A stretch of DNA of 64,000 bases, from the NCBI GenBank assembly GCA_032622095.1, contig CP136063.1:67159897-67223896 (forward strand), in the 5' to 3' direction. The notes beneath the pieces were generated by a model, which ran no database searches, was not told the DNA's origin, and was given only the letters and a program-made list of their open reading frames with translations. Shown here piece after piece: positions 1 to 64,000 of the stretch. Source of the stretch: Siphonodentalium dalli (Eukaryota; Mollusca; Scaphopoda; Gadilida; Siphonodentaliidae). The number at the start of each line of letters is the position of its first letter. The first letter of the stretch is position 1. Position numbers and translations under genes: made by a program.

Positions 1-290
1 CAAAAATTTCAAAAACTTCAAAAATTTCAAAAATTTCAAAAACTTCAAAAAACTTCAAAAATTTCAAAAATTTCAAAAACTTCAAAAATAAGACCCCGCC
101 GGCGGACCCCGGCGGCGGCGGCGGCGGCACCGCCGCAGTAAAATACCGCAATGCCGCCGCCGCCGGGGTCTTATTTTTGAAATTTTTGAAGTTTTTTGAA
201 GTTTTTGAAATTTTTGAAATTTTTGAAGTTTTTGAAATTTTTGAAGTTTTTTGAAATTTTGAAGTTTTTTGAAATTTTTGAAGTTTTGGG
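1..290. repeat. Long imperfect palindrome with simple-repeat arms and GC-rich centre
   Basis: The left arm (1-98) is a run of aaatttc/aaacttc units ending in aataagacccc. The right arm (about 158-290) is its reverse complement, starting ggggtcttattt and running into gaaatttttgaag units. The centre (99-157) is built of GCC/GGC triplets. The left arm touches the window edge, so its full size is unknown. It could be a viral or element terminus, a fold-back, or an assembly palindrome. Confidence 0.8.
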
Positions 291-293
291 TTT

Positions 294-348
294 TTGGGAA
301 TATTTTAGTACAACCAATTTTAGACCCAAAGATTCTATTTTTAGATGC
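294..348 (+). repeat. 55-bp direct repeat, left copy
   Basis: It begins ttgggaatattttagtacaa and ends ctatttttagatg. A copy differing by about one base lies at 4615-4669 in the same orientation. Both copies follow T/G-rich ttttgaa-type simple sequence. The pair brackets the 4.3-kb cassette that carries the two virus-like ORFs. Confidence 0.85.
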
Positions 349-361
349 AATAATCGATTTT

Positions 362-367
362 TATAAG
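362..367 (+). promoter_or_regulatory. TATAAG box upstream of the 430-747 ORF
   Basis: TATAAG lies 63 nt before the ATG at 430. The same hexamer occurs before the next ORF (901-906) and after it (1554-1559), which suggests a repeated core promoter in this cassette. The role is inferred. Confidence 0.35.
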
Positions 368-429
368 AGGCGATAAACTTTCTAAAATAAAATGCAGAAA
401 AAAGAGTGACTTGTACATTTTGAAGAAAC

Positions 430-747
430 ATGTCGATCCCGTATATTCCAGCAGATCTTGAAATGTGGAGAAAACATTTCAGAGATATGGTTGATGGGAA
501 GTTAATACCAGATAATCAGGGTCGATACTTTATTGACAGAACTAAAAATAGTGATAGTGAAGAAGACGTTCTAAAACCACATATTAACGTGGTGACACCC
601 CTCGCTCAAGCGATTGAAATGGCTAAGGCCGAAGTTGCAGCAAATAAGTTGACAAACACACGTAAAGCGTCCAAACAAACCAACAAGAGAGTTGGAGGTT
701 TGTCTAATAATAAGAAGAAAATGAAAAGACCAGTGTCATACGATTAG
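430..747 (+). CDS. Small basic-tailed protein, Polinton/adintovirus-like virion or accessory protein (putative)
   Basis: Complete 105-aa ORF from ATG to TAG with no obvious intron. The N-terminus reads MSIPYIPADLEMWRKHFRDM, so a P-Y-I/V-P element is followed by W-x2-HF-x2-M. A short acidic stretch (DSEED) follows, then VTPLAQAIEMAKAE, and then a lysine/arginine-rich C-terminal third (about residues 73-101). This combination recalls small proteins encoded next to capsid genes in Polinton/Maverick and adintovirus elements. That assignment comes from remembered family features, not a search. The basic tail would suit DNA or core association (inference). The ORF is intact although it sits in repeat-rich DNA, which suggests a young insertion. 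No capsid, ATPase, protease, polymerase or integrase gene is seen nearby. Alternative: an unrelated lineage-specific protein. Confidence 0.5.
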   Translation: MSIPYIPADLEMWRKHFRDMVDGKLIPDNQGRYFIDRTKNSDSEEDVLKPHINVVTPLAQAIEMAKAEVAANKLTNTRKASKQTNKRVGGLSNNKKKMKRPVSYD

Positions 748-900
748 CCAAATCATGAATGAATACATAGAGTACCATACTGATAAATTGGCATTAATTG
801 AATCACCGGCGGTCAAATATCTATACCCTAGCCCCGGGACGAACGTACTCTTAGCGCGACGGTTGTATACCACACCTTATTCTCTCTTTTTATCACTACT

Positions 901-906
901 TATAAG
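901..906 (+). promoter_or_regulatory. TATAAG box upstream of the zinc-finger ORF
   Basis: TATAAG ends 29 nt before the ATG at 936. The following stretch, cttccaataattcgcgataat, recurs nearly unchanged around 4102-4123 (cacgataatacac), where no ORF follows. This looks like a duplicated promoter region. Confidence 0.35.
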
Positions 907-935
907 AGTGATGGTTCTTCCAATAATTCGCGATA

Positions 936-1505
936 ATGCACGGGTGTGATTTATGTGGCATTATTTTATCGACGAACTACAATCTACAAAGACATAAACA
1001 GATTAAACACGGAGTTATGTCCGAGACAAAACCAACTCTCTTCGGAGAAGATACCGATGAATCTGACGAAGCGGGTCTAGATTCAGATGAAGATGAACGG
1101 GGAACGCTATCAGATTCAGAAGATGGTAATGTCGTCGGTAGTAGAACGGTATTCGGTCTTAAGAAAGCTGCGCGATGTGTGAACGAGATGGACACATTCA
1201 AAAGTATGATGAAACGCGTCACCAATGATGTGAAAGAAGAAGAGAGCATTTCGGGAGATGAGAGCATGTCGGGAAAAGAGGATACCATCGACACAGAGTT
1301 TGCTCTGTTTCTCAAAAGTTATAGACGATTAATAGAATACCAGTATCGATTGAAAACATCACGCATACATACCATGATCATGAAGAAAATGGTCAAACTG
1401 ACCAAACACGGATATAATAATGAATGGGCTGCAGATGAAGCGATGAGAAAATTCAAGAAACTCTTAGAAGTAAATCTAACGGTCGAAGATTCAGACAATG
1501 ATTAA
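936..1505 (+). CDS. C2H2 zinc-finger acidic protein, virus/element-associated (putative)
   Basis: Complete 189-aa ORF. Residues 4-25 form one C2H2 finger, C-x2-C-x12-H-x4-H (CDLC ... HKQIKH). A strongly acidic, serine-rich linker follows (about residues 34-67, with DESDEA and DSDEDE). After a second acidic segment (EEESISGDESMSGKED), a predicted helical C-terminal part (about residues 119-185) is rich in K, R, Y and L and contains RRLIEYQYRL. A poly(A) signal starts 6 nt after the stop and a TATAAG box lies just upstream, so the unit looks like a compact intronless gene. Single-finger acidic proteins of this type are known beside small virion genes in Polinton-like elements. That link is inferred from layout and the neighbouring ORF. 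MSETK at 1018 is an alternative start that would remove the finger, and the 936 start is preferred because the finger is intact. Confidence 0.55.
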   Translation: MHGCDLCGIILSTNYNLQRHKQIKHGVMSETKPTLFGEDTDESDEAGLDSDEDERGTLSDSEDGNVVGSRTVFGLKKAARCVNEMDTFKSMMKRVTNDVKEEESISGDESMSGKEDTIDTEFALFLKSYRRLIEYQYRLKTSRIHTMIMKKMVKLTKHGYNNEWAADEAMRKFKKLLEVNLTVEDSDND

Positions 1506-1510
1506 ATTTC

Positions 1511-1516
1511 AATAAA
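1511..1516 (+). terminator. AATAAA poly(A) signal after the zinc-finger ORF
   Basis: Canonical AATAAA begins 6 nt after the TAA stop of the 936-1505 ORF. The very short 3' UTR fits viral or mobile-element genes better than typical animal genes. Confidence 0.55.
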
Positions 1517-2329
1517 CTTCATCAACATGTTATTCTCGTCTTCGTTATATATCTATAAGTGGGGAGGGGGTTTCACCAATATTACATCACGTCCCTTACC
1601 GCGTGTCACTTTAACATTCCACACCGTGCGTGTATTATCCCCCTTTAATTATGTCATAGCATTGGTACATAGAAGACTGTATAACACTATGCCTATGTCT
1701 GTATCTGTTGTCACACCGTGAGTGGATTGTCCGCCTTTAATGATGTCATAGCGTGTGTATATGCAAGACAGTATATAACCCTATGATAATGCCTGTAGCT
1801 GTTGTTGGTAAGATGTGAAATATAAATTTCAAGGTTCAATTCATTCGTGTAGTAATTTTGTATATGTTCAACGCTCTTCATTCGTGCGCTTGTATTGTTA
1901 ACATTCATTCATAATGAGTGTCCCTTTAGAGTGTCTTGTGTTCCTTTAAGATTCAAACACCAATATTACATCACGTCCCTTGTTTCGTGTCACTTTAACT
2001 CCTTGAGTGTATTGCCCCTTCGAATGATGTCATAGCATGGGTACATGTAAGATAGTATAACACTATGACTATGTCTGTATCTGTTGTTGGTAAGATGTGA
2101 AAATATAAATTTCAGTTCATTCGTGTAGTAATTTCGTATATGTTCAACGCTCTTCATTCGTAAGAGTAATTACCAACTGGAAGTTGTACCATTTTTGATA
2201 AACATCGGATTTGCTCATCAGACGATAAGCTGACAATATTTACGTATGGTCTAATTAGATTCATGCATAAATGTAAGGTAATTTTTGTTATGGTCAAGTT
2301 TTTTGTTAAGACCATGTTCTAACATAGAT

Positions 2330-2531
2330 CGATAAATAAGTTAAAGGTCATTATATTCCACAGTCAAATCTATTGGTGATCGAATTTGATAACTATTTTA
2401 TTGGAACAACTAAGAGTATTATTTACGTGAGATCAATGAGTCCAATTATTATAAATAATAAATTGCAGGCATCGGTGGATACCCGATTGCCACATTTAGT
2501 GATCACTTGATAAACTGATAAAATGTCCAAG
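2330..2531 (+). repeat. ~200-bp direct repeat, copy 1 (copy 2 at 3472-3673)
   Basis: It starts gatcgataaataagttaaag and ends aactgataaaatgtccaa. The copy at 3472-3673 is nearly identical, with a handful of substitutions. Both contain gatcacttgata or gatcacgtgata. Together with the repeats above, this shows a duplication of about 1.1 kb inside the cassette. Confidence 0.85.
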
Positions 2532-2913
2532 TGACGTACTATAATGAGCAAAAAAATGAGTTGACCTTCGGCTTCGTCCCGATTGGGTACTGAGCTGACA
2601 CCGGGGATAAATTGACCAATGACTGCTATTGTATCCTTTTGACAGATATGCGTGCGCAGACTCGTTTGATGTTCGCTATCGCATTACTATGTTTTAATAG
2701 CCGAGCCTTCACTTCTCGTCTGACTCTCTTACCGACAAGACCTGTCTACACAGTACTTCTCCGGCAGACTATTCATCCACTGATAGGCCTACATACAGGT
2801 ATGCCCTAAATAATGGACTGCTTAACCACAGCAGAATTATAGGTAACTTTTCTTTTCTAAACATCGAACTTGTCTGAACCTATCAATTGATACAATAACA
2901 GTGATATAATGTT

Positions 2914-3147
2914 ACATCTCATTTTTTTGCTCATTTGCTCATTTTTTTGCCCATTTGCTCATTTTTTTGCTCATTTGCTCATTTTTATTGCTCATTTGCT
3001 CATTTTTTTGCTCATTTGCTCATTTTTATTGCTCATTTGCTCATTTTCTTGCTCATTTGCTCATTTTCTTGCTCATTTGCTCATTTTCTTGCTCATTTGC
3101 TCATTTTTTTGCTCATTTGCTCATTTTTTTGCTCATTTGCTCATTGA
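2914..3147 (+). repeat. ~20-bp minisatellite of ttgctcattt units
   Basis: About 11 copies of a 20-21-bp unit (tttgctcatttgctcatttt) run head to tail. Open frames through it give only repetitive leucine/phenylalanine peptides and are not genes. Confidence 0.9.
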
Positions 3148-3471
3148 TTGGTGCATACTCAAGAGTCATAGACCTAACATCCAATGTACGTTAATGGTGT
3201 CATAGCGTGGGTACATAGAAGACTGTATAACACTATGCCTATGTCCGTATCTGTTGTCACACCGTGAGTGGATTGTCCACCTTTAATGATGTCATAGCGT
3301 GTGTACATGCAAGACAGTATAATACTATGATTATGTCTGTAGCTGTTGTTGGTAAGATGTGAAATATAAATTTCAAGGTTCAATTCATTCGTGTAGTAAT
3401 TTCGTATATGTTCAACGCTCTTCATTCGTGCGCTTGTATTGTTAACATTCATTCATAATGAGTGTCCCTTT

Positions 3472-3673
3472 AGATCGATAAATAAGTTAAAGGTCATTAC
3501 ATTCCACAGTCAAATCTATTGGTGATCGAATTTGATAACTATTTTATTGGAACAACTAAGAGTATTATTCACGTGAGATCAATGAGTCCAATTATTATAA
3601 ATAATATATTGCAGGCATCGGAGGATACCCGATTGCCACATTTAGTGATCACGTGATAAACTGATAAAATGTC
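3472..3673 (+). repeat. ~200-bp direct repeat, copy 2
   Basis: Second copy of the 2330-2531 unit. It directly follows a copy of the tgtcatagcgtg repeat, whereas copy 1 is separated from its upstream copy by unrelated sequence. Confidence 0.85.
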
Positions 3674-4440
3674 CAAAGCGTAAGTATGAATGTGGGGCGA
3701 TAAGTGGTTATTACGTAATGTTGTTATAACAATGACACCGAAGCAATTTCTATCATTGAGTGACCTGGACGTATTATGTATGCATGTTTTGGATAACTAA
3801 TTATCGTGTTAATGCTAACAATGACACAGTTTATCAACCTTAATTGATACTAACCAGTTAAACAACTAATTCTGCTCAGACATTAAATCGATATGTTTTC
3901 TGAATGGCATATAATTGTGAACGGGAATATAATAGAATTCATTTGGTAAAGCAAGGTGTGACACATACATTGTTACCCACAATGTCGTGTGTGATCACGT
4001 GTACATAATATGTTCCATCGAATATGACAATTCATTCTGGGGGTTGTAATTTCGCATTACCCTTTTCGTCCACACGTGATTCAACATAGTACATCTCAAT
4101 ACTTCCAATAATTCACGATAATACACACCTGTCATATACTCAATAACTTCATCTGGGATAGAGAAGTTAAGAATAAACGCTCTTTATTATTTATGTAAGA
4201 GTAATGGTGTCTATTTTCAGGTATGACAATTATATATGTATGAACTGCGTCCGATAAACACTGGAATGTATGCATTCATACCGATGGTCACAATGTCCAA
4301 TAAAGCTATTTCTAAACATCGATTAATAAATACATTGAAACATTGGTTGAACAAAAAAAATAACGAAAGATATTACACGCAAATAATTTAACATTCGACA
4401 TTTTAATATCGAGATTATCAGAAACCGAAAACTCGTTATA
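3674..4440. other. No gene recognised
   Basis: AT-rich unique-looking sequence with no convincing ORF. It includes cttccaataattcacgataa (about 4102-4121), an echo of the promoter region before 936. Confidence 0.4.
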
Positions 4441-4614
4441 AATTTTTTATTTAAACTTTTTTTTTAGAGAAATAATTTTGAGGGTTTTTTGAAATTTGGG
4501 AATTTTGAAACTTTTGTTTTTGGAAAAAAATAATTTTGGGATTTTGAAATTTTTTGGAAAAATAAATTTTGGAAGTTTTGAATTTTTTTTTTGGGTTTTG
4601 ATATTTTGGAAGTT

Positions 4615-4669
4615 TTGGGAATATTTTAGTACAACCAATTTTAGACCCCAAAGATTCTATTTTTAGATG
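4615..4669 (+). repeat. 55-bp direct repeat, right copy
   Basis: Partner of 294-348. It is preceded by a degenerate T-rich tract (4440-4614) of ttttgaa/ttttgga units like the one before the left copy. Confidence 0.85.
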
Positions 4670-4739
4670 TGAAGTCAACGAGACATCTATTCTTCTCAGA
4701 GTAGAGATTCATGGCACGATCTATTGAATTAAATTATGA

Positions 4740-5330
4740 CTCTCCGTTGGTGGGTGTACTATAGTGACACGATGTGAATTCCATCTATACACCCCGTCCT
4801 TGAATCAGACCCAACTTACAAGTTTTGCGAAATTCCATTCGCACCCTCCCCCTTTGAATCACAACATGTAGCCTATTCCGAATGGCGCTTATGGCCACTA
4901 TAGCCAGTGGAAGTACATAAGTATGAGAACAATTAGATATTTGATCCTGGAAATTGCATAAATCCCATAACATCTGGTGGTCTAACTCCAAGCAAATTCA
5001 CACGGTCACGGGGAGAGCCCATGACACACCGGGCTGACCATGGTTTGGCCCGGCGTCATAATTTGTTTTATTCTGAACAAGAAAAACGCAAAATCCTATA
5101 CCATTTAGACTGGCTTCATGCTTCCCTATAGTGTTGGACATTTCAAACCTAACACCCAACATGACCATGGTTCGGCCCATCATGAGAATATTTTGATATC
5201 TGAAGATGAAAATCACAAATTTTTCGCATCTAAAGTGGCCTCAAGCTTTCCTATTGTGTTGGGAATTTCAAACCTCAACCCCACCAACACTAAGGTTGGA
5301 AACGTTCCAACTGATGACCAAAAGCCAAAA
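4740..5330. repeat. Dispersed repeat E (palindromic ggccgaccatggttcggcc core)
   Basis: It contains acaccgggctgaccatggtt and gcatgaaatttcaaacctaa-type sequence, followed by aaggttggaaacgttccaac. Related copies lie at about 8870-9980 and 15789-16140. No coding sequence is seen. Confidence 0.65.
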
Positions 5331-5465
5331 TATTAATAAACAAACAACCAACCAAAACCAAAAAAACAAACAAAAAGCAAACAAACAAACATGCAAGGAA
5401 AGCAAAACAAAACAAAGAAATAGCGAGAAATAAAGTAAAAACAAGCAAATAAAAACCAAAACACT
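5331..5465 (+). repeat. A-rich aaac/aaaac low-complexity tract
   Basis: Irregular aacaaacaaccaaccaaa sequence. Reverse-strand ORFs through it are compositional artefacts. Confidence 0.8.
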
Positions 5466-5511
5466 GCAGTAAAGTTGTCATATTAAACTTATATAATGAT
5501 CCAAACTTGCA

Positions 5512-6548
5512 TTAACCCTTTACCCAACAAACCGGCCAAATAAAGCTGCAACAGCCTAAATTATCTTGGGTCTGTCTCAATAAAACCATACAAATATGGA
5601 TATCATTGGAACCGGCTCATTGACCACATTGTGATGGTTACAGTTATGCCCTGTGCCAATGCATTCTATTATATATGCGAGTCGACCATAGGTCGCCTCG
5701 CATATATAAGAGAATGCATTGGCCTAAAAAAAATCTTTTTTTAACACTTTTTACCATTTTATCTTACATTCTTTAACAATTTTAGAATGTTTAATGTGTT
5801 AAAGGGGTACTGTACACAGAGATAGATGATTTATTTTTTTAAACCCATTGAAATAACTTTCAAGTTAGATTGTGTTCTTGTTATATGAGTTTCATATAAA
5901 CCTAATTTAGCGAAGAAAATATTGATCTTGGAAACAAAAATATTACAATTTCAAACTACGCGCCATGTTTTTGACCTTCACCAGAGAAGACGCAGATCGC
6001 AGGAAGAACCGGAAGTTCATTGTCCACAGCTTCAATTGATGCCTTCAATCTCTTCCATCGAACAATCTCACTCCCTATAAAAAATACTGGACGCTTTCAC
6101 TTGTTTCTTTCTCCTTTTTTTCCGAATCGGTTATAGCGGGCCTTTCTTTGGCAGGTAACATGTTTTGTTTGCAACTCAATAATGTTCGCGAACGGTCGTC
6201 GATAAAAGACACTCAACAGATGAGATTTCAAGAACGGTAACTCGTAATGGCATAATTCTCCATTTTATGACTCCAGCCATAAATGAATTTATATTAAATA
6301 ATTCAATTTTACTTTTATGATAGCCTGTTAACCGGAACGTTTTCAGTAGACATCGTCGACTCAATTTAGTTATTTTAAAATATAATATTGATATTAGATC
6401 GCTATTGTCACAGGGAATTTATTGAAATTGGGGTACAGTACCCCTTTAAGCCAATGCATTCTCTTCTATATGCGAGGCGACCTATGGTCGACTCGCATAT
6501 ATAAGAGAATGCATTGGCACAGGGCCGTTCTGTTGGGTAAAGGGTTAA
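5512..6548. mobile_element. TTAA-bounded MITE, CCCTTTACCCAACA subfamily, carrying a nested element
   Basis: TTAA at 5512-5515 and 6545-6548 flank inverted termini, CCCTTTACCCAACA on the left and TGTTGGGTAAAGGG on the right. TTAA duplication plus CCC termini is the piggyBac-type signature. It carries two copies of a hairpin module, one (about 5649-5728) reading gccaatgcattct...atgcattggc and one at about 6450-6517. A second TTAA element is inserted at 5799-6449. No transposase is encoded. Confidence 0.85.
5799..6449. mobile_element. Nested TTAA MITE with AGGGGTACTGTAC termini
   Basis: TTAA at 5799-5802 and 6446-6449 flank AGGGGTACTGTAC and its reverse complement GTACAGTACCCCT. The sister element at 18361-18825 has the uninterrupted junction gtgTTAAgccaatgc (about 18719-18733), so the insertion point is directly demonstrated. 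The 650-bp interior has no recognisable ORF. Confidence 0.85.
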
Positions 6549-7129
6549 GATAAGATACATTTATTGACAGATACGCCCACTCGAGAGTCAAAACAGTTAC
6601 ACAAATAAAATGTGATTATAAGTATAGTAACATAAATATATTAATGTTCAAAGTCTGGTGATTCACAACGTTTATGTAGAACGAGTTGGACCATGTTGTA
6701 GGACTCAATCATGTCATACCATGCAACTCAACCATATTTGGTTTCATGCTAGACTGCATGCATATATACATGTGGTGTAAATTAACTGATTCCTATATTT
6801 CGAAGATATGTAACAATATTAATCACACCCTTAGGCTATACCCAAGTGTATATGCCTAAGCTGAAATTTAATCTCCATCATTATGGTAAGTTCATGGTGG
6901 TTACTAAACTTGCACCCACTTATACACTCTTCGTAGTTGGTTGCGTCTGTTTCTTATTCCCATCTTATTAAAGCGCCAATCACCATATAAGCAAAATGTA
7001 AAGCTTATTATTACGGGCTGATAACTTCAGTTAAATATATACCAACCTGAAGATTAATTGAATTCTTCAGTTTTCGGTCTTCAGAATAATCACGATTCTT
7101 TGCCTCCATTTAGTTGATACTATCTTGAA
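6549..7129. other. No feature recognised
   Basis: AT-rich sequence without a convincing ORF, repeat or splice-flanked exon. Confidence 0.4.
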
Positions 7130-7499
7130 TTAGGTCAATACTGGAAAAAACGACAGCATTGGTAATACCACGGCGTATCGATCCAGATCGAGGCCCACAC
7201 CTGCAGCCCACTCATTTGCCATTCTAATGATTGCCCTTCTGTAATTCGATCTACCGGTTGAGTGTCTGCATGTCAGCCACCTTCTGGCGAACCATGTACA
7301 ATCTCTCATCATTGCTGACATCAATTGCTTCGTCCGAAGATCTACCACAGACCTCAACCCGTGGATATAATGATCTAATCATTATATATGGTGGTGCAGG
7401 TGTCGCTGTCCTTTGGCAGCGCGTGGATGGCCCCGTTTTGGTGGACCATCTACAGGTGGGAGACAGTCTTGAACATACATGACCCAAGTGATGTAGCAA
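7130..7499 (-). other. Two overlapping frames downstream of the acylated-protein ORF, possible broken coding tail
   Basis: On the minus strand, 7499-7251 and 7357-7130 are open in different frames and have a more protein-like composition than the surroundings (RSSDEAIDVSNDERLYMV, then RAIIRMANEWAAGVGLDL). They could be a frameshifted continuation of one coding region, or chance. The first lacks an ATG. No homolog is recognised. Confidence 0.2.
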
Positions 7500-7512
7500 T
7501 TAGCGTGAGCTC

Positions 7513-8421
7513 TCATTCGACTACATTATTCCCAAATTTGCAGCTTGTCCAAGACGGTGTTTCTTTCGTTCCGCGGGCTTTTTTATTGTTGCTAGTGTCA
7601 GGCATAATTTTCTTTGTCCTCCCCTTATTTGGGTCCACATCAACATCATCCGAAGAAACAGTCGGGGTAAATTGGTTTAGATCTATGCCTTTGTCTTTTG
7701 CTGTGACATTGTCGGAACCTGTCTTGCGCGCTTTTATTTTTGGAAGAGGGACTCGGTCTTGGAGGCAATTGAACCGTGTCTTGCTTCTAATTCTTCCGCC
7801 CACTTGCATCATCCCACGGCCCCGCTGATTGACATCTGGGGTGTCCCGCAGTCGTAATTGTGAGATCAGCATATGTGGGTGGGTCCCTCCTCCGAAAACA
7901 AAACCATCATCACCCATTGATGGCAAATTATGAACCCCCGCCTGTTGCGCCCATGGGACTAGAATCGGTGGGTCGCAATCTGAATCGGTCAACGACGTGA
8001 TAGAAGTTGATTCAGAAGGCTTTGTGCCTATTGGTGAATCTCTGCCATTCAGAACAACGTCAAAGGACATTTCTGATTCCACAGAAGCTGCGATGGAATC
8101 GGGCGATACACCATTTTTAACACGAAAGATGACATTTTGTTCCAGGTTAAACACCTCGCTATATGTGGAACTGGGATCGTGATCGCTGCAGTTAACTTTT
8201 CCTAAGAAATCTGCAGCCGAAGCTTCTGTCTCCGAGTCCGACTTTTCTGAAGAGAAGCTATCTGCTGCTGCATTATCATTAGCTCTCTTCAATTTTTTTG
8301 CACTACCGTCCAATTTGTTGGTCGGAAGTAATGCCTCCGGGATTCTTTTGCTAGGAGAATAATGCTCTTGATCACATTCATCCTCGGGCGAAACACGGTT
8401 TTTCGAGAACAAACAACCCAT
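7513..8421 (-). CDS. Putative N-myristoylated/palmitoylated, low-complexity acidic-basic protein
   Basis: Intact 302-aa ORF. I place the start at the internal ATG (8421-8419) because it creates MGCLFSKNR, which is Gly2 and Cys3 followed by Ser6 and Lys7. That is the consensus for N-myristoylation plus palmitoylation seen in Src-family and similar membrane-tethered proteins. The upstream in-frame ATG at 8508 would add 29 hydrophobic residues that hide this signal. The rest is polar and probably disordered: a serine/acidic stretch (about residues 49-62, SFSSEKSDSETEAS), a mid region with SITSLTDSDCDP, a glycine-rich FGGGTHPHML segment, and a basic C-terminal half (KARKTGSD, KGRTKKIM, NNKKARGTK). 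No catalytic domain is seen. It ends in the more GC-rich 7.1-8.5 kb block. It could be a single-exon host gene, a first exon, or part of the virus-like insertion 3 kb away. Membrane tethering is inferred from the motif only, and the family is unknown. Confidence 0.5.
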   Translation of the reverse strand: MGCLFSKNRVSPEDECDQEHYSPSKRIPEALLPTNKLDGSAKKLKRANDNAAADSFSSEKSDSETEASAADFLGKVNCSDHDPSSTYSEVFNLEQNVIFRVKNGVSPDSIAASVESEMSFDVVLNGRDSPIGTKPSESTSITSLTDSDCDPPILVPWAQQAGVHNLPSMGDDGFVFGGGTHPHMLISQLRLRDTPDVNQRGRGMMQVGGRIRSKTRFNCLQDRVPLPKIKARKTGSDNVTAKDKGIDLNQFTPTVSSDDVDVDPNKGRTKKIMPDTSNNKKARGTKETPSWTSCKFGNNVVE

Positions 8422-8870
8422 TGTAATATTATACAAATAATTTATAAAGTCAGATATAATAAAGTCACGATAATAAATGTCACAAGCAATAATAACAACA
8501 ACAATCAAGAATAATTATATATACACACAAATTCGAATAACGTCGCAGAATTAATCAAGAAAGAACACCATCCATAATCCGAACACCACTAAGAACTCCA
8601 TTGTTATATAGAACGTCACCACTGACTTTACGTAACAATGAAAAATGACACGTGGTGGTGGTTACGTTATCACGTGTTCATATTTGCATAATTATTAATT
8701 CTAAAAAAATTGGCATACGTCATAAAAAATAAATGTGGGTTACGGATTAGTATAATCTAAACTGGTCAAAACATAAATATCGGACTATATCTGGACATAT
8801 AGCCCACCATCACCACTATGTCACTCTTATGCGAGATGCAGGCCCATACCATTACCCAGGGATGTGGCTA
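8422..8870. other. Upstream region of the acylated-protein ORF
   Basis: AT-rich. It contains cacgtgg and tcacgtg (about 8649-8680), E-box-like CACGTG elements 230-260 nt upstream of the start on the minus strand. No TATA box is clearly placed. Confidence 0.25.
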
Positions 8871-10060
8871 GAGGGTCTCCGCTGGGGGGGGGGGGGTGTC
8901 CACCTTGGGAATTTCCAACTGCACCCCCCCCCCCTTGAGTCAAAATCACACCAACACAACTTTTTGCATAATTCCATTTGCACCCCCCCCCCCCTTGAGT
9001 CGGAATCGCACCAACACAACTTTTTTGACATAATTCCATTTGCACCCCCCCCCCCCCCCTTGTACCTCATGCTCAGGCCTAATTTCCTATATATTCATAA
9101 GCCATGCTTCTATTTTCCCAGTATGAGAACATTAAGATATTTTAACCTGAAAATTGCCCCCTAAAAACAACTAGTGATCTAATTCCAGACAAATGCACAC
9201 AGCTACCGACAACAGACCAGGAAACACCGGGTCGACCATGGTTGGTTGGCCCGGTGTGAGAAAATTTTGAAAACTATATACAAGAAAATCGCAAATCCTA
9301 GCATCTAGACTGGCCTCAACTGAAGCTTTCCTAGTGTTGGAAATTTCAAACCTCATGCCCCCCCTCAGGTTGGAAAATTCTTCAACTGATGACCATTTAT
9401 GTCTACAAGTTTGACCAAATGTAGTAAAATATTGTTTTACTAAACTAATTAGCAGTTTTGTATTGGCCATGTGGATGGGGCAATGACACACCGGGCCGAC
9501 CATGGTTCGGCCCGGTGTGCGAAAATTTTGAAATCTGAACAAGAAAATCGCAAAATCCTAACATCTAGACTAGCCTCAAGCCTTCCTACTGTTGGAAATT
9601 TCAAACCCTACACCCCCACTTAGGTTGGAAAATTTCCAACTGATGACAATTCCAATGACAATGTTGACCAATTGTATGACAATATTGTTTTCTCGGGGGA
9701 GGGACCAGGACACAAGCTTTCCAAGTGTTGGAAATTTCCAACCTGTCACCCCCCTAAGGTTGGAAAATTTCCAACTGATGTCCATTTCTGTCAATTTTTT
9801 TTGACCAAAAATAGGAACATATGCAAATATTGGTCGAAAAACAATAAATTCCCCCCAATAAATAGTTTTTATAATCAAACTACAAGAACATTTTCAACCT
9901 ATTGTTGGTGTGAAATTTCGTTGTGGCAGGTATGAAATTTCCAACTATTGAAAATATAGCTCTCTGCTTGGGGTGAGACACCCCCCACACCCCCCCCCTC
10001 ATAGCCACATCCCTGCCATTACCATCCATATATTTAAAGATACACGAGGCCCCCACCCCC
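8870..10060. repeat. Dispersed repeat E cluster with poly-C/poly-G tracts
   Basis: Repeated blocks include caacacaactttttgcataa, accgggccgaccatggttcg and ggttggaaaatttccaactg, with C or G runs of 9-14 nt. There are at least three internal copies. ORFs across it are artefacts. The homopolymer lengths are probably unreliable. Confidence 0.7.
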
Positions 10061-10085
10061 ACCCCCCTGGAATACGGAATACCAC

Positions 10086-10576
10086 TTAAAGGTACTCAAT
10101 CGAATAAAAACTCCTCTCAATTACTATTTCAATGGCTTTGGGGGTCAAAAAATATTTGATTCGAGTCGAGGAAGTCACCCATCAAAGCTCAGATTTGTTA
10201 GATATCGATTTTAGAAATCTATTATTTTTCATTATCGGGAATACTTTCTGGGCCAGAACTCAGTCAAAATTGCGTTATTATTACCTCTTGATTTTAGAGT
10301 TATCCATCCTTGTCTGTTTGAATTGTGTTTTGGTGTACACATCTCGCACAGGTTACGAAACTGACGGCAATTATTAGTATTCATCTCGAGAAACTAACAA
10401 ATTTCAAAAATCAATATCTAATAACTCTGAGCTTTGTTTGATGGGTTCCTCGACTCGAATGAAATATTTTTTACCCACCAAAGCCAAAGAAATAGTAATA
10501 TAAGACCCTCTGATCGGATTGTTGTTGTTGGAATCTGTTGAGATGGGGACCCTCTGTTCGGATTGAGTACCTTTAA
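10086..10576. mobile_element. TTAA MITE with AGGTACTCAATC termini
   Basis: TTAA at 10086-10089 and 10573-10576 bound AGGTACTCAATCGA and its complement GATTGAGTACCT. Inner arms also pair (tatttgattcgagtcgagga against cctcgactcgaatgaaatat). A second copy lies at 39399-39857, with a remnant at about 14730-14850. Confidence 0.8.
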
Positions 10577-12138
10577 CACAGAGGGTGGAATACGGAATAC
10601 CAGTTAACAGCCATACAGGGGGGGGGGGGGGGTCGGAAAAAAAATTCAGGCACGTATGGCATTTTTTCCCTTTCGATCATTTTTTGTTACCCACCCCCAC
10701 CGCCAAAGTTTTTTCCATTTTCGGCAGTTTTTTTCCGACCATTTTTTGACACCCACCCCCCTTTTAACACTAAAACAGAGATTTGCGCTGGATTTGCGGG
10801 GGGAAATTCACTGTAAACAGCTGTATATGAATTTCTGTGCATACTATTTATCATGGATGTTAACATGGACATTGCAAATAGGAATGAGTCATTTTGAGGT
10901 CATTCGGCAAACAAAACTATGGCTGCCAGCGGCCATCTTGGATTTCAAAATTTGCAACAAAATACAACACGATAACTGCCTGCAGTCAGGTTTACAGTTA
11001 GAATTACATTATTTCTCTCATTCAAAGTGGTTGTGAAGGCCAACTCATTGCCAAAACACTAAAAAACAAGCAGGAATTGTTTTTTTTAGTTGCGGAAAAA
11101 ATTGCTTGTCGGTGGCTTTGACCACCCACCCCGGCATACGTGCCGAGAATTTATTTTTTCACACCCCCCCCCCCCCCTGAGCCATATGGAATTTTCCGGA
11201 TAATTTTCTATTGCCGTACGAACGCCGGTCATCCCGCAGTGTCCACGTCTAAACTGATCTAAAATGAAGATGATCGACGATCTGTATGTCAAACCGTGAA
11301 TTTATTGTGACAAAAATCGCATTTATATTATTATTATTATCATTTTTTGGAAGGTGTCGAAGGTCCGGCGTACGAATACCGGTATTTTTGGAATACCGAA
11401 TACCTCCTAACAGATGGGCCGGAGTACGGCGTACCTCATAACAGGGCATGGAATACGGCGTACGAAAGGGGTGGGGGTGGGGGCCTCATACACGTATGTA
11501 TAATCCGATTTTGCGCCCAATAATTAACATTTCTTTGGCTTGGGGGGGGGGGGGGGGTAGAATGACAATGACACCGGGTCCTATGTGTCATAATCTTCAA
11601 AAATCTTCATCTTTGGTGAGTTCCGTTGTTGTTGTTGTGACTGGAGGATACGGGGACCATCGAATCGGATTATGTATCTTTATAAACATCACATGGACCT
11701 TATTTCATGGGCCTGTCCTTAGATTTATACACAGTGAGTGTATTGGACAGATTTGGTTTAGAATAACTCTAGCCCTTCCAAATGAGCCGGGTATATGCCA
11801 GGGTGCGATTCAGTACCCACACACGGAATCGTACCTGCCAAGTATGGATAATCTACATGTATAGTCCCTAATATTTACCAGCCACCAATTTACGCTAGAA
11901 CGTGACCTGTCCTATATAGCTATATATGTGCGCTGGGACACACATCACGCTAATGTTTAGCCCCCCCCCCCCCCACCATGTAGCATGATTGTGGCAAAAA
12001 ATCTATAGAATTAGGCCATGGAGCAATAGATGTTTGGGCCTTCAGATCGTCAAGTTTGAGTGCCGGATTCAATACTATATATTTATGGGCAATGCTCAAG
12101 CGAATTAAATATGGTCAAATTAATCGTAACTGGGGACC
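10577..12138. other. Degenerate repeat DNA with G/C homopolymers
   Basis: It contains poly-G at 10618-10632 and about 11542-11557, poly-C tracts, and a fragment of tandem family F at about 10880-10945 (ggccatcttggatttcaaaa). No gene is supported. Confidence 0.4.
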
Positions 12139-12220
12139 GATCGAGTTTCAATATTTAAAATGTAGAATGTATACATATATATATGTATGCATTCTACATT
12201 TTAAATATGGAAACTCGATC
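12139..12220. repeat. 82-bp near-perfect hairpin
   Basis: The left arm gatcgagtttcaatatttaa... pairs with the right arm ...tttaaatatggaaactcgatc, with centre acatatatatatgt. Each arm is about 40 nt with few mismatches. No other copy was noticed in the window. Confidence 0.8.
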
Positions 12221-13190
12221 TCCAAATATATACAAATCCGGGTCTCCATATTGATATATGGATGCCACATAGGTCATATCGGATTGTATATGACCACTAT
12301 ATATCCACTGTTCCGCAGTGGAGATACAGGCACATCACGCCCAAAATCTAATTTCCAATATAGGTCCAGTATAATGCTAACACATTTAACAAATTACAGG
12401 CTAGGGATTCAATTGCAACTTATTAACCAGACTTATTCACAAGTGCCACCCTCTGTGTGGGACGATTGAACAGCATAAACGGAATAAATTCGCCATTCTT
12501 GTGGATGGGACACGTGGGTGTCATAATTATGTCTCAGGTTATATAACATGCAAATTTTATAATGACATTTCATTCACACATCTGATCATTAAATTGACAA
12601 GGTGGTTTTTATCTGGGAGAGAGCTTTGGAGATCTGTATCTGTAGTTGTTACAATGTACGTCCTAGTGACCAAGGGCTGGCTATATTATGTTTTACGTAG
12701 GATGACTCTATGGAGATGAAGATGTCTGTAAAGAACTTTTTAGAACGGCTGGCTTCGGGAATTTTTTATTTTTTTTATCTAATCACGTGACATGAAATTG
12801 GCGCCACATACATCTATTTATATTCAATTCCGATGCCACGCCACGTGACATGCTCACCAAATCTATTTTCGCGGTAACAGGAAAAACAAAACGCGCGTGT
12901 TTCTGTCATGATTACCACGCACAAGCCATACACAAATACACAAAAAATAAACATGGAAGCTGCAATTGCATTGATATTTTGAATTGACAATATAGTCAGT
13001 CGGCAACAGGTCAAGTTTTGTTCAGTTTAGTACAGGTTTAATTTTGAATTCGAGTTTCTCATTGCACTGTCAGTAGGAACCTCAAAGGTTTTTGGAAAAG
13101 TTCATTGTGATTGTTTAGATATTTATGTTTTTCAGAACCAGAGAAAGCAATATTATATGAATGTAACAAAAAAAAATTCTTGCAAATATT
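12221..13190. other. No gene recognised
   Basis: Two cacgtgac motifs (around 12783 and 12843) flank ggcgccac. There is no convincing ORF or repeat boundary. Confidence 0.35.
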
Positions 13191-13525
13191 TTAAGGGGAG
13201 GTAAAGTGACCAATTTTGAATGTGGATTTCCATGCAAATCTGTGGAGCAAAAGTTACAGAGTTGCACATACAAGTTTCTGAATGTGACTTGATGTGGTAT
13301 TGGAAACAGGAGGTATTTATCTGACGGGTCTGCTTGGAACTTGTTCTTTATAGTGTTAATGCAAAATTGTATAATTTACCAAGTGGACCCACCAGATAAA
13401 AACATGTACCTGCTGTTTCCAATGCCACATTAAGTCACACACAGAAGTATGTGCAACTCTAACTTTTGCTCTGCAGATTTGCATGGAAATCCCCATTCAA
13501 AATTGTTCCTTGACCTCCCCCTAAG
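13191..13525. mobile_element. Foldback MITE with AGGGGAGGT termini
   Basis: The left arm aggggaggtaaagtgaccaa and onward pairs with the right arm ending ccttgacctccccct. Inner arms (tttccatgcaaatctgtgga against tctgcagatttgcatggaaa) extend the pairing to about 130 nt. The flank is TTAA on the left and CTAA on the right, consistent with a decayed TTAA duplication. Confidence 0.75.
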
Positions 13526-14459
13526 TTCGGCTTTGAAACAAAATGTCTGTAAGGTTTTCGATTAGAGCCCAAATTTCTTAGCCATTACATAAATCAGTGC
13601 CCATACAATCTAAAAAAATTAGTAACCAGTTTATGTCACCTCTGTTTTCTGCCACTTTTTTACCAGAATGATTAGGTGACATAAAAACAAACTGCTATTT
13701 CAGGAAGATACAATAAATATGAACAAATGGAGTATAAGAATACTTACACAAGAAAATAGAATAACAGTTAGTTGTCATATATAGTGAGAAAAAGGCAATA
13801 ATCCTTGTATAAAGTGACATTGCAATAGAATGATCATTGTGATTTAACAGCTATCCAGATAGGCACTGGAAATTAAACTATGGAAGTGAGGTTGCCTACT
13901 GGCAGGTTGAAACTACTGTACCTACATGATAGATTTATGGGAGGCTGTTATGACATTTACCGGTATATGGACAAGACAAACTACACTCAAGCATGATAGC
14001 AAATCTACAGAGGTTTGGGAAATTAAAAAAATAATGTTCCCAGACCCCTGTGTAAGGAACATCGTGTGGCTAGAAGATATCTATGAGTATGGGGAAGATT
14101 GTCGCCAACTTTGAAATTTAATTTCCGAATCAGAGGACCAAAATTCACACATCACCATTGATTGCACCCAACTTGATGCACCAAATTGCACCCGCCAAGC
14201 ACCAACTTTTAATTTGTGCCCTTGAATTGGAAAAATTTCCATCTGATATTGATTGTTTCATCCACAAACTTAATTGATAAAAATGAATAATGCACAAATG
14301 TGCCAGTGGTCTTACATTGCTGTAGAGTGTAGAGTTATCTCTCCTGTATCATTAGATCAGGCCATGAATCTCTACTCTGGCAATTCCATGAATGTCTACT
14401 CTGGCTAACGCCCGAGTACAGATTCATGCATGATGGCCTGTAGCTGAAGGGGGTCACTC
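13526..14459. other. No gene recognised
   Basis: AT-rich unique-looking sequence. The open frame at 13926-14114 has no recognisable family and no splice-site support. Confidence 0.35.
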
Positions 14460-14580
14460 TCACCAAAAATAGTTTACACTGGTGTACATGTTTTTCATAG
14501 GCCTCAGTGCAAAAGTTTTAGCGTATACTGTTTACAACATAAATCATAGGTCCAAAATATTGCTAACCGCTGTCAACTGC
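14460..14580. repeat. Dispersed repeat, inverted relative to 61255-61365
   Basis: Reverse complement of the 61.3-kb segment. Shared stretches include cataggcctcagtgc and agcgtatac, with shared order over about 100 nt. Confidence 0.65.
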
Positions 14581-15005
14581 AGTATAAAATTGTCCAAAAA
14601 GTGTTATAAATCAACATTTTGTTCAACGCATTTTGGTATCAAGAGTATGTCGGTCGGCAATTGTCGGATATTTGCCAGGTAGCCAAATATTCCAGGTGGT
14701 GAAAAATAATTGATTTCCAAAATTTCTATCTGATGATACTGAGCTTTGATGGGTGGGTTCCTTGACTTGAATCAAATATATTTTACCCCCGAAGCCAAGT
14801 AATTTAGGAGCATTAATTCGGATTGTGCATCTTTAAATTCAGAAATATTGGGAACCTCATACGGAAATCAATTTATTTGGTAAATTGAAAATCTTAGACA
14901 TTCTTCAACAAGTGATTTCAACACCAACTTGAGGTTGATGTGCGATACTCATGATTCGCAGATTTAAGATTTGATTCGAGATTCGGGCCGCCAAATCAAT
15001 TCGAT

Positions 15006-15105
15006 NNNNNNNNNNNNNNNNNNNNNNNNNNNNNNNNNNNNNNNNNNNNNNNNNNNNNNNNNNNNNNNNNNNNNNNNNNNNNNNNNNNNNNNNNNNNNNN
15101 NNNNN
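15006..15105. other. Assembly gap of 100 N
   Basis: Exactly 100 N, the usual placeholder for a gap of unknown size. Translations across it are meaningless, and order or distance across it is uncertain. Confidence 0.99.
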
Positions 15106-15207
15106 GTCAGAATCAGCATAATTAAAACCCTACTTATATGTTCACAACACTGGGAAATTATCTCCTTTAGTCCAAATGACAGTTTAATAGTTTTGGCAGC
15201 TAATGTT

Positions 15208-15491
15208 TTAACCCTTTGAGTGCCAGGTCTGATTTTTGTATCAACCCATATACCCTGTGCCAATGCATTCTCTTATATATGCGAGTCGACCATAGGTCGC
15301 CTCGCATATATAAGAGAATGCATTGGCCTAACAAATTTTTCATCATTTGTTATTATTTTTTACAATTTTTTACAATTTTAATAATTTTTTAAATATCTAA
15401 AAAAAAACAAAAAACAAATTTTTTTTTTGTTGGGTTTTACAGTCCGTAAATTAGGGCCGATGAGATCGGCCCCTGGCACTGAAAGGGTTAA
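15208..15491. mobile_element. TTAA MITE, CCCTTTGAGTGCCAGG subfamily
   Basis: TTAA at both ends (15208-15211, 15488-15491). The left terminus is CCCTTTGAGTGCCAGG and the right is CCTGGCACTGAAAGGG. One hairpin module is at about 15250-15327. It is non-coding and piggyBac-like in its ends. Confidence 0.85.
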
Positions 15492-15788
15492 TAGAAAAAT
15501 TGAAAATTTTGCAATACTGGCTGATAGGTATTTGTCTACCACATACTTGCATTAGAGTTTCCAGGTGAGTGTTTGATGACAGTACGGTACCAGCAGTATA
15601 AACCCTTTTTTGACACAAAAACTTGGGACTGGGCTTTTCTTCAGAAGACCTCCATATGCAAAGTCTCAGTTTGCATTCATAGTGATATTAAATATATTGT
15701 TGCGTTTTGATATGAATCATGTCATGTATTATTTATGAAACAAATTTGTTTCATGTTTTATTATGTTAGATAAATATTCAAAACAGGA

Positions 15789-16140
15789 CACAATGATCAT
15801 CCATGTTTCGGCCCCGGTGTGAGAAAATTTGGAAATCTGAACATACAAATTGGAAAATCCTAGCATCTATTGAACGGCCTCAAGGTTTCCAAGTGTTAGA
15901 AATATAGCCCACTGATGGTCATTTCGGTTCACAATTTGGACCAAAAGTAGGAAAGTATGCAAATGTTTGTCTAAAAACAAAATATTCCCGACCAATAAAT
16001 AGTTGGGAAATGATCTATTCAATTTCAACCTATTGTTTGGTGAGAAATTTCCAACTATTGTTGTGTTGGGTATTCTATTTCAAACAGTTGAATTTTTTTA
16101 CCAAGGTTAGGGGAGAGGTGAGACACCCCAATCCCCCTGT
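15789..16140. repeat. Dispersed repeat E copy
   Basis: It has gtttcggccccggtgtgaga and atagcatctattgaac-type sequence as in the 9-kb cluster, and ends in gagacaccccaatccccc. Confidence 0.6.
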
Positions 16141-16215
16141 CACCACGGCCTGCAACAAGTCTTATGACTATTAAACAGTAATGATTGAGTCACAATTAAT
16201 ATTATATTTTATTTA

Positions 16216-16265
16216 TGCTAGCCCGCTATTCTGCAAATGACAGACACACTAAACTCACACTTGTA
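16216..16265. repeat. Fragment of foldback family D (right end)
   Basis: It joins tatgctagcccgctat to tctgcaaatgacagacacac and taaactcacacttg. The hairpin stem is deleted. Confidence 0.6.
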
Positions 16266-16499
16266 TGAATGTTCATTACTAAGAGGAAATATAATGGAGT
16301 GTTCAATCATTTTGTTCAGGTTTTCCATTCCTGAGTTATTCATCTTTGTTTATCTGAAAATGCTTATTTTTGGGTCTGTCTGTCTGAGTATCTCAGCCAT
16401 AGGTTATAGCCCATATAATTATAAGTCAGTATGCCACTTGGGGTATGCACCAGCCGACAGCCCAGCTCTTGTTTCTAACTATTTCCTTATTATAGTCTG

Positions 16500-16962
16500 T
16501 TAACCCTTTCAGTGCCAGAATGTACAGTCTGTAAAATCGGCCCTTTGTTTTTTTTTGTTTTTTTTATAGATTTTTGTGTTGTTTTTTTTGGTTGAATTTT
16601 TTTTGGGTATGCTTAAGCATGATATAGCGAATTTATAAAAAACAAACTGGATAAAACTTTAGAGGCATGTTATAACTCAAAACTATCACCAAGTATTCAT
16701 AGTAATAATTTTGATGCCCATGAAAACCGTAAGATTCCCTGGCACTAAACCTACAAAATAAGTCTGTTAAAGAATATAAGAAATAATCATTAAAATTGTT
16801 AAATATTGTAAAAAATAATAACAAATGATGAAAAAATGTTAGGCCAATGCATTCTCTTATATATGCGAGGCGACCTATGGTCGACTCGCATATATAAGAG
16901 AATGCATTGGCACAGGGTATGTGGGTTGATACAAAAATCGGACCTGGCACTGAAAGGGTTAA
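16500..16962. mobile_element. TTAA MITE, CCCTTTCAGTGCCAG subfamily
   Basis: TTAA at 16500-16503 and 16959-16962. Termini are CCCTTTCAGTGCCAG and CTGGCACTGAAAGGG. It includes the hairpin module at about 16843-16912 in the orientation opposite to the 15.2-kb copy. A 463-bp non-coding element. Confidence 0.85.
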
Positions 16963-17830
16963 CCACCTTATTATGTAGCATTAATCCCTACCACTTTTGT
17001 GAGTCTACTGGAGCAACTACTATTACACTAAATGACAATAGTCACTATATCAGTCTTGGATACTTTATGTATGGGAGACTCGCATATAAGAGAATGCATT
17101 GGCACAGGGTTTTCACAACAAGGGGGGGGGGGTGCAATAGGTTTGTAACTGCTTAATGTGATTTTGCGAGACCTCTCTACTGACAATAGGGGTTAATATA
17201 CTTGCTACTAAGATTCGTCCCTGGCCATGTTTCGCCACAAATGAATGATTTTCTGGTAATTTTGTCAATGTAATACTTGTGGATCAGACAGGGTTAATAT
17301 GAAGTTTGCGTGTATATATAAAACATTACAGTAATTGAAGTACGATCCAGAGTCTATTTCATTGGTGCCTTCAGACAGTCTGGCATGGTAATTACGGGTC
17401 TCCCGGAGAATTCATTGCCGCCTATTGGACCAAATAACTTGCTAATGTCCAAGGCCCATTAGATTTCGTACTTCTTATTAGGCGAGAAATGATCACCTCT
17501 CTTTTTCGCCCACTTTAAATGACGCTCTACTGGGAATCTCCATCCACACCCTTTGATGGCCAATATTATTTACAGTTAGCATTCTTATACTCTCCCCTTA
17601 AGTGCAAATTGTTGATGTACGCCTGGTATGGAGCGTTATGCTCTGTCTTTTCCGGAAGTCACTGGCGTGATTATGGAATGTTGGTACCCATATTTGGGCA
17701 TTAAAATTGTCCAATATCTTCTAACAACACAAAATGTTTATGAGACTCGTTTTGAATGCAAATATTATTTGCATTATTATTCTCAAAACAAAAATAGCAA
17801 CATTTTCTGTCTCAGATCATGGAAAAATCA
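16963..17830. other. No gene; half hairpin module at about 17074-17108
   Basis: gggagactcgcatataagag followed by aatgcattggcacagggttt is one arm of the hairpin module without its partner. A poly-G run follows. The remainder holds no supported gene. Confidence 0.4.
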
Positions 17831-18344
17831 ATCTCTTTGAAAAGCTGACAAATATCCTAATGGATGTACGTCTCTAGAAGTGTATGTCCATTATATTATG
17901 TAATAAACCCTTTCCTGGCATAGTAAATGTTTTGTGAGAATCATAGTATTTAGAAAAAGTTATAAATACTACAAGAATAATTAGAAATAGTTACAATAAA
18001 GCGCGAAAGAATAATCAGTCATGAATATCATTGACTAATAAAAACTTGAAGATGATGTCTCCTATATTGCAATGAGTAAAATGAATTATGGATATATCGC
18101 CTGTATTAAATTCTCCAACAATAGTTGAGTTTAACAATGCAAGGGGAAATGGTCAACATGCACGTCATTGACCTCAGTTCTGTGAAGTGATCTGTTATGC
18201 CATAAACCAACGAAATCGCACGTATATAGTCTGCGCCACTCTCCAATGAAATGGAGGGAATCCCTTCAACACAGAACCTAATGTTAATAGAGAGTTCTAG
18301 AGACGTACATCCGATATAGGTCTTTCGTCGGCATTTCAAAGAGA
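17831..18344. mobile_element. MITE family C, copy 1
   Basis: The left end tttgaaaagctgacaaatat...ggatgtacgtctctagaa matches the inverted right end ttctagagacgtacatccga...cgtcggcatttcaaa. The interior shares cctggcatagtaaatg and gaatcatagtatttag with copies at 25793 and 59871. It is non-coding. Confidence 0.75.
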
Positions 18345-18360
18345 CTGTGTCATTTTGGCA

Positions 18361-18825
18361 TTAACCCTTTACCAAACAAAACGGCCAAAAACGCCCAAAT
18401 AAAGCTTCAACAGCCTAAAATATCTTTGGTCTGTCTCAATAACACCATACAAATATGGATATCATTGGAACCGGTTCATTGACCACATTGTGATGGTTAC
18501 AGTTATGCCCTGTGCCAATGCATTCTCTTATATATGCGAGTCGACCATAGGTTGCCTCGCATATATAAGAGAATGCATTGGCCTAAAAAAAATAATTTTT
18601 TTAACACTTTTTACCATTTTTTCTTACATTCTTTATCAATTTTTTAATTTTTTCTTACATTTTTAACAATTTTTATAATATTTTCCTACATTCTTTGACA
18701 ATTTTATCATTTTTAATATGTGTTAAGCCAATGCATTCTCTTATATATGCGAGGCGACCTATGGTCGACTCGCATATATAAGAGAATGCATTGGCACAGG
18801 GCCGTTCTGTTGGGTAAAGGGTTAA
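18361..18825. mobile_element. TTAA MITE, CCCTTTACC subfamily, uninterrupted
   Basis: TTAA at 18361-18364 and 18822-18825. Termini are CCCTTTACCAAACA and TGTTGGGTAAAGGG. Two hairpin modules lie at about 18511-18585 and 18727-18795, in opposite orientation. It serves as the empty-site reference for the nested element at 5799-6449. Confidence 0.85.
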
Positions 18826-18949
18826 AAATGTCCTATATCTTCCTACAACACAAAATGTTTTTGAGACTCAGTTTGAATGCAAATTTTATTTCCATTATTC
18901 TCAAACAAAAATAGCAACATTTTCTGTCCCAGATCATGGAAACTGTTAT

Positions 18950-19330
18950 TTCCGGGCTAGCATCACCAAATTCACCCTCTGGGGACCTCATTCTTCATGG
19001 CCTCATCTTCTATGGGTGACATAGACTCCGATTAAAGTTCTCAAATGTTGAATATTTGATGTACACCCATTGGGAACCTTAATTATGCAATGTGTCATCT
19101 GCCAATTTGGAGATATAGAGAAACTAAACTAACAAAGAAATAGAATCTATGTGAAAAGGTTTCTATAAAAATTTGACAATAAAGAAACTTTCCAGAGAAG
19201 TTGAGGCCTAAGAAGAATGAGGTCCCCAGAGGGTGCATTTAGTTATGCTAGCCCGCTATGTGGGATAGCGTCACTAAATTCACCCTCTGGGGACCTCATT
19301 CGGCAAATGACAGGCACATTAAACTCAGAC
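18950..19330. repeat. Foldback family D, copy 1 (two-stem composite)
   Basis: A stem half (catcaccaaattcaccctct, ggggacctcattct) is followed by a spacer with gggaaccttaattatgcaat and ccagagaagttgaggcctaa. A full stem-loop follows (gaatgaggtccccagagggt ... ggggacctcattcgg) and then caggcacattaaactcag. The spacer is conserved among copies, so the unit spreads as a composite. Confidence 0.75.
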
Positions 19331-20289
19331 TCGATGCATGGTGTAGGAATGATCTCAGAAAGAGGAATTCTACAACAGCCCTGCAACAGCATGCAATAAA
19401 AATAATCCTTGGGGATGGATTGCAATGGCATGTGTGCAAACATATATAAAGTGCTATAATCAGAGGGAATCTCCAATGGGTACGACAATTTATTAGGTGT
19501 CCTGCAGAGATGGACAATATGTCTCCTGTTACAGCACAATTGTTATACCAGATGACAGTACGAGGCCAATCAAAGTTAAATATCCTGTTGGGAACACAAG
19601 TCAGAAATATTTGGGTTTGTAAATCAGTTTAAAAAATTTTGTTTTTTTTACATACCGGTATATATATTTGACCCCTTTCTATACTAAACACTCATTGACC
19701 CTTAGCACGGTGGTTTCGAGTTGATGAGTATCACGCATTCAAAATGGCCGAGGCGATCTAAAACGCAACCAGAAGTGAAGAAATATGACATATATTACAT
19801 ATTATTTTGACAGCTGCTAGCAGATGATATACTATTTTTCAAACAAGCTGATACCTCATTTATGTCCAAAAATCACATTTGTTTGCTCTAACATTCTGAC
19901 CAAAGTTGTCAGTCGAAGGATGTATCGACTGGTGTATTCCACGCACCTCCGACTGGCAAATTTGGTCACAATGTTATAGAAAACCACTGATTATTTCCGA
20001 ACAAATAGTCAAACAGTCAAAATGCTATGTTGTGTGTCTGTTCCTCATAGATTATATTTTTGTGGATTTGCACTAGCCTAGGCCATTTTGTATGTGTGGT
20101 ACTCGACACCACGTGATTCCCCATCGAATGTTTAGATAATAAGCTCAATAAATGACCATAGGTTGTTTGTTGAACTTATTTTCTGAAAATTTCCCACTAA
20201 TGAATATGAATCGTTATCATTCTGCTCTTGTATTATCTGTATTTTTTTGTCCCTCAACATTCTGTCGGAAGACTATAGTAATGATCCTC
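19331..20289. other. No gene recognised
   Basis: Unique-looking AT-rich DNA. The 19243-19539 frames overlap family D and are not credible genes. Confidence 0.35.
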
Positions 20290-21860
20290 GTCCATCCGTG
20301 CGTGCATCTGTGTGTGTTCATCCATCAAGAACTTTGTCTGAGTCTGTATTCTGTCATTTTCTGGTTAATTATTTTAAAACTTGGCACATATATCAACCAG
20401 CATGGGAACCTGTGCACCTGTAATTTTGAGTTTGGCGGACTCATTTTTGCAGAGTTATTACCCTTTTTAGCTCAACTTTACTTTGTAAAGTTTGAGCCAT
20501 TGCCGTGGCTTTGTCGACCGTCATCCGTGTGTGCATGTGTGTGTGCGTGATCCATCAACAATTTCCTTTAGCATAGGCTACAGGTCGTACCTTTGGTCTG
20601 ATTATTATGAAATTTGTCATGGCTGTTGACATTGACATGTAGATGGAAACGAGTCATTTTGTGGTCATTCGGGAAAAAACATGGCCACCAGCGGCCATCT
20701 TGGATTTCAAAATTCAATCCATTAGCAAGGCTACAGGTCGTACAGTTCGTCTGATCATCATGAAATTTGTCATGAATGTTAATATTGACATGTAGATGGG
20801 AACGAGTCATTTTGGGGTCATTCGGCCAAAAAACATGGCCACCAGCAGCCATCTTGGATTTTAATCTTTGCATGACTAAATCCTTTGGCACGGCCGGGCT
20901 ACAATTCGTATCTTTGGTCGGATCATCATGAAATTTGTAATGGATGTTAATAATGACATGTAGATGGGAAACGAGTCATTTTGGGGTCATTCAGCCAAAA
21001 AACATGTCCACCGGCAGCCATTTTTGATTTTACTCTTTACATGACTAAATCCTTTGGCACATGCTACAGTTCGTATCTTTTGTCGGATCATCATGAAATT
21101 TGTGATGGCCGGATGTTAACAATGACATGTAAATTGGAACGTGTCTTTTTGGGGTCATTCGGCAGAAAAACATGGCTGCCAGCGGCCATCTGGGATTTTA
21201 CTCTTTGCATAACTAGGCCTTTCAACTTTCGACATTCCTAATCACTCCATTGACTGTAACACATGAAATTATTCCCTTTTCAAGTTGAGCTACAGTGTCA
21301 TTGACATTTTCATTTGACAAAGAATCGTACATCCTGGGACACAACTTTCGTCCGTGCATGTATCCCATCATTTTCCAGTCAATTTTTTAAGAGCTTGGCA
21401 CAGATGTCAACTAGCATGAGAATCTGTGATTCCAAGTTCAGTCGGACTCTTTTGGCAGAGTTATTGTCCTTTTTCAACATTGAAGTTTTGCGAAGTTATT
21501 GTACTTTTTCAACATAGAATCGTACATCCTGAGACGCAACTTTTCTCAAGTCTGTATTCCGGCATTTTCCAGTCAATTTTTTAAAAACTTGGCACAGATT
21601 TCAACCAGCATGTGATTCTGAGTTCGGTCAGACTAATTTTGGCAGAGTTATTGCCTCTTTTTCAACATAGAATTTTTGTAGAGTTATGGCCCTTTTTCGA
21701 CATAGAATCGTCAATTTCTTTTAAACTTGGCATAGATGTCAACCAGCATGGGCCTGCGCACCTGCAATTTTTGGTTTAGTCAGAGTCATTTTCCTGGAGT
21801 TATTGCCATTTTATCCACATTGACCCTTTCTCGACACATTGAAGATGTGCAACATATTTA
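20290..21860. repeat. Tandem repeat family F, first array (~155-167-bp units)
   Basis: The core units (about 20575-21215, four copies) share ggctacaggtcgtacctttg, gaaatttgtcatgg, gacatgtagatgggaacgag and ggccatcttggattt. The array is bracketed by agctcaactttactttgtaa and ttcaagttgagctacagtgt. Flanking units share aacttggcacagat and gggaacctgtgcacctg. A second array is at 40930-43005. Confidence 0.8.
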
Positions 21861-22666
21861 AGTGAATATGATCTTTGCATTTATATATTGGTGTAATCAA
21901 TTCCTCTTACAGTTTGTAGTATAGTGATCTTAAACCCATAAATCCTTCAAACCTGCCACCTTCCTCTGGTGACATTTCGGTCAGTGACCTTATATTTGTC
22001 TGGTGTCTGCTTTTATTACCTGAACACCCCTCCAATTGAATAATAGATTGTTCCAGTATCCATTCAGTTTAGAAAGGGTTAACATTTTCTTATGGGTTTT
22101 TTCTAAAGGGTTTACAGTAAACAAAACAAAAATCCATGTCTTTGTACAAACTGTATTAATATACAATGCTTTGACTTAAAAATCAACAAATTCTGAGATA
22201 TTGAAAAGGGATTTTGTGTTTTTCATGAAATTTTTGTCAAAAAATTTCAAAATATTTTTGGAAATCCTGAAAAAAAACTTGAGGGTAGAGGGCGTAAAAT
22301 GGGGTTGGTTGGGAAGCCCCAATCACAAATATTTGTTTCTTTTGCCTTAACATCGCATTCTTCAGATCACATGAAAGAGATTGGTTTGTGCAATATGAAC
22401 CATGTGTGATGTGTAGCACTTGAATGTATTTCTACCTTCCATGCTCCATGTCCATAAGTTAATAGCTCAGGTGTGTAACTAATTAGACTTACCTGTAAAA
22501 CCTATTGTTTGTTCTTCAAAAGCATCCCATGTGTAATATAGTTCATTTTGGTCATTTCGGAACTGCATGTTTGTCAGATTATATATTTAGAAAAGTGAAT
22601 ACAGCTGTACAGTAACAGTGATATGGGAATGAAGAAGAATCACATTTTGAGACTTCTTTCTTTTAA
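21861..22666. other. No gene recognised
   Basis: AT-rich sequence. The open frame on the minus strand at 22237-22419 is short and unsupported. Confidence 0.35.
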
Positions 22667-22760
22667 AAGGCCATCGCAGCAAGCCATATTTCCGACTAAA
22701 TCCTGAACAATTACCCATAATTCTGCTGTGGTTAAGGAGTCAATTATTTAGGGCATTAAA
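22667..22760. mobile_element. Half copy of TA MITE family B
   Basis: It contains aagccatatttccgactaaa and cccataattctgctgtggtt and ends ttagggcatta. The left half is missing. Confidence 0.7.
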
Positions 22761-23993
22761 AAGTATGGTACTTATCATTCTCGATGGCAAGTCTGTGGGC
22801 TCTAATAGCTGCTCTATATATATTGCTCATAGAAGTAAGATATTTTGACAGGTAATTAGGTGTTCCCAATGTCAGATATGTTTGTACATTGAACTCTTTG
22901 TAAATTTTTCCAAAATAGATGAAGTTTGTTGTCCACTTTATTTTCGTTTGAATCGATTATGCATATTTTGTCTACATGTATGTCTGCTTTGAAGGAAGTA
23001 AATAAGCAATTCTCCATGTTGTCTAAGTTCATGTGTGTCAAACTTAAATAAAATTTTACGACAGAGGAGTTGACAGTGGATTATAATGATGGACTACCTT
23101 TGGAAAAAAGATTTTTGTCTAACTGAAATACTTGTTTCAAGAATCTACATATCTATGCGCTTGATTGTTGCAATTAAGTGCCAAAACAAAAATGCTGGTT
23201 TTATAGCGAAACTGTGTTATTTTACAAACATGTGCTGTACCCTTAATAAAAAGTGAGGGATATTTGAGAAGTTCTGCTCCCCTTGCCCTTGCTTGGATGC
23301 ATCTGGAACCCAAACCAATTCCTCCTACATGTACATCCATGTTCCCCTGCCCCTGGATAATTATGCTGCTGGCCTTTGGGAAGATATCCTACCTATTTTC
23401 CATCATGGTAAGGCCTACTAACCCAACTGACCCATGTCCGAAACCGCCGACTGTCATAATTTTGGGCAGATTTTATAAAAAAAATTTTTTTTATATTTTC
23501 ATAAATATAATGTCTATAGACTCTATACAGAAACATAATAAGTCTATATGCAGATGTGTTGAAAATTTGTAATACCTCTGGGTCTAGATTTCTATTTAAA
23601 AAACGTGTTCACCCAAAATAAGTTCAAAACTAGCCAAAATATTCACTTGGCTATTTCTAATTCTGTTGTTTCAATAATGAATATATGTATCTACATGTAA
23701 TTAATATGCACATCAAAAAGATCATTAGCCTTGGACCACAGGTAAATGTTAACTAAATTATTGTTTTAAAGGGCAGTACTGGGAACGAACATATCAACGG
23801 AATCAGGAATACAATAAGTTAGGAGTCCTGTTACTCTAAATCATATTTTAATATGGCAGACATGATGTCTATGTATGTGGGATGTTATATCTGCCCAAAG
23901 AAATCACCACTTTGTGGAAATTGGACTGATTACAAGGTTCCCAATGGCAAGAAAAAAAAATTAAATTAAAAAAAAGAAAATTAATTCCCTACA
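22761..23993. other. No gene recognised
   Basis: AT-rich sequence without a convincing exon, ORF or repeat unit. The proline-rich frame at 23264-23572 lacks conserved features. Confidence 0.35.
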
Positions 23994-24160
23994 TACAGTA
24001 ATGCCCTAAGTAATCGACCTCTTAACCAAAGCAGAATTATGGGTAACTTTTCAGGATTTAGTCGGAAATATGGCTTGTTGCCATATTTCTGACTAAATCC
24101 TGAAAAGTTACCCATAATTCTGCTTTGGTAAAGAGGTTGATTACTTAGGGCATTACTGTA
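23994..24160. mobile_element. TA MITE family B, full foldback copy
   Basis: The element begins TA-CAGTAATGCCCTAA and ends TTAGGGCATTACTG-TA. The two halves are near-perfect inverted copies (gtaacttttcaggatttagt against actaaatcctgaaaagttac), so it folds into one long hairpin. TA target and CAGT ends suggest a Tc1/mariner-pogo-type parent (inference). Confidence 0.85.
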
Positions 24161-25129
24161 CTTGCCTACCCTACCCTGGAGGGGCCCAGTTATCAGAAAC
24201 ACTGATCAATTTTGTTTAGGCCTAAGGTTTGCTGTATTCTGTCTAGCCTTGTTCTTGCTTTATACTGTAGACACAAATATCAATTGTTGAAATGTGATAG
24301 CAGAAAAACAAATATCAAATGATGCTTGGTATTCTATTTCCTTTGTGCATTGCGGAGCAGTTGTAATATCATCTCTCACACACTCAGATCAATTGAAATT
24401 GAGCGAAAAGTAAGAATTGTTCTTCCTTAGAACAAAAGATTTGAGCCGCGAACAATCGACACTTAGTTCAATATCACTTCATTTTCCATTTAAACAAACA
24501 CTATTATTGGAAGACTCTCTCACTCATCGCGGCGGGGTATGGATTTTGACCACACGCATCATGACGAGTATAGATTCTGGATCGGTGACCATTCACTCGC
24601 CCTGTCGGAATGTTTACTCTTCTCTTGCCAATGTTTGTTCTATGTGAGAAATTCAATTAGCTCCTATACAAACATCAAGTAATGCTTCCGAGTCCTAATT
24701 GTGTTTTGATGGTTTACGACTCCTGTCAAACATGTCTATAACAATGGATCGCTCATTGTGCCATCATCATTGAAATTTATTCCAGGTTCTCTTTCCTTCT
24801 CTTAATGTTTTGCTCCCAGATCATATAGCTTTGATAACAAAATATTGCAATGAAATAAAATCATTGAAAAAACAAAACAAAACAACAACAGAAAACAAAA
24901 TAAAAAATTTAATTATTTAAATAAATATAATATATATGTATTGATATTTTTCGTTTTGACTTTTCCAATTTTGTGAGATTGAGTTTTATAAATGAGCGTT
25001 ATCCCTTTTAATTAATATCAATGAAAATAGTATCTCAACGCAGGCAAAAGAGTTTTATTGTTGGAATATATATACAGCTCATGATTTATTAAATTTGGTG
25101 TTTGAAAATTATAGATCCTTGACTATTCA
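24161..25129. other. No gene recognised
   Basis: AT-rich sequence. The open frame at 24417-24647 (76 aa) has no recognised family or splice support. Confidence 0.35.
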
Positions 25130-25321
25130 CTGAACCTCAATTATGCATTGTGTCGCCTGCCAATTTGGGGATATAGAGAAACTAAACTAAAAAAGAAATA
25201 GAATTAATGTGAAGAAGTTTCTATAGAAATTTGATAATAAAGAAACTTTACAGAGAAGATGAGGCCTAAGCAGAATGAGGTCCCCATTCTGCAAATGACA
25301 GGCACACTAAACTCAACTTGA
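25130..25321. repeat. Foldback family D, copy with the stem deleted
   Basis: The spacer aaactaaactaaaaaagaaa and gatgaggcctaagcagaatg is retained. gaggtcccc then joins directly to attctgcaaatgacaggcac, so the hairpin is lost precisely between its repeated arms. Confidence 0.7.
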
Positions 25322-25792
25322 AGCCGCGAGTGCATCTTTAAATTAAGAGCAGGCTCATTCCGACACACAAACATTATACGTTGGAATACTGATGGAATGT
25401 GGGGCGTATTTAGATAGTTTTGGTGTACAGTGCATCGATAATTGAAGAATCTATAAAATTCTCGTTAATCATAAATGCCTACATTGAGTTTTTGCTTTAA
25501 TATATTATTATATTGATTCTCGTATCTCTCTGAATAAAATGGCCCTCTTTTGGTCTGCGGGAGCTAATTTGTCTTCGTTACCAAACCTCCTAACGATGAG
25601 TCATAACACAGAAGTGCAGGTCTCGGAATACTAAGGCTAAAATAAAATGGATGCATGTTTCCGGTCTCAAAATATCAAATACCATGCGCAAATCTATTGC
25701 CTTGTTAATTGCTGAACTTTTTTTGTCAATCATTGATAATCAGTGCATAGTAGTTGTTCATTTACATTTATAATTATACCCTCCCTTTCTTA
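25322..25792. other. No gene recognised
   Basis: AT-rich intervening DNA. Confidence 0.35.
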
Positions 25793-26387
25793 TTTGAAAA
25801 GCTGACGAATATCCTAACGGATGTACGTCTCTAAAAGTGTCCTTTATATTTCATTTCTACGACAATGCGGCATTCCCAACATGACGTAATAAACCGTTTC
25901 CAAATATGGAGTGCATTCCTGGCATAGTAAATGCTTGTGAGAATCGTAGTATTTAGAAATAGTTATAGATACAACAAGACATGAAAGAATAATCAGTCAT
26001 GAATATCATTGACTGATAAAACTCGAAGATTGCGATGAACATATCGCCAGTATTCAGTTTTCCAACAATAGTTGGGTTTGATAATGCATGGGAAAATTGT
26101 CAACATGTCATTGACCTCAGATCTGTGAAGTGATCTGTTATGCCATAAACCAATGAAATTGCACGTAGTCTGCACCACTCTCCAATGAAATGGAGGGAGT
26201 CCCTTCAAAACAGAACCTAATTTTAATAGAGAGATCTAGATATGCACATTAATGCCCTAAATAATCGACTCCTTAACCACAGCAGAATTATGGGTAATTT
26301 TTCAGGATTTAGTCGGAAATATGGCTTGTTGCCATTCATCAGAAAGCTCTCATCTAATATAGGATTTTCGTCGACTTTTCAAAGAGA
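25793..26387. mobile_element. MITE family C, copy 2, with a nested family B copy
   Basis: The left end tttgaaaagctgacgaatat and right end ttttcgtcgacttttcaaa are inverted. It carries the undisturbed sequence aaatatggagtgcattcctg (about 25906), which is the empty site for the insertion in copy 3. A family B half is inserted at 26248-26352. Confidence 0.8.
26248..26352 (+). mobile_element. Family B half element nested in family C
   Basis: It starts attaatgccctaaataatcg and ends gccattcatcagaaagctct. Family C sequence resumes with aatataggattttcg. Confidence 0.75.
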
Positions 26388-26556
26388 CTGTAAGGAATCT
26401 TGCAAAACAAAATGAAAATCCATCTGGTTGCCCAATTTATTTTTGACCCGTTACCAGAAACACAAATTCATTTTATTTTGGCCTAAAGTAGTACATTAAT
26501 TCAAGCCAGACTATTTGTTGTTCATGTTTCATTATGGGATATTATGATTCTTATGA

Positions 26557-26757
26557 TTAACCCTTTCAGTGCCAAGTCCGATTTTTGTATCAACCATATT
26601 TCCTTGATCATTTTTCAAATTGATTGATTATAATAATGTGATACATTCTTCGAGCTCTTTCCATCAATGTATCACATTATTATAATCAATAAATTTGAAA
26701 AATGATCAAGGAAATATGGGTTGATACAAAAATCGGACTTGGCACCGAAAGGGTTAA
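26557..26757. mobile_element. TTAA MITE with a different internal hairpin
   Basis: TTAA at 26557-26560 and 26754-26757. Termini (CCCTTTCAGTGCCAAG and CTTGGCACCGAAAGGG) match the 15-49 kb family, but the interior is a different long hairpin (ttccttgatcatttttcaaa against its complement). The whole element is essentially one foldback. Confidence 0.85.
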
Positions 26758-26837
26758 GTGACCACAATGATCACCAATATTAGTATTCTCGATTCAAGCC
26801 TTCAACTAATATATTTGACATTTGCAGAAAAAGTTTC

Positions 26838-27226
26838 CTAGAGGGTGAATTTAGTGACGCTATCCCGTGCAGCGGGTTAGCATCACTTAATTCACCGTCT
26901 GGGGACCTCATTCTGCTTAGGTCTCAACTGCTATGGGATACCTAGGATCAGATTGAAGTTCCCAGCTGAAGTTGATGATGTTCACCAATTAGTCACCTCA
27001 ATTATACATTTTATCTTCTGCAATTTAGGGGATATAGAAACTGAATAGCAGTAATTAAAACATTGTTATTTTGAGACTATAGATACTTCCCAGAAGATGA
27101 AGCCTAAGCAGAATGAGGTCCCCAGAGGGTGAATTTTGTGATGCAAGCCCACTGTGTGGGATAGCATGACTAAATTCACCCTTGAGGGACCTCATTCTCC
27201 AAATGTCAGACACACTACTTTAAGAC
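26838..27226. repeat. Foldback family D copy
   Basis: A stem (cctagagggtgaatttagtg ... aattcaccgtctggggacct), spacer, and a second stem (gaggtccccagagggtgaat ... attcacccttgagggacctc) with a caaatgtcagacacact end. Confidence 0.75.
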
Positions 27227-27857
27227 TTGTCTCTATTCACTTAGCATGTAAATTTTAAAGAAACATTCATGGCTCGATCAAGACTCCAGTTACAACAACA
27301 ACATACAAAATCTAATTCAATGCATAAAGAGTGAAGTTTTATTATTCTTGGCATATGTACTAGTTTAATTCAACACAGTATTTTAATATAGACCTGATCT
27401 GTATCATATGATACCTGTATGAACATGGGTGATGAATAATATGATACATTGTTTTCCCTGTTTGGACACCTACATGTACCTTTTATTGATAAATAATTGT
27501 TTTTGATTGGTTTTATGAACTTTGGGCTGACTCTGAATGGTGAAAGCATTTGTGGTAGTTTATCACCAACAGTTGCGTCCCGAAACGAGATGTAAATATT
27601 TACAATTGAGTGTAGTTCAGACCATGTTTTCTATTGAGTGGTATGACCGATTTTGTTGAATTTTCTGCAATGTTAGTAGAATGCTCCATTCCCCATGTTG
27701 GCATAGTGCCTGAGTACTAATTTATCAATTTCACGCACCCGAACAAGTGCATAATATATCTTTAATAACTTCTCACTAGAAATGTTCCCTTTTCTGGAAG
27801 TTATGCCCTCTTGATTCTGCCATCTATATCTTGTTTTTTGTTACTTTTCCCTTCTGT
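27227..27857. other. No gene recognised
   Basis: AT-rich unique-looking sequence. Confidence 0.35.
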
Positions 27858-28112
27858 TGAGTTTTGTATATCCCCTAATTTGCAGAATATAACTTGCATA
27901 ATTGAGGTGACTAATGGGTGAACATCACCAACTTCAAATGGGGAACTTAATTCAATCTGATCCTAGGTCTCCCATAGCAGTTGAAGCCTATAAGCAGAAT
28001 GAGGTCCTCGGAGGGTGAATTTGGTGATGCTAGCCTGCTATGTGGGATAGCGTCACTAAATTCACCATCTGGGGACCTCATTCTGCTAATGTCAGACACA
28101 GTAAATTCAGGC
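27858..28112. repeat. Foldback family D copy
   Basis: The spacer ends with ttgaagcctataagcagaat and is followed by the stem gaggtcctcggagggtgaat ... attcaccatctggggacctc. It is immediately followed by family B at 28116. Confidence 0.75.
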
Positions 28113-28115
28113 TTG

Positions 28116-28223
28116 TACAGTAATGCCCTAAATAATCGACTCCTTAACCACATCAGAATTATGGGTAACTGTTCAGGATGTAGTCGGACATATGGCTTGA
28201 TGCCATTCATCGGAAAGCTCTCA
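28116..28223 (+). mobile_element. TA MITE family B, half copy
   Basis: TA-CAGTAATGCCCTAAATAATC through ccattcatcggaaagctctc. The complementary half is absent. Confidence 0.75.
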
Positions 28224-28341
28224 CGAAGATCCAGTCGTGTGAGGATAAAAAAAAGTCACAACCAATTGTTTTACAGTATTCTGTGTATTGGCTGCGTATA
28301 ATTAAATTATGCTTAACAAATATTCCACAATTTTTTTTCAG

Positions 28342-28488
28342 ATTGCTTTATGGATCGAGAACATTCCATAATAAGGAGTCCTCTTCAGAATTTAAACTAC
28401 TTGACCTTGTATATGAAGACCACCTGAACTGTCTTTGTGATGATGTGATCATAGAGAGAGTACCTGTTATATCAAGTTCAATCAACAG
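28342..28488 (+). CDS. Well-formed internal exon of an unidentified protein-coding gene
   Basis: A 147-bp open segment is preceded by a polypyrimidine tract and acceptor (ttttttttcag|A) and followed by a consensus donor (AACAG|GTGAGT). The reading frame has no stop, and both ends split a codon at the same phase (phase 2), so the exon can be included or skipped without a shift. The translation is ordinary globular protein: it starts LLYGSRTFHNKESS, continues FKLLDLVYEDHLNCLCDD, and ends ERVPVISSSINR. No family is recognised. It is the clearest host-gene trace in the window. Adjacent exons were not found, so the introns would be long and packed with MITEs (a family B copy starts 24 nt after the exon). 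A chance ORF with good splice signals is possible but unlikely. Confidence 0.6.
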
Positions 28489-28511
28489 GTGAGTATGGTG
28501 TATATTATACC

Positions 28512-28623
28512 TACTGTAATGCCCTAAATAGTCGACTCCTTAACCACAGCAAAATTATGGGTAATTTTTCAGGATTTAGTCGGAAATATGGCTTGTTGCC
28601 ATTCATTTTAGGGCTTTACTGTA
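28512..28623 (+). mobile_element. TA MITE family B, internally deleted copy
   Basis: The left end TACTGTAATGCCCTAAA and right end TTTAGGGCTTTACTGTA are both kept, but the second half of the foldback is missing. It lies 24 nt into the intron after the exon. Confidence 0.75.
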
Positions 28624-29115
28624 TTATACTTAGTACAGCTATACATGGCGAGAAATTGTCAGGGTTGTTTTTGGTCGGGACTATTTATGCCTCGAATTTT
28701 AGTCTGGGATCATTCCATGAAAATTGTCTATTTTACATGCATTTTTGAATATAGGGGATATTTAATGCTCCCTTACGTTTTGTCTGTTGGAGTTAGCTGC
28801 AGAGCAGCATGGGGAAACAGTTGCAAAGACAATTCCTCGGCTGTTGCCCCTGAATTCATCTTACTGATGTGCATAAATTTTACGTTCAAAAGAAAAACAC
28901 TTATAAACTTTAGGTTGTAGGCCCATTGTTGTGGGGACAAAATTTTGTCCTCCTACTATAAAGGGAAGATGTCATGAATTTTTTTACCAAATTGAACATT
29001 CCACTGTCAACAATTATTGAGCATCATGCCGCCATTTTGAAGCAAATTATGATGTCTGTTCTTGTCCTGTAATACAGGACGAGAGAGAAAGCAGCAGAAT
29101 CTCAAATATTGTATT
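28624..29115. other. No gene recognised
   Basis: Intron-like DNA. Open frames at 28557-28920 run through MITE sequence and are not supported. Confidence 0.35.
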
Positions 29116-29377
29116 TTAAATGCGTTCAAGACAGAATTCGTGCTGGTGCAGCATTAAAGATACTGTGCCAGTGCATATATGCGAGACTCCCATATGGAGC
29201 CTCGCATATATATACGAGAATGCACAGGATTACAAGGTCATGGTAAATATTGTTAGGCCAATGTATTCTCTTATATACATGTATGTGAGACTCCCTATGG
29301 GAGACACATATATAATAGAATACATTGGCACAGGGTTTATGAAAAATTTCAGGAAGCTCCAGTCATGGAAGGGTTAA
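29116..29377. mobile_element. TTAA MITE, CATGGAAGGG subfamily
   Basis: TTAA at 29116-29119 and 29374-29377. The right end is ccagtcatggaaggg. Two diverged hairpin modules (about 29168-29227 and 29255-29330) lie between gcagcattaaagat and gaagctccagtcat. Related copies are at 37946 and 52599. Confidence 0.75.
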
Positions 29378-29811
29378 GCGCATTGAGGAAGGCACATATT
29401 CAAATTACACTTGATAATTCTGCGATATGAGATATACCCACACGCAATCTATAACTATTTGATAAAAGCTTGATTCAAATGTGTATTGCATTCTATCTAT
29501 CTATCTGTGGTGCACTTGTGAGTGAAGAGTTAATCATTGACGTTTCTCAGGTGATTGTCTGTCCAGAGACTAAATATTGTACTGCGTAAAGTTATACCTC
29601 TGTTGGGCGTGAAACATTTAGCTTCTGATCAGATAGAGAGGAAATTGATTTTTGAGTGACATGCTAACGTCTGATGGTTTGTCTGATGATTATAGGTGTG
29701 AGTAATAAAGGAATAGTGTTAGAAACTTGTTCTTCTGATTATGATCCAGTTTCCCCTGTCTCTACTAACCTTAACATACTAACATGTGATGGTTTCTTGT
29801 ATGGTCTGAGC
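29378..29811. other. No gene recognised
   Basis: Contains a short ctat microsatellite (about 29492-29507) and no supported gene. Confidence 0.35.
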
Positions 29812-30243
29812 AAGTCTGAGTTTAGTGTGCCTGTCATTTGCAGAATGAGGTCCCCAGTGGGTGAATTTAGTGACGCTATCCGCATAGCATCACCAAATTC
29901 ACCCTCTGGGGACCTCATTCTGCATGGCCTCATATGCTATGGAAGACATAAGATTCAGATTGATGTTCCCAAATGGTGAATATTGTAATGTACACCCATT
30001 GGGGAAACTCGATTATGCAATGTGTCGTCTGTCAAAATTAGGGACATAGATAAACTAAACTAAAAAAGAAATAGAATCTATCTGAAGAAGTTTCTATAGA
30101 AATTTGATAATAAAGAAACTTTCCAGAGAAGATGAGGCCTAAGCAGAATGAGGTCCCCAGAGGGTGAATTTAGTGATGCTAGCCCGCTATGCATTATGGG
30201 GTCCTCATTCTACAAATAACAGTCACACTAAACTCAGACTTGG
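29812..30243. repeat. Foldback family D copy (composite)
   Basis: It runs from aagtctgagtttagtgtgcc through both stems and the conserved spacer to cagtcacactaaactcagac. The second stem is shortened. The outer ends are inverted, so the composite is a foldback at two scales. Confidence 0.8.
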
Positions 30244-30696
30244 GTCTGAATAATATTGGTGTGAGTAGAAAGGGGTCCTTGTTGAAAACACTTTCTTGTG
30301 CTGATTATGACCTGAAGTTTACATGCTCACTGCTAGCCTTGACGTACTAATATTTACATACTAAGTGTTGTCATCACTAAATCCAGCATTCTGATTGGTC
30401 GGCGCCCACGTGGCTAGTTGCAGTTATTTCTCGGTAAATGCGCAACGCCTCATAACACCAAGCTCATAACACCATCGATATGTCTTTGGGTTTGGAAAGA
30501 CGAACGCGTAATGTTTTGGGCGCATTTGGACTCGCGCAGGATTGACTTAATACATCATCAGGTTTCAATTTGAAGAGAAATTGTTCCTATTAACTTTTGC
30601 CAAGGGTGCTATTGGGTATTTTGGGCTGTTTTGTCACGATACACTTTTCGATTTAAATACATTTACAAAAGTGGCTTTTTCGCTAAATGTATATAA
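30244..30696. other. No gene recognised
   Basis: Contains gattggtcggcgcccacgtg (about 30394). No coding support. Confidence 0.35.
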
Positions 30697-30871
30697 ATAT
30701 AAGGATTAACTGTCATGTGGACTATTTATATGGAGATGTAACCGTGAGGTAAGTGGTCATAACTTGTATGTAAAACCCTTCGCAACCTTCGGGTTTTACA
30801 CAAGTTATGTCCACTTACCTCACGGTTACATCTCCATAAAAACAGTCCACATGACAGTTAATCCTTATATA
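30697..30871. repeat. 175-bp palindrome
   Basis: The left arm starts atataaggattaactgtcat and the right arm ends atgacagttaatccttatat. Arms of about 78 nt pair with few mismatches around ttcgcaaccttcggg. It looks like a MITE or foldback, but no second copy was noticed in the window. Confidence 0.8.
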
Positions 30872-31289
30872 TTTGATGATTTGTCGCATGATCACAATTG
30901 TCTCCACTACCTTTGAGGAACTCTAAAGAAATCTGCAGGTATCTCAACTGTACAGAATAAGTCCTTGTCTGGATTTCAAAATTACAATATTGTTCTCTAT
31001 AGACCATTTTACGGATATCCATTTTGACTGTTGCATCATGGGATGGATTCTATCCATAACAAATCCAAATGGCTCGATCTGCATGCATTTACTATGGGAG
31101 ATTCAGAGTGGGTCTATAAAACTATTAATAACGATGGTTATCTTTCATAATTTTTGCGTAAAATTTTAAAGATCTATCAGGGACATATACTTCTTCCAAA
31201 ATGTTAAAAAACATTTCCAATTTCTCATCCTATTTTATACGCCGTTTGAAAAAAAACAGTCGTATTATGTAAATGAATCGTCCGTCCGT

Positions 31290-31710
31290 CCGCTTTTGTT
31301 TCCAGATGATCACTTTAGATTGAATCGAGTGAACTGAACCGAATTTGGTATGTTAGTTTACCACACCAAAATAAAGATCAAGTTCGAATATGGGTTTCAT
31401 CTGCATGATTTTGACTTGAGTTATGTCCCTTTTTCGACTTAGATTTTACATGATTTGCAGTTTCCGGATGATAACTTTAGATTGAATCAAGTGAACTGAA
31501 TAAAATTCGGTATATTAGTTTACCACCCCAAAATACAGATCAAGTTCGAATATGGGTTTCGTCCACATAATTTTGACTAAGTTATGCCCCTTTTACGACA
31601 TTAGATTTTACCTGATATGCGGTTTCCAGATGATAACTTTTGATTGAATCCAGTGAACTGAACCAAATTTGGTATACAATCAAGTTCAAATAAGGGTTCT
31701 GTCTACATGC
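31290..31710 (+). repeat. Tandem repeat, ~155-bp unit, about 2.7 copies
   Basis: Units share gtttccagatgataacttta, gattgaatcgagtgaactga and aagttcgaatatgggttt. The start tccgtccgtccgctt is typical of such arrays. Confidence 0.75.
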
Positions 31711-31861
31711 CCCACTCTACTCCAGAAACGGGTGTATTATGCCACGCCCGGACGGCGCACTTTGTAAATATATGTGCTCTCAATTTCTTTCCTCTATACA
31801 TACATTCATAGTCAGTTCTTAATTTCTTTCCTCAATACATACATTCATAGTCAGTTCTTAA

Positions 31862-31993
31862 TGGAGGTCCCAAGAATGAGGTCCCAAGAGGGTGAATTTG
31901 GTGATCCTAGCCTGCTATGCGGGATAGCGTCAATAAATTAACCATCTGGGGACCTCATTCTGCAAATGACGGGCACACTAAACTCAGGCTTGC
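31862..31993. repeat. Foldback family D copy (single stem)
   Basis: The stem gaggtcccaagagggtgaat ... taaccatctggggacctcat is followed by gcaaatgacgggcacactaa. Confidence 0.75.
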
Positions 31994-32431
31994 TGATGCC
32001 ACACAACCCCACAATCAACGACCACAATTCATTGTCTTTTTTCCATTCATTGTAAATCACGGGCTATTTGCGTCGTGTTTTCCCATTTATGTTACAGCAT
32101 TATGAAATGATTCTAATGCTAATCTGATCCCTCACGGAATTCTTCCCCATCACTTTGTATTCGTAATCTCTAAATTCAAATTTTTTGTTCGCGATTTATT
32201 CAATTATCTGATGGCACTGCTTCTTATAGGAACCTTGCACGTCAATTGCCTGTTTCTTGCAGATAAATCAATATTTCGACTGCGGTTGAATGCTAGCTGT
32301 ACTCATTGGGCTAGCTGATAGAAGACGATCAAGGCATGGGAGGGGCAAGAAATGGAAGTGTTCCATGCAGACACTTTGTAATTATAGAATGGCATCATTA
32401 TATGGAGAGCCTGTTATCCAGCTTCTGCTAT

Positions 32432-32901
32432 TTAACCCTTTCGTGATTTTTTTGCGAAAACCCTGTGCCAATGCATTCTCTTATATATGCAAGTCGACCA
32501 TACGTCCATACGTATAATTGTTAAAAAATGTAAGAAAAAATGAAAAAAGTTATAAAAAATTGTTAAAGTACGTAAGAAATAATGATAAAAAATGATAAAA
32601 ATTGTTAAAGAATGTAAGAAAAAAAATGATAAAATTGTTAAATAATATAAGAAACAAATTCTAAAATTTGTTATAGAATTTAATTTTTTTTTATAAAAAG
32701 TGATAAAAATTGTTAAAGAATGTAAGAAAAAATTAAAAAAATTGGTAAAGAATGTAAGAAAAATTAATAAAAAATTATATAGGCCAATGCATTCTCTTAT
32801 ATATGTGAGGCGACCTATGGTCGACTCGCATATATAAGAGAATGAATTGGCACAGGGTCATTAATGTTGCCCCAGCTCAGCTCCAGTAATGAAAGGGTTA
32901 A
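32432..32901. mobile_element. TTAA MITE, CCCTTTC-GTGATTTT subfamily
   Basis: TTAA at 32432-32435 and 32898-32901. It has a truncated hairpin module at the left (about 32464-32500) and a full one at about 32781-32853. The interior consists of repeated ttgttaaagaatgtaagaaa units. Confidence 0.8.
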
Positions 32902-33147
32902 AGAGCCCCTGTTGGCTGAGTTTGTAACGTGGTGCCTGACATGTTAGGCCTACAATAGCCAACCAGCCATGTCAAAGCTGGTTTTAATCCTGATAAGTGC
33001 AGATTTGTGATTCTTGCACAGGGAACTTAACCTGATTCGTGTATCTGGGTATCATTGTCAGTTGCTTTCCAGGGACGGTGGTTTCTACATGCAGTGCAGT
33101 GATTTTCATGTGAAACTAACTGTATACTCTATGTGGTCTTTCCTCCA

Positions 33148-33333
33148 GAAAACTAACAATGTTGTGTTATGGCCCAGCTGCTAAAATGACAATGCTGTGT
33201 TGTGGCCAAGATGCTAAAATGACAATGTTGTGTTATGACCTAGCTGCTAAACTAACAATTCTGTGTTATGGCCTAGCTGTTAAAATGATAATGTTGTGTT
33301 TTAACCTAGGTGCTAAAATGACAATGTTCTCTA
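33148..33333 (+). repeat. 33-bp minisatellite, left part
   Basis: Five to six units of the type gctaaaatgacaatgttgtg. Because 33 is a multiple of 3 it stays open and gives a spurious MLCYGPAAK-type repeat peptide. The same repeat resumes at 37808, on the other side of the retrotransposon. Confidence 0.85.
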
Positions 33334-33990
33334 GTTCTGCGAGACGTGCCAACTTGAGCCACGACAAGGGTGACAACGGCACATTGACTACGATTGACGA
33401 GTATGTTTCTACCTTCGTCGACAAATCTTTACTAGCGTCAACACCGAAGCCAAAATACAAAATTGCTGCATCCAGCACAAACCAGATGACAAAGTCAGTG
33501 ACGAGCATGGGGATACGGATGATATCCAACATGGAAACGACCATAGAGATACAAGAAATAACACTGTGGAACCTCATCTAAACTCACAGGCTGCATCCGC
33601 CACCGATGTCAAAATTGCCACATTCCTGAACTTTTCTCATCATGATGATAATATCCACAACGGACCAACAGGAGATCCATGTGAACCTCGCACACAACGA
33701 AACGATGTATCTGATGACAAAACCTCAGCTGCAAGTGAATCTTACGGTATCGGAAATCTCCCTGAACATGAGTTTTGAAATCATGATGAGTTTCGTTGGG
33801 AAAAATTTCACTTAGTTCTACTGAAGCGAGCGTGCGCTCTTACCTAAACAAGAGAGGTGTGATTCCAACCTTCATAAAATTGTTTAAAAGCTCCATTCGA
33901 GGAACCCAATCTGCTCGCGTGATAGTACATTCCAAAGATGCCAAAATGTTCACGACTCACGGATCCACCACAATCACCCGACAACTATAA
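33334..33990 (+). pseudogene. LINE ORF1 remnant
   Basis: Three overlapping open stretches in different frames (to about 33581, 33566-33778, 33796-33990) make up a disrupted ORF1. The last holds IKLFKSSIRGTQSARVIVHS, resembling the conserved end of ORF1 proteins in CR1-like LINEs. The serine/threonine-rich N-terminal part is unalignable by eye. ORF1 would bind element RNA. At least two frameshifts make it non-functional. Confidence 0.6.
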
Positions 33991-33992
33991 TC

Positions 33993-36900
33993 ATGGATAG
34001 CTTTCGGATGGAACTAAGAGTACTTACATGGAACGCAAGTGGTGTGATAATAAACTCAGCCTACTTATCAAAACTCCTTAATGTGATGAACCTTGATATC
34101 GTAGGGATATCAGAACATTGGTTAGACACCAACGATCTATATCGCCTGGATAGTCTGTGCAGAGATTATATGTCGATTTCGAAACCTGGCAGGCAGATAA
34201 AAACTAAAACTGGCGGTTGTTTCACACGTGATGGTGTGGCTATATTCGTGCGACGCAGCCTGATGGAAAATTGTACCCATCTTCAATTAACAGATCAGAG
34301 ATTCATCGGGATCCACTTTCGTTTGAACTCCAACATGCATCTAACTGTTATTCAGGTATACCTCCCGAGATCCAGCCATAATGATTCTTATTTTAGTGAG
34401 TGCCTTGAATCGCTGGGGGGAAATCTAGTTTTTTCCCCACATGCTGCAATCAGATCGCCAACTCTCATCGATCATATCGTTATACCGAACTCACTAAAGG
34501 ATCTCGTCTTAGCTTGTGAAATATCTTGCGATAAACCGACAAACACATCCTGCCATGTTCCAGTAACTTGCTGTCTGCAGATACCAGGAGAATACGCTCC
34601 CCCAAAAAGCTGTCATGTTAAAAAGCGATACAACTGGAAGCTCTTGGACATTCAAAAATATCATTCGTTCTTGGACTCAATATGCTGTCATCCCGTGCCT
34701 GGGATTCGCTGTAAATTGGAACTATCTAATGTGTATCGTGATATTGTGAGCGCGCTGTGTGACGCTGCAGATTTGTCTATTAATGCAAAAAGCTTCAATA
34801 AGAATCTCAAACCTTTCTGGAGCAAAGAACTTGAATCCATACACAAGCAGTCGAAAAACTGTTGACATAAATGGATCATCGATGGCAAACCCCATTCAAC
34901 GTGTTCCCAGTCATACACAGAAAACAAAGCTGCGAAACGCGAGTTCCGCAGTGCTCTTCGCCTTGCTGTGCGCCATCACGATCAGAAAGTTTATGACAAC
35001 CTAGAATACTGTGCTCGGAACGACCAGCAATCGTTTTGGAAGCTGATTAATGCAGACAAAAAGAAGTGCACCGTTGCCTCCGAGATGGAATTCGACGGGC
35101 ATATTGTGCGTGACCCTAGCATTATAATATCGGGTTGGAGAGACTATTTCTCAGCTCTATATGAAGAGTCTCCCCACGAAAACCCAACGTTCGAAAGTTA
35201 TGTGACCACTTCACTGAAGGAGATCTTTGACCCTGAACATGAACATTATTCATCCAAAAACATGTGTCAACCAATCACTATAGACGAAGTCCAAGATGTT
35301 ATCAGAACATTGAAGATGAACAAATCTGGAGGCATTGACAATGTTACCAATGAACATCTAATTCATAGTACTGAATCACTTCTTACATTGTTATGTGTGC
35401 TTTACAACGGAATTATATACTTGGAGTATGTACCACCAGAAATGAAGATTGGACTGATTGTGCCTTTATACAAAGGAGAACCAAAACCACACCACAAGCC
35501 GGATAGTTACCGTGCAATAATGCTCCTGTCTGCATTATACAGGGTGTTCGAAGGTGTTATAATGAATCGAGTGCGGCGGAGTTAGCTATGTTCGAGTTTT
35601 CCCAACGAACAACAAAATGGATTCCAAGAAAATATAAGCTGCATGATGACATCATTTGTATTGCAAGAGGCTGTTTCGTATGCGTCAGATATTGGATCTC
35701 GTATCTTCGTTTGCTTTCTCGATTCCCAAAAGGCGTTCGATCGGGTGTGCATGGCATGCTGGTATGATATTGAAACTACACGAATTCGGAATTCAAGGAA
35801 AACTCCTGAGAGTCATACAAAACATGCATATGGAAGCCACCAGCAGAGTTGTGTATAATGGTGCCTTATCCGACCCCCTTACTATTTCACAAGGAACCAG
35901 GCAAGGGGCCGTCAGCTCACCATTCTTGTATCTTTTATACATCAACGAACTACTTCACAACTAAAAGACTCACAGGACGGTATGATGATTCATAACGTTT
36001 CGTGTGCTGCTCCGACAACGGTGAATGATATTGCAATTATGTCTCTAACAAAGACTGGGCTCGATAATATGTTGTCCACATGCCACAAATACAGTAGACA
36101 GTGGCGATTCAATTTCTCCAACACAAAAAGTAAAGTTGTTGTCTTCAATGAGACCATTCGCCAGCACGGACTACCTAGAACTTGGCAACTTGGGGATAAT
36201 GTCTTAACTGAAGACACAGAATGCACACATCTTGGAATTCTTCAGGGCAAATTTGGTAACACGTTTAAAACGCTCTCAAAACATTGCACATAAGATGCGT
36301 ATTGCCTACTTTGCCTTAGCTGGAAAACGCACTATCCTGAGTCATGTTCGCCCGCTGTCATGACTAAACTGTTCAAAAGCATCGTGTTACCGAAAGCTCT
36401 CTATGGATGTGAGTTACTTCCATTAGACAACATTGCTGCCATGTAGAACATCGAGAGGTCATTCCGGGTTTGCGTAAAACAAATCCAGTCATTACCGACA
36501 CGGACTCCAACCATTCTAGCTCTAGGTCTCTTGGGAATAATGTCAGCCGAACAAGAGATTCATTTTCGAAAACTGTGTTTTTTGGAAAAACTTGTACATT
36601 TGCCAATTGGCCACCAAACGCCACTTAACCCTTTGAGTGCCAGGGGCCGATATTATCGGCCCTAAACCTATACAATAAGTCTGTTAAAGAATATAATAAA
36701 ATATATTAAAATTGTAAAAAATTGTAAAAAATAAAAAAATTGTTAAGCCAATGCATTCTCTTATATATGCGAGGCGACCTATGGTCGACTCGCATATATA
36801 AGAGAATGCATTGGCACAGGGTATATGGGTTGATACAAAAATCGGACCTGGCACTCAAAGGGTTAAACTATTTCTTTTCAAATCTTACCAGGTAGTGCTA

Positions 36901-37527
36901 TTTAGTCGGCATGTGTCTGGATTTGTCAAAGATATTATCTGCATTCTGAATAAATATGATCTGTATTCGTTCCTTACTGTGTATATGGAGAACGGTATCT
37001 TTCCTTCTAAATGCCAATGGAGTAAAATTGTTCGCGAGAAAATAGAGACTGACTACTGTGCAGAATGGAGACAATCTACAGCAGATAGAGCTGAACTTTC
37101 ATTACTGCGCGATTGCCATATTCAACCTAATAGACTTTGGAACTTGTGGGAGTTGTGCAGGACCAATCGCCCATATACTGATGCACTCAAAAATCTAGGA
37201 AGATTGTTGAACAAGTCAACTTACCCAAACAATCTATTGTGTAAATATTGTTCGCACTATTATGATCACGAATTTGAACATGCACTTTCGACATGCAGAG
37301 CTGACGTTATGATCCATATGCGGGATGTCTACTGGACTAGGATCATCAACAAATATGGCATCGATCTCTCATCACTACCCATACCAGAACTGATGGCTCT
37401 AATTCTTGGTGGACCTCCGTCAGTGCCATTCGCGGGATCTGCAGAGAACATCGAATATGTAATCCTTGATTCAGCAATATTTCTGCTACATGCTTGTAAA
37501 AATATGGGGAACAACACGACAATATGA
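33993..37527 (+). pseudogene. LINE ORF2 remnant: endonuclease-reverse transcriptase
   Basis: The N-terminus shows an apurinic-type endonuclease (LTWNASG, then DIVGISEHWL, later LIDHIVIP). The middle of the domain, including the GDFN region, is missing after ECLESLGG. After a TGA at 34863 the same frame continues into reverse transcriptase: MNKSGGIDN, IVPLYKG, YRAIML, FLDSQKAFDRV (motif A, catalytic Asp kept) and QGAVSSP (motif B). The motif C position reads APTTVNDIAI where family members have YADD, so the first catalytic Asp is Asn. A TAG at 35583, a +1 shift near 35750, a return near 35975 and further stops at about 36291 and 36444 follow. The C-terminal part (36867-37527) contains a CKYC...H...C cluster. 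In an active element it would nick DNA and copy RNA into the site. Here it is dead. Confidence 0.85.
36625..36866. mobile_element. TTAA MITE inserted in LINE ORF2
   Basis: TTAA at 36625-36628 and 36863-36866 bound CCCTTTGAGTGCCAGG and CCTGGCACTCAAAGGG, which are perfect inverted ends. One hairpin module is at about 36747-36815. Removing the element with one TTAA puts ...HQTPL directly in frame with KLFLFKS, so this is a clean insertion that postdates the LINE. Confidence 0.92.
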
Positions 37528-37807
37528 CGACTCACATAGTTTGCAACTGACATCTGTCATGAAAGTGTTATAGAACCGACTGTTCTCTCTTATCAGTTTC
37601 TACTTCACCCACTTGACTATATCCATATACTATACTCTTTTACAGTCCCCTGCTACCATCATTACATTCTTACTACTACACACTATCTCTCCATCTCTCT
37701 TCATCCATACTTCTTCACGCCAACGCCCACGCCACCATCATATATGTATTTGTATAAATGTGTATGTAAATATAACTCTCCCATGCGGAGGCATTAAAGA
37801 TTATAAA

Positions 37808-37925
37808 GGTGCTAAATGACAATGTTCTGTTGTGTCCTATGTGCTAAATGACAATGTTCTGTTGTGTCCTATGTGCTAAATGACAATGTTCTGTTATGTA
37901 TGGCCTAGGTGCTAAAATGACAATA
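37808..37925 (+). repeat. 33-bp minisatellite, right part
   Basis: Three to four units of gctaaatgacaatgttctgt, the continuation of 33148-33333 beyond the retrotransposon. Confidence 0.85.
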
Positions 37926-37945
37926 GACACCAACAAACCTGCTAA

Positions 37946-38140
37946 TTAACACTTTCATGATGGGAGATGCACTGGTGCAGCATTAAAGATCATGTGCCAT
38001 AATGACTGGAGCTTCCTGAAATTTTGCAAAGTCCCTTTGCTAATGCATTCTCTTATATATGTGAGTCTCACACAGGGAGCCTTGCATATATAAGAGAATG
38101 CCCTGGTTTACAAGGTCAAGGTAAATATTTGCCATTATTG
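37946..38140. mobile_element. TTAA MITE, truncated, abutting the Penelope-like remnant
   Basis: The left end TTAACACTTTCATGATGG, then gcagcattaaagat and one hairpin module (about 38038-38101). The right end is missing, and sequence changes after gtaaatatttgcc near 38133. Confidence 0.65.
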
Positions 38141-38162
38141 AAGGTATATGACTAGAAGTCCT

Positions 38163-38743
38163 TCCTGTTCATACCGAGTGGGGTCAGTGTTCGGAGGATC
38201 CAATGGATTTCGCGGTGTTTGGTTCCCAATTCGCTATCTCAATGACCTGATGTCGTAGGTCACTTGTATCGTGGTCTGGTAGATTGAAGTGGAATGCTGC
38301 CGGCATATATCTGTTATGTGTAATATCGGCCAGGTGTTCTGATAGGCGTGTTCTAAATTTATGTTTAGTCTCCCCTACGTATTGGGAGTTGCATTTGTTG
38401 CATGTGAGTAGATAGATACATATGAGCCCCTTAGGTTTGGGTAGGCTGACGGATATAGTCCTCTTGGACTGACTCCGTAGGAAACGCACAATTCGAGGAA
38501 TTCCTGTTGGAGAGCAAGTCTGATTTTCTTTGTTGTGAGATTGCATATGGTTCTGTATGTAGAGATATTCGCATCTGTGATGCTGGCTTTGGTGTAACTG
38601 CTCGGTTCCTCTACCGTGCGGGAGCGATTTTTCGGACTGTTGGTGTTCGTTGTGACAGACAAGACAGTTGTGTCTGATACACTGTTTAATAGTGCTGTCT
38701 CCGAATCGCTGGCCATTATATTGTCTGGTACAAAAGTAGCCAT
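38163..38743 (-). pseudogene. GIY-YIG endonuclease domain of a Penelope-like element, frameshifted
   Basis: Two overlapping minus-strand frames. The upstream frame starts MATFVPDNIMASDSET (38743). The second (38546-38184) contains the GIY-YIG core: IYLLTCNKCNSQYVGET gives the two strand motifs, then RTRLSEHL supplies the conserved Arg, followed by a FHFNLPDHD segment and VIEIANWEP. A stop at 38184 is a frameshift artefact, because the next frame continues WILRTLTPLGMNRKDF up to the TAG at 38154-38156. This C-terminal tail is characteristic of Penelope-family proteins. The domain nicks DNA for target-primed insertion. With no reverse transcriptase and two frameshifts, this copy is inactive. 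A free-standing GIY-YIG gene is less likely given the leader. Confidence 0.7.
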
Positions 38744-38840
38744 TGTTTAATACTGGTGTGAAGGCAAAATAGGTTAGGTATATGAGAAAATGAATTCTCC
38801 AGGAAAAACACTAGTAAAAAACTAATCCTTTGCTATATGG

Positions 38841-38878
38841 TCAACGCGTTTCGATTATTGTAAATCCTCGTTCAGGAC
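38841..38878 (-). ncRNA. Hammerhead-ribozyme-like core in the Penelope leader
   Basis: The minus strand reads CCTGAACGAGGATT, a 5-6-nt loop, then AATCGAAACGCG. That is CUGA..GA, a GATT/AATC stem II and CGAAAC, the hammerhead core arrangement. Hammerheads are established in Penelope-like pseudo-LTRs. The CUGAUGA box has an AC in place of U, so activity is doubtful. Confidence 0.5.
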
Positions 38879-38913
38879 CAAATGTGGTTTGTGAAAAAGT
38901 ACGGATTACCTCG

Positions 38914-38923
38914 CCTTTATATA
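38914..38923 (-). promoter_or_regulatory. TATATAAAGG box of the Penelope leader
   Basis: TATATAAAGG on the minus strand lies about 35-45 nt upstream of the hammerhead-like core and about 170 nt before the first ATG. It is consistent with a core promoter. Confidence 0.45.
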
Positions 38924-39027
38924 GTCCGTGTGGGGAAAGCTTCGTTGTGATTGGCTGTTGCCATGGTTTAATATGGGTTAAGTATGGGTGAGTGTGTAGT
39001 GCTGATAATGGTTGGCAACGTAACGTC

Positions 39028-39185
39028 AAATTCACCCTCTGGGGACCTCATTCTGCTTACACCTCAGCAGAATGAGGTCCCCAGAGGGTGAATTTGGTGA
39101 TGCTAGCCCGCTATGCGGGGTAGCATCACTAAATTCACCCTATGGGGACCTCATTCTGCAACTGACAGACACGCTATTTCAAGGC
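39028..39185. repeat. Foldback family D copy
   Basis: The segment aaattcaccctctggggacc abuts the Penelope remnant. A full stem-loop (gaggtccccagagggtgaat ... attcaccctatggggacctc) and gacagacacgctatttcaag follow. Confidence 0.75.
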
Positions 39186-39398
39186 TTGCACCGCAGTTGA
39201 CGCTTCCGTGACTGATGTGGCACCCTGATTAAACGTGGTAAAGAACCCCCCCCCCCCTTGGCTATATTCCTTGATGGCCAATACATTGTAGCTATCTGCT
39301 GACTGTTGGCAAATTTCATTTCTGTGATATATATATATAAATTGCTGAAGCTGCGTTTTAACCACACAATCTGGTTGTCTTGCAGTTTATAACAGCGT

Positions 39399-39857
39399 TT
39401 AAAGGTACTACCGGTAATCCGATCAGACAGTCCCCATACCATCAAGATACAACAACAACATTTCTTCAAAATACGCTTTAGTTATCAATCGATTTATTGA
39501 AACAAAATAATGCTAATGTGGGTCAACTGTGCTATCAAATTTCCCAAAACGTCTTATTTATCAACATTTTGCTCAACGAAATATTGCCGTGTTTTCGCTA
39601 AAGTATCACGAAATTTGACCATATTGCCACTTGATTTTACAGTTATCCATCTTCATTCACAATTTTGTCTGAGGCCCTCCGTTTGACCACGTGTTTCTGG
39701 GCCACATATTATTACACATCTCAAGAAATAAAAAAATCAATATCTGATCACTCTGAGCTTTGATGGGTGGGTTCTTCGACTCGAATGAAATATTTTTTTC
39801 CTCGAAGCCAAAGAAATTAGTAATTTAGGAGCGTCTGATCGGATTGAGTACCTTTAA
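39399..39857. mobile_element. TTAA MITE with AGGTAC termini, copy 2
   Basis: TTAA at 39399-39402 and 39854-39857. The right end gattgagtacct matches the 10.1-kb copy. The left end has diverged to AGGTACTACCGG. It shares ttgatgggtgggttcttcga and tcgaatgaaatatttttt. Confidence 0.75.
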
Positions 39858-40445
39858 AGTCTAACCAAATCCTGTTTAACGGGTGGTCAACCTTGTTTGA
39901 TGAGTCATTTACTTAGGACAGTAGAGTATCTCAAGTATTAACAAATTTGTCTCGCAAACTGTTTCAGCATATGGAGAATAAGGGAATATTGCTGTATTTT
40001 GCTTGTGTGTATATGAGCGATCACCGGAAAGGACCATTATGACTGATATACATCCAAATGGAGAGTAGCAAAACTTTTCGTTGATTACTATTGAAATGAA
40101 TATTCGATTATTTGATGCACAGAACAGCTTGCCACTCTCCCATCTCTGTCCCTGCGAAACTGATCAATCTCAAAGTGGGTCCCTGAAAAAAATAAAACGC
40201 AGAATTCATTACTAATTCCAATCAAATTCGCTATTGAAATCCGTTCTTGATGTCATCATGAGCCGAGCAATGAAGGTGACGAGAATGACACTCGCTGATT
40301 GCATGCTGTTATTGACTGATTTCTTAATAGAAATTCACTGGAATGGTGAGCAGCTAGCTGTCCTTAACATGATTATTAAGAGCAGCAGGGACGACATGAC
40401 AGGGATGGGGGATCTCACTTAATTCTTTACCCTCCCCTCCAAGCA
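39858..40445. other. No gene recognised
   Basis: Unique-looking DNA. The 62-aa frame at 40234-40422 lacks conserved features. Confidence 0.35.
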
Positions 40446-40822
40446 AGCCTGAGTTTAGTGTTCCTGTTATTTGCAGAATGAGGTCCCCAGAGGGTGAATT
40501 TAGTGATGCTATCCCGCATAACGGGCTAGCATCAATAAATTCACCCTCTGGCGACCTCATTCTGCTTAGGCCTCATCTTCTCTGGAAAGTTTCTTTCTTA
40601 TCAAATTTCTATAGAAACTTCTTCACAAAGATTCTATTTTTTTTTAGTTTATAGTTTCTCTATATATCCCCAAATTGGCAGATGACACATTGCATAATCG
40701 AGGTTCCCAATCGGTGTACATCACAATATTCTCCATTTGGGAACTTCAATCTGAGTCTATGTCTCCCATATTCACCCTCTGGGGACCTTATTCTGCAAAT
40801 GACAGGCACAAAACTCAGACTT
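40446..40822. repeat. Foldback family D copy (composite)
   Basis: aagcctgagtttagtgttcc, first stem, ttaggcctcatcttctctgg, spacer, then a lone caccctctggggacc and caaatgacaggcacaaaact. It is a good reference for the uninterrupted spacer ctggaaagtttctttcttat-caaatttct used below. Confidence 0.8.
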
Positions 40823-40929
40823 GGACCCAACACACTTGCAGTGGGTGAATGTGCAAAAAATATAAAAGTCATTATCACTGAGAAGAACATAGAGAAATAG
40901 ATATTATAAACCTTTGTTCTTATATTCAT

Positions 40930-43005
40930 TATTAGCTCAACTTTACTTTTCAAAGTTTGAGCTGTTGCCATGGCTTGGTATCCGTCGTCCGTGTGTGTGT
41001 GTGTGCGTCTGTCAACAATTTCCTTTACCATGGGCTACAGGTCGTATCTTTGGTCAGATCATGATGAAATTTGTCATAGCTCTTGACATTGTAGATGGGA
41101 ACGAGTCATTCGGTGAAAAAACATGGCCGTCAGTGGCCATCTTGGATTTCAAAATTCAATCCATTAGCACGGGCTACAGGCCGTATTGTTTGGCTGATCA
41201 CCATGAAATTTGTCATGGATGTTAATATTGACATGTAGATGGGAACGAGTCATTTTGGGATCATTCGGCCAAAAAACATGGCCGCCATCTTGGATTTTAC
41301 TCTTTGCATGACTAAATCCTTTGGCACGCCCCCGGCTACAGATCGTACCTTTGGCCAGATCTTCATGACATTTGTCACGGATGTTAACAATAACATGTAG
41401 ATGGGAACGAGTGATTTTGGGTCATTTGGCACAAAAACATGGCCGCCAGCAGCCATCTTGGATTTTACTCTTTGCATGACTAAATCATTTGGCACAGGCT
41501 ACAGGTCGTACCTTTGGTCGGATCATTATGAAATTTATCTACGGATGTTAATATTGACATGTAGATGGGAACGAGTCATTTTGGGGCATTCAGCCATAAA
41601 ACATGGCCGCTAGCAGCCATCTTGGATTTTACTCTTTGTGTGACTAAATTCTTTGACACAGGCTGCAGTTTGTACCTTTGATCAGATCATCATGAAATTT
41701 GTCATGGGGTTAACATTGATACGTAGATGGGAACGAGTTATTTTGGGGTAATTCGGCCATAAAACATGGCCACTGGCAGCCATCTTGGATTTTACTCTTT
41801 GCATGACTAAATCCATTGGCATGGGCTACAAGTCATAGCTTTGGTCAGATCGTTATAAAATTTGTAAAGGCTGTTGACATTTACATGTAGATGGGAACGA
41901 GTAGTTTTAGCGTCATTCGGTAAAAAAAATGGCTGCCAGTGGCCATCTTGGATTTCAAAATTCAATCCATTAGCACGGGCTACAGACCGGAGTTTTCGTC
42001 TGATCATCAAGAAATTTGTCGTCGATATTAATATTGACATGTAGATGGGAATGTTTCATTTTGGAGTAATTCGGTCATAAAACATGGCTGCTGGCAGCCA
42101 TCTTGGATTTTATTCTTTGCATGACTAAATCCTGTGGCACATGCAGGCTACAGGTCATACCTTTGGTTGGAGGATCATGAAATTTGTCATGGCTGTTAAC
42201 ATTGACATGTAGATGGGAACGGGTCATTTTAGGGTCATACGGCTGTAAAACATGTCTGCTGGCAGCCATTTTGGATTTTACTCTTTGGCACACTCTACAG
42301 GAATCAGGGAGCTAAATGTGTTCTAGAGCCGGGGAGCGAGTACACCGTGGAATACTAAAGGTGAAGGTAACTGAAGAATGACCTTCACCTGATACATGCG
42401 ACACGTTATTAAAGGATGACATCGCATTTATTTGATTTGTACATAATATCTAAATAATTTAAACTGGTGAATGAATGGGGGAATGGATTTTTGTGAGCGG
42501 GAAATTTATTTAACTAGCTGCTGTAGTTCTGGGTTTTTCCAGATCAAATTTGGCTGTGAGATAGCCCTGTCATAGATGTGGGGATTTATTTTAAAAAGCA
42601 AACACATTACCTATGATTTTTCTTGCATTTTCGAGATCAACTGGTGTCAATCTAGCTGGTTAAACATCACTGGTATGGCCTGCAGGCTTCAATTCAGTGA
42701 ATTTGGCCGAAACGTTAACACTGTCACCTATGGGAAACCATTTAGTTCAGTGATTCCTATAGTCATTAATCTTGATGTTGATCTACTAGATGGCAGCTAT
42801 CAAATGTTTTTGAATTTCATTGGAAAACATAGTCGCCAGCATGCAACCATCTTGGATTTTACTTTATAGATATCTCTTCATGTTGATAATCTAGTATTAC
42901 TTAGACATTTCAACTTTCCGCATTCCTAATTGCTCCATTGACTGTAACACATTAAATTATTCCCTTTCCAAGTTGAGCTACATCAGTGTCATTGACACTT
43001 TCATT
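40930..43005. repeat. Tandem repeat family F, second array (8-9 units)
   Basis: Bracketed by agctcaactttacttttcaa and ttccaagttgagctacatca, as in the 20-kb array. Units of about 145-167 bp share gacatgtagatgggaacgag and agccatcttggattttactc. The stretch from about 42300 to 42830 is unrelated to the unit and looks like a later insertion or an array-internal unique segment. Confidence 0.8.
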
Positions 43006-43006
43006 G

Positions 43007-43254
43007 ATAGCTCTCCAATAATGACATTTAACATGTAGAAACCATTGTCATGTAAACAAAACTGTTACAGTAATTTATTTACAAACATCGCTAATTATGT
43101 AGTAAGTTCAAATATATTAGTATGAATATAATTTTCAGAATATTTTTCAATTTTGATTAAAATTTTGACTTATCGGTTATCGGTAATTCCACTGTAACAG
43201 TTATGTTTACATAACAATGGTTTTGACATGTAAACTCTCATTATTGGAGAGTTA
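43007..43254. mobile_element. Foldback MITE with CTCTCCAATAATGA termini
   Basis: The left arm ctctccaataatgacattta...aactgttacag (43011-43072) pairs with the right arm ctgtaacagttatgtttaca...tcattattggagag (about 43189-43250). The AT-rich loop is about 110 bp. No second copy was noticed. Confidence 0.75.
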
Positions 43255-43275
43255 TGTAACTATGGAAATAAGAAA

Positions 43276-43900
43276 TACAGTAATGCCCTAAACAATCGCC
43301 TCCTTAACCACAGCAGAATTATGGGTAATTTTTCAGAATTTAAACGGATATATGGCTTGTTGCCATTCATCAGAAACCTCTCACTGATACTGTAGCAACA
43401 AAGGGAAGCCATGGTCTAGTGAATGAACCCTTTCAGTGCCAAGTTCGATTTTTGTATCAACCCATATACCCTGTGCCAATGCATTCTCTTATATAGGTCG
43501 CCTCGCATATATAAGAGAATGCATTGGCCTAACAATTTTTCATCATTTGTTATTATTTTTTAGAATTTTTTAGAATTTTAATATTTTTTTCTTATATTCT
43601 TTAACAGACTTATTTTGTAGGTTTAGTGCCAGGGAATCTTACGTTTTTCATGGGCATCAAATTTATTACTATGATTACTTGGTGATAGTTTTGAGTTATA
43701 ACATGCCCATAAGGTTTTATCCAGTTTGTTTTTAAATTCGCCATAGCACGCTTAAGCTTAACCCAAAAAAATCAACCCAAAACAAAAAAAAACAAAAAAT
43801 TTTAGGGCCGATTTTACAGACCATAAATTAGGGCCGTTGAGATCGGCCCCTGGCACTGAAAGGGTTAAGCTGAGTCGATTATTTAGGGCATTATTTTACT
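43276..43900. mobile_element. TA MITE family B split by a TTAA MITE
   Basis: The left half starts TA-CAGTAATGCCCTAAAC. The right remnant gagtcgattatttagggcat (about 43872-43891) lies beyond the TTAA element at 43424-43868. Confidence 0.7.
43424..43868. mobile_element. TTAA MITE (TGAA/TTAA), nested in family B
   Basis: The left flank is mutated to TGAA and the right is TTAA. Ends are CCCTTTCAGTGCCAAG and CTGGCACTGAAAGGG. The hairpin module (about 43474-43527) has lost its central loop. Confidence 0.8.
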
Positions 43901-44169
43901 TGTTGATGATAGTTGTTTCACAGACTTTTATGTTATTTCACATGAATCCACTTCAAAGGACTATTGTAGTCCCTTTAAAAACCATTCAAGTTTTATCCAG
44001 ACAACTTTTATGATGGACATATGGATGGAAAGATGGCTAGATAGATGGACTGCCTGATTTCTGTAGTCCCCAGGTTTTGTTTCAGGGAACAATAAACAGA
44101 TAAAAAAATTCTGATCCTTCTTCATTCCAACTGCATGGGAAGAATATGCAATTATAATATTTGTACTCA
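43901..44169. other. No gene recognised
   Basis: Contains a short atggatgg-type tract (about 44012-44050). No supported gene. Confidence 0.35.
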
Positions 44170-45600
44170 TGTGACTTTCCATCAATCAGCGTGTTATTTT
44201 TTCATGTAATATTGCTTCACCTTTCATTGATACACCGAGTAACATTTCATCTTTGAATTTGAATCTAATAAACCTGCCACATCTGCGTGATAGATGAGAC
44301 GGCGTCTTCTGCATTGATCTAAATTAATGTGGCTTAAAATGAGTTTTCCCACATTAGATGATAAAATGAACACAAATGCTGCTAATATGAATAATTTTTT
44401 TTCATTATATTCAAAATTCATTAATTTCTGTATTTTTGTAAGACAAAACTGAATTTTATCTGATTAAAAATTATTTAAAAGTTGAATAATAATTGTTAAT
44501 TTTTTTTTTATATAAACAGATCAAATTTATTAAAGAAATGTCTATTTTATGTATTAATCATAGTTTATTATGAACATGTAAAAACTAGTACAACCACATC
44601 TAACACGCGCCAATAAAGTTCATCTCCCTGTAACCATGATGATAGGAGAAACAGCAATAAAATAAATACTATATTCTATTATTATATAAATATACACTTC
44701 CTCCATGCTACATGGGAATAATATGCAATTATGCATGTAATATTTCTACTCATCTGACTTACCATCAATCAGATTGTTATTTTTTCATGTAATATTGCTT
44801 CACCTTTTCGTTGATACACTGAGTAACATTTCATCTTTGAATTTGAATCAAATAAATCTGCCACCTCAGCATGATGGATGAGACGGAATCTTATGAATTG
44901 AGCTAAATTAATGCGGCTTAAAATGAGTTTTCCACCTTAGATGGTAAAATGAACACAAATGCTGATAATATTGATAATGTTTCTCATTATTTATGAAATT
45001 CATATATTTCTGTCAGACAAAACTGAATGACTAGATGTATTTTATCTGAATAAAAATTATTTTAATGTTGAATAATAATTATTTAAAAGTTGAATAATAA
45101 TTATTTAAAAAAGTGAAAAACAGAATAAATTTGTTAAAGAAATGTCTATTTTATGTATTATTCATAATTTGTTTATCAACATATAAAACCATCATGCACC
45201 AAACACTCACCAATAAAGTTCATCTCCCCGAAACCATGATGATAGGAGAAACAGAAATATAAAAAGAAGTACTAAATTCTAATCTAGCCTTCCTCCATGC
45301 TGTGTGGGAGGAATATGCAATTATAATATTTGTACTAATGTGACTTGCCATCAATCAGCGTGTTATTTTTTCATGTAATATTGCTTCACCTTTCATTGAT
45401 ACACAGAGTAACATTTCATCTTTGACCATTTTAACATTTGGATTCGAATCAAATAAATCTGCCACCTCCATGTGATAGATGAGACATAGTCTTCTGAATT
45501 CAGCTAAATCAATGTGGGGTACAATGAGTTTTTCCACCTCAGATGCCAATCTCGACAATCCTATTCCAAAAGACATTAAAATCACAAAAGAGTCTTAACA
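44170..45600. repeat. Tandem triplication of a ~589-bp segment
   Basis: Three copies start near 44170, 44757 and 45346. They share tttcatgtaatattgcttca, gagtaacatttcatctttga and gttcatctcccygtaaccatga-type sequence, with about 85-90% identity by eye. The minus strand of each contains the same exon-like segment. Confidence 0.85.
45390..45560 (-). CDS. Exon-like open segment in the third (intact) triplication unit
   Basis: On the minus strand a 171-bp segment is open between an acceptor (tcttttggaatag|G) and a donor (ATGAAAG|GTGAAG). Both boundaries split a codon at phase 1. The translation has a plausible amphipathic start (SRLASEVEKLIVPHIDLAEF) and then RRLCLIYHMEVADLFDSN. The other two units carry the same segment with changes: 44802-44975 has a frameshift near the start, and 44224-44390 keeps most of it but lacks the NVKMVKDE insert region. 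This looks like a duplicated exon of an unknown gene, with two copies decaying. No family is recognised. A non-coding tandem duplication with a chance ORF is the alternative. Confidence 0.4.
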
Positions 45601-45685
45601 AAATAACCAGCAGTCCACAACTAGGAGAACACTTGTCTAGACGCAGAATTTACAACCCTTTGCTTCATAATGTAAATGGTTTAGT

Positions 45686-46157
45686 TTAACCCTTTCAGTG
45701 CCAGGGGCCGATGAGATCGTGCCTAATTTACGGTCTGTAAAATCTGCCCTAAAAAAAATTAAAAAATTAAAAATTTTGTTTTTTGTTTTTTGTTTTAGAT
45801 TGTTTTGGGTTGAATTTTTTTTTGGGTATGCTTAAGCATGCTATAGCGAATTTTAAAACAAACTGGATAAAACCTTAGGGGCATGTTATAACTCAAAACT
45901 ATCACCAAGTATTCATAGTAATAATTTTGATGCCCATGAAAAACGTAAGATTCCCTGGCACTAAACCTACAAAATAAGTCTTAAAGAATATAAGAAAAAA
46001 TTATTAAAATTGTAAAAAATTGTAAAAAATAATAACAAATGATGAAAAATTGTTAGGCCAATGCATTATCTATGGTCGACTCGCATATATAAGAGAATGC
46101 ATTGGCACAGGGTATATGGGTTGATACAAAAATCGGACCTGGCACTGAAAGGGTTAA
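45686..46157. mobile_element. TTAA MITE, CCCTTTCAGTGCCAGG subfamily
   Basis: TTAA at 45686-45689 and 46154-46157, with perfect CCCTTTCAGTGCCAGG ends. The hairpin module at about 46056-46108 has lost most of its left arm. The interior closely matches the 16.5-kb copy. Confidence 0.85.
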
Positions 46158-46217
46158 ACAATATTTTATTTGAATTAAACAGAACAAGATCAATAATAAT
46201 ATAAACATGAAATCATG

Positions 46218-46382
46218 TAAGGTAATGCCCAAAGTATATGACCCTTTAACTACAGCATTTCAGCATTTAGTCCGAAATATGGCTTGTTGCCATTCATCGG
46301 AAAGCTCTTTCTGACTGAATTCTGAAAAATTTCCCATAATTCTGCTGTGGTTTGCTTGTCGATTATTTAGGGCATTACTGTA
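46218..46382. mobile_element. TA MITE family B copy
   Basis: It starts taaggtaatgcccaaag and ends ttagggcattactgta, with a degraded left end. Confidence 0.75.
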
Positions 46383-46456
46383 TCATTCAAAAGAGGATCA
46401 AACAACAAGCCATTTAGAATTTTGTTAAGTCGTTTTCCTTGGAAGTTGGAATATAA

Positions 46457-46675
46457 TACAGTAATGCTCTAATTAATCGACTTCTTATAACCACAGCAGA
46501 ATTATGGGTAACTTTTCAGGATTTAGTCGGAAATATGGCTTATTGCCATTCATCGGAAAGCTCTCCCCAAGAGCTTTCCGATGAATGGCAACAAGCCATA
46601 TTTCCGACTAAATCCTGAAAAGTTACCCATAATCATGCTGTGGTTAAGCAGTCGATTAATTAGAGCATTACTGTA
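46457..46675. mobile_element. TA MITE family B, full-length foldback (CTCTAATTAATC variant)
   Basis: TA-CAGTAATGCTCTAATTAAT to ATTAATTAGAGCATTACTG-TA. The two halves are almost perfect inverted copies meeting at ctctccccaagag. A 219-bp hairpin. Confidence 0.88.
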
Positions 46676-47008
46676 TATTACCCCAGGTATCTTGGGGATA
46701 GATACCAGTGGGGTAAGGTAGTCGGGTTATGGTTCTGTTTGGTCCAAAAAAGAATGTTTTGTTAAAGGGAAATGAAAGGGGAAGAAATTGCAGGCAATAG
46801 ATGGAAATTAAGGGGGCATTTGTCAATTGATCTTGCCATTTATTGACAGAATAAAAGTCACGCAGAATGAAGGAAGTTTATACCATGATAAATAATTCTC
46901 ATTGTCACAAGCCAAGAAAAATTTAATTATAAAATGTTTTAGTTTGATCATTTCAAGACCCACTTGGAGGAAATTGAAAAGGACAAGTGATTAGGAATAT
47001 TCTCAATA
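46676..47008. other. No gene recognised
   Basis: AT-rich unique-looking sequence. Confidence 0.35.
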
Positions 47009-47110
47009 TACAGTAATGCCCTAAATAATCGACTCCTTAACCACAGCAGAGTTTTGCGTAACTTTTCAGGATATAGTCGGAAATATGGCTTGTTGTCATT
47101 CATCAGAAAC
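47009..47110 (+). mobile_element. TA MITE family B half, fused to family D
   Basis: TA-CAGTAATGCCCTAAATAATC to cattcatcagaaac, after which family D sequence (tctggggacctcattctg) begins with no spacer. Confidence 0.75.
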
Positions 47111-47448
47111 TCTGGGGACCTCATTCTGATTAGACTCTCAACTGCTATGAGAGACCTAGGATCAGATTGAAGTTCCCAAGTTGAAGTTGGTGATGTTCTC
47201 CTGTTGGGCACCTCAATTATGCATTTTATCTTCTGCAAATTAGGGGATATAGAAACTTCCTAGAAGGGAAAACATAACTATAACAATGTTAATTTGAGAT
47301 TCTAGATACTTCCCACAAGATTAGGCCTTAGCAGAATGAGGTCCCCAGAGGGTGAATTTGGTGATGCTAGCCTGCTGTGCGGGATAGCATCACTAAATTC
47401 ACCCTCTGGGGACCTCATTCTGCAAATGACACACGCTATTTGCAGGCT
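47111..47448. repeat. Foldback family D copy
   Basis: It starts within a stem, carries the spacer with cctaggatcagattgaagtt, then a full stem (gaggtccccagagggtgaat ... attcaccctctggggacctc). Confidence 0.75.
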
Positions 47449-47677
47449 TCCCTATAAACGAGATCCGCACTAAACCATCCATAGATCCGAGTCTTTAACT
47501 GTGATCTGCTCATCACAGTCGATTCCATTACGAATACTTATTTGGTTCGGGATTGGGACGGTGGACTGTGGCATGATAAATTCTGTAACGAAACGAGTTT
47601 TCAATTACTAGAATTTGTCACCTTCATTAGGGGCTGTCTCCCTGATAAAAAAAACCTTTATTCGGTATACTTTAATA

Positions 47678-47866
47678 TTCAGTAATAGCCTATATAATCG
47701 ACTCCTTAACCACAGCAGAATTATGGGTAACTTTTCCGGATTTAGTCGGAAATATGGCCTGTTGCCATTCATCGGAAAGCTCTCAATGAGAGCTCCGACT
47801 AAATCCTGAAAAGTTATCTATAATTCTGCTGTGGTTAAGGAGTCGATTATTTAGGGCATTACTGTA
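47678..47866. mobile_element. TA MITE family B foldback
   Basis: ttCAGTAATAGCCTATATAAT to ATTTAGGGCATTACTGTA. Arms meet at ctctcaatgagagctcc with a deletion in the right arm. Confidence 0.8.
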
Positions 47867-47969
47867 ATTCTCTCTTTATAGAAATTGTTAATTACAGTGA
47901 ACATCTCCAGATTCCGGCCATTACAGTTAAAATTTCTTCTGCATGATATTCCCACTACATCTATAATTT

Positions 47970-48128
47970 TCTTCCCCATGATACTGATATCATACTCAGG
48001 ACCATAACCGCACAAGAAACTGCTTAATTCACTTGAAACTGACTTCCCTTTGTTGCTACAGTATCTTACATGGATCAAGATGTGATCCACTAATGTAAGA
48101 TATAGTACCAATAAAAGCAAAATCGGAC
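47970..48128 (+). repeat. ~155-bp direct duplication, copy 1 (copy 2 at 48376-48533)
   Basis: Shared stretches include gatactgatatcatactcag, ttccctttgttgctacagta and taccaataaaagcaaaatc. The two copies flank the family B element at 48130-48344. Confidence 0.8.
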
Positions 48129-48129
48129 A

Positions 48130-48344
48130 TACAGTAATGTCCTAAATAATCGACTCCTTAACCACAGCAGAATTATGGGTAATTTTTGAGAATTTAGTCG
48201 GAAATATGGCTTGTTGCCATCCATTGGAAAGCTCTGTGAGAGTTTTCCAATGAATGGCAACAAGCCATTTTTCTGACTAAATCCTGAAAAGTTACCCATA
48301 ATTCTGCTGTGGTTAAGGATTCGATTATTTATGGCATTACTGCA
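48130..48344. mobile_element. TA MITE family B foldback between two direct duplicates
   Basis: TA-CAGTAATGTCCTAAATAAT to ATTTATGGCATTACTGCA. Near-perfect arms meet at ctctgtgagag. Confidence 0.85.
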
Positions 48345-48375
48345 TGTATTCCCAATACATCTACATGTATAAATT

Positions 48376-48533
48376 TCTTCCCCGTGATACTGATATCAAA
48401 CTCAGGACCATAACTGCACAAGACGCTGCTTAATTCACTCGACAACTGACTTCCCTTTGTTGCTACAGTATCTTACATGGATCAATATGTGATCCACTAA
48501 TGTAAGTTCGTACCAATAAAAGCAAAATCAGAC
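48376..48533 (+). repeat. ~155-bp direct duplication, copy 2
   Basis: Second copy of 47970-48128, about 90% alike by eye. Confidence 0.8.
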
Positions 48534-48817
48534 GTAGGTACCAGGCGGACATATGAATAAAGAATGAACGTCTCTCAGATGTTAACATAGAATGTCACGG
48601 TATTCTACGTGTATAACCCGAGAGTCAATCTCGTCTTATTAGATCATGCGCTCATCACTGATATGATGGGTTTATAGAGGGCCCTCAGGTCTATATGGTC
48701 TAGACTAGTTGCCCTATTTTAATCGAAACAAATGAAAACATGCCCGATTCAAAGGAATTATCAAGGCAATTATTCCTTTAAATTTCAAATTATACCCATT
48801 GCCATCGGATGATTCTC

Positions 48818-49237
48818 TTATCCCTTTCAGTGCTAAGTCCGATTTTTGTATCAACCCATATACCCTGTGCCAATGCATTCTCTTATTTATAAGAGAATGC
48901 ATTGGCCTAACAATTTTTCATCATTTTTTACAATTTTTTACAATTTTAATAACCTTTTCTTATATTCTTTAACAGACTTATTTTGTAGGTTTAGTGCCTG
49001 GGAATCTTATGTTTTTCATGGGCATCAAAATTATTACTATGAATACTTGGTGATAGTTTTGAGTTATAACATGCCCCTAAGGTTTTATCCAGTTTGTTTT
49101 TAAATTCGCCATAGCATCCTAAGCATACCCAAAAAAATTCAACCCAAAAACAAAATGTTTGTTATTTTTTTTAGGGCCGATTTTACAGACTGTAAATTAA
49201 GGCCGATGAGATCGGCCCCTGGCACTGAAAGGGTTAA
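48818..49237. mobile_element. TTAA MITE with minimal hairpin
   Basis: The left flank has decayed to TTAT and the right is TTAA. Ends are CCCTTTCAGTGC and GCACTGAAAGGG-type. The hairpin module (about 48868-48906) keeps only the distal stem, gccaatgcattctcttat and its complement. Confidence 0.8.
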
Positions 49238-49382
49238 TTAATGGAAATGAAAGCACTAAAATTATCCAATTAGAACAGCTGATTAGAACTGAAAATAAAT
49301 TAAATAGTGTAGAACTGAAAATATGATTGTTCTAGTTTCGATGTAAACCATCTGGTGATATCAGTTGTTTAGATGTTGGTTT

Positions 49383-49742
49383 ATGCAAGTCTGAGTTTAG
49401 TGGGCCTGTCATTGCAGATGAGGTTCCCAGAAGGTAAATTTAGTGACACTATCCTGCTTAGCAGTTAGCATCACCAAGTTCACCCTCTTGTGACCTCATT
49501 TTGCATGGTCTCATCTGCCATGGGAGACATAGACTCAGATTGAAGTTCACAAATGGTGAATATTGTGATGTACACCCATTGGGAACCTTGATTATGCAAT
49601 GTGTCGTCTGCCAATTTGGGGATATAGAGAAACTAAACTAAAAAAAAATAGAATCTATGTGAAGAAACTAGAAGTTTGATAATAAATTCACCTTCTGGGG
49701 ACCTTATTATGCAAATGACAGGCATATTAAACTCAGACTTGG
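49383..49742. repeat. Foldback family D copy (degenerate composite)
   Basis: caagtctgagtttagtgggc, first stem, spacer with atgtacacccattgggaacc, then tcaccttctggggacctta and ggcatattaaactcag. Confidence 0.75.
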
Positions 49743-50269
49743 GTTTATTTCAAAGGTCTGTTCGATTACTCTCCTATAGTGAGCCAAGTGACCCACTCAG
49801 AAATGGGCTTCATCCGTGAGTCCGTCCTTCCGAGAGTCTGTCTGTGCCAAAGAAAGGGGTTGATGGGGTTTGGACTTTGGTTTAAATGTGGTTTAGGGGA
49901 TTTTTGGGTTTAAGAGCTTAAGCACTTAAACCTTTTTGTAAATGCCATATTAACTGTTGTTTGGGGTCTATAAATCATTCTAACACAACTTTCTAAAAAC
50001 CACAAAAGTTTATGTGCATTCAAGGACAAGGATTGAGGCCTGACTTCAGCTCATTAACCCTGGACGTTCATAATAATATATCTGAAATAAAAAATAATTC
50101 TCCACTACTGAAGAGTTTACATAACACATATACATATACACATCAAATTACTAATACCAGAGTTTACAGAGATAATATATGTTGTATATGTGGTATGCTA
50201 ATATCAATATTCAAAGTAGCCCTTAAACCTCTTTCATTGGTGCACTTTGTGATGCCGCATTTAAGCTTG
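49743..50269. other. No gene recognised
   Basis: The frame at 50012-50280 runs into the next MITE and has no recognised family or splice signals. Confidence 0.35.
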
Positions 50270-50668
50270 TTAACCCTTTACCAAACAGAAGGGCCCTGTG
50301 CCAATGCATTCTCTTATATATGCGAGTCGACCATAGGTCGCCTCGCATATATAAGAGAATGCATTGGCTTAACACATTAAAAATTATAAAATTGTTAAAG
50401 AATGTAAGAAAAAATGGTAAAAAGTGTTAAAAAAAGATTTTTTTAGGCCAATGCATTCTCTTATATATGCGAGGCGACCTATGGTCGACTCGCATATATA
50501 AGAGAATGCATTGGCACAGGGCATAACTGTAACTATCACAATGTGGTCAAGGAGCCGGTTCAAATGAGATCCATATTTGTATGGTTCTATTGAGACAGAC
50601 CGAAGATATTTTAGGCTGTTGAAGCTTTATTTGGCCGGTTTTGGCCGGTTTGTTGGGTAAAGGGTTAA
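50270..50668. mobile_element. TTAA MITE, CCCTTTACC subfamily
   Basis: TTAA at 50270-50273 and 50665-50668. Ends are CCCTTTACCAAACA and TGTTGGGTAAAGGG. Two hairpin modules (about 50297-50367 and 50449-50516) in opposite orientation surround a short AT-rich spacer. Confidence 0.85.
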
Positions 50669-50884
50669 TGTGGACAGACCTGAGCTCAGACCTGAGCTCG
50701 TAAAACCACTATCCACTTGAACACCCTTTCATTTGTCTAGCCATCCATAACAACTTTGAAGCTCTATATTTTGGTAATTGTCAGTTGGATTTTAATGATA
50801 TTCCGTATGGTGATGAAGCTACATGTGCCTCTAGATGGCACATGTTGCGATTAATCGTTACACCCTTAACTGCCAGCTCTTTCC

Positions 50885-51915
50885 CTCTTTACCAGCCCTG
50901 CCATCGAAACATAGTTGAGCCTGCCCTGCCACCCAGACATAGTTGAGCCGAGTCCAGCTCTTTACCTGCCCTGTCAGCAAAACATAGTTGAGCCGAGTCC
51001 AGCTCTTTACCTGCCCTGTCAGCAAAACATAGTTGAGCCTTCCAGCTCTTTACCGGCCCTGTCAGCAAAACATAGTTGAGCCGAGTCCAGCTCTTTACCG
51101 GCCCTGTCAGCAAAACATAGTTTAGCCGAGTCCAGCTCTTTACCGGCCCTGTCAGCAAAACATAGTTTAGCCGAGTCCAGCTCTTTACCTGTCTGACATC
51201 CAAACATAGTTCAGCAGAATCCAGCTCCGAAGTTTACCTGCCCTGACATGAATCACATCCAAACATAGTTCAGCCTTCAAGCTCTTTACCTACCCTGCCA
51301 TCCAAACATAGTACCCCTAACTGCCAGCTCTTTACCTACCCTGCCATCCAAACATAGTACCCCTAACTGCCAGCTCTTTACCTACCCTGCCATCCAAACA
51401 TAGTACCCCTAACTGCCAGCTCTTTACCTACCCTGCCATCCAAACATAGTACCCCTAACTGCCAGCTCTTTACCTACCCTGCCATCCAAACATAGTACCC
51501 CTAACTGCCAGCTCTTTACCTACCCTGCCATCCAAACATAGTACCCCTAACTGCCAGCTCTTTACCTACCCTGCCATCCAAACATAGTACCCCTAACTGC
51601 CAGCTCTTTACCTACCCTGCCATCCAAACATAGTACCCCTAACTGCCAGCTCTTTACCTACCCTGCCATCCAAACATAGTACCCCTAACTGCCAGCTCTT
51701 TACCTACCCTGCCATCCAAACATAGTACCCCTAACTGCCAGCTCTTTACCTACCCTGCCATCCAAACATAGTACCCCTAACTGCCAGCTCTTTACCTACC
51801 CTGCCATCCAAACATAGTACCCCTAACTGCCAGCTCTTTACCTACCCTGCCATCCAAACATAGTACCCCTAACTGCCAGCTCTTTACCTGCCCTGCCATC
51901 CAAACATCATAGTTG
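50885..51915 (+). repeat. 45/46-bp minisatellite, ~21 units in two subtypes
   Basis: The first part (about 50895-51230) has 45-bp units of type gttgagccgagtccagctct. The second (51309-51890) has about 12.5 nearly identical 46-bp units of type tagtacccctaactgccagc. All share ctgccagctctttacc or ccagctctttacc. The 46-bp part is far more homogeneous, which indicates recent expansion. Reverse frames give only repeat peptides. Confidence 0.92.
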
Positions 51916-52598
51916 AGCCAAGTCAATTAAAGTGTCACATATCACAAATTTTGAATGCAGATTTGACAGAAAAATCATGCTTAATATGAGTTGAGAAGCA
52001 TCTCGATGTGTCATTCCAATCGAAACGTGGCCATTCTGATAAAAATGATAATTTGTATACCCAAACCCCCCCACATCCCTGATAGTTGGCCACTGTGTAA
52101 TAATTGACCAAGCTGAGTCCATCCTTGTAGAACGCTGACTGCATTCGTGTGTTGGTCGCTGAACTGGAAGGCATTGCAATAAGTGACTTGGTAATGTGAT
52201 TGGCTTGCTTGACTGTGATGTAATTACGATACGTTGGTTAAGGGAAATAGAACTTCAAAGTGACGAATGTTGATTCCTTCTCATCGCTCATTGTGTAACA
52301 GTGCTTCCCGGGTGCGTTCATTTATTCCTCTGAGTCCCTATCTCAATAACGTTTATAGGGGATTCGATTCTCCGAGGGATTGATGCTAGCCCAGGAACAA
52401 TCACCAAAATCATAAAATTATATTAGAAGCAGGCAGGATGATAATAATGTCATAGTAGATTAGTAAGAAAGATGTCATGCTATAACCCTGGTATGGGTCT
52501 GTTAGCAGTAAATATTGTTGGAGATACAGCCGGGCAATAAATGTGGGCGACAATTGTGTAACAAATATAATATGGTATATTATTTGTCTAGGAGATTA
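51916..52598. other. No gene recognised
   Basis: Unique-looking sequence after the minisatellite. Minus frames at 51907-52179 are not supported. Confidence 0.35.
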
Positions 52599-55318
52599 TT
52601 AACGCTTACATGACAGGAGCTGCAGTGGTGCAACATTAAAGATTCGATGCCAATGTATTCTCTTATATTTGAAGGTATCCCATATGGAGCCTCGCATATA
52701 TAAGAGAACTAGCAGGGTTACCCGGCGTTGCCCAGGTTAATGCGATGTGAAACCATCTGTATGCTGTGGATATTTGTTGGGAATAGAGAACACTCTTGTT
52801 CAAAGTGTTATACGTTTTCTCAATTGTATATTCAAATAGCATTACAAAACATGATTATTACAGTCATGGAATATAAGTAGTGGCCCACCTTGTCAATTGT
52901 CATTCTGTTTATCGCGATTAATCCGTTCCACCAATAATGAAGTATTTATTTAGTTACAACTGCGTATACGTCATACGTTATAATATGACATTAGTTCGAA
53001 TAAATAAAAGATGACAATTGGGTTTTACATATTGAGATGTATCAATCAATCTAGTGGGTTGGACTAAGATCTCGAGGATACCTGGCTATCATATCTCCAT
53101 GACGATACAGATGTTTCAAAGAAATTTCCAGGTGCTCCTCTGTTCATGGTGCTATATATTGGCTAAATATTCTCAGTTTCAACGAAATGTTGCTGCACGT
53201 GCATATCAGCTACATTTGCCAGACACAGAGCGAGATTTTGAGTTGTTTATGTCATCGATGAGTCTGTTCTAAACCCCTTGTCAGATGTCAGTATTGGGAG
53301 GATCCTGAAAAGTCATGTGCTACTAACTGCATTTTATTGTATATCAGAAGAAACTATATATGACTGCACACTGACCACTATTTTTGAACAGGCCTTCCAT
53401 ATATCCTGACAAATTGTAACTTTTTTGTGGAAACTATTGAATGGAACAGACTCAATTTTGTTATAATATATATGCAATCCTCTGACGGTTCGATGTCTCT
53501 CAGTTTGCACGAATATATGTATCTCTTCAATAGAATGATAAATATACGTTTAATGCTTCTTCTATGTATCTCTTTTTGCTAGCTCATTGTGTGAATGTCC
53601 TGATTGCCATCCCCATATAAATATGACAATTAAGAAGATATAATTGTTCAAGTGACTTATAAGTGGGTTACCATTTGTCGGGATTGTGAAATGTGAACGC
53701 CCAAATCTCCTTAAAATGATATGGAGATGGCCTGTGTGACTATATATAACTTATATGTGGATATCGGCGAATAGCAATCTTATCTATGATAGTGCATATC
53801 CGCTCGCCATCCGTGACGCAAACGACACCAAATGTGATTTAATTCATGGTATATCATTAGATAAAAACATGTATGAATTTGTTGGCAATTAGTGCCAAAT
53901 ATATTTGTATCAGCTTTTGCCTCTTCGATTGTACCGCGTGAAGTTATATATAGAACACAGAGACAGACAGAAAGACAGACAGACAGCATAATTTGATTTC
54001 TTGTATCATTTGAGAAGAACGTGTCTGAATTTGATGGTAATTGGTACTAAAAATATTTTGTATCAGTTTTTGGTGACCCTCCCATCCCTATTTCGGACTC
54101 AAGCTGCACACACTAAGACTCATTAGAGATTAGAGATGCATATATATGAAATTGGTGAAAATTGGCGAGTATACAAATTCGTATCAAATTGAAGATCCCC
54201 ATATCCCTCACCCATAGGGCACCAATTTGTTGTGTCTAAACCACACGATAAGATTCCTCGTATCACGGAGAAGAATATGTATCAATCTGGTGGAAATCGG
54301 CACTAAACATATATATATAATGTCCCTCTCATCTCTATACACCACTGACTCGAATGGCCCCACTTGTGACATCCTTAAACCACACAATTACACTCCTGAT
54401 ATCATGGAGATGATTGTTTATAAGTTTGGTGATAATCGGCGACTAAACAATGTTATTTTTATCAAATTTGGTGCCAATCCCTCCCTCCCCATCTCTCACC
54501 TAAACAACACCACTATGGCGTCTTTAAATCACATGATCAGATTCCTCGTATCATGGATAAGAACGTACAATTTGGGGGAAATTGGCGCCAAAACAATTCT
54601 GCATCAATTTTGGTGCCCCTGTCCCTTTCAATACATCCCCTGACTCGAATGAGGCCACTCTTGACAGATATAAGCCACGCCATTAGACTCCTCATACCAT
54701 GGGGATGCTTTTGTATAAGTGTGGTGGCAATCGGCGACTAAACCAATTATTATCAAATTTAGTGCCCACCCCCTCCCAATCTCTCATCCAAACGACAACA
54801 ATTTAGAGTTGTTAAATCGCACAATTAGATTCCTTGTATCATGGAGAAGAATATATATCAATTTGGTGGAAATCCGCGCTAAAATTAGTTTTATCAATTT
54901 TGGTGCCCCTCTCCCCTTTCGTGCAAATCTGACTCGAACGACGCCACTTTTGACATATTTAAACCACACCGTTGGATTCTTCATATCATGGGGATGATTA
55001 TATGTAAGTTTCGTGGCAATCGGCGACAGAAAAAAATTCTACCCCTCCCCCTTCCGGGTACCCCTGACGCGAACGGCGCGACTTTAGCCATATTTAAAAC
55101 ACACCATTAGATTCCTCATATTATGGGGATGATTATATATAAGTTTCGTGGCAATCGCCGACAAATTTTTGTTCTGCCCCTCCCCCTTTTCTGTCCCTGA
55201 CAACAACGGCGTCACTTTAGAAACTTTTAACCCCGACCATTATCTTTCTCGTAAAAAGTTACTCCTAGTAGACCCCTTTGGCATCATCTAGATGGTCCCC
55301 TGTGAATTTCTATAGAAC

Positions 55319-55353
<35 letters not shown>

Positions 55354-55529
55354 TTCGCAAATATAGATATAGAAGATGCACTGCCTTTCAAGTTCAAGGT
55401 AAATAGTATTATGCCTATGTATTCCCTTATATATGCGAGGCTCCCTGTGGGATACTCGCATATATAAGAGAATTCATTGGGACAAGGTTTTCGCAAAATT
55501 TCAGGAAGCTCCAGTCATGGAAGGGTTAA
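52599..55529. mobile_element. TTAA MITE (CATGACAGG/CATGGAAGGG subfamily) split by a 2.7-kb repeat
   Basis: TTAA at 52599-52602 and 55526-55529. The left part holds gcaacattaaagat and a hairpin module to 52709. The right part resumes at about 55380 with caaggtaaatagtattatgc and a second module (about 55413-55478). The unsplit order is seen at 29116-29377. Confidence 0.8.
52710..55379 (+). mobile_element. 2.67-kb repeat with ~146-bp internal units and a gacagacagaca tail, nested
   Basis: It begins actagcagggttacccggcg and ends with cagacagacagacattcgca followed by aatatagatatagaagatg. The central part (54220-55200) consists of about seven diverged units of about 146 bp sharing aaaccacacaattagattcc, tatcatggagatgattatat and ggcgactaaa. 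The start motif and gaca-type tail are typical of a widespread class of non-autonomous dispersed elements in animals. Its replication mechanism cannot be told from here. Internal short frames are not conserved. Confidence 0.7.
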
Positions 55530-55542
55530 CCCTTTCAACCAA

Positions 55543-55640
55543 GCTTTGAAATAGGGTGTCTGTCATTTGCAGAACGAGGTCCCCAGAGGGTGAATTTAGT
55601 GATGCTACCCCGCATAGACACCCTATTTCAAGGCTTGCTT
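55543..55640. repeat. Foldback family D fragment
   Basis: aagctttgaaatagggtgtc, tgcagaacgaggtccccaga, gggtgaatttagtgatgcta, then acaccctatttcaaggcttg. The right stem is deleted. Confidence 0.7.
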
Positions 55641-56581
55641 TCATCACTGTTCATCCACATTCTAATGTCCTATTACCCTATGTTCCTAATAGGGCCATGC
55701 GACTAAGAGCATTACAATCGAAGAATATCTTGAATCGAATCTTCAATCAGGGGTGATATTTGCAAATCAAATCTCGATTCAATTATTTAGATTTGGATTA
55801 TTTGATCACAGCCAATAATGCAGAGCAAGGTAGAATATGGGTTCTGTTCAATTATTTTTACATGAGTTAGGGCCCTTTTAAACTTAGAATTCACCCGATT
55901 TAATAACAATATTAATAAGTAAACGAGTATTATCCATGCCCCATCTATGCTCTTAGAAATTATTTTGCAACATGCATAATTTTGGATAATTTTGTCCGAA
56001 CTTATATTTTATATTTTCCGGTCAATTTTGTTTTTAACTTGGCACAGATATCTACGACTATGCGACCATGATGTGTACCTGTGATTATGAGCTTGAATCC
56101 GACTTTATTAGTGGAGTTATCCCCCTTTTTCGCAACATGCATAATTTTGTCAGAGCTTGTATAATCTATTGCTTATGTTTTTTTTTTCAAAGTGGGGGGG
56201 GGGGGGGGGGGTGGGGGGGGGGGGGTAGCCTTCATTCCACTGATCAGGTTGGTTCATACGATTGAGATATCATTGTTTTTGGATGTAGAAGTACTGGGGA
56301 ACTTTAATAATTGTCCTTGACTGAATGCTTACAATCAGACTTGCTTCCACCGCCCCTGGGCATGAAATTGATCTCTCCTGCAGTGCCCTACATCTTGCCC
56401 TGAGAGTTATTAGCAATTTCAACAGGTCTACTAGTGATGTCCCATATCCATCAATGTGACAGCTCTCCGAATTAATCTTCCCTATAGATGCATTGATTGC
56501 ATTGGCCATTTCTCCCCATGGCATATCCCTCTGGGACCCTCTTCATTGGATATAGGAGCAACTATTGGTCTGATTCCATCC
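55641..56581. repeat. Diverged family F-like flank units and a poly-G tract
   Basis: It contains acttggcacagatatctacg and tgtacctgtgattatgagct, as in the 20-21 kb repeats. A 32-base G-rich run (about 56193-56226) could form a G-quadruplex but may also be a sequencing-length artefact. No gene is supported. Confidence 0.5.
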
Positions 56582-56947
56582 TACAGTAATGCCCTAAATA
56601 ATCGACTCCTTAACCACAGCAGACTTATAGGTATTTTTTCAGGATTTAGTTGGAAATATGGCTTGTTGCCATTCATCAGAAAGCTCTCACTGAAATTTTG
56701 AACAATTCAGATCGACGACAGCTCCAAAATTTTCCCATGACCTACATATGAAATTGTGATTTAAAAAAAAGAACCCGAACAAACGACATAATCTCAAACT
56801 TACAGAAAAATGTAATTAACAAAACAAGTATTTCAGTGCTATATTAACAAATTTATTTGGATAAATCTACCACGTAGGTATGTTATGAGATGCCTCTTAC
56901 ATAATTCTGCTGTGGTTAAAGAGTCGATTATTTAGAGCATTACTGTA
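56582..56947. mobile_element. TA MITE family B, halves separated by ~210 bp
   Basis: The left half TA-CAGTAATGCCCTAA to gaaagctctc (about 56690), and the right half cataattctgctgtggttaa to attactg-TA (56900-56947). The sequence between is AT-rich and unrelated. Confidence 0.75.
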
Positions 56948-57107
56948 CATGATTTTGGGGTTCGAATGAGCCATGTTCATTTAAGTTTGTTTTGCTCTCG
57001 GAACAATATAACAATTCTATTGAGAGCCCTTTCTTCCTCTCCCTGGTGTCCGCTGGCTTCCCTGATTGCAGCCTTGTCTCCGAATCCAGAAATTCAGTCT
57101 AGCTTCA
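56948..57107 (+). repeat. ~160-bp direct duplication, copy 1 (copy 2 at 57368-57528)
   Basis: Shared stretches are gccatgttcatttaagtttg, gagccctttcttcctctccc and cgaatccagaaattcagtct. The copies flank the family B element at 57108-57367. Confidence 0.85.
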
Positions 57108-57367
57108 TACAGTAATGCCCTAAACAATCAACTCCTTAACCACAGCAGAATTATGGGTAACTTTTCAGGATTTAGTCGGAAATATGGCTTGTTCCCATTC
57201 ATTGGAAAGCTCTCAGTGAGAGCTTTCCGATGAATGGCAACAAGCCATATTTCTCAGTGATAGCTTTCCGATGAATGGCAACAAGCCATATTTCCAACTA
57301 AATCCTGAAAAGTTACCCATAATTCTGCTGTGGTTAAAGAGTCGATTACTTAGAGCATTATACTGTA
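57108..57367. mobile_element. TA MITE family B, full foldback with an extra arm segment
   Basis: TA-CAGTAATGCCCTAAACAAT to TTAGAGCATTATACTG-TA. The right arm contains an internal repeat of gagctttccgatgaatggca. Confidence 0.85.
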
Positions 57368-57528
57368 CATGATTTGGAGTTTGACGCAGCCATGTTCATT
57401 TAAGTTTGTTTTGCTCTCAGAACAATATAACAATTCCATCGAGAGCCCTTTCTTCCTCTCCCTGGTGCCCGCTGGCATCCCTGATTGCAGCCTTGTCTCC
57501 GAATCCAGAAATTCAGTCTAGCTCCATA
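57368..57528 (+). repeat. ~160-bp direct duplication, copy 2
   Basis: Second copy of 56948-57107. Confidence 0.85.
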
Positions 57529-58069
57529 AGATGATACAGCAGCACAAAAGGCAGATCTTTGCTATGTATACTGATAGATAGACAATATGTTAAAGATCAA
57601 AAGCTCACCAGACTATTAGCCTGGATGTTTGTGTAGTAATGGGGAGTTGTTATCAGGATTCAAGTCGGAAAGCATTCCAGATGAATGGCAATAAACACAA
57701 CATGCTACACTAATACTATCTAACATGCCACCTCAGTCCCAATATACTGTCAGATGAAGCCAACACACCTTCTGTACATGTACTTGGAAATGTCCCATAG
57801 ATCAGCATAACATCATTTACAGGTAAATGGGACAGCAGCCCAACCCCCCCCCCCTGCCCTCATACAAGGTGGGGGTTGGTGGGCAAAGGGGCAGAATATG
57901 CCATTCCAGTCTGTTCCAGTATCTCCAAAATCGCAGAAAAGTCCTAAAATGTGTGGAGAAAATAACTTTTATAGCATTGTATCCTTCCTATACTAAATGG
58001 ATTCTCCTGTCAGTTATAAAAGTATACATTGGAATGGTCTATTATTATACCCTCACCCCTGTTATGAGT
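57529..58069. other. No gene recognised
   Basis: Contains a family B fragment (about 57653-57690) and a poly-C run at 57844-57853. Confidence 0.35.
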
Positions 58070-58290
58070 TACAGTATTGCTCTAATTAATCAACTCCTTA
58101 ACCACAGCAGAATTATGGGTAACTTTTCAGGATTTAGTCGGAAATATGGCTTGTTGCCATTCATCAGAAAGCTCTCGGCGAGAGCTTTCTGATGAATGGC
58201 AACAAGCCATATATCCGACTAACTCCTGAATAGTTACCCATAATTCTGCTGTGGTTAAAGAGTCGATTAATTGGATAGAGCATTACTGTA
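58070..58290. mobile_element. TA MITE family B, full foldback
   Basis: TA-CAGTATTGCTCTAATTAAT to TAGAGCATTACTG-TA. Arms meet at ctctcggcgagag. Confidence 0.85.
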
Positions 58291-58299
58291 TGTGGGGTA

Positions 58300-58830
58300 T
58301 AGAGGAATCAGCTTTTCCATCCGTCGAGGCATATACAAAACTTTGTCCTAGCTTTCATTCCTACAGTTTTCGGTAAATTTGTTTGATACTTCGTAGTGGG
58401 GGGGGGGGGGTGGGGTATACTGGAATCGGCTCATCTGTCCATTGTCTGTCCATCCGTCATCTGTCCGTTATCCGTGCACACAAATTTGTCCGGAGTTTTT
58501 CTCTATCGTTTTTTAATCATATTCCGTGAAACTTGGCACTGACATCGACCACCATGGGAACCTGTGCACCTGCGAATATGACGTCTGTCAGACTTATTTT
58601 TGGTGGAGTTATCCCTCTTTTTCGACAGAATTTTTTTGCATTTTGCAACTTGTATAATTTTTTCAAGCTTTTATTCCTACATTTTTAGGTCAATTTTTTA
58701 AAAACTTGTCAGAGATATTTAGTACCATGGGAACCTGTGCACATGCCATTATGACGTCTGTCTGTGTTTATTTGGTTATCCCCCTTTTCGACTTAGAAAA
58801 TGTTCACAACATGTATAATTTGTTCGAATG
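58300..58830. repeat. Tandem units related to the family F flank
   Basis: Two to three units of about 170 bp share aaacttggcactgacatcga, catgggaacctgtgcacctg and gttatccctctttttcgaca, with a G-run at 58398-58411. Confidence 0.7.
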
Positions 58831-59366
58831 GGGGTATCCTTAGTCCTATTGGGATAGTTATACATCTAGTTAAACTTAGCAGATAATGTTAAGATAACGC
58901 AATATATCTTTTCCAACAAGTCCCATATTATTCCATTGATACCACCTGTCATAGTCATCAAAGGAAAATTAAAACCTAAATTGATCATCAAAATCTCATC
59001 ACAAATGTATATTGTCATGCCCATGTTTTACATTTCACTTTATTTTCAAGGTAAACGGGAAGACAGTCCATTGAGGCTACTGTTGCCCCAGACTGGAAGT
59101 ACAAATTTTTAAATTCGTGCTTTAATGATAGCTTTGTATAATATTAATAAACTTCATCACTGCATTGTCAAATTTCTTTGTGCTTCTTATTAATAAAGTA
59201 TCTTCCGTTAAAATGCAGATATTTTACTCAGGGTTCAACTTTTTCGAGGTTGAATTTTTTGCCTACAATGCGTCTTTCTTGGACATAAAATGCTCATAGA
59301 AAGTTAGTTCCTGGTGGGGGAGGGAGTCAAAAGCGAATATTATTAGGTGTATTTTGGATATGATGA
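58831..59366. other. No gene recognised
   Basis: AT-rich unique-looking DNA. Confidence 0.35.
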
Positions 59367-59445
59367 TTTTTGTGACGCTAGCCCACTGTCTGGTGTAGCG
59401 CCACTAAAATCACCCTCTTGGGACCTCATTCTGCAAATGTCCGGC
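59367..59445. repeat. Foldback family D fragment
   Basis: gtgacgctagcccactgtct, agcgccactaaaatcaccct, cttgggacctcattctgcaa. Only the right stem arm is well kept. Confidence 0.6.
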
Positions 59446-59870
59446 AGCATATTTTCAGCCATGGACACCCTCATAAAATAATTGAGCATCTGTCTTTAAA
59501 TCTCAATTTAACAGCTCAGAAATGATATGACATGATAACATGCTTTCTATGAGAATATTTCCATGGTTACATGAGGATTTATTGAATTTTCTGACGCTAG
59601 TTCTCTAAACATAAATCATGATTCTAGTATGTGGCGGAATTTGCAATCCCCGCGGATGCAAGATTACAGAAATCATGAGAACAGATCAATGTGAGCGTGC
59701 TGGATATACGCAATAACAGATCCCAAAAGATGTCAAATTATGAAAATTGTTAAAATGATCAATGTGTGCAGTGCCTCGATGATGAGCGGTTAGAGATGGT
59801 CTCTCTGCCCAATTCAAGTGGCTACGGAGCACAGTGAGCTCAGCGCCCTTTCCTTTGCTCTGCTCAGTCT
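59446..59870. other. No gene recognised
   Basis: No repeat or ORF stands out. Confidence 0.35.
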
Positions 59871-60896
59871 ATTTGAAAAGCCGACGAATATCCTGACAGA
59901 TGTACGACTCTATGAAAGAATTATATTTCATTTCTACGACGACCCGGCATTCCCAACATAATAAACTGTTTCCAAATATCATATGGAGTGCATTCCTAGT
60001 GAATCCAATTCACTATTCAGCTTGACCGATAATGACTCAGCCACAGCAGTTGTGCGTCAGACAGATTCACGAAAAAGGAACATTAGTGGTGTTTCCACGA
60101 CGGAAGATAACGGACCAAAACGTCCCAGAAAATATGATCTCAAAATCAGAGACATCGTTGTCCGCTACTTAAAGTGTCCCACAGGTGCAGAAAACTTTTT
60201 TCTGATCCACCCTTACTGGCCCATAGAAAAAATCCCAACTTGAAGGATATTCTGGTCAGAGCAAGGATCCCTAACCAATCACAGGCTTGTGGGACCTTAA
60301 TAAAAGGACACCACAGTAGCTGACCACTTCCGTATAACAAAACACCCAGTCAACTTAAAATACCAAGTTATATATGTACTGAAAACTGACCCAGAGACAT
60401 ATTCCTAAAAAATGAAGAGGAAATCAGCGGAGATCAACTGGATGTGCCCACTGAGAATGCTTCAACCATTCGGGATGTAAATAAGAAAGACTTCTAGAAA
60501 TAGATTGTTTATTATGGAGTGCATTCCTGGCGTAGTAAATATTTGTGAGAATTGTAGTATTTACAAATACATGTAGTTATAAATAGAACAAGATGGGAAA
60601 GAATGATCAGTCATGAATATCATTGACTAATAAAAACTCAAAGTTGATGTCTTCTATATTGCGATGAGTAAAATGGATTATGGATATACATTTGTATCAC
60701 CTGTATTCAGTTTTCCAACAACAGTTGAGTTTAACAATATATGGGAAAATTGTCAACGCATCATTGACCTCAGATCTGTGAAGTGATCTGTTATGCCATA
60801 ACCCAATGAAATCACGCATAGTCTACACTATACTTTCCAATGAAATGGAGGGAATCCCTTCAAAACAGAACCTAATTTTAATAGAGAGTTCTAGAG
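59871..60896. mobile_element. MITE family C, copy 3, with a 516-bp insertion
   Basis: The left end tttgaaaagccgacgaatat and interior gtcatgaatatcattgacta match copies 1 and 2. The right end is cut at ttctagagg. It is interrupted at 59998-60513 by a sequence flanked by a 15-bp duplication. Confidence 0.75.
59998..60513 (+). mobile_element. Retroposed coding fragment, possibly Penelope-like, with 15-bp target duplication
   Basis: atggagtgcattcct occurs at 59983-59997 and 60514-60528, and once in the unoccupied family C copy near 25910. This is therefore an insertion with a 15-bp target-site duplication, a size typical of target-primed retrotransposition. It carries an open frame to 60243 (TEDNGPKRPRKYDLKIRD, then ENFFLIHPYWPIEK). 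A frame change near 60230 leads into NPNLKDILVRARIPNQSQ, a phrase resembling Penelope-like or related reverse-transcriptase C-terminal regions. The ATG of the apparent ORF belongs to the target duplication. The identity is uncertain and the fragment is 5'-truncated. Confidence 0.5.
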
Positions 60897-61254
60897 GTTA
60901 CACTGGTGTAAATAAGGTTCGGAGAGACCTCTAGCGGATGCGGGAGGAATATATAGGAGAGAATAAAATAGACACTGGGCCCTGATTGGTCAATAGCCTT
61001 CCTTGTGTGCGTTTTGCATAAAAAAAATCATCACACCTCTTCCCTATGGTTTCCCACTGGTAAAATAGCCATTGGCACTGGAATTAACCCTCTGTAGTGA
61101 AGTTTGAATATTTTGTTGTGGTCTAAAATATGACAGTATTTTTTTATGCGGTTCTGACACTAGTTAGGAAAACACAAGATTTAAACGCAAATTCCCTGCC
61201 TGTCGTACCTGATTTTGTTGTGCAAAAAGTTTCCCAAAGTGTCAATTTTTCAGA
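60897..61254. other. No gene recognised
   Basis: Transition out of family C. Contains ggttacactggtgtaaataa, similar to sequence near 14470. Confidence 0.35.
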
Positions 61255-61365
61255 TTTAAAGAAAATTTTGGACCCAATGTTTATATTGCCAATAGTATAC
61301 GCTAAAACGTTAGCACTGAGGCCTATGGAAAACATTTACACCTGTGTAAACCCAAACAGTGCTTC
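61255..61365. repeat. Dispersed repeat, inverted relative to 14460-14580
   Basis: gtatacgctaaaacgttagc, actgaggcctatggaaaaca and tttacacctgtgtaaac mirror the 14.5-kb copy. Confidence 0.65.
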
Positions 61366-61584
61366 TGCAGCCCCATGTTGTTTCTGCTAGCCCACTAATT
61401 CAGTACTAATGACAAAATCAGACAACCCAGTTTGGTTCACCAACCTTAAATGATGCCTGTCTTCCACAAACCAGACACCTGATTCACACAGCTTCAAAGG
61501 ATGTGACTGTAGAGCCGGAAGCCAGACACCTGATGTACCTACTGTTAGCACCTAATGTTAGCTGTTAATAGTTCCCACTAATTC

Positions 61585-61644
61585 ATGAGAAACACAATGC
61601 TTGGATTTGTTTTATCAATCACTGTCATGATTTGTACCTCTCAG
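61585..61644 (+). CDS. Possible signal-peptide first exon
   Basis: ATG-initiated 60-nt open segment encoding MRNTMLGFVLSITVMICTSQ: a basic start, a hydrophobic core and a polar end, as in a secretory signal peptide. It is followed at once by a donor (CTCAG|GTAAAT). A diverged second copy lies at 63467-63540, so this segment has been duplicated. No downstream exon was identified. The open frame past the donor runs into family D and is not trusted. Confidence 0.3.
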
Positions 61645-61742
61645 GTAAATTTCTTGTCAGTGGATGGGGGCCAAGGTAAACACAACATTACACATCATGC
61701 CACTCAAGGTGGAAAATCTGAGAAACTGTCCATCAAGCCTGG

Positions 61743-62945
61743 TTATAGCTTGTTTGTCATTTGCAGAATGAGGTCCGAAGAGGGTGAATTTAGTGACGCT
61801 ATCCAGCATAGCGGGCTAGCATCACTAAATTCACCCTCTGTGGACCTCCTTCTGCTTAGGCCTCATCTTCTCTGGAAAGTTTCTTTATTAGTCGAGTTTT
61901 TCAAAAACTCGACTTAAGGTTTGACAAGGGACGGTTGGCGGGCGGGCGGGTGGGCGGACCTAAAGAATGCCTTATAACTTTGACATTTGTGAACAGATTC
62001 GAAAATTTTGATATGTGAGTTGCTCCCAATGACTATTTACTGCCTGTAGAAAATGGGTCACGTCCGAACTTTTTGACAAGAGTTATCCATCTTTGATGAC
62101 TTTTTTGCAAATTTATCACCTGTTAGCGGGATAACTCAATAAAATATTAACTGATTACAACCATATTTGATGTATGAGTTGCTTGCAACAATATCTCGGA
62201 CGAGTTCGAAAACCAGGTTTGTCCAGATTTTTTCCCTGGAGTTATGGGCCTTAGTTTGTCTATTTTTAGCATTTTTTTCACCGTTAGCGCGATAACTGAA
62301 TAAAATATTAACTGATTCAAACCATATTTGATATATGAGTCTCTTGCAACAATATCTCGGACGAGTTCGAAAACCAGGTTTGTCCGAATTTTTTCTTTGG
62401 AGTTATGGGCCTTAGTTTGTCTATTTTTAGCATTTTTTTCACAGCTAGGTCGATAACTCAATTAAATATAAATATTAACAGATTCAAACGATATTTGATA
62501 TATGTCTCTTGCAACAATATCTCGGACGAGTTCGAAAACCAGGTTTGTTCGACTTTTTGGGCCTTGTGTGGGCCTTATAATATTGCCAAGTTATTGGCAG
62601 AATTTTTTTCGACTGCCAATAAACTCGACATAGCATCTTAGATGCATACCCCTTGTTAGCATTTTTTTCACCGCTAGCATGATAACTCAATTAAATATTA
62701 ACTGATTCAAACCATATTTGGTATATAAGTCTCTTGCAACAATATCTCGGACGAGTTCGAAAACCAGGTTTGTCCGAATTTGTGGCCCTTAATTGTGTGG
62801 GCCTTATTGCCAAGTTATTGGCAGAAGTTTTTTTCGACTGCCAATAAACTAGACATAGCATCTTAGATGCGTACCCCTTGTTATCAAATTTCTACAAAAA
62901 TTTGACCTCATTCTGCAAATAACAGACACGCTATAATCAGGCTTG
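61743..62945. repeat. Foldback family D copy split by a tandem-repeat insertion
   Basis: Left: gtttgtcatttgcagaatga, full stem, ctcatcttctctggaaagtt to 61890. Right: atcaaatttctacaaaaatt, cattctgcaaataacagaca to 62945. The unsplit spacer is visible at about 40577-40610. Confidence 0.75.
61891..62880. mobile_element. ~990-bp tandem-repeat element nested in family D
   Basis: It begins gtcgagtttttcaaaaactc and a ggcgggcgggcggg tract. It then has four to five units of about 160 bp sharing atctcggacgagttcgaaaa, ccaggtttgtcc and atattaactgattcaaacca. TTA at 61888-61890 and 62881-62883 may be the target duplication. Its ends recall the aaactcgacttaag/cgactgccaataaactcgac theme (self-complementary tcgag). 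Its mode of movement is unknown. Confidence 0.7.
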
Positions 62946-63460
62946 CTGTCCTTGCATGCTGCATCCTGTATGTTCACACTGGGAGTATTTCCTACCACAG
63001 CACTACTATGGTAACAGCAATTTAATAGCCTGGATTAAGGCCCATGCAGACAGTAATGTTGCGATTGATGCTTGCATCGCGAATGTCATGATTTCTGCAT
63101 CAAAATATTATTGTGAATTTATGTTGTCCTTTTTTTTAGTTTTAAACATATCAGATATTCATCTTGCGGTGATGCCGATAAAATAAAATAATGAAACTTT
63201 TTTCAGTATTCAATTGGAAATTTTGCATGTGTGTACTGTACATAACAAACACAGATCTACACGGCATTTCTAACGATAATGATATGACTGAATATCTGGC
63301 CTAATTGATAATGTGGAGAAATAATAGAATTACATGTACTTAGAAATACACTCCATTGTTTGGTGAAATTCGGCAGAGCTGAAAAATTCACACCGAGAAT
63401 GGGACTTATAACTACCCAGAATTGGATGTAGCACAAAAGCGCATTCAAGTGATTAGAGAG
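62946..63460. other. No gene recognised
   Basis: AT-rich unique-looking DNA. Open frames are short and unsupported. Confidence 0.35.
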
Positions 63461-63466
63461 TGAATT

Positions 63467-63600
63467 CTTGAGAGGTACAATGCTTATACAGATGCTTGAC
63501 TTTGATTTATCAATCACTGTTATAGTACCTCACAGGCAGGTTGCTTGTCTGTGGATCATCCGGGAGGGGGGGGGGCAAAAATAAACACAAAATTCCATAT
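63467..63600 (+). repeat. Diverged duplicate of the 61585-61690 segment
   Basis: tgcttgactttgatttatca, atcactgttatagtacctca, then cttgtctgtggatc align with tgcttggatttgttttatca, atcactgtcatgatttgtac, then cttgtcagtggatg. The donor site is changed (CAGGCAGG). Confidence 0.55.
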
Positions 63601-64000
63601 AGTGAAGCAGGAGAATACTGATTGTCAAATTGTTTTTTGGCCTATTGGCTTTCTTCAGGGATGGTGTCTACACAAGCTCATTAATACAAAATTGACGGTA
63701 AACATTGGAAAAGGTAAAAAACATTTAAAATATTCTGAAATTCATATTTAGACTAAAATATTTTAACTTACTACGCGTTTACGTTGGCAAATCACTGTAA
63801 CAGTTTCGTTTTGTATCAATAATTAATATAAGAAGAAAGTGTATATATATTTCTCCATGTTCTTGGTTGTGATGTTTTTAGAGACTTTAAAAAAAAAAAT
63901 TCCTTGTGTATTGGGGGCTGGTGGATGTTGATCAAGTGCACCATTCACAGAGACTACATATATATATACCTTTCACTTGCCTTTGTCACATGCCAACAAA
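63601..64000. other. No gene recognised
   Basis: AT-rich to the window end, with short A and TA runs. Confidence 0.35.

What the first reader, a model, noticed from the sequence alone, without database searches (positions are those of the whole stretch)
294..4669. Compact virus-like cassette bounded by a 55-bp direct repeat
Seen: two intact intronless ORFs, TATAAG boxes at 362, 901 and 1554, AATAAA 6 nt after the second stop, and nearly identical 55-bp direct repeats at both ends, each preceded by ttttgaa-type simple sequence. Knowledge: short UTRs and small basic and zinc-finger proteins occur in Polinton/adintovirus elements. Inference: a remnant or satellite of such an element, or one unit of a larger tandem or viral insertion extending left of the window.
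Basis: partly seen in the sequence, partly recalled or inferred. Interest (0 to 1): 0.8.

Follow-up and report, generated by a model that had tools for sequence, protein, structure and literature searches.

The report
Mirror-image satellite of an animal Polinton
A 9-kb mirror-image DNA parasite, present in many near-identical copies in an animal-like genome, carries the end sequences and one gene of larger virus-like elements (Polintons/adintoviruses) in the same genome but none of their replication, integration or capsid genes, so it looks like a satellite that borrows those from its helper.

Summary
Left of the window lies a mirror-image arm (98.6-99.3% identical). The whole, 9,107 bp (C3:67155486-67164592), is a giant palindrome ending AGAAGAATAG...CTATTCTTCT with a 6-bp target duplication (CAGAGT); all 11 copies examined have one. 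An exact 39-mer of ORF2 occurs 467 times in the 2.2-Gb genome; of the 100 listed, 86 form head-to-head pairs.

The genome also holds PolB elements (one measured: 16,316 bp). Pieces of several copies show rve-chromodomain integrase, adenain-like protease, P-loop ATPase, capsid-like protein, TBP and PC4. They share the satellite's ends, its 55-bp repeat and ORF1 (72-76% identical, dN/dS about 0.33). ORF2 (one weak C2H2 finger) was absent from the helper pieces read.

At the ends, arms of one copy are nearly identical while copies differ from each other far more than in the core; in a tree some ends fall among helper ends, suggesting exchange during shared replication.

Verdict: a palindromic, gene-carrying, non-autonomous satellite of an adintovirus/Polinton. 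Helper dependence, virions and ORF functions are inferred. The papers searched showed no such element.

The parts
1..4696 (+). part of the palindromic satellite inside the window (central palindrome plus complete right arm); the left arm runs from C3:67155486 to the window start
1..89 (-). (caaaaattt)n array, inner end of the left arm
90..172 (.). GC-rich imperfect palindromic core (AAGACCCC...GGGGTCTT) at the centre; lies in the opposite orientation in copy L086
173..287 (+). (tttttgaa)n array, inner end of the right arm
292..347 (+). inner copy of the 55-bp repeat, homologous to the subterminal part of the helper's terminal repeat
356..813 (+). segment 82-83% identical to helper DNA: end of the upstream helper frame, ORF1 and start of the capsid-like gene
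430..747 (+). ORF1, 105-aa basic protein; 72% and 76% identical to the helper protein encoded next to the capsid-like gene; 48% identical over 64% of its length to metagenome protein P0001 (precomputed Pfam domain PF07382, recalled as a histone-like family)
755..814 (+). first 20 codons of the helper's 421-aa capsid-like gene, after which the similarity ends
936..1505 (+). ORF2, 189 aa: one weak N-terminal C2H2 match, acidic middle, helical C-terminus in a low-confidence model; not found in the helper pieces read
1511..1516 (+). AATAAA after ORF2
1574..2161 (+). repeated units without long ORF (ATGATGTCATAGC...TATAAC type), in part duplicated at 3191-3474
2325..2530 (+). 206-bp unit, duplicated at 3471-3676 (98%)
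2793..2852 (+). truncated fragment of a repeat found many times elsewhere in the window, ending where helper-like terminal repeat begins
2853..2918 (+). inner part of the helper-type terminal repeat
2918..3145 (+). 20-bp tandem repeat (CTCATTTTTTTGCTCATTTG)n, 11.3 copies
3679..4696 (+). terminal inverted repeat shared with PolB-carrying elements (window copy: 78-96% in the stretches compared)
4613..4669 (+). outer copy of the 55-bp repeat
4687..4696 (+). right terminus CTATTCTTCT
4697..4702 (.). right copy of the 6-bp target site duplication CAGAGT

Best explanation
It is the right half of a 9.1-kb palindromic, non-autonomous mobile element: a satellite-type derivative of the adintovirus/Polinton (Maverick) elements that live in the same genome. 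Shown: two mirror arms around a GC-rich core; helper-type ends and 6-bp target duplications; ORF1 homologous to a gene beside the helper's capsid-like gene; an extra gene, ORF2; no PolB, integrase, ATPase, protease or capsid gene recognised in either arm. Inferred: a helper of about 16 kb supplies integrase and protein-primed polymerase (and perhaps capsids) in trans, acting on the shared ends. The palindrome arose when a deleted helper genome was copied back on itself at the ttttgaa array and GC core. Strands displaced during protein-primed replication can then fold into a full-length hairpin and be recopied, which keeps the arms alike, and ends can be exchanged with co-replicating helpers. 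ORF1, kept under selection after the split, is most likely a DNA-binding core or minor virion protein; ORF2 probably binds DNA.
For: Mirror arm: window 244-4696 matches L100 8897-4487 in two pieces at 99.3% and 98.6%. Ends plus 6-bp target duplications in 11 of 11 satellites examined, and CGGGTG on the helper at C5. Exact 39-mer 467 times (235 +, 232 -), reversed-pattern control 0; the 100 places listed form 43 head-to-head pairs and no tail-to-tail pair; 50 head-to-head and no tail-to-tail pairs among the 150 scored ORF2 matches. Helper content: PolB PF03175; in L135 rve 1.7e-14, Chromo 8.6e-8, Peptidase_C5 5.9e-4, TBP 3.9e-32, PC4 5.6e-15. Shared ends: 13 of 13 PolB elements examined match satellite arms (one over 91 bp only), exact terminus found in 9 of 13. 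ORF1 homolog 72% (E 3e-50) and 76%; dN/dS 0.32 and 0.33. Outer 750 bp: arms within a copy median p 0.0056 against 0.072 between copies, partner nearest for 19 of 22 arms, 0 of 5000 shufflings as close. Core uniform (ORF2 DNA mean p 0.0007 in 20 best-scoring loci; inner non-coding median 0.0042 between copies) while the outer 430 bp differ by a mean of 0.109, and in a tree two satellite groups fall among helper ends. Window satellite against helper L150: terminal-repeat stretch 96% but ORF1 region 83%, Fisher p 2e-7.
Against: Mobilisation in trans, self-priming and packaging are not observed. The copies compared come from the best-scoring ORF2 matches, so core uniformity is biased; the low-complexity arrays inflate divergence of the ends. 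By plain distance the nearest end of each satellite is another satellite (11 of 11; satellite-satellite mean 0.109, satellite-helper mean 0.123, minimum 0.054), so end exchange rests on the tree and on one helper contrast; in the tree S_L120 has a long branch and one inner node has support 0.413. Against helper L135 the contrast is weak (p 0.02). Over the roughly 3.2-kb arms, ranked by best alignment piece, the partner arm is first for only 13 of 22. In the inner non-coding part the means within and between copies are alike (0.046 and 0.050), though the medians differ (0.0011 and 0.0042). One copy (103) is misaligned (p 0.209). 14 of the 100 listed 39-mers are unpaired, and all five other centres examined have lost something: L091 one inner array, L086 184 bp of one arm, L092, L087 and L099 parts of one or both arms. 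The source of ORF2 is unknown. The capsid-like protein matched no Pfam or PDB entry.
Confidence: 0.82

Rival explanations
1. A plain foldback/MITE-like deletion derivative: the ends are moved by helper integrase as a transposon, the palindrome is a by-product of deletion and inverted duplication, and ORF1 and ORF2 are passengers without function; no particle is involved.
For: Two-TIR and extended-TIR derivatives are common in Galileo (PMC3573991, passages). Palindrome, internal tandem repeats and absence of integrase fit. High ORF identity could reflect a recent burst alone. ORF1 is broken or partial in some copies: 7 broken and 2 partial against 23 intact.
Against: ORF1 has diverged from two helpers with dN/dS 0.32 and 0.33 at dS 0.47 and 0.40, which a passenger should not show unless most change was on the helper side. 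In the same 20 selected, partly overlapping loci ORF2 was intact 20 times and partial 7 times.
Confidence: 0.35
2. The arms are kept alike after insertion by host gene conversion, as in chromosomal palindromes, and the viral replication cycle plays no part.
For: Large palindromes undergo arm-to-arm conversion (recalled). Within-copy identity of the ends alone fits.
Against: Does not by itself explain why ends are diverse and partly helper-like while one core is uniform, nor helper end 96% against ORF1 region 83% for L150.
Confidence: 0.28
3. The 4.4-kb arms are the long terminal repeats of a larger autonomous virus whose middle has been lost from the copies seen.
For: Some DNA viruses have long terminal inverted repeats containing genes (recalled). 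Only 150 of 3319 candidates were scored.
Against: Gaps between paired ORF2 copies are 0.9-3.3 kb in both lists, and the PolB-element pieces read have ORF1 in the middle, shorter terminal repeats and no ORF2.
Confidence: 0.06
4. A host gene, or two unrelated host insertions lying head to head.
For: Intronless ORFs with a polyadenylation signal; a fragment of a repeat common in the window lies inside.
Against: 467 exact 39-mers, one 6-bp duplication around the whole palindrome in 11 of 11 copies, ORF1 homologs inside PolB elements.
Confidence: 0.01

Closest known systems
Adintoviruses / Polintons (Mavericks)
   Same: Ends, 55-bp subterminal repeat, 6-bp target duplication and ORF1 are shared with PolB elements whose pieces also carry rve(chromo) integrase, adenain-like protease and P-loop ATPase in the same genome.
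   Different: The element itself has none of the defining genes, is palindromic, 9.1 kb instead of 16.3 kb, and carries ORF2.
Tlr elements of Tetrahymena, once proposed as a non-autonomous Polinton derivative (PMC4028283, passage, which argues against that)
   Same: The idea of a Polinton derivative without its own polymerase is not new.
   Different: Tlr has its own capsid, integrase and ATPase genes according to that paper (passages); this element has none of these.
Foldback-type and two-TIR derivatives such as Galileo 2T/2RT copies (PMC3573991, passages)
   Same: Long inverted repeats with internal tandem repeats, deletion derivatives moved in trans.
   Different: Here the parent is a virus-like element with PolB and integrase, and the arms carry ORFs, one with low dN/dS against the helper.
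Palindromic left-end genomes of adenovirus incomplete particles (the inverted-duplication structure is recalled; PMC12090768 passages, say only that such particles preferentially hold the genome's left end and cite Daniell 1976)
   Same: Protein-primed linear DNA; one end duplicated in inverted orientation would give replicating ends on both sides.
   Different: Those are by-products in culture (recalled); this one is heritable and abundant in a genome.
Virophages and phage-inducible chromosomal islands (recalled)
   Same: A smaller element living off a larger helper and keeping its own genes, one of them a variant of a helper protein encoded beside the capsid-like gene.
   Different: No own capsid gene found, interference with the helper untested, ends shared with the helper.
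'Ziftr' zinc-finger genes of an adomavirus and some adintoviruses (PMC11071296, passages)
   Same: A small zinc-finger protein in such a virus group.
   Different: No sequence comparison was possible; ORF2 is not in the helper pieces read.

Membership tests
Adintovirus/Polinton (the helper elements) | PolB of the viral/organellar, protein-primed type | tested here: met
   PF03175 best E 1.5e-26, open frames of about 950 and 1,310 aa; 0 of 14 control genomes; protein priming itself not tested
Adintovirus/Polinton (the helper elements) | rve integrase with C-terminal chromodomain | tested here: met
   rve 1.7e-14, Chromo 8.6e-8 in L135
Adintovirus/Polinton (the helper elements) | terminal inverted repeats and 6-bp target duplication | tested here: met
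   16,316-bp copy at C5, CGGGTG on both sides
Adintovirus/Polinton (the helper elements) | adenovirus-like cysteine protease | tested here: inconclusive
   Peptidase_C5 E 5.9e-4, 20.0 bits against a cut-off of 21.3
Adintovirus/Polinton (the helper elements) | packaging ATPase | tested here: inconclusive
   weak P-loop matches, AAA_22 2.2e-4, Pox_A32 0.0032, all under cut-off
Adintovirus/Polinton (the helper elements) | double jelly-roll major capsid protein and penton | tested here: inconclusive
   421-aa protein named capsid-like from recalled resemblance and position; no Pfam, PDB or viral-contig match; penton not tested
Adintovirus (the helper elements) | OTU-like N-terminal domain on PolB | tested here: inconclusive
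   615-aa frame at the PolB N-terminal side in L133 has no Pfam match
Autonomous Polinton (the window element) | encodes PolB, integrase, capsid, ATPase, protease | tested here: not met
   only ORF1, ORF2 and 20 codons of the capsid-like gene recognised in the arms
Non-autonomous derivative of these helpers | shares helper ends and target duplication length | tested here: met
Non-autonomous derivative of these helpers | moved by helper proteins | not testable with these tools
   needs an experiment
Satellite virus | packaged with helper proteins; depends on helper co-infection | not testable with these tools
   no particle or read data
Satellite virus | own gene absent from helper | tested here: inconclusive
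   ORF2 not found in L133, L135, L150 or the PolB loci L121-L132; other helper lineages not read
Foldback-type element | long inverted repeats with internal tandem repeats and no transposase | tested here: met

The most novel reading that the evidence does not exclude
A long-lived lineage of satellite viruses of an animal adintovirus, endogenous in more than two hundred copies. Its palindromic genome multiplies by hairpin self-annealing on the helper's protein-primed machinery. It swaps ends with whichever helper lineage it meets, and it keeps its own version of a helper core/virion protein (ORF1) plus a zinc-finger regulator (ORF2) to divert packaging or transcription, working like a phage-inducible island or virophage.
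Probability: 0.28. Interest if true: 0.88.

Novelty: new variant of a known kind. Interest (0 to 1): 0.72.

Why it matters
Polintons/adintoviruses are thought to be endogenous viruses, yet I found nothing in the papers searched on gene-carrying satellites of them. Such a satellite, with ends matching helpers of the same genome, would be indirect evidence that these elements replicate as linear genomes in shared cells, would record which helper ends were used together, and would extend helper-satellite conflict to this animal virus group. The helper's own TBP and PC4 genes raise the separate question whether it runs its own promoters.

Tried and rejected
No relatives of ORF2 or of ORF1 alone in the protein collection or viral contigs. 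A degenerate zinc-finger scan of viral contigs gave 58 loci; best phmmer E 0.022 to ORF2, a different kind of protein by eye, judged unrelated. A degenerate scan built on ORF1 gave 21 loci; best phmmer E 0.026 and profile E 0.36, judged chance. ORF1 profile A2 and the capsid-like protein gave no viral-contig relative. AlphaFold models were poor (ORF2 mean pLDDT 42.7; ORF1 65.1); a fold search with ORF1 gave nothing under E 0.67; ORF2 was not searched. Rfam at gathering thresholds and the tRNA scan of the window were empty. The idea that TATAAG boxes mark viral promoters was dropped. The repeat piece at 2793-2852 was first read as a simple insertion; its end coincides with the start of helper-like repeat, so it marks a joint. 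A second dN/dS method (YN00) failed; only NG86 is given. In one search one comparison line pointed at a file that did not exist and gave nothing.


Full report
What was checked. The two ORFs, the AATAAA, the TATAAG sites and the direct repeat are in the sequence. The repeat is 292-347 against 4613-4669, one indel in 57 columns. ORF2 is longer than any ORF in 300 Markov simulations; ORF1 is not remarkable by length. TATAAG occurs at chance frequency (4 against 3.3 expected). Neither ORF alone has a relative in the protein collection. ORF2 has one weak C2H2 match (E 0.0031, 18.3 bits, cut-off 25.2).

The whole element. The window begins in the middle of a palindrome: ttttgaa-type arrays in opposite orientation around a GC-rich core. 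The genome could be searched: 2.23 Gb in 9 contigs, window at C3:67159897. Left of it lies the mirror arm, matching window 244-4696 in pieces of 99.3% and 98.6%. The ends are AGAAGAATAG and CTATTCTTCT, flanked by CAGAGT on both sides, total 9,107 bp. For ten further head-to-head pairs, chosen by me from the best ORF2 matches, the ends and 6-bp duplications were found every time, so 11 of 11 (50 pairs were known); lengths are 8.3-10.8 kb.

Abundance. 150 of 3319 first-look ORF2 candidates were scored; all 150 were 98-100% identical, one with an internal stop. They contain 50 head-to-head pairs with gaps of 0.9-3.3 kb, one same-strand neighbour and no tail-to-tail pair; 50 were unpaired within that list. 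An exact 39-mer occurs 467 times, reversed control 0. The 100 places listed hold 43 head-to-head pairs, one same-strand neighbour pair, and 14 unpaired. Of five other centres examined, all have lost something compared with the window copy: L086 has 184 bp missing from one arm and shows the core in reverse orientation; L091 lacks one inner array; L092, L087 and L099 lack parts of one or both arms.

The helpers. A Pfam PolB search gave 149 matches from 69 scored of 1596 candidates, many in intact frames of about 950 aa, others of about 1,310 aa; control genomes 0 of 14. An element of the first class at C5 starts with the same terminus and has the 55-bp repeat and terminal repeat of the window element. 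It is 16,316 bp long with CGGGTG on both sides. The right part of another copy (L135) encodes, besides the end of PolB, a PC4-like and a TBP-like protein, an adenain-like protease, a 421-aa capsid-like protein, an ORF1 homolog (72% identical, E 3e-50), a 153-aa frame, an rve integrase with chromodomain and a P-loop ATPase. A third copy (L150) has the same order, ORF1 at 76%, TBP and PC4 again, and no ORF2. Thirteen PolB elements were examined at the expected end: all matched satellite arms, one over 91 bp only, and nine had the exact terminus. The name 'capsid-like' rests on recalled resemblance and gene position, not on a match.

What the satellite kept. Window 356-813 is 82-83% identical to helper DNA that spans the end of the 153-aa frame, ORF1 and the start of the capsid-like gene; after 20 codons of the latter the similarity ends. 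The inner 55-bp repeat lies just upstream. A profile of both ORF1 forms found one metagenome protein (173 aa, E 3.4e-12, 48% identity over 64% of ORF1) with the same N-terminal motif, a lysine-rich tail and the precomputed Pfam domain PF07382, recalled as histone-like. That makes a DNA-condensing core protein the likeliest role for ORF1. dN/dS between satellite and two helpers is 0.32 and 0.33; between the two helpers 0.56.

How it may work. Over the outer 750 bp the arms of one copy are far more alike than arms of different copies: median 0.0056 against 0.072, partner nearest for 19 of 22, 0 of 5000 random pairings as close (copy 103 misaligned and left in). Over the longer arms, ranked by best alignment piece, the partner is first for 13 of 22. 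The inner part is nearly uniform: medians 0.0042 between and 0.0011 within copies, although the means are alike (0.050 and 0.046); ORF2 DNA has a mean of 0.0007 in the 20 best-scoring loci. The outer 430 bp of 11 satellites differ by 11% on average. In a tree with 11 helper ends, one satellite (long branch, support 0.958) and a group of four (0.997) fall among helper ends, while six form their own group (0.928); by plain distance, however, the nearest end of each satellite is another satellite. The window satellite is 96% identical to helper L150 in a terminal-repeat stretch but 83% in the ORF1 region (p 2e-7); against L135 the contrast is weak (p 0.02). The simplest account, inferred, is shared protein-primed replication: ends are recopied or exchanged with helpers, and displaced palindromic strands fold back and are recopied whole. 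Host gene conversion remains a rival for the arm identity.

Known and new. The helpers meet the integrase-chromodomain part of the adintovirus definition in PMC11071296 (passages); the OTU-domain and hexon parts stayed inconclusive. They match the Polinton gene list of PMC4028283 in PolB and integrase, with weak protease and ATPase matches (passages). rve integrases typically leave 6-bp duplications (PMC12220804, passages). A Polinton derivative was once proposed for Tlr and is doubted in PMC4028283. Derivatives made of long terminal repeats are known in Galileo (PMC3573991, passages). Adenovirus incomplete particles preferentially hold the left end (PMC12090768, passages); their inverted-duplication genomes are recalled. 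Searches for non-autonomous, defective or palindromic Polintons showed no description (listings only, open-access library). The kind (non-autonomous derivative) is known; the coding, palindromic form with helper-type ends appears new.

Noticed in passing
L135:2217-3406 and L150:2150-3300: Two of two helper copies read in this part encode a TATA-binding protein (Pfam TBP E about 4e-32 in both; PDB TBPs 1e-24 for L135) and, just before it, a PC4-like protein with two matched stretches. Listing searches combining Polinton or adintovirus terms with TBP/PC4 showed no report of it.
   Followed up: partly
L124-L132, L134 (e.g. C7:133250608, C9:149526415): A second class of PolB elements with open frames of about 1,310 aa; the one 7.8-kb flank read (L134) showed no similarity to the satellite.
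   Followed up: partly
L105-L112, outer ends: Four of eleven satellites share a different end variant, with a second copy of the 55-bp repeat core just before the terminus in 7 of their 8 arms.
   Followed up: partly
window 33888-37527: Perhaps a non-LTR-like retroelement: an endonuclease-like frame (PF03372 E 0.0019, under cut-off) followed by frames that look reverse-transcriptase-like by eye (the one tested had no Pfam match).
   Followed up: partly
window 51280-51907: 46-bp tandem repeat, 13.7 copies at 99% matches, in a 2-kb bin with strong GC skew (-0.29).
   Followed up: no
window 5529-64000, many places: Short repeat families with more than 20 related copies in 64 kb; apart from the fragment at 2789-2852 they do not appear in 1-4696.
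   Followed up: partly
window 15006-15105: A run of 100 N, probably an assembly gap.
   Followed up: no
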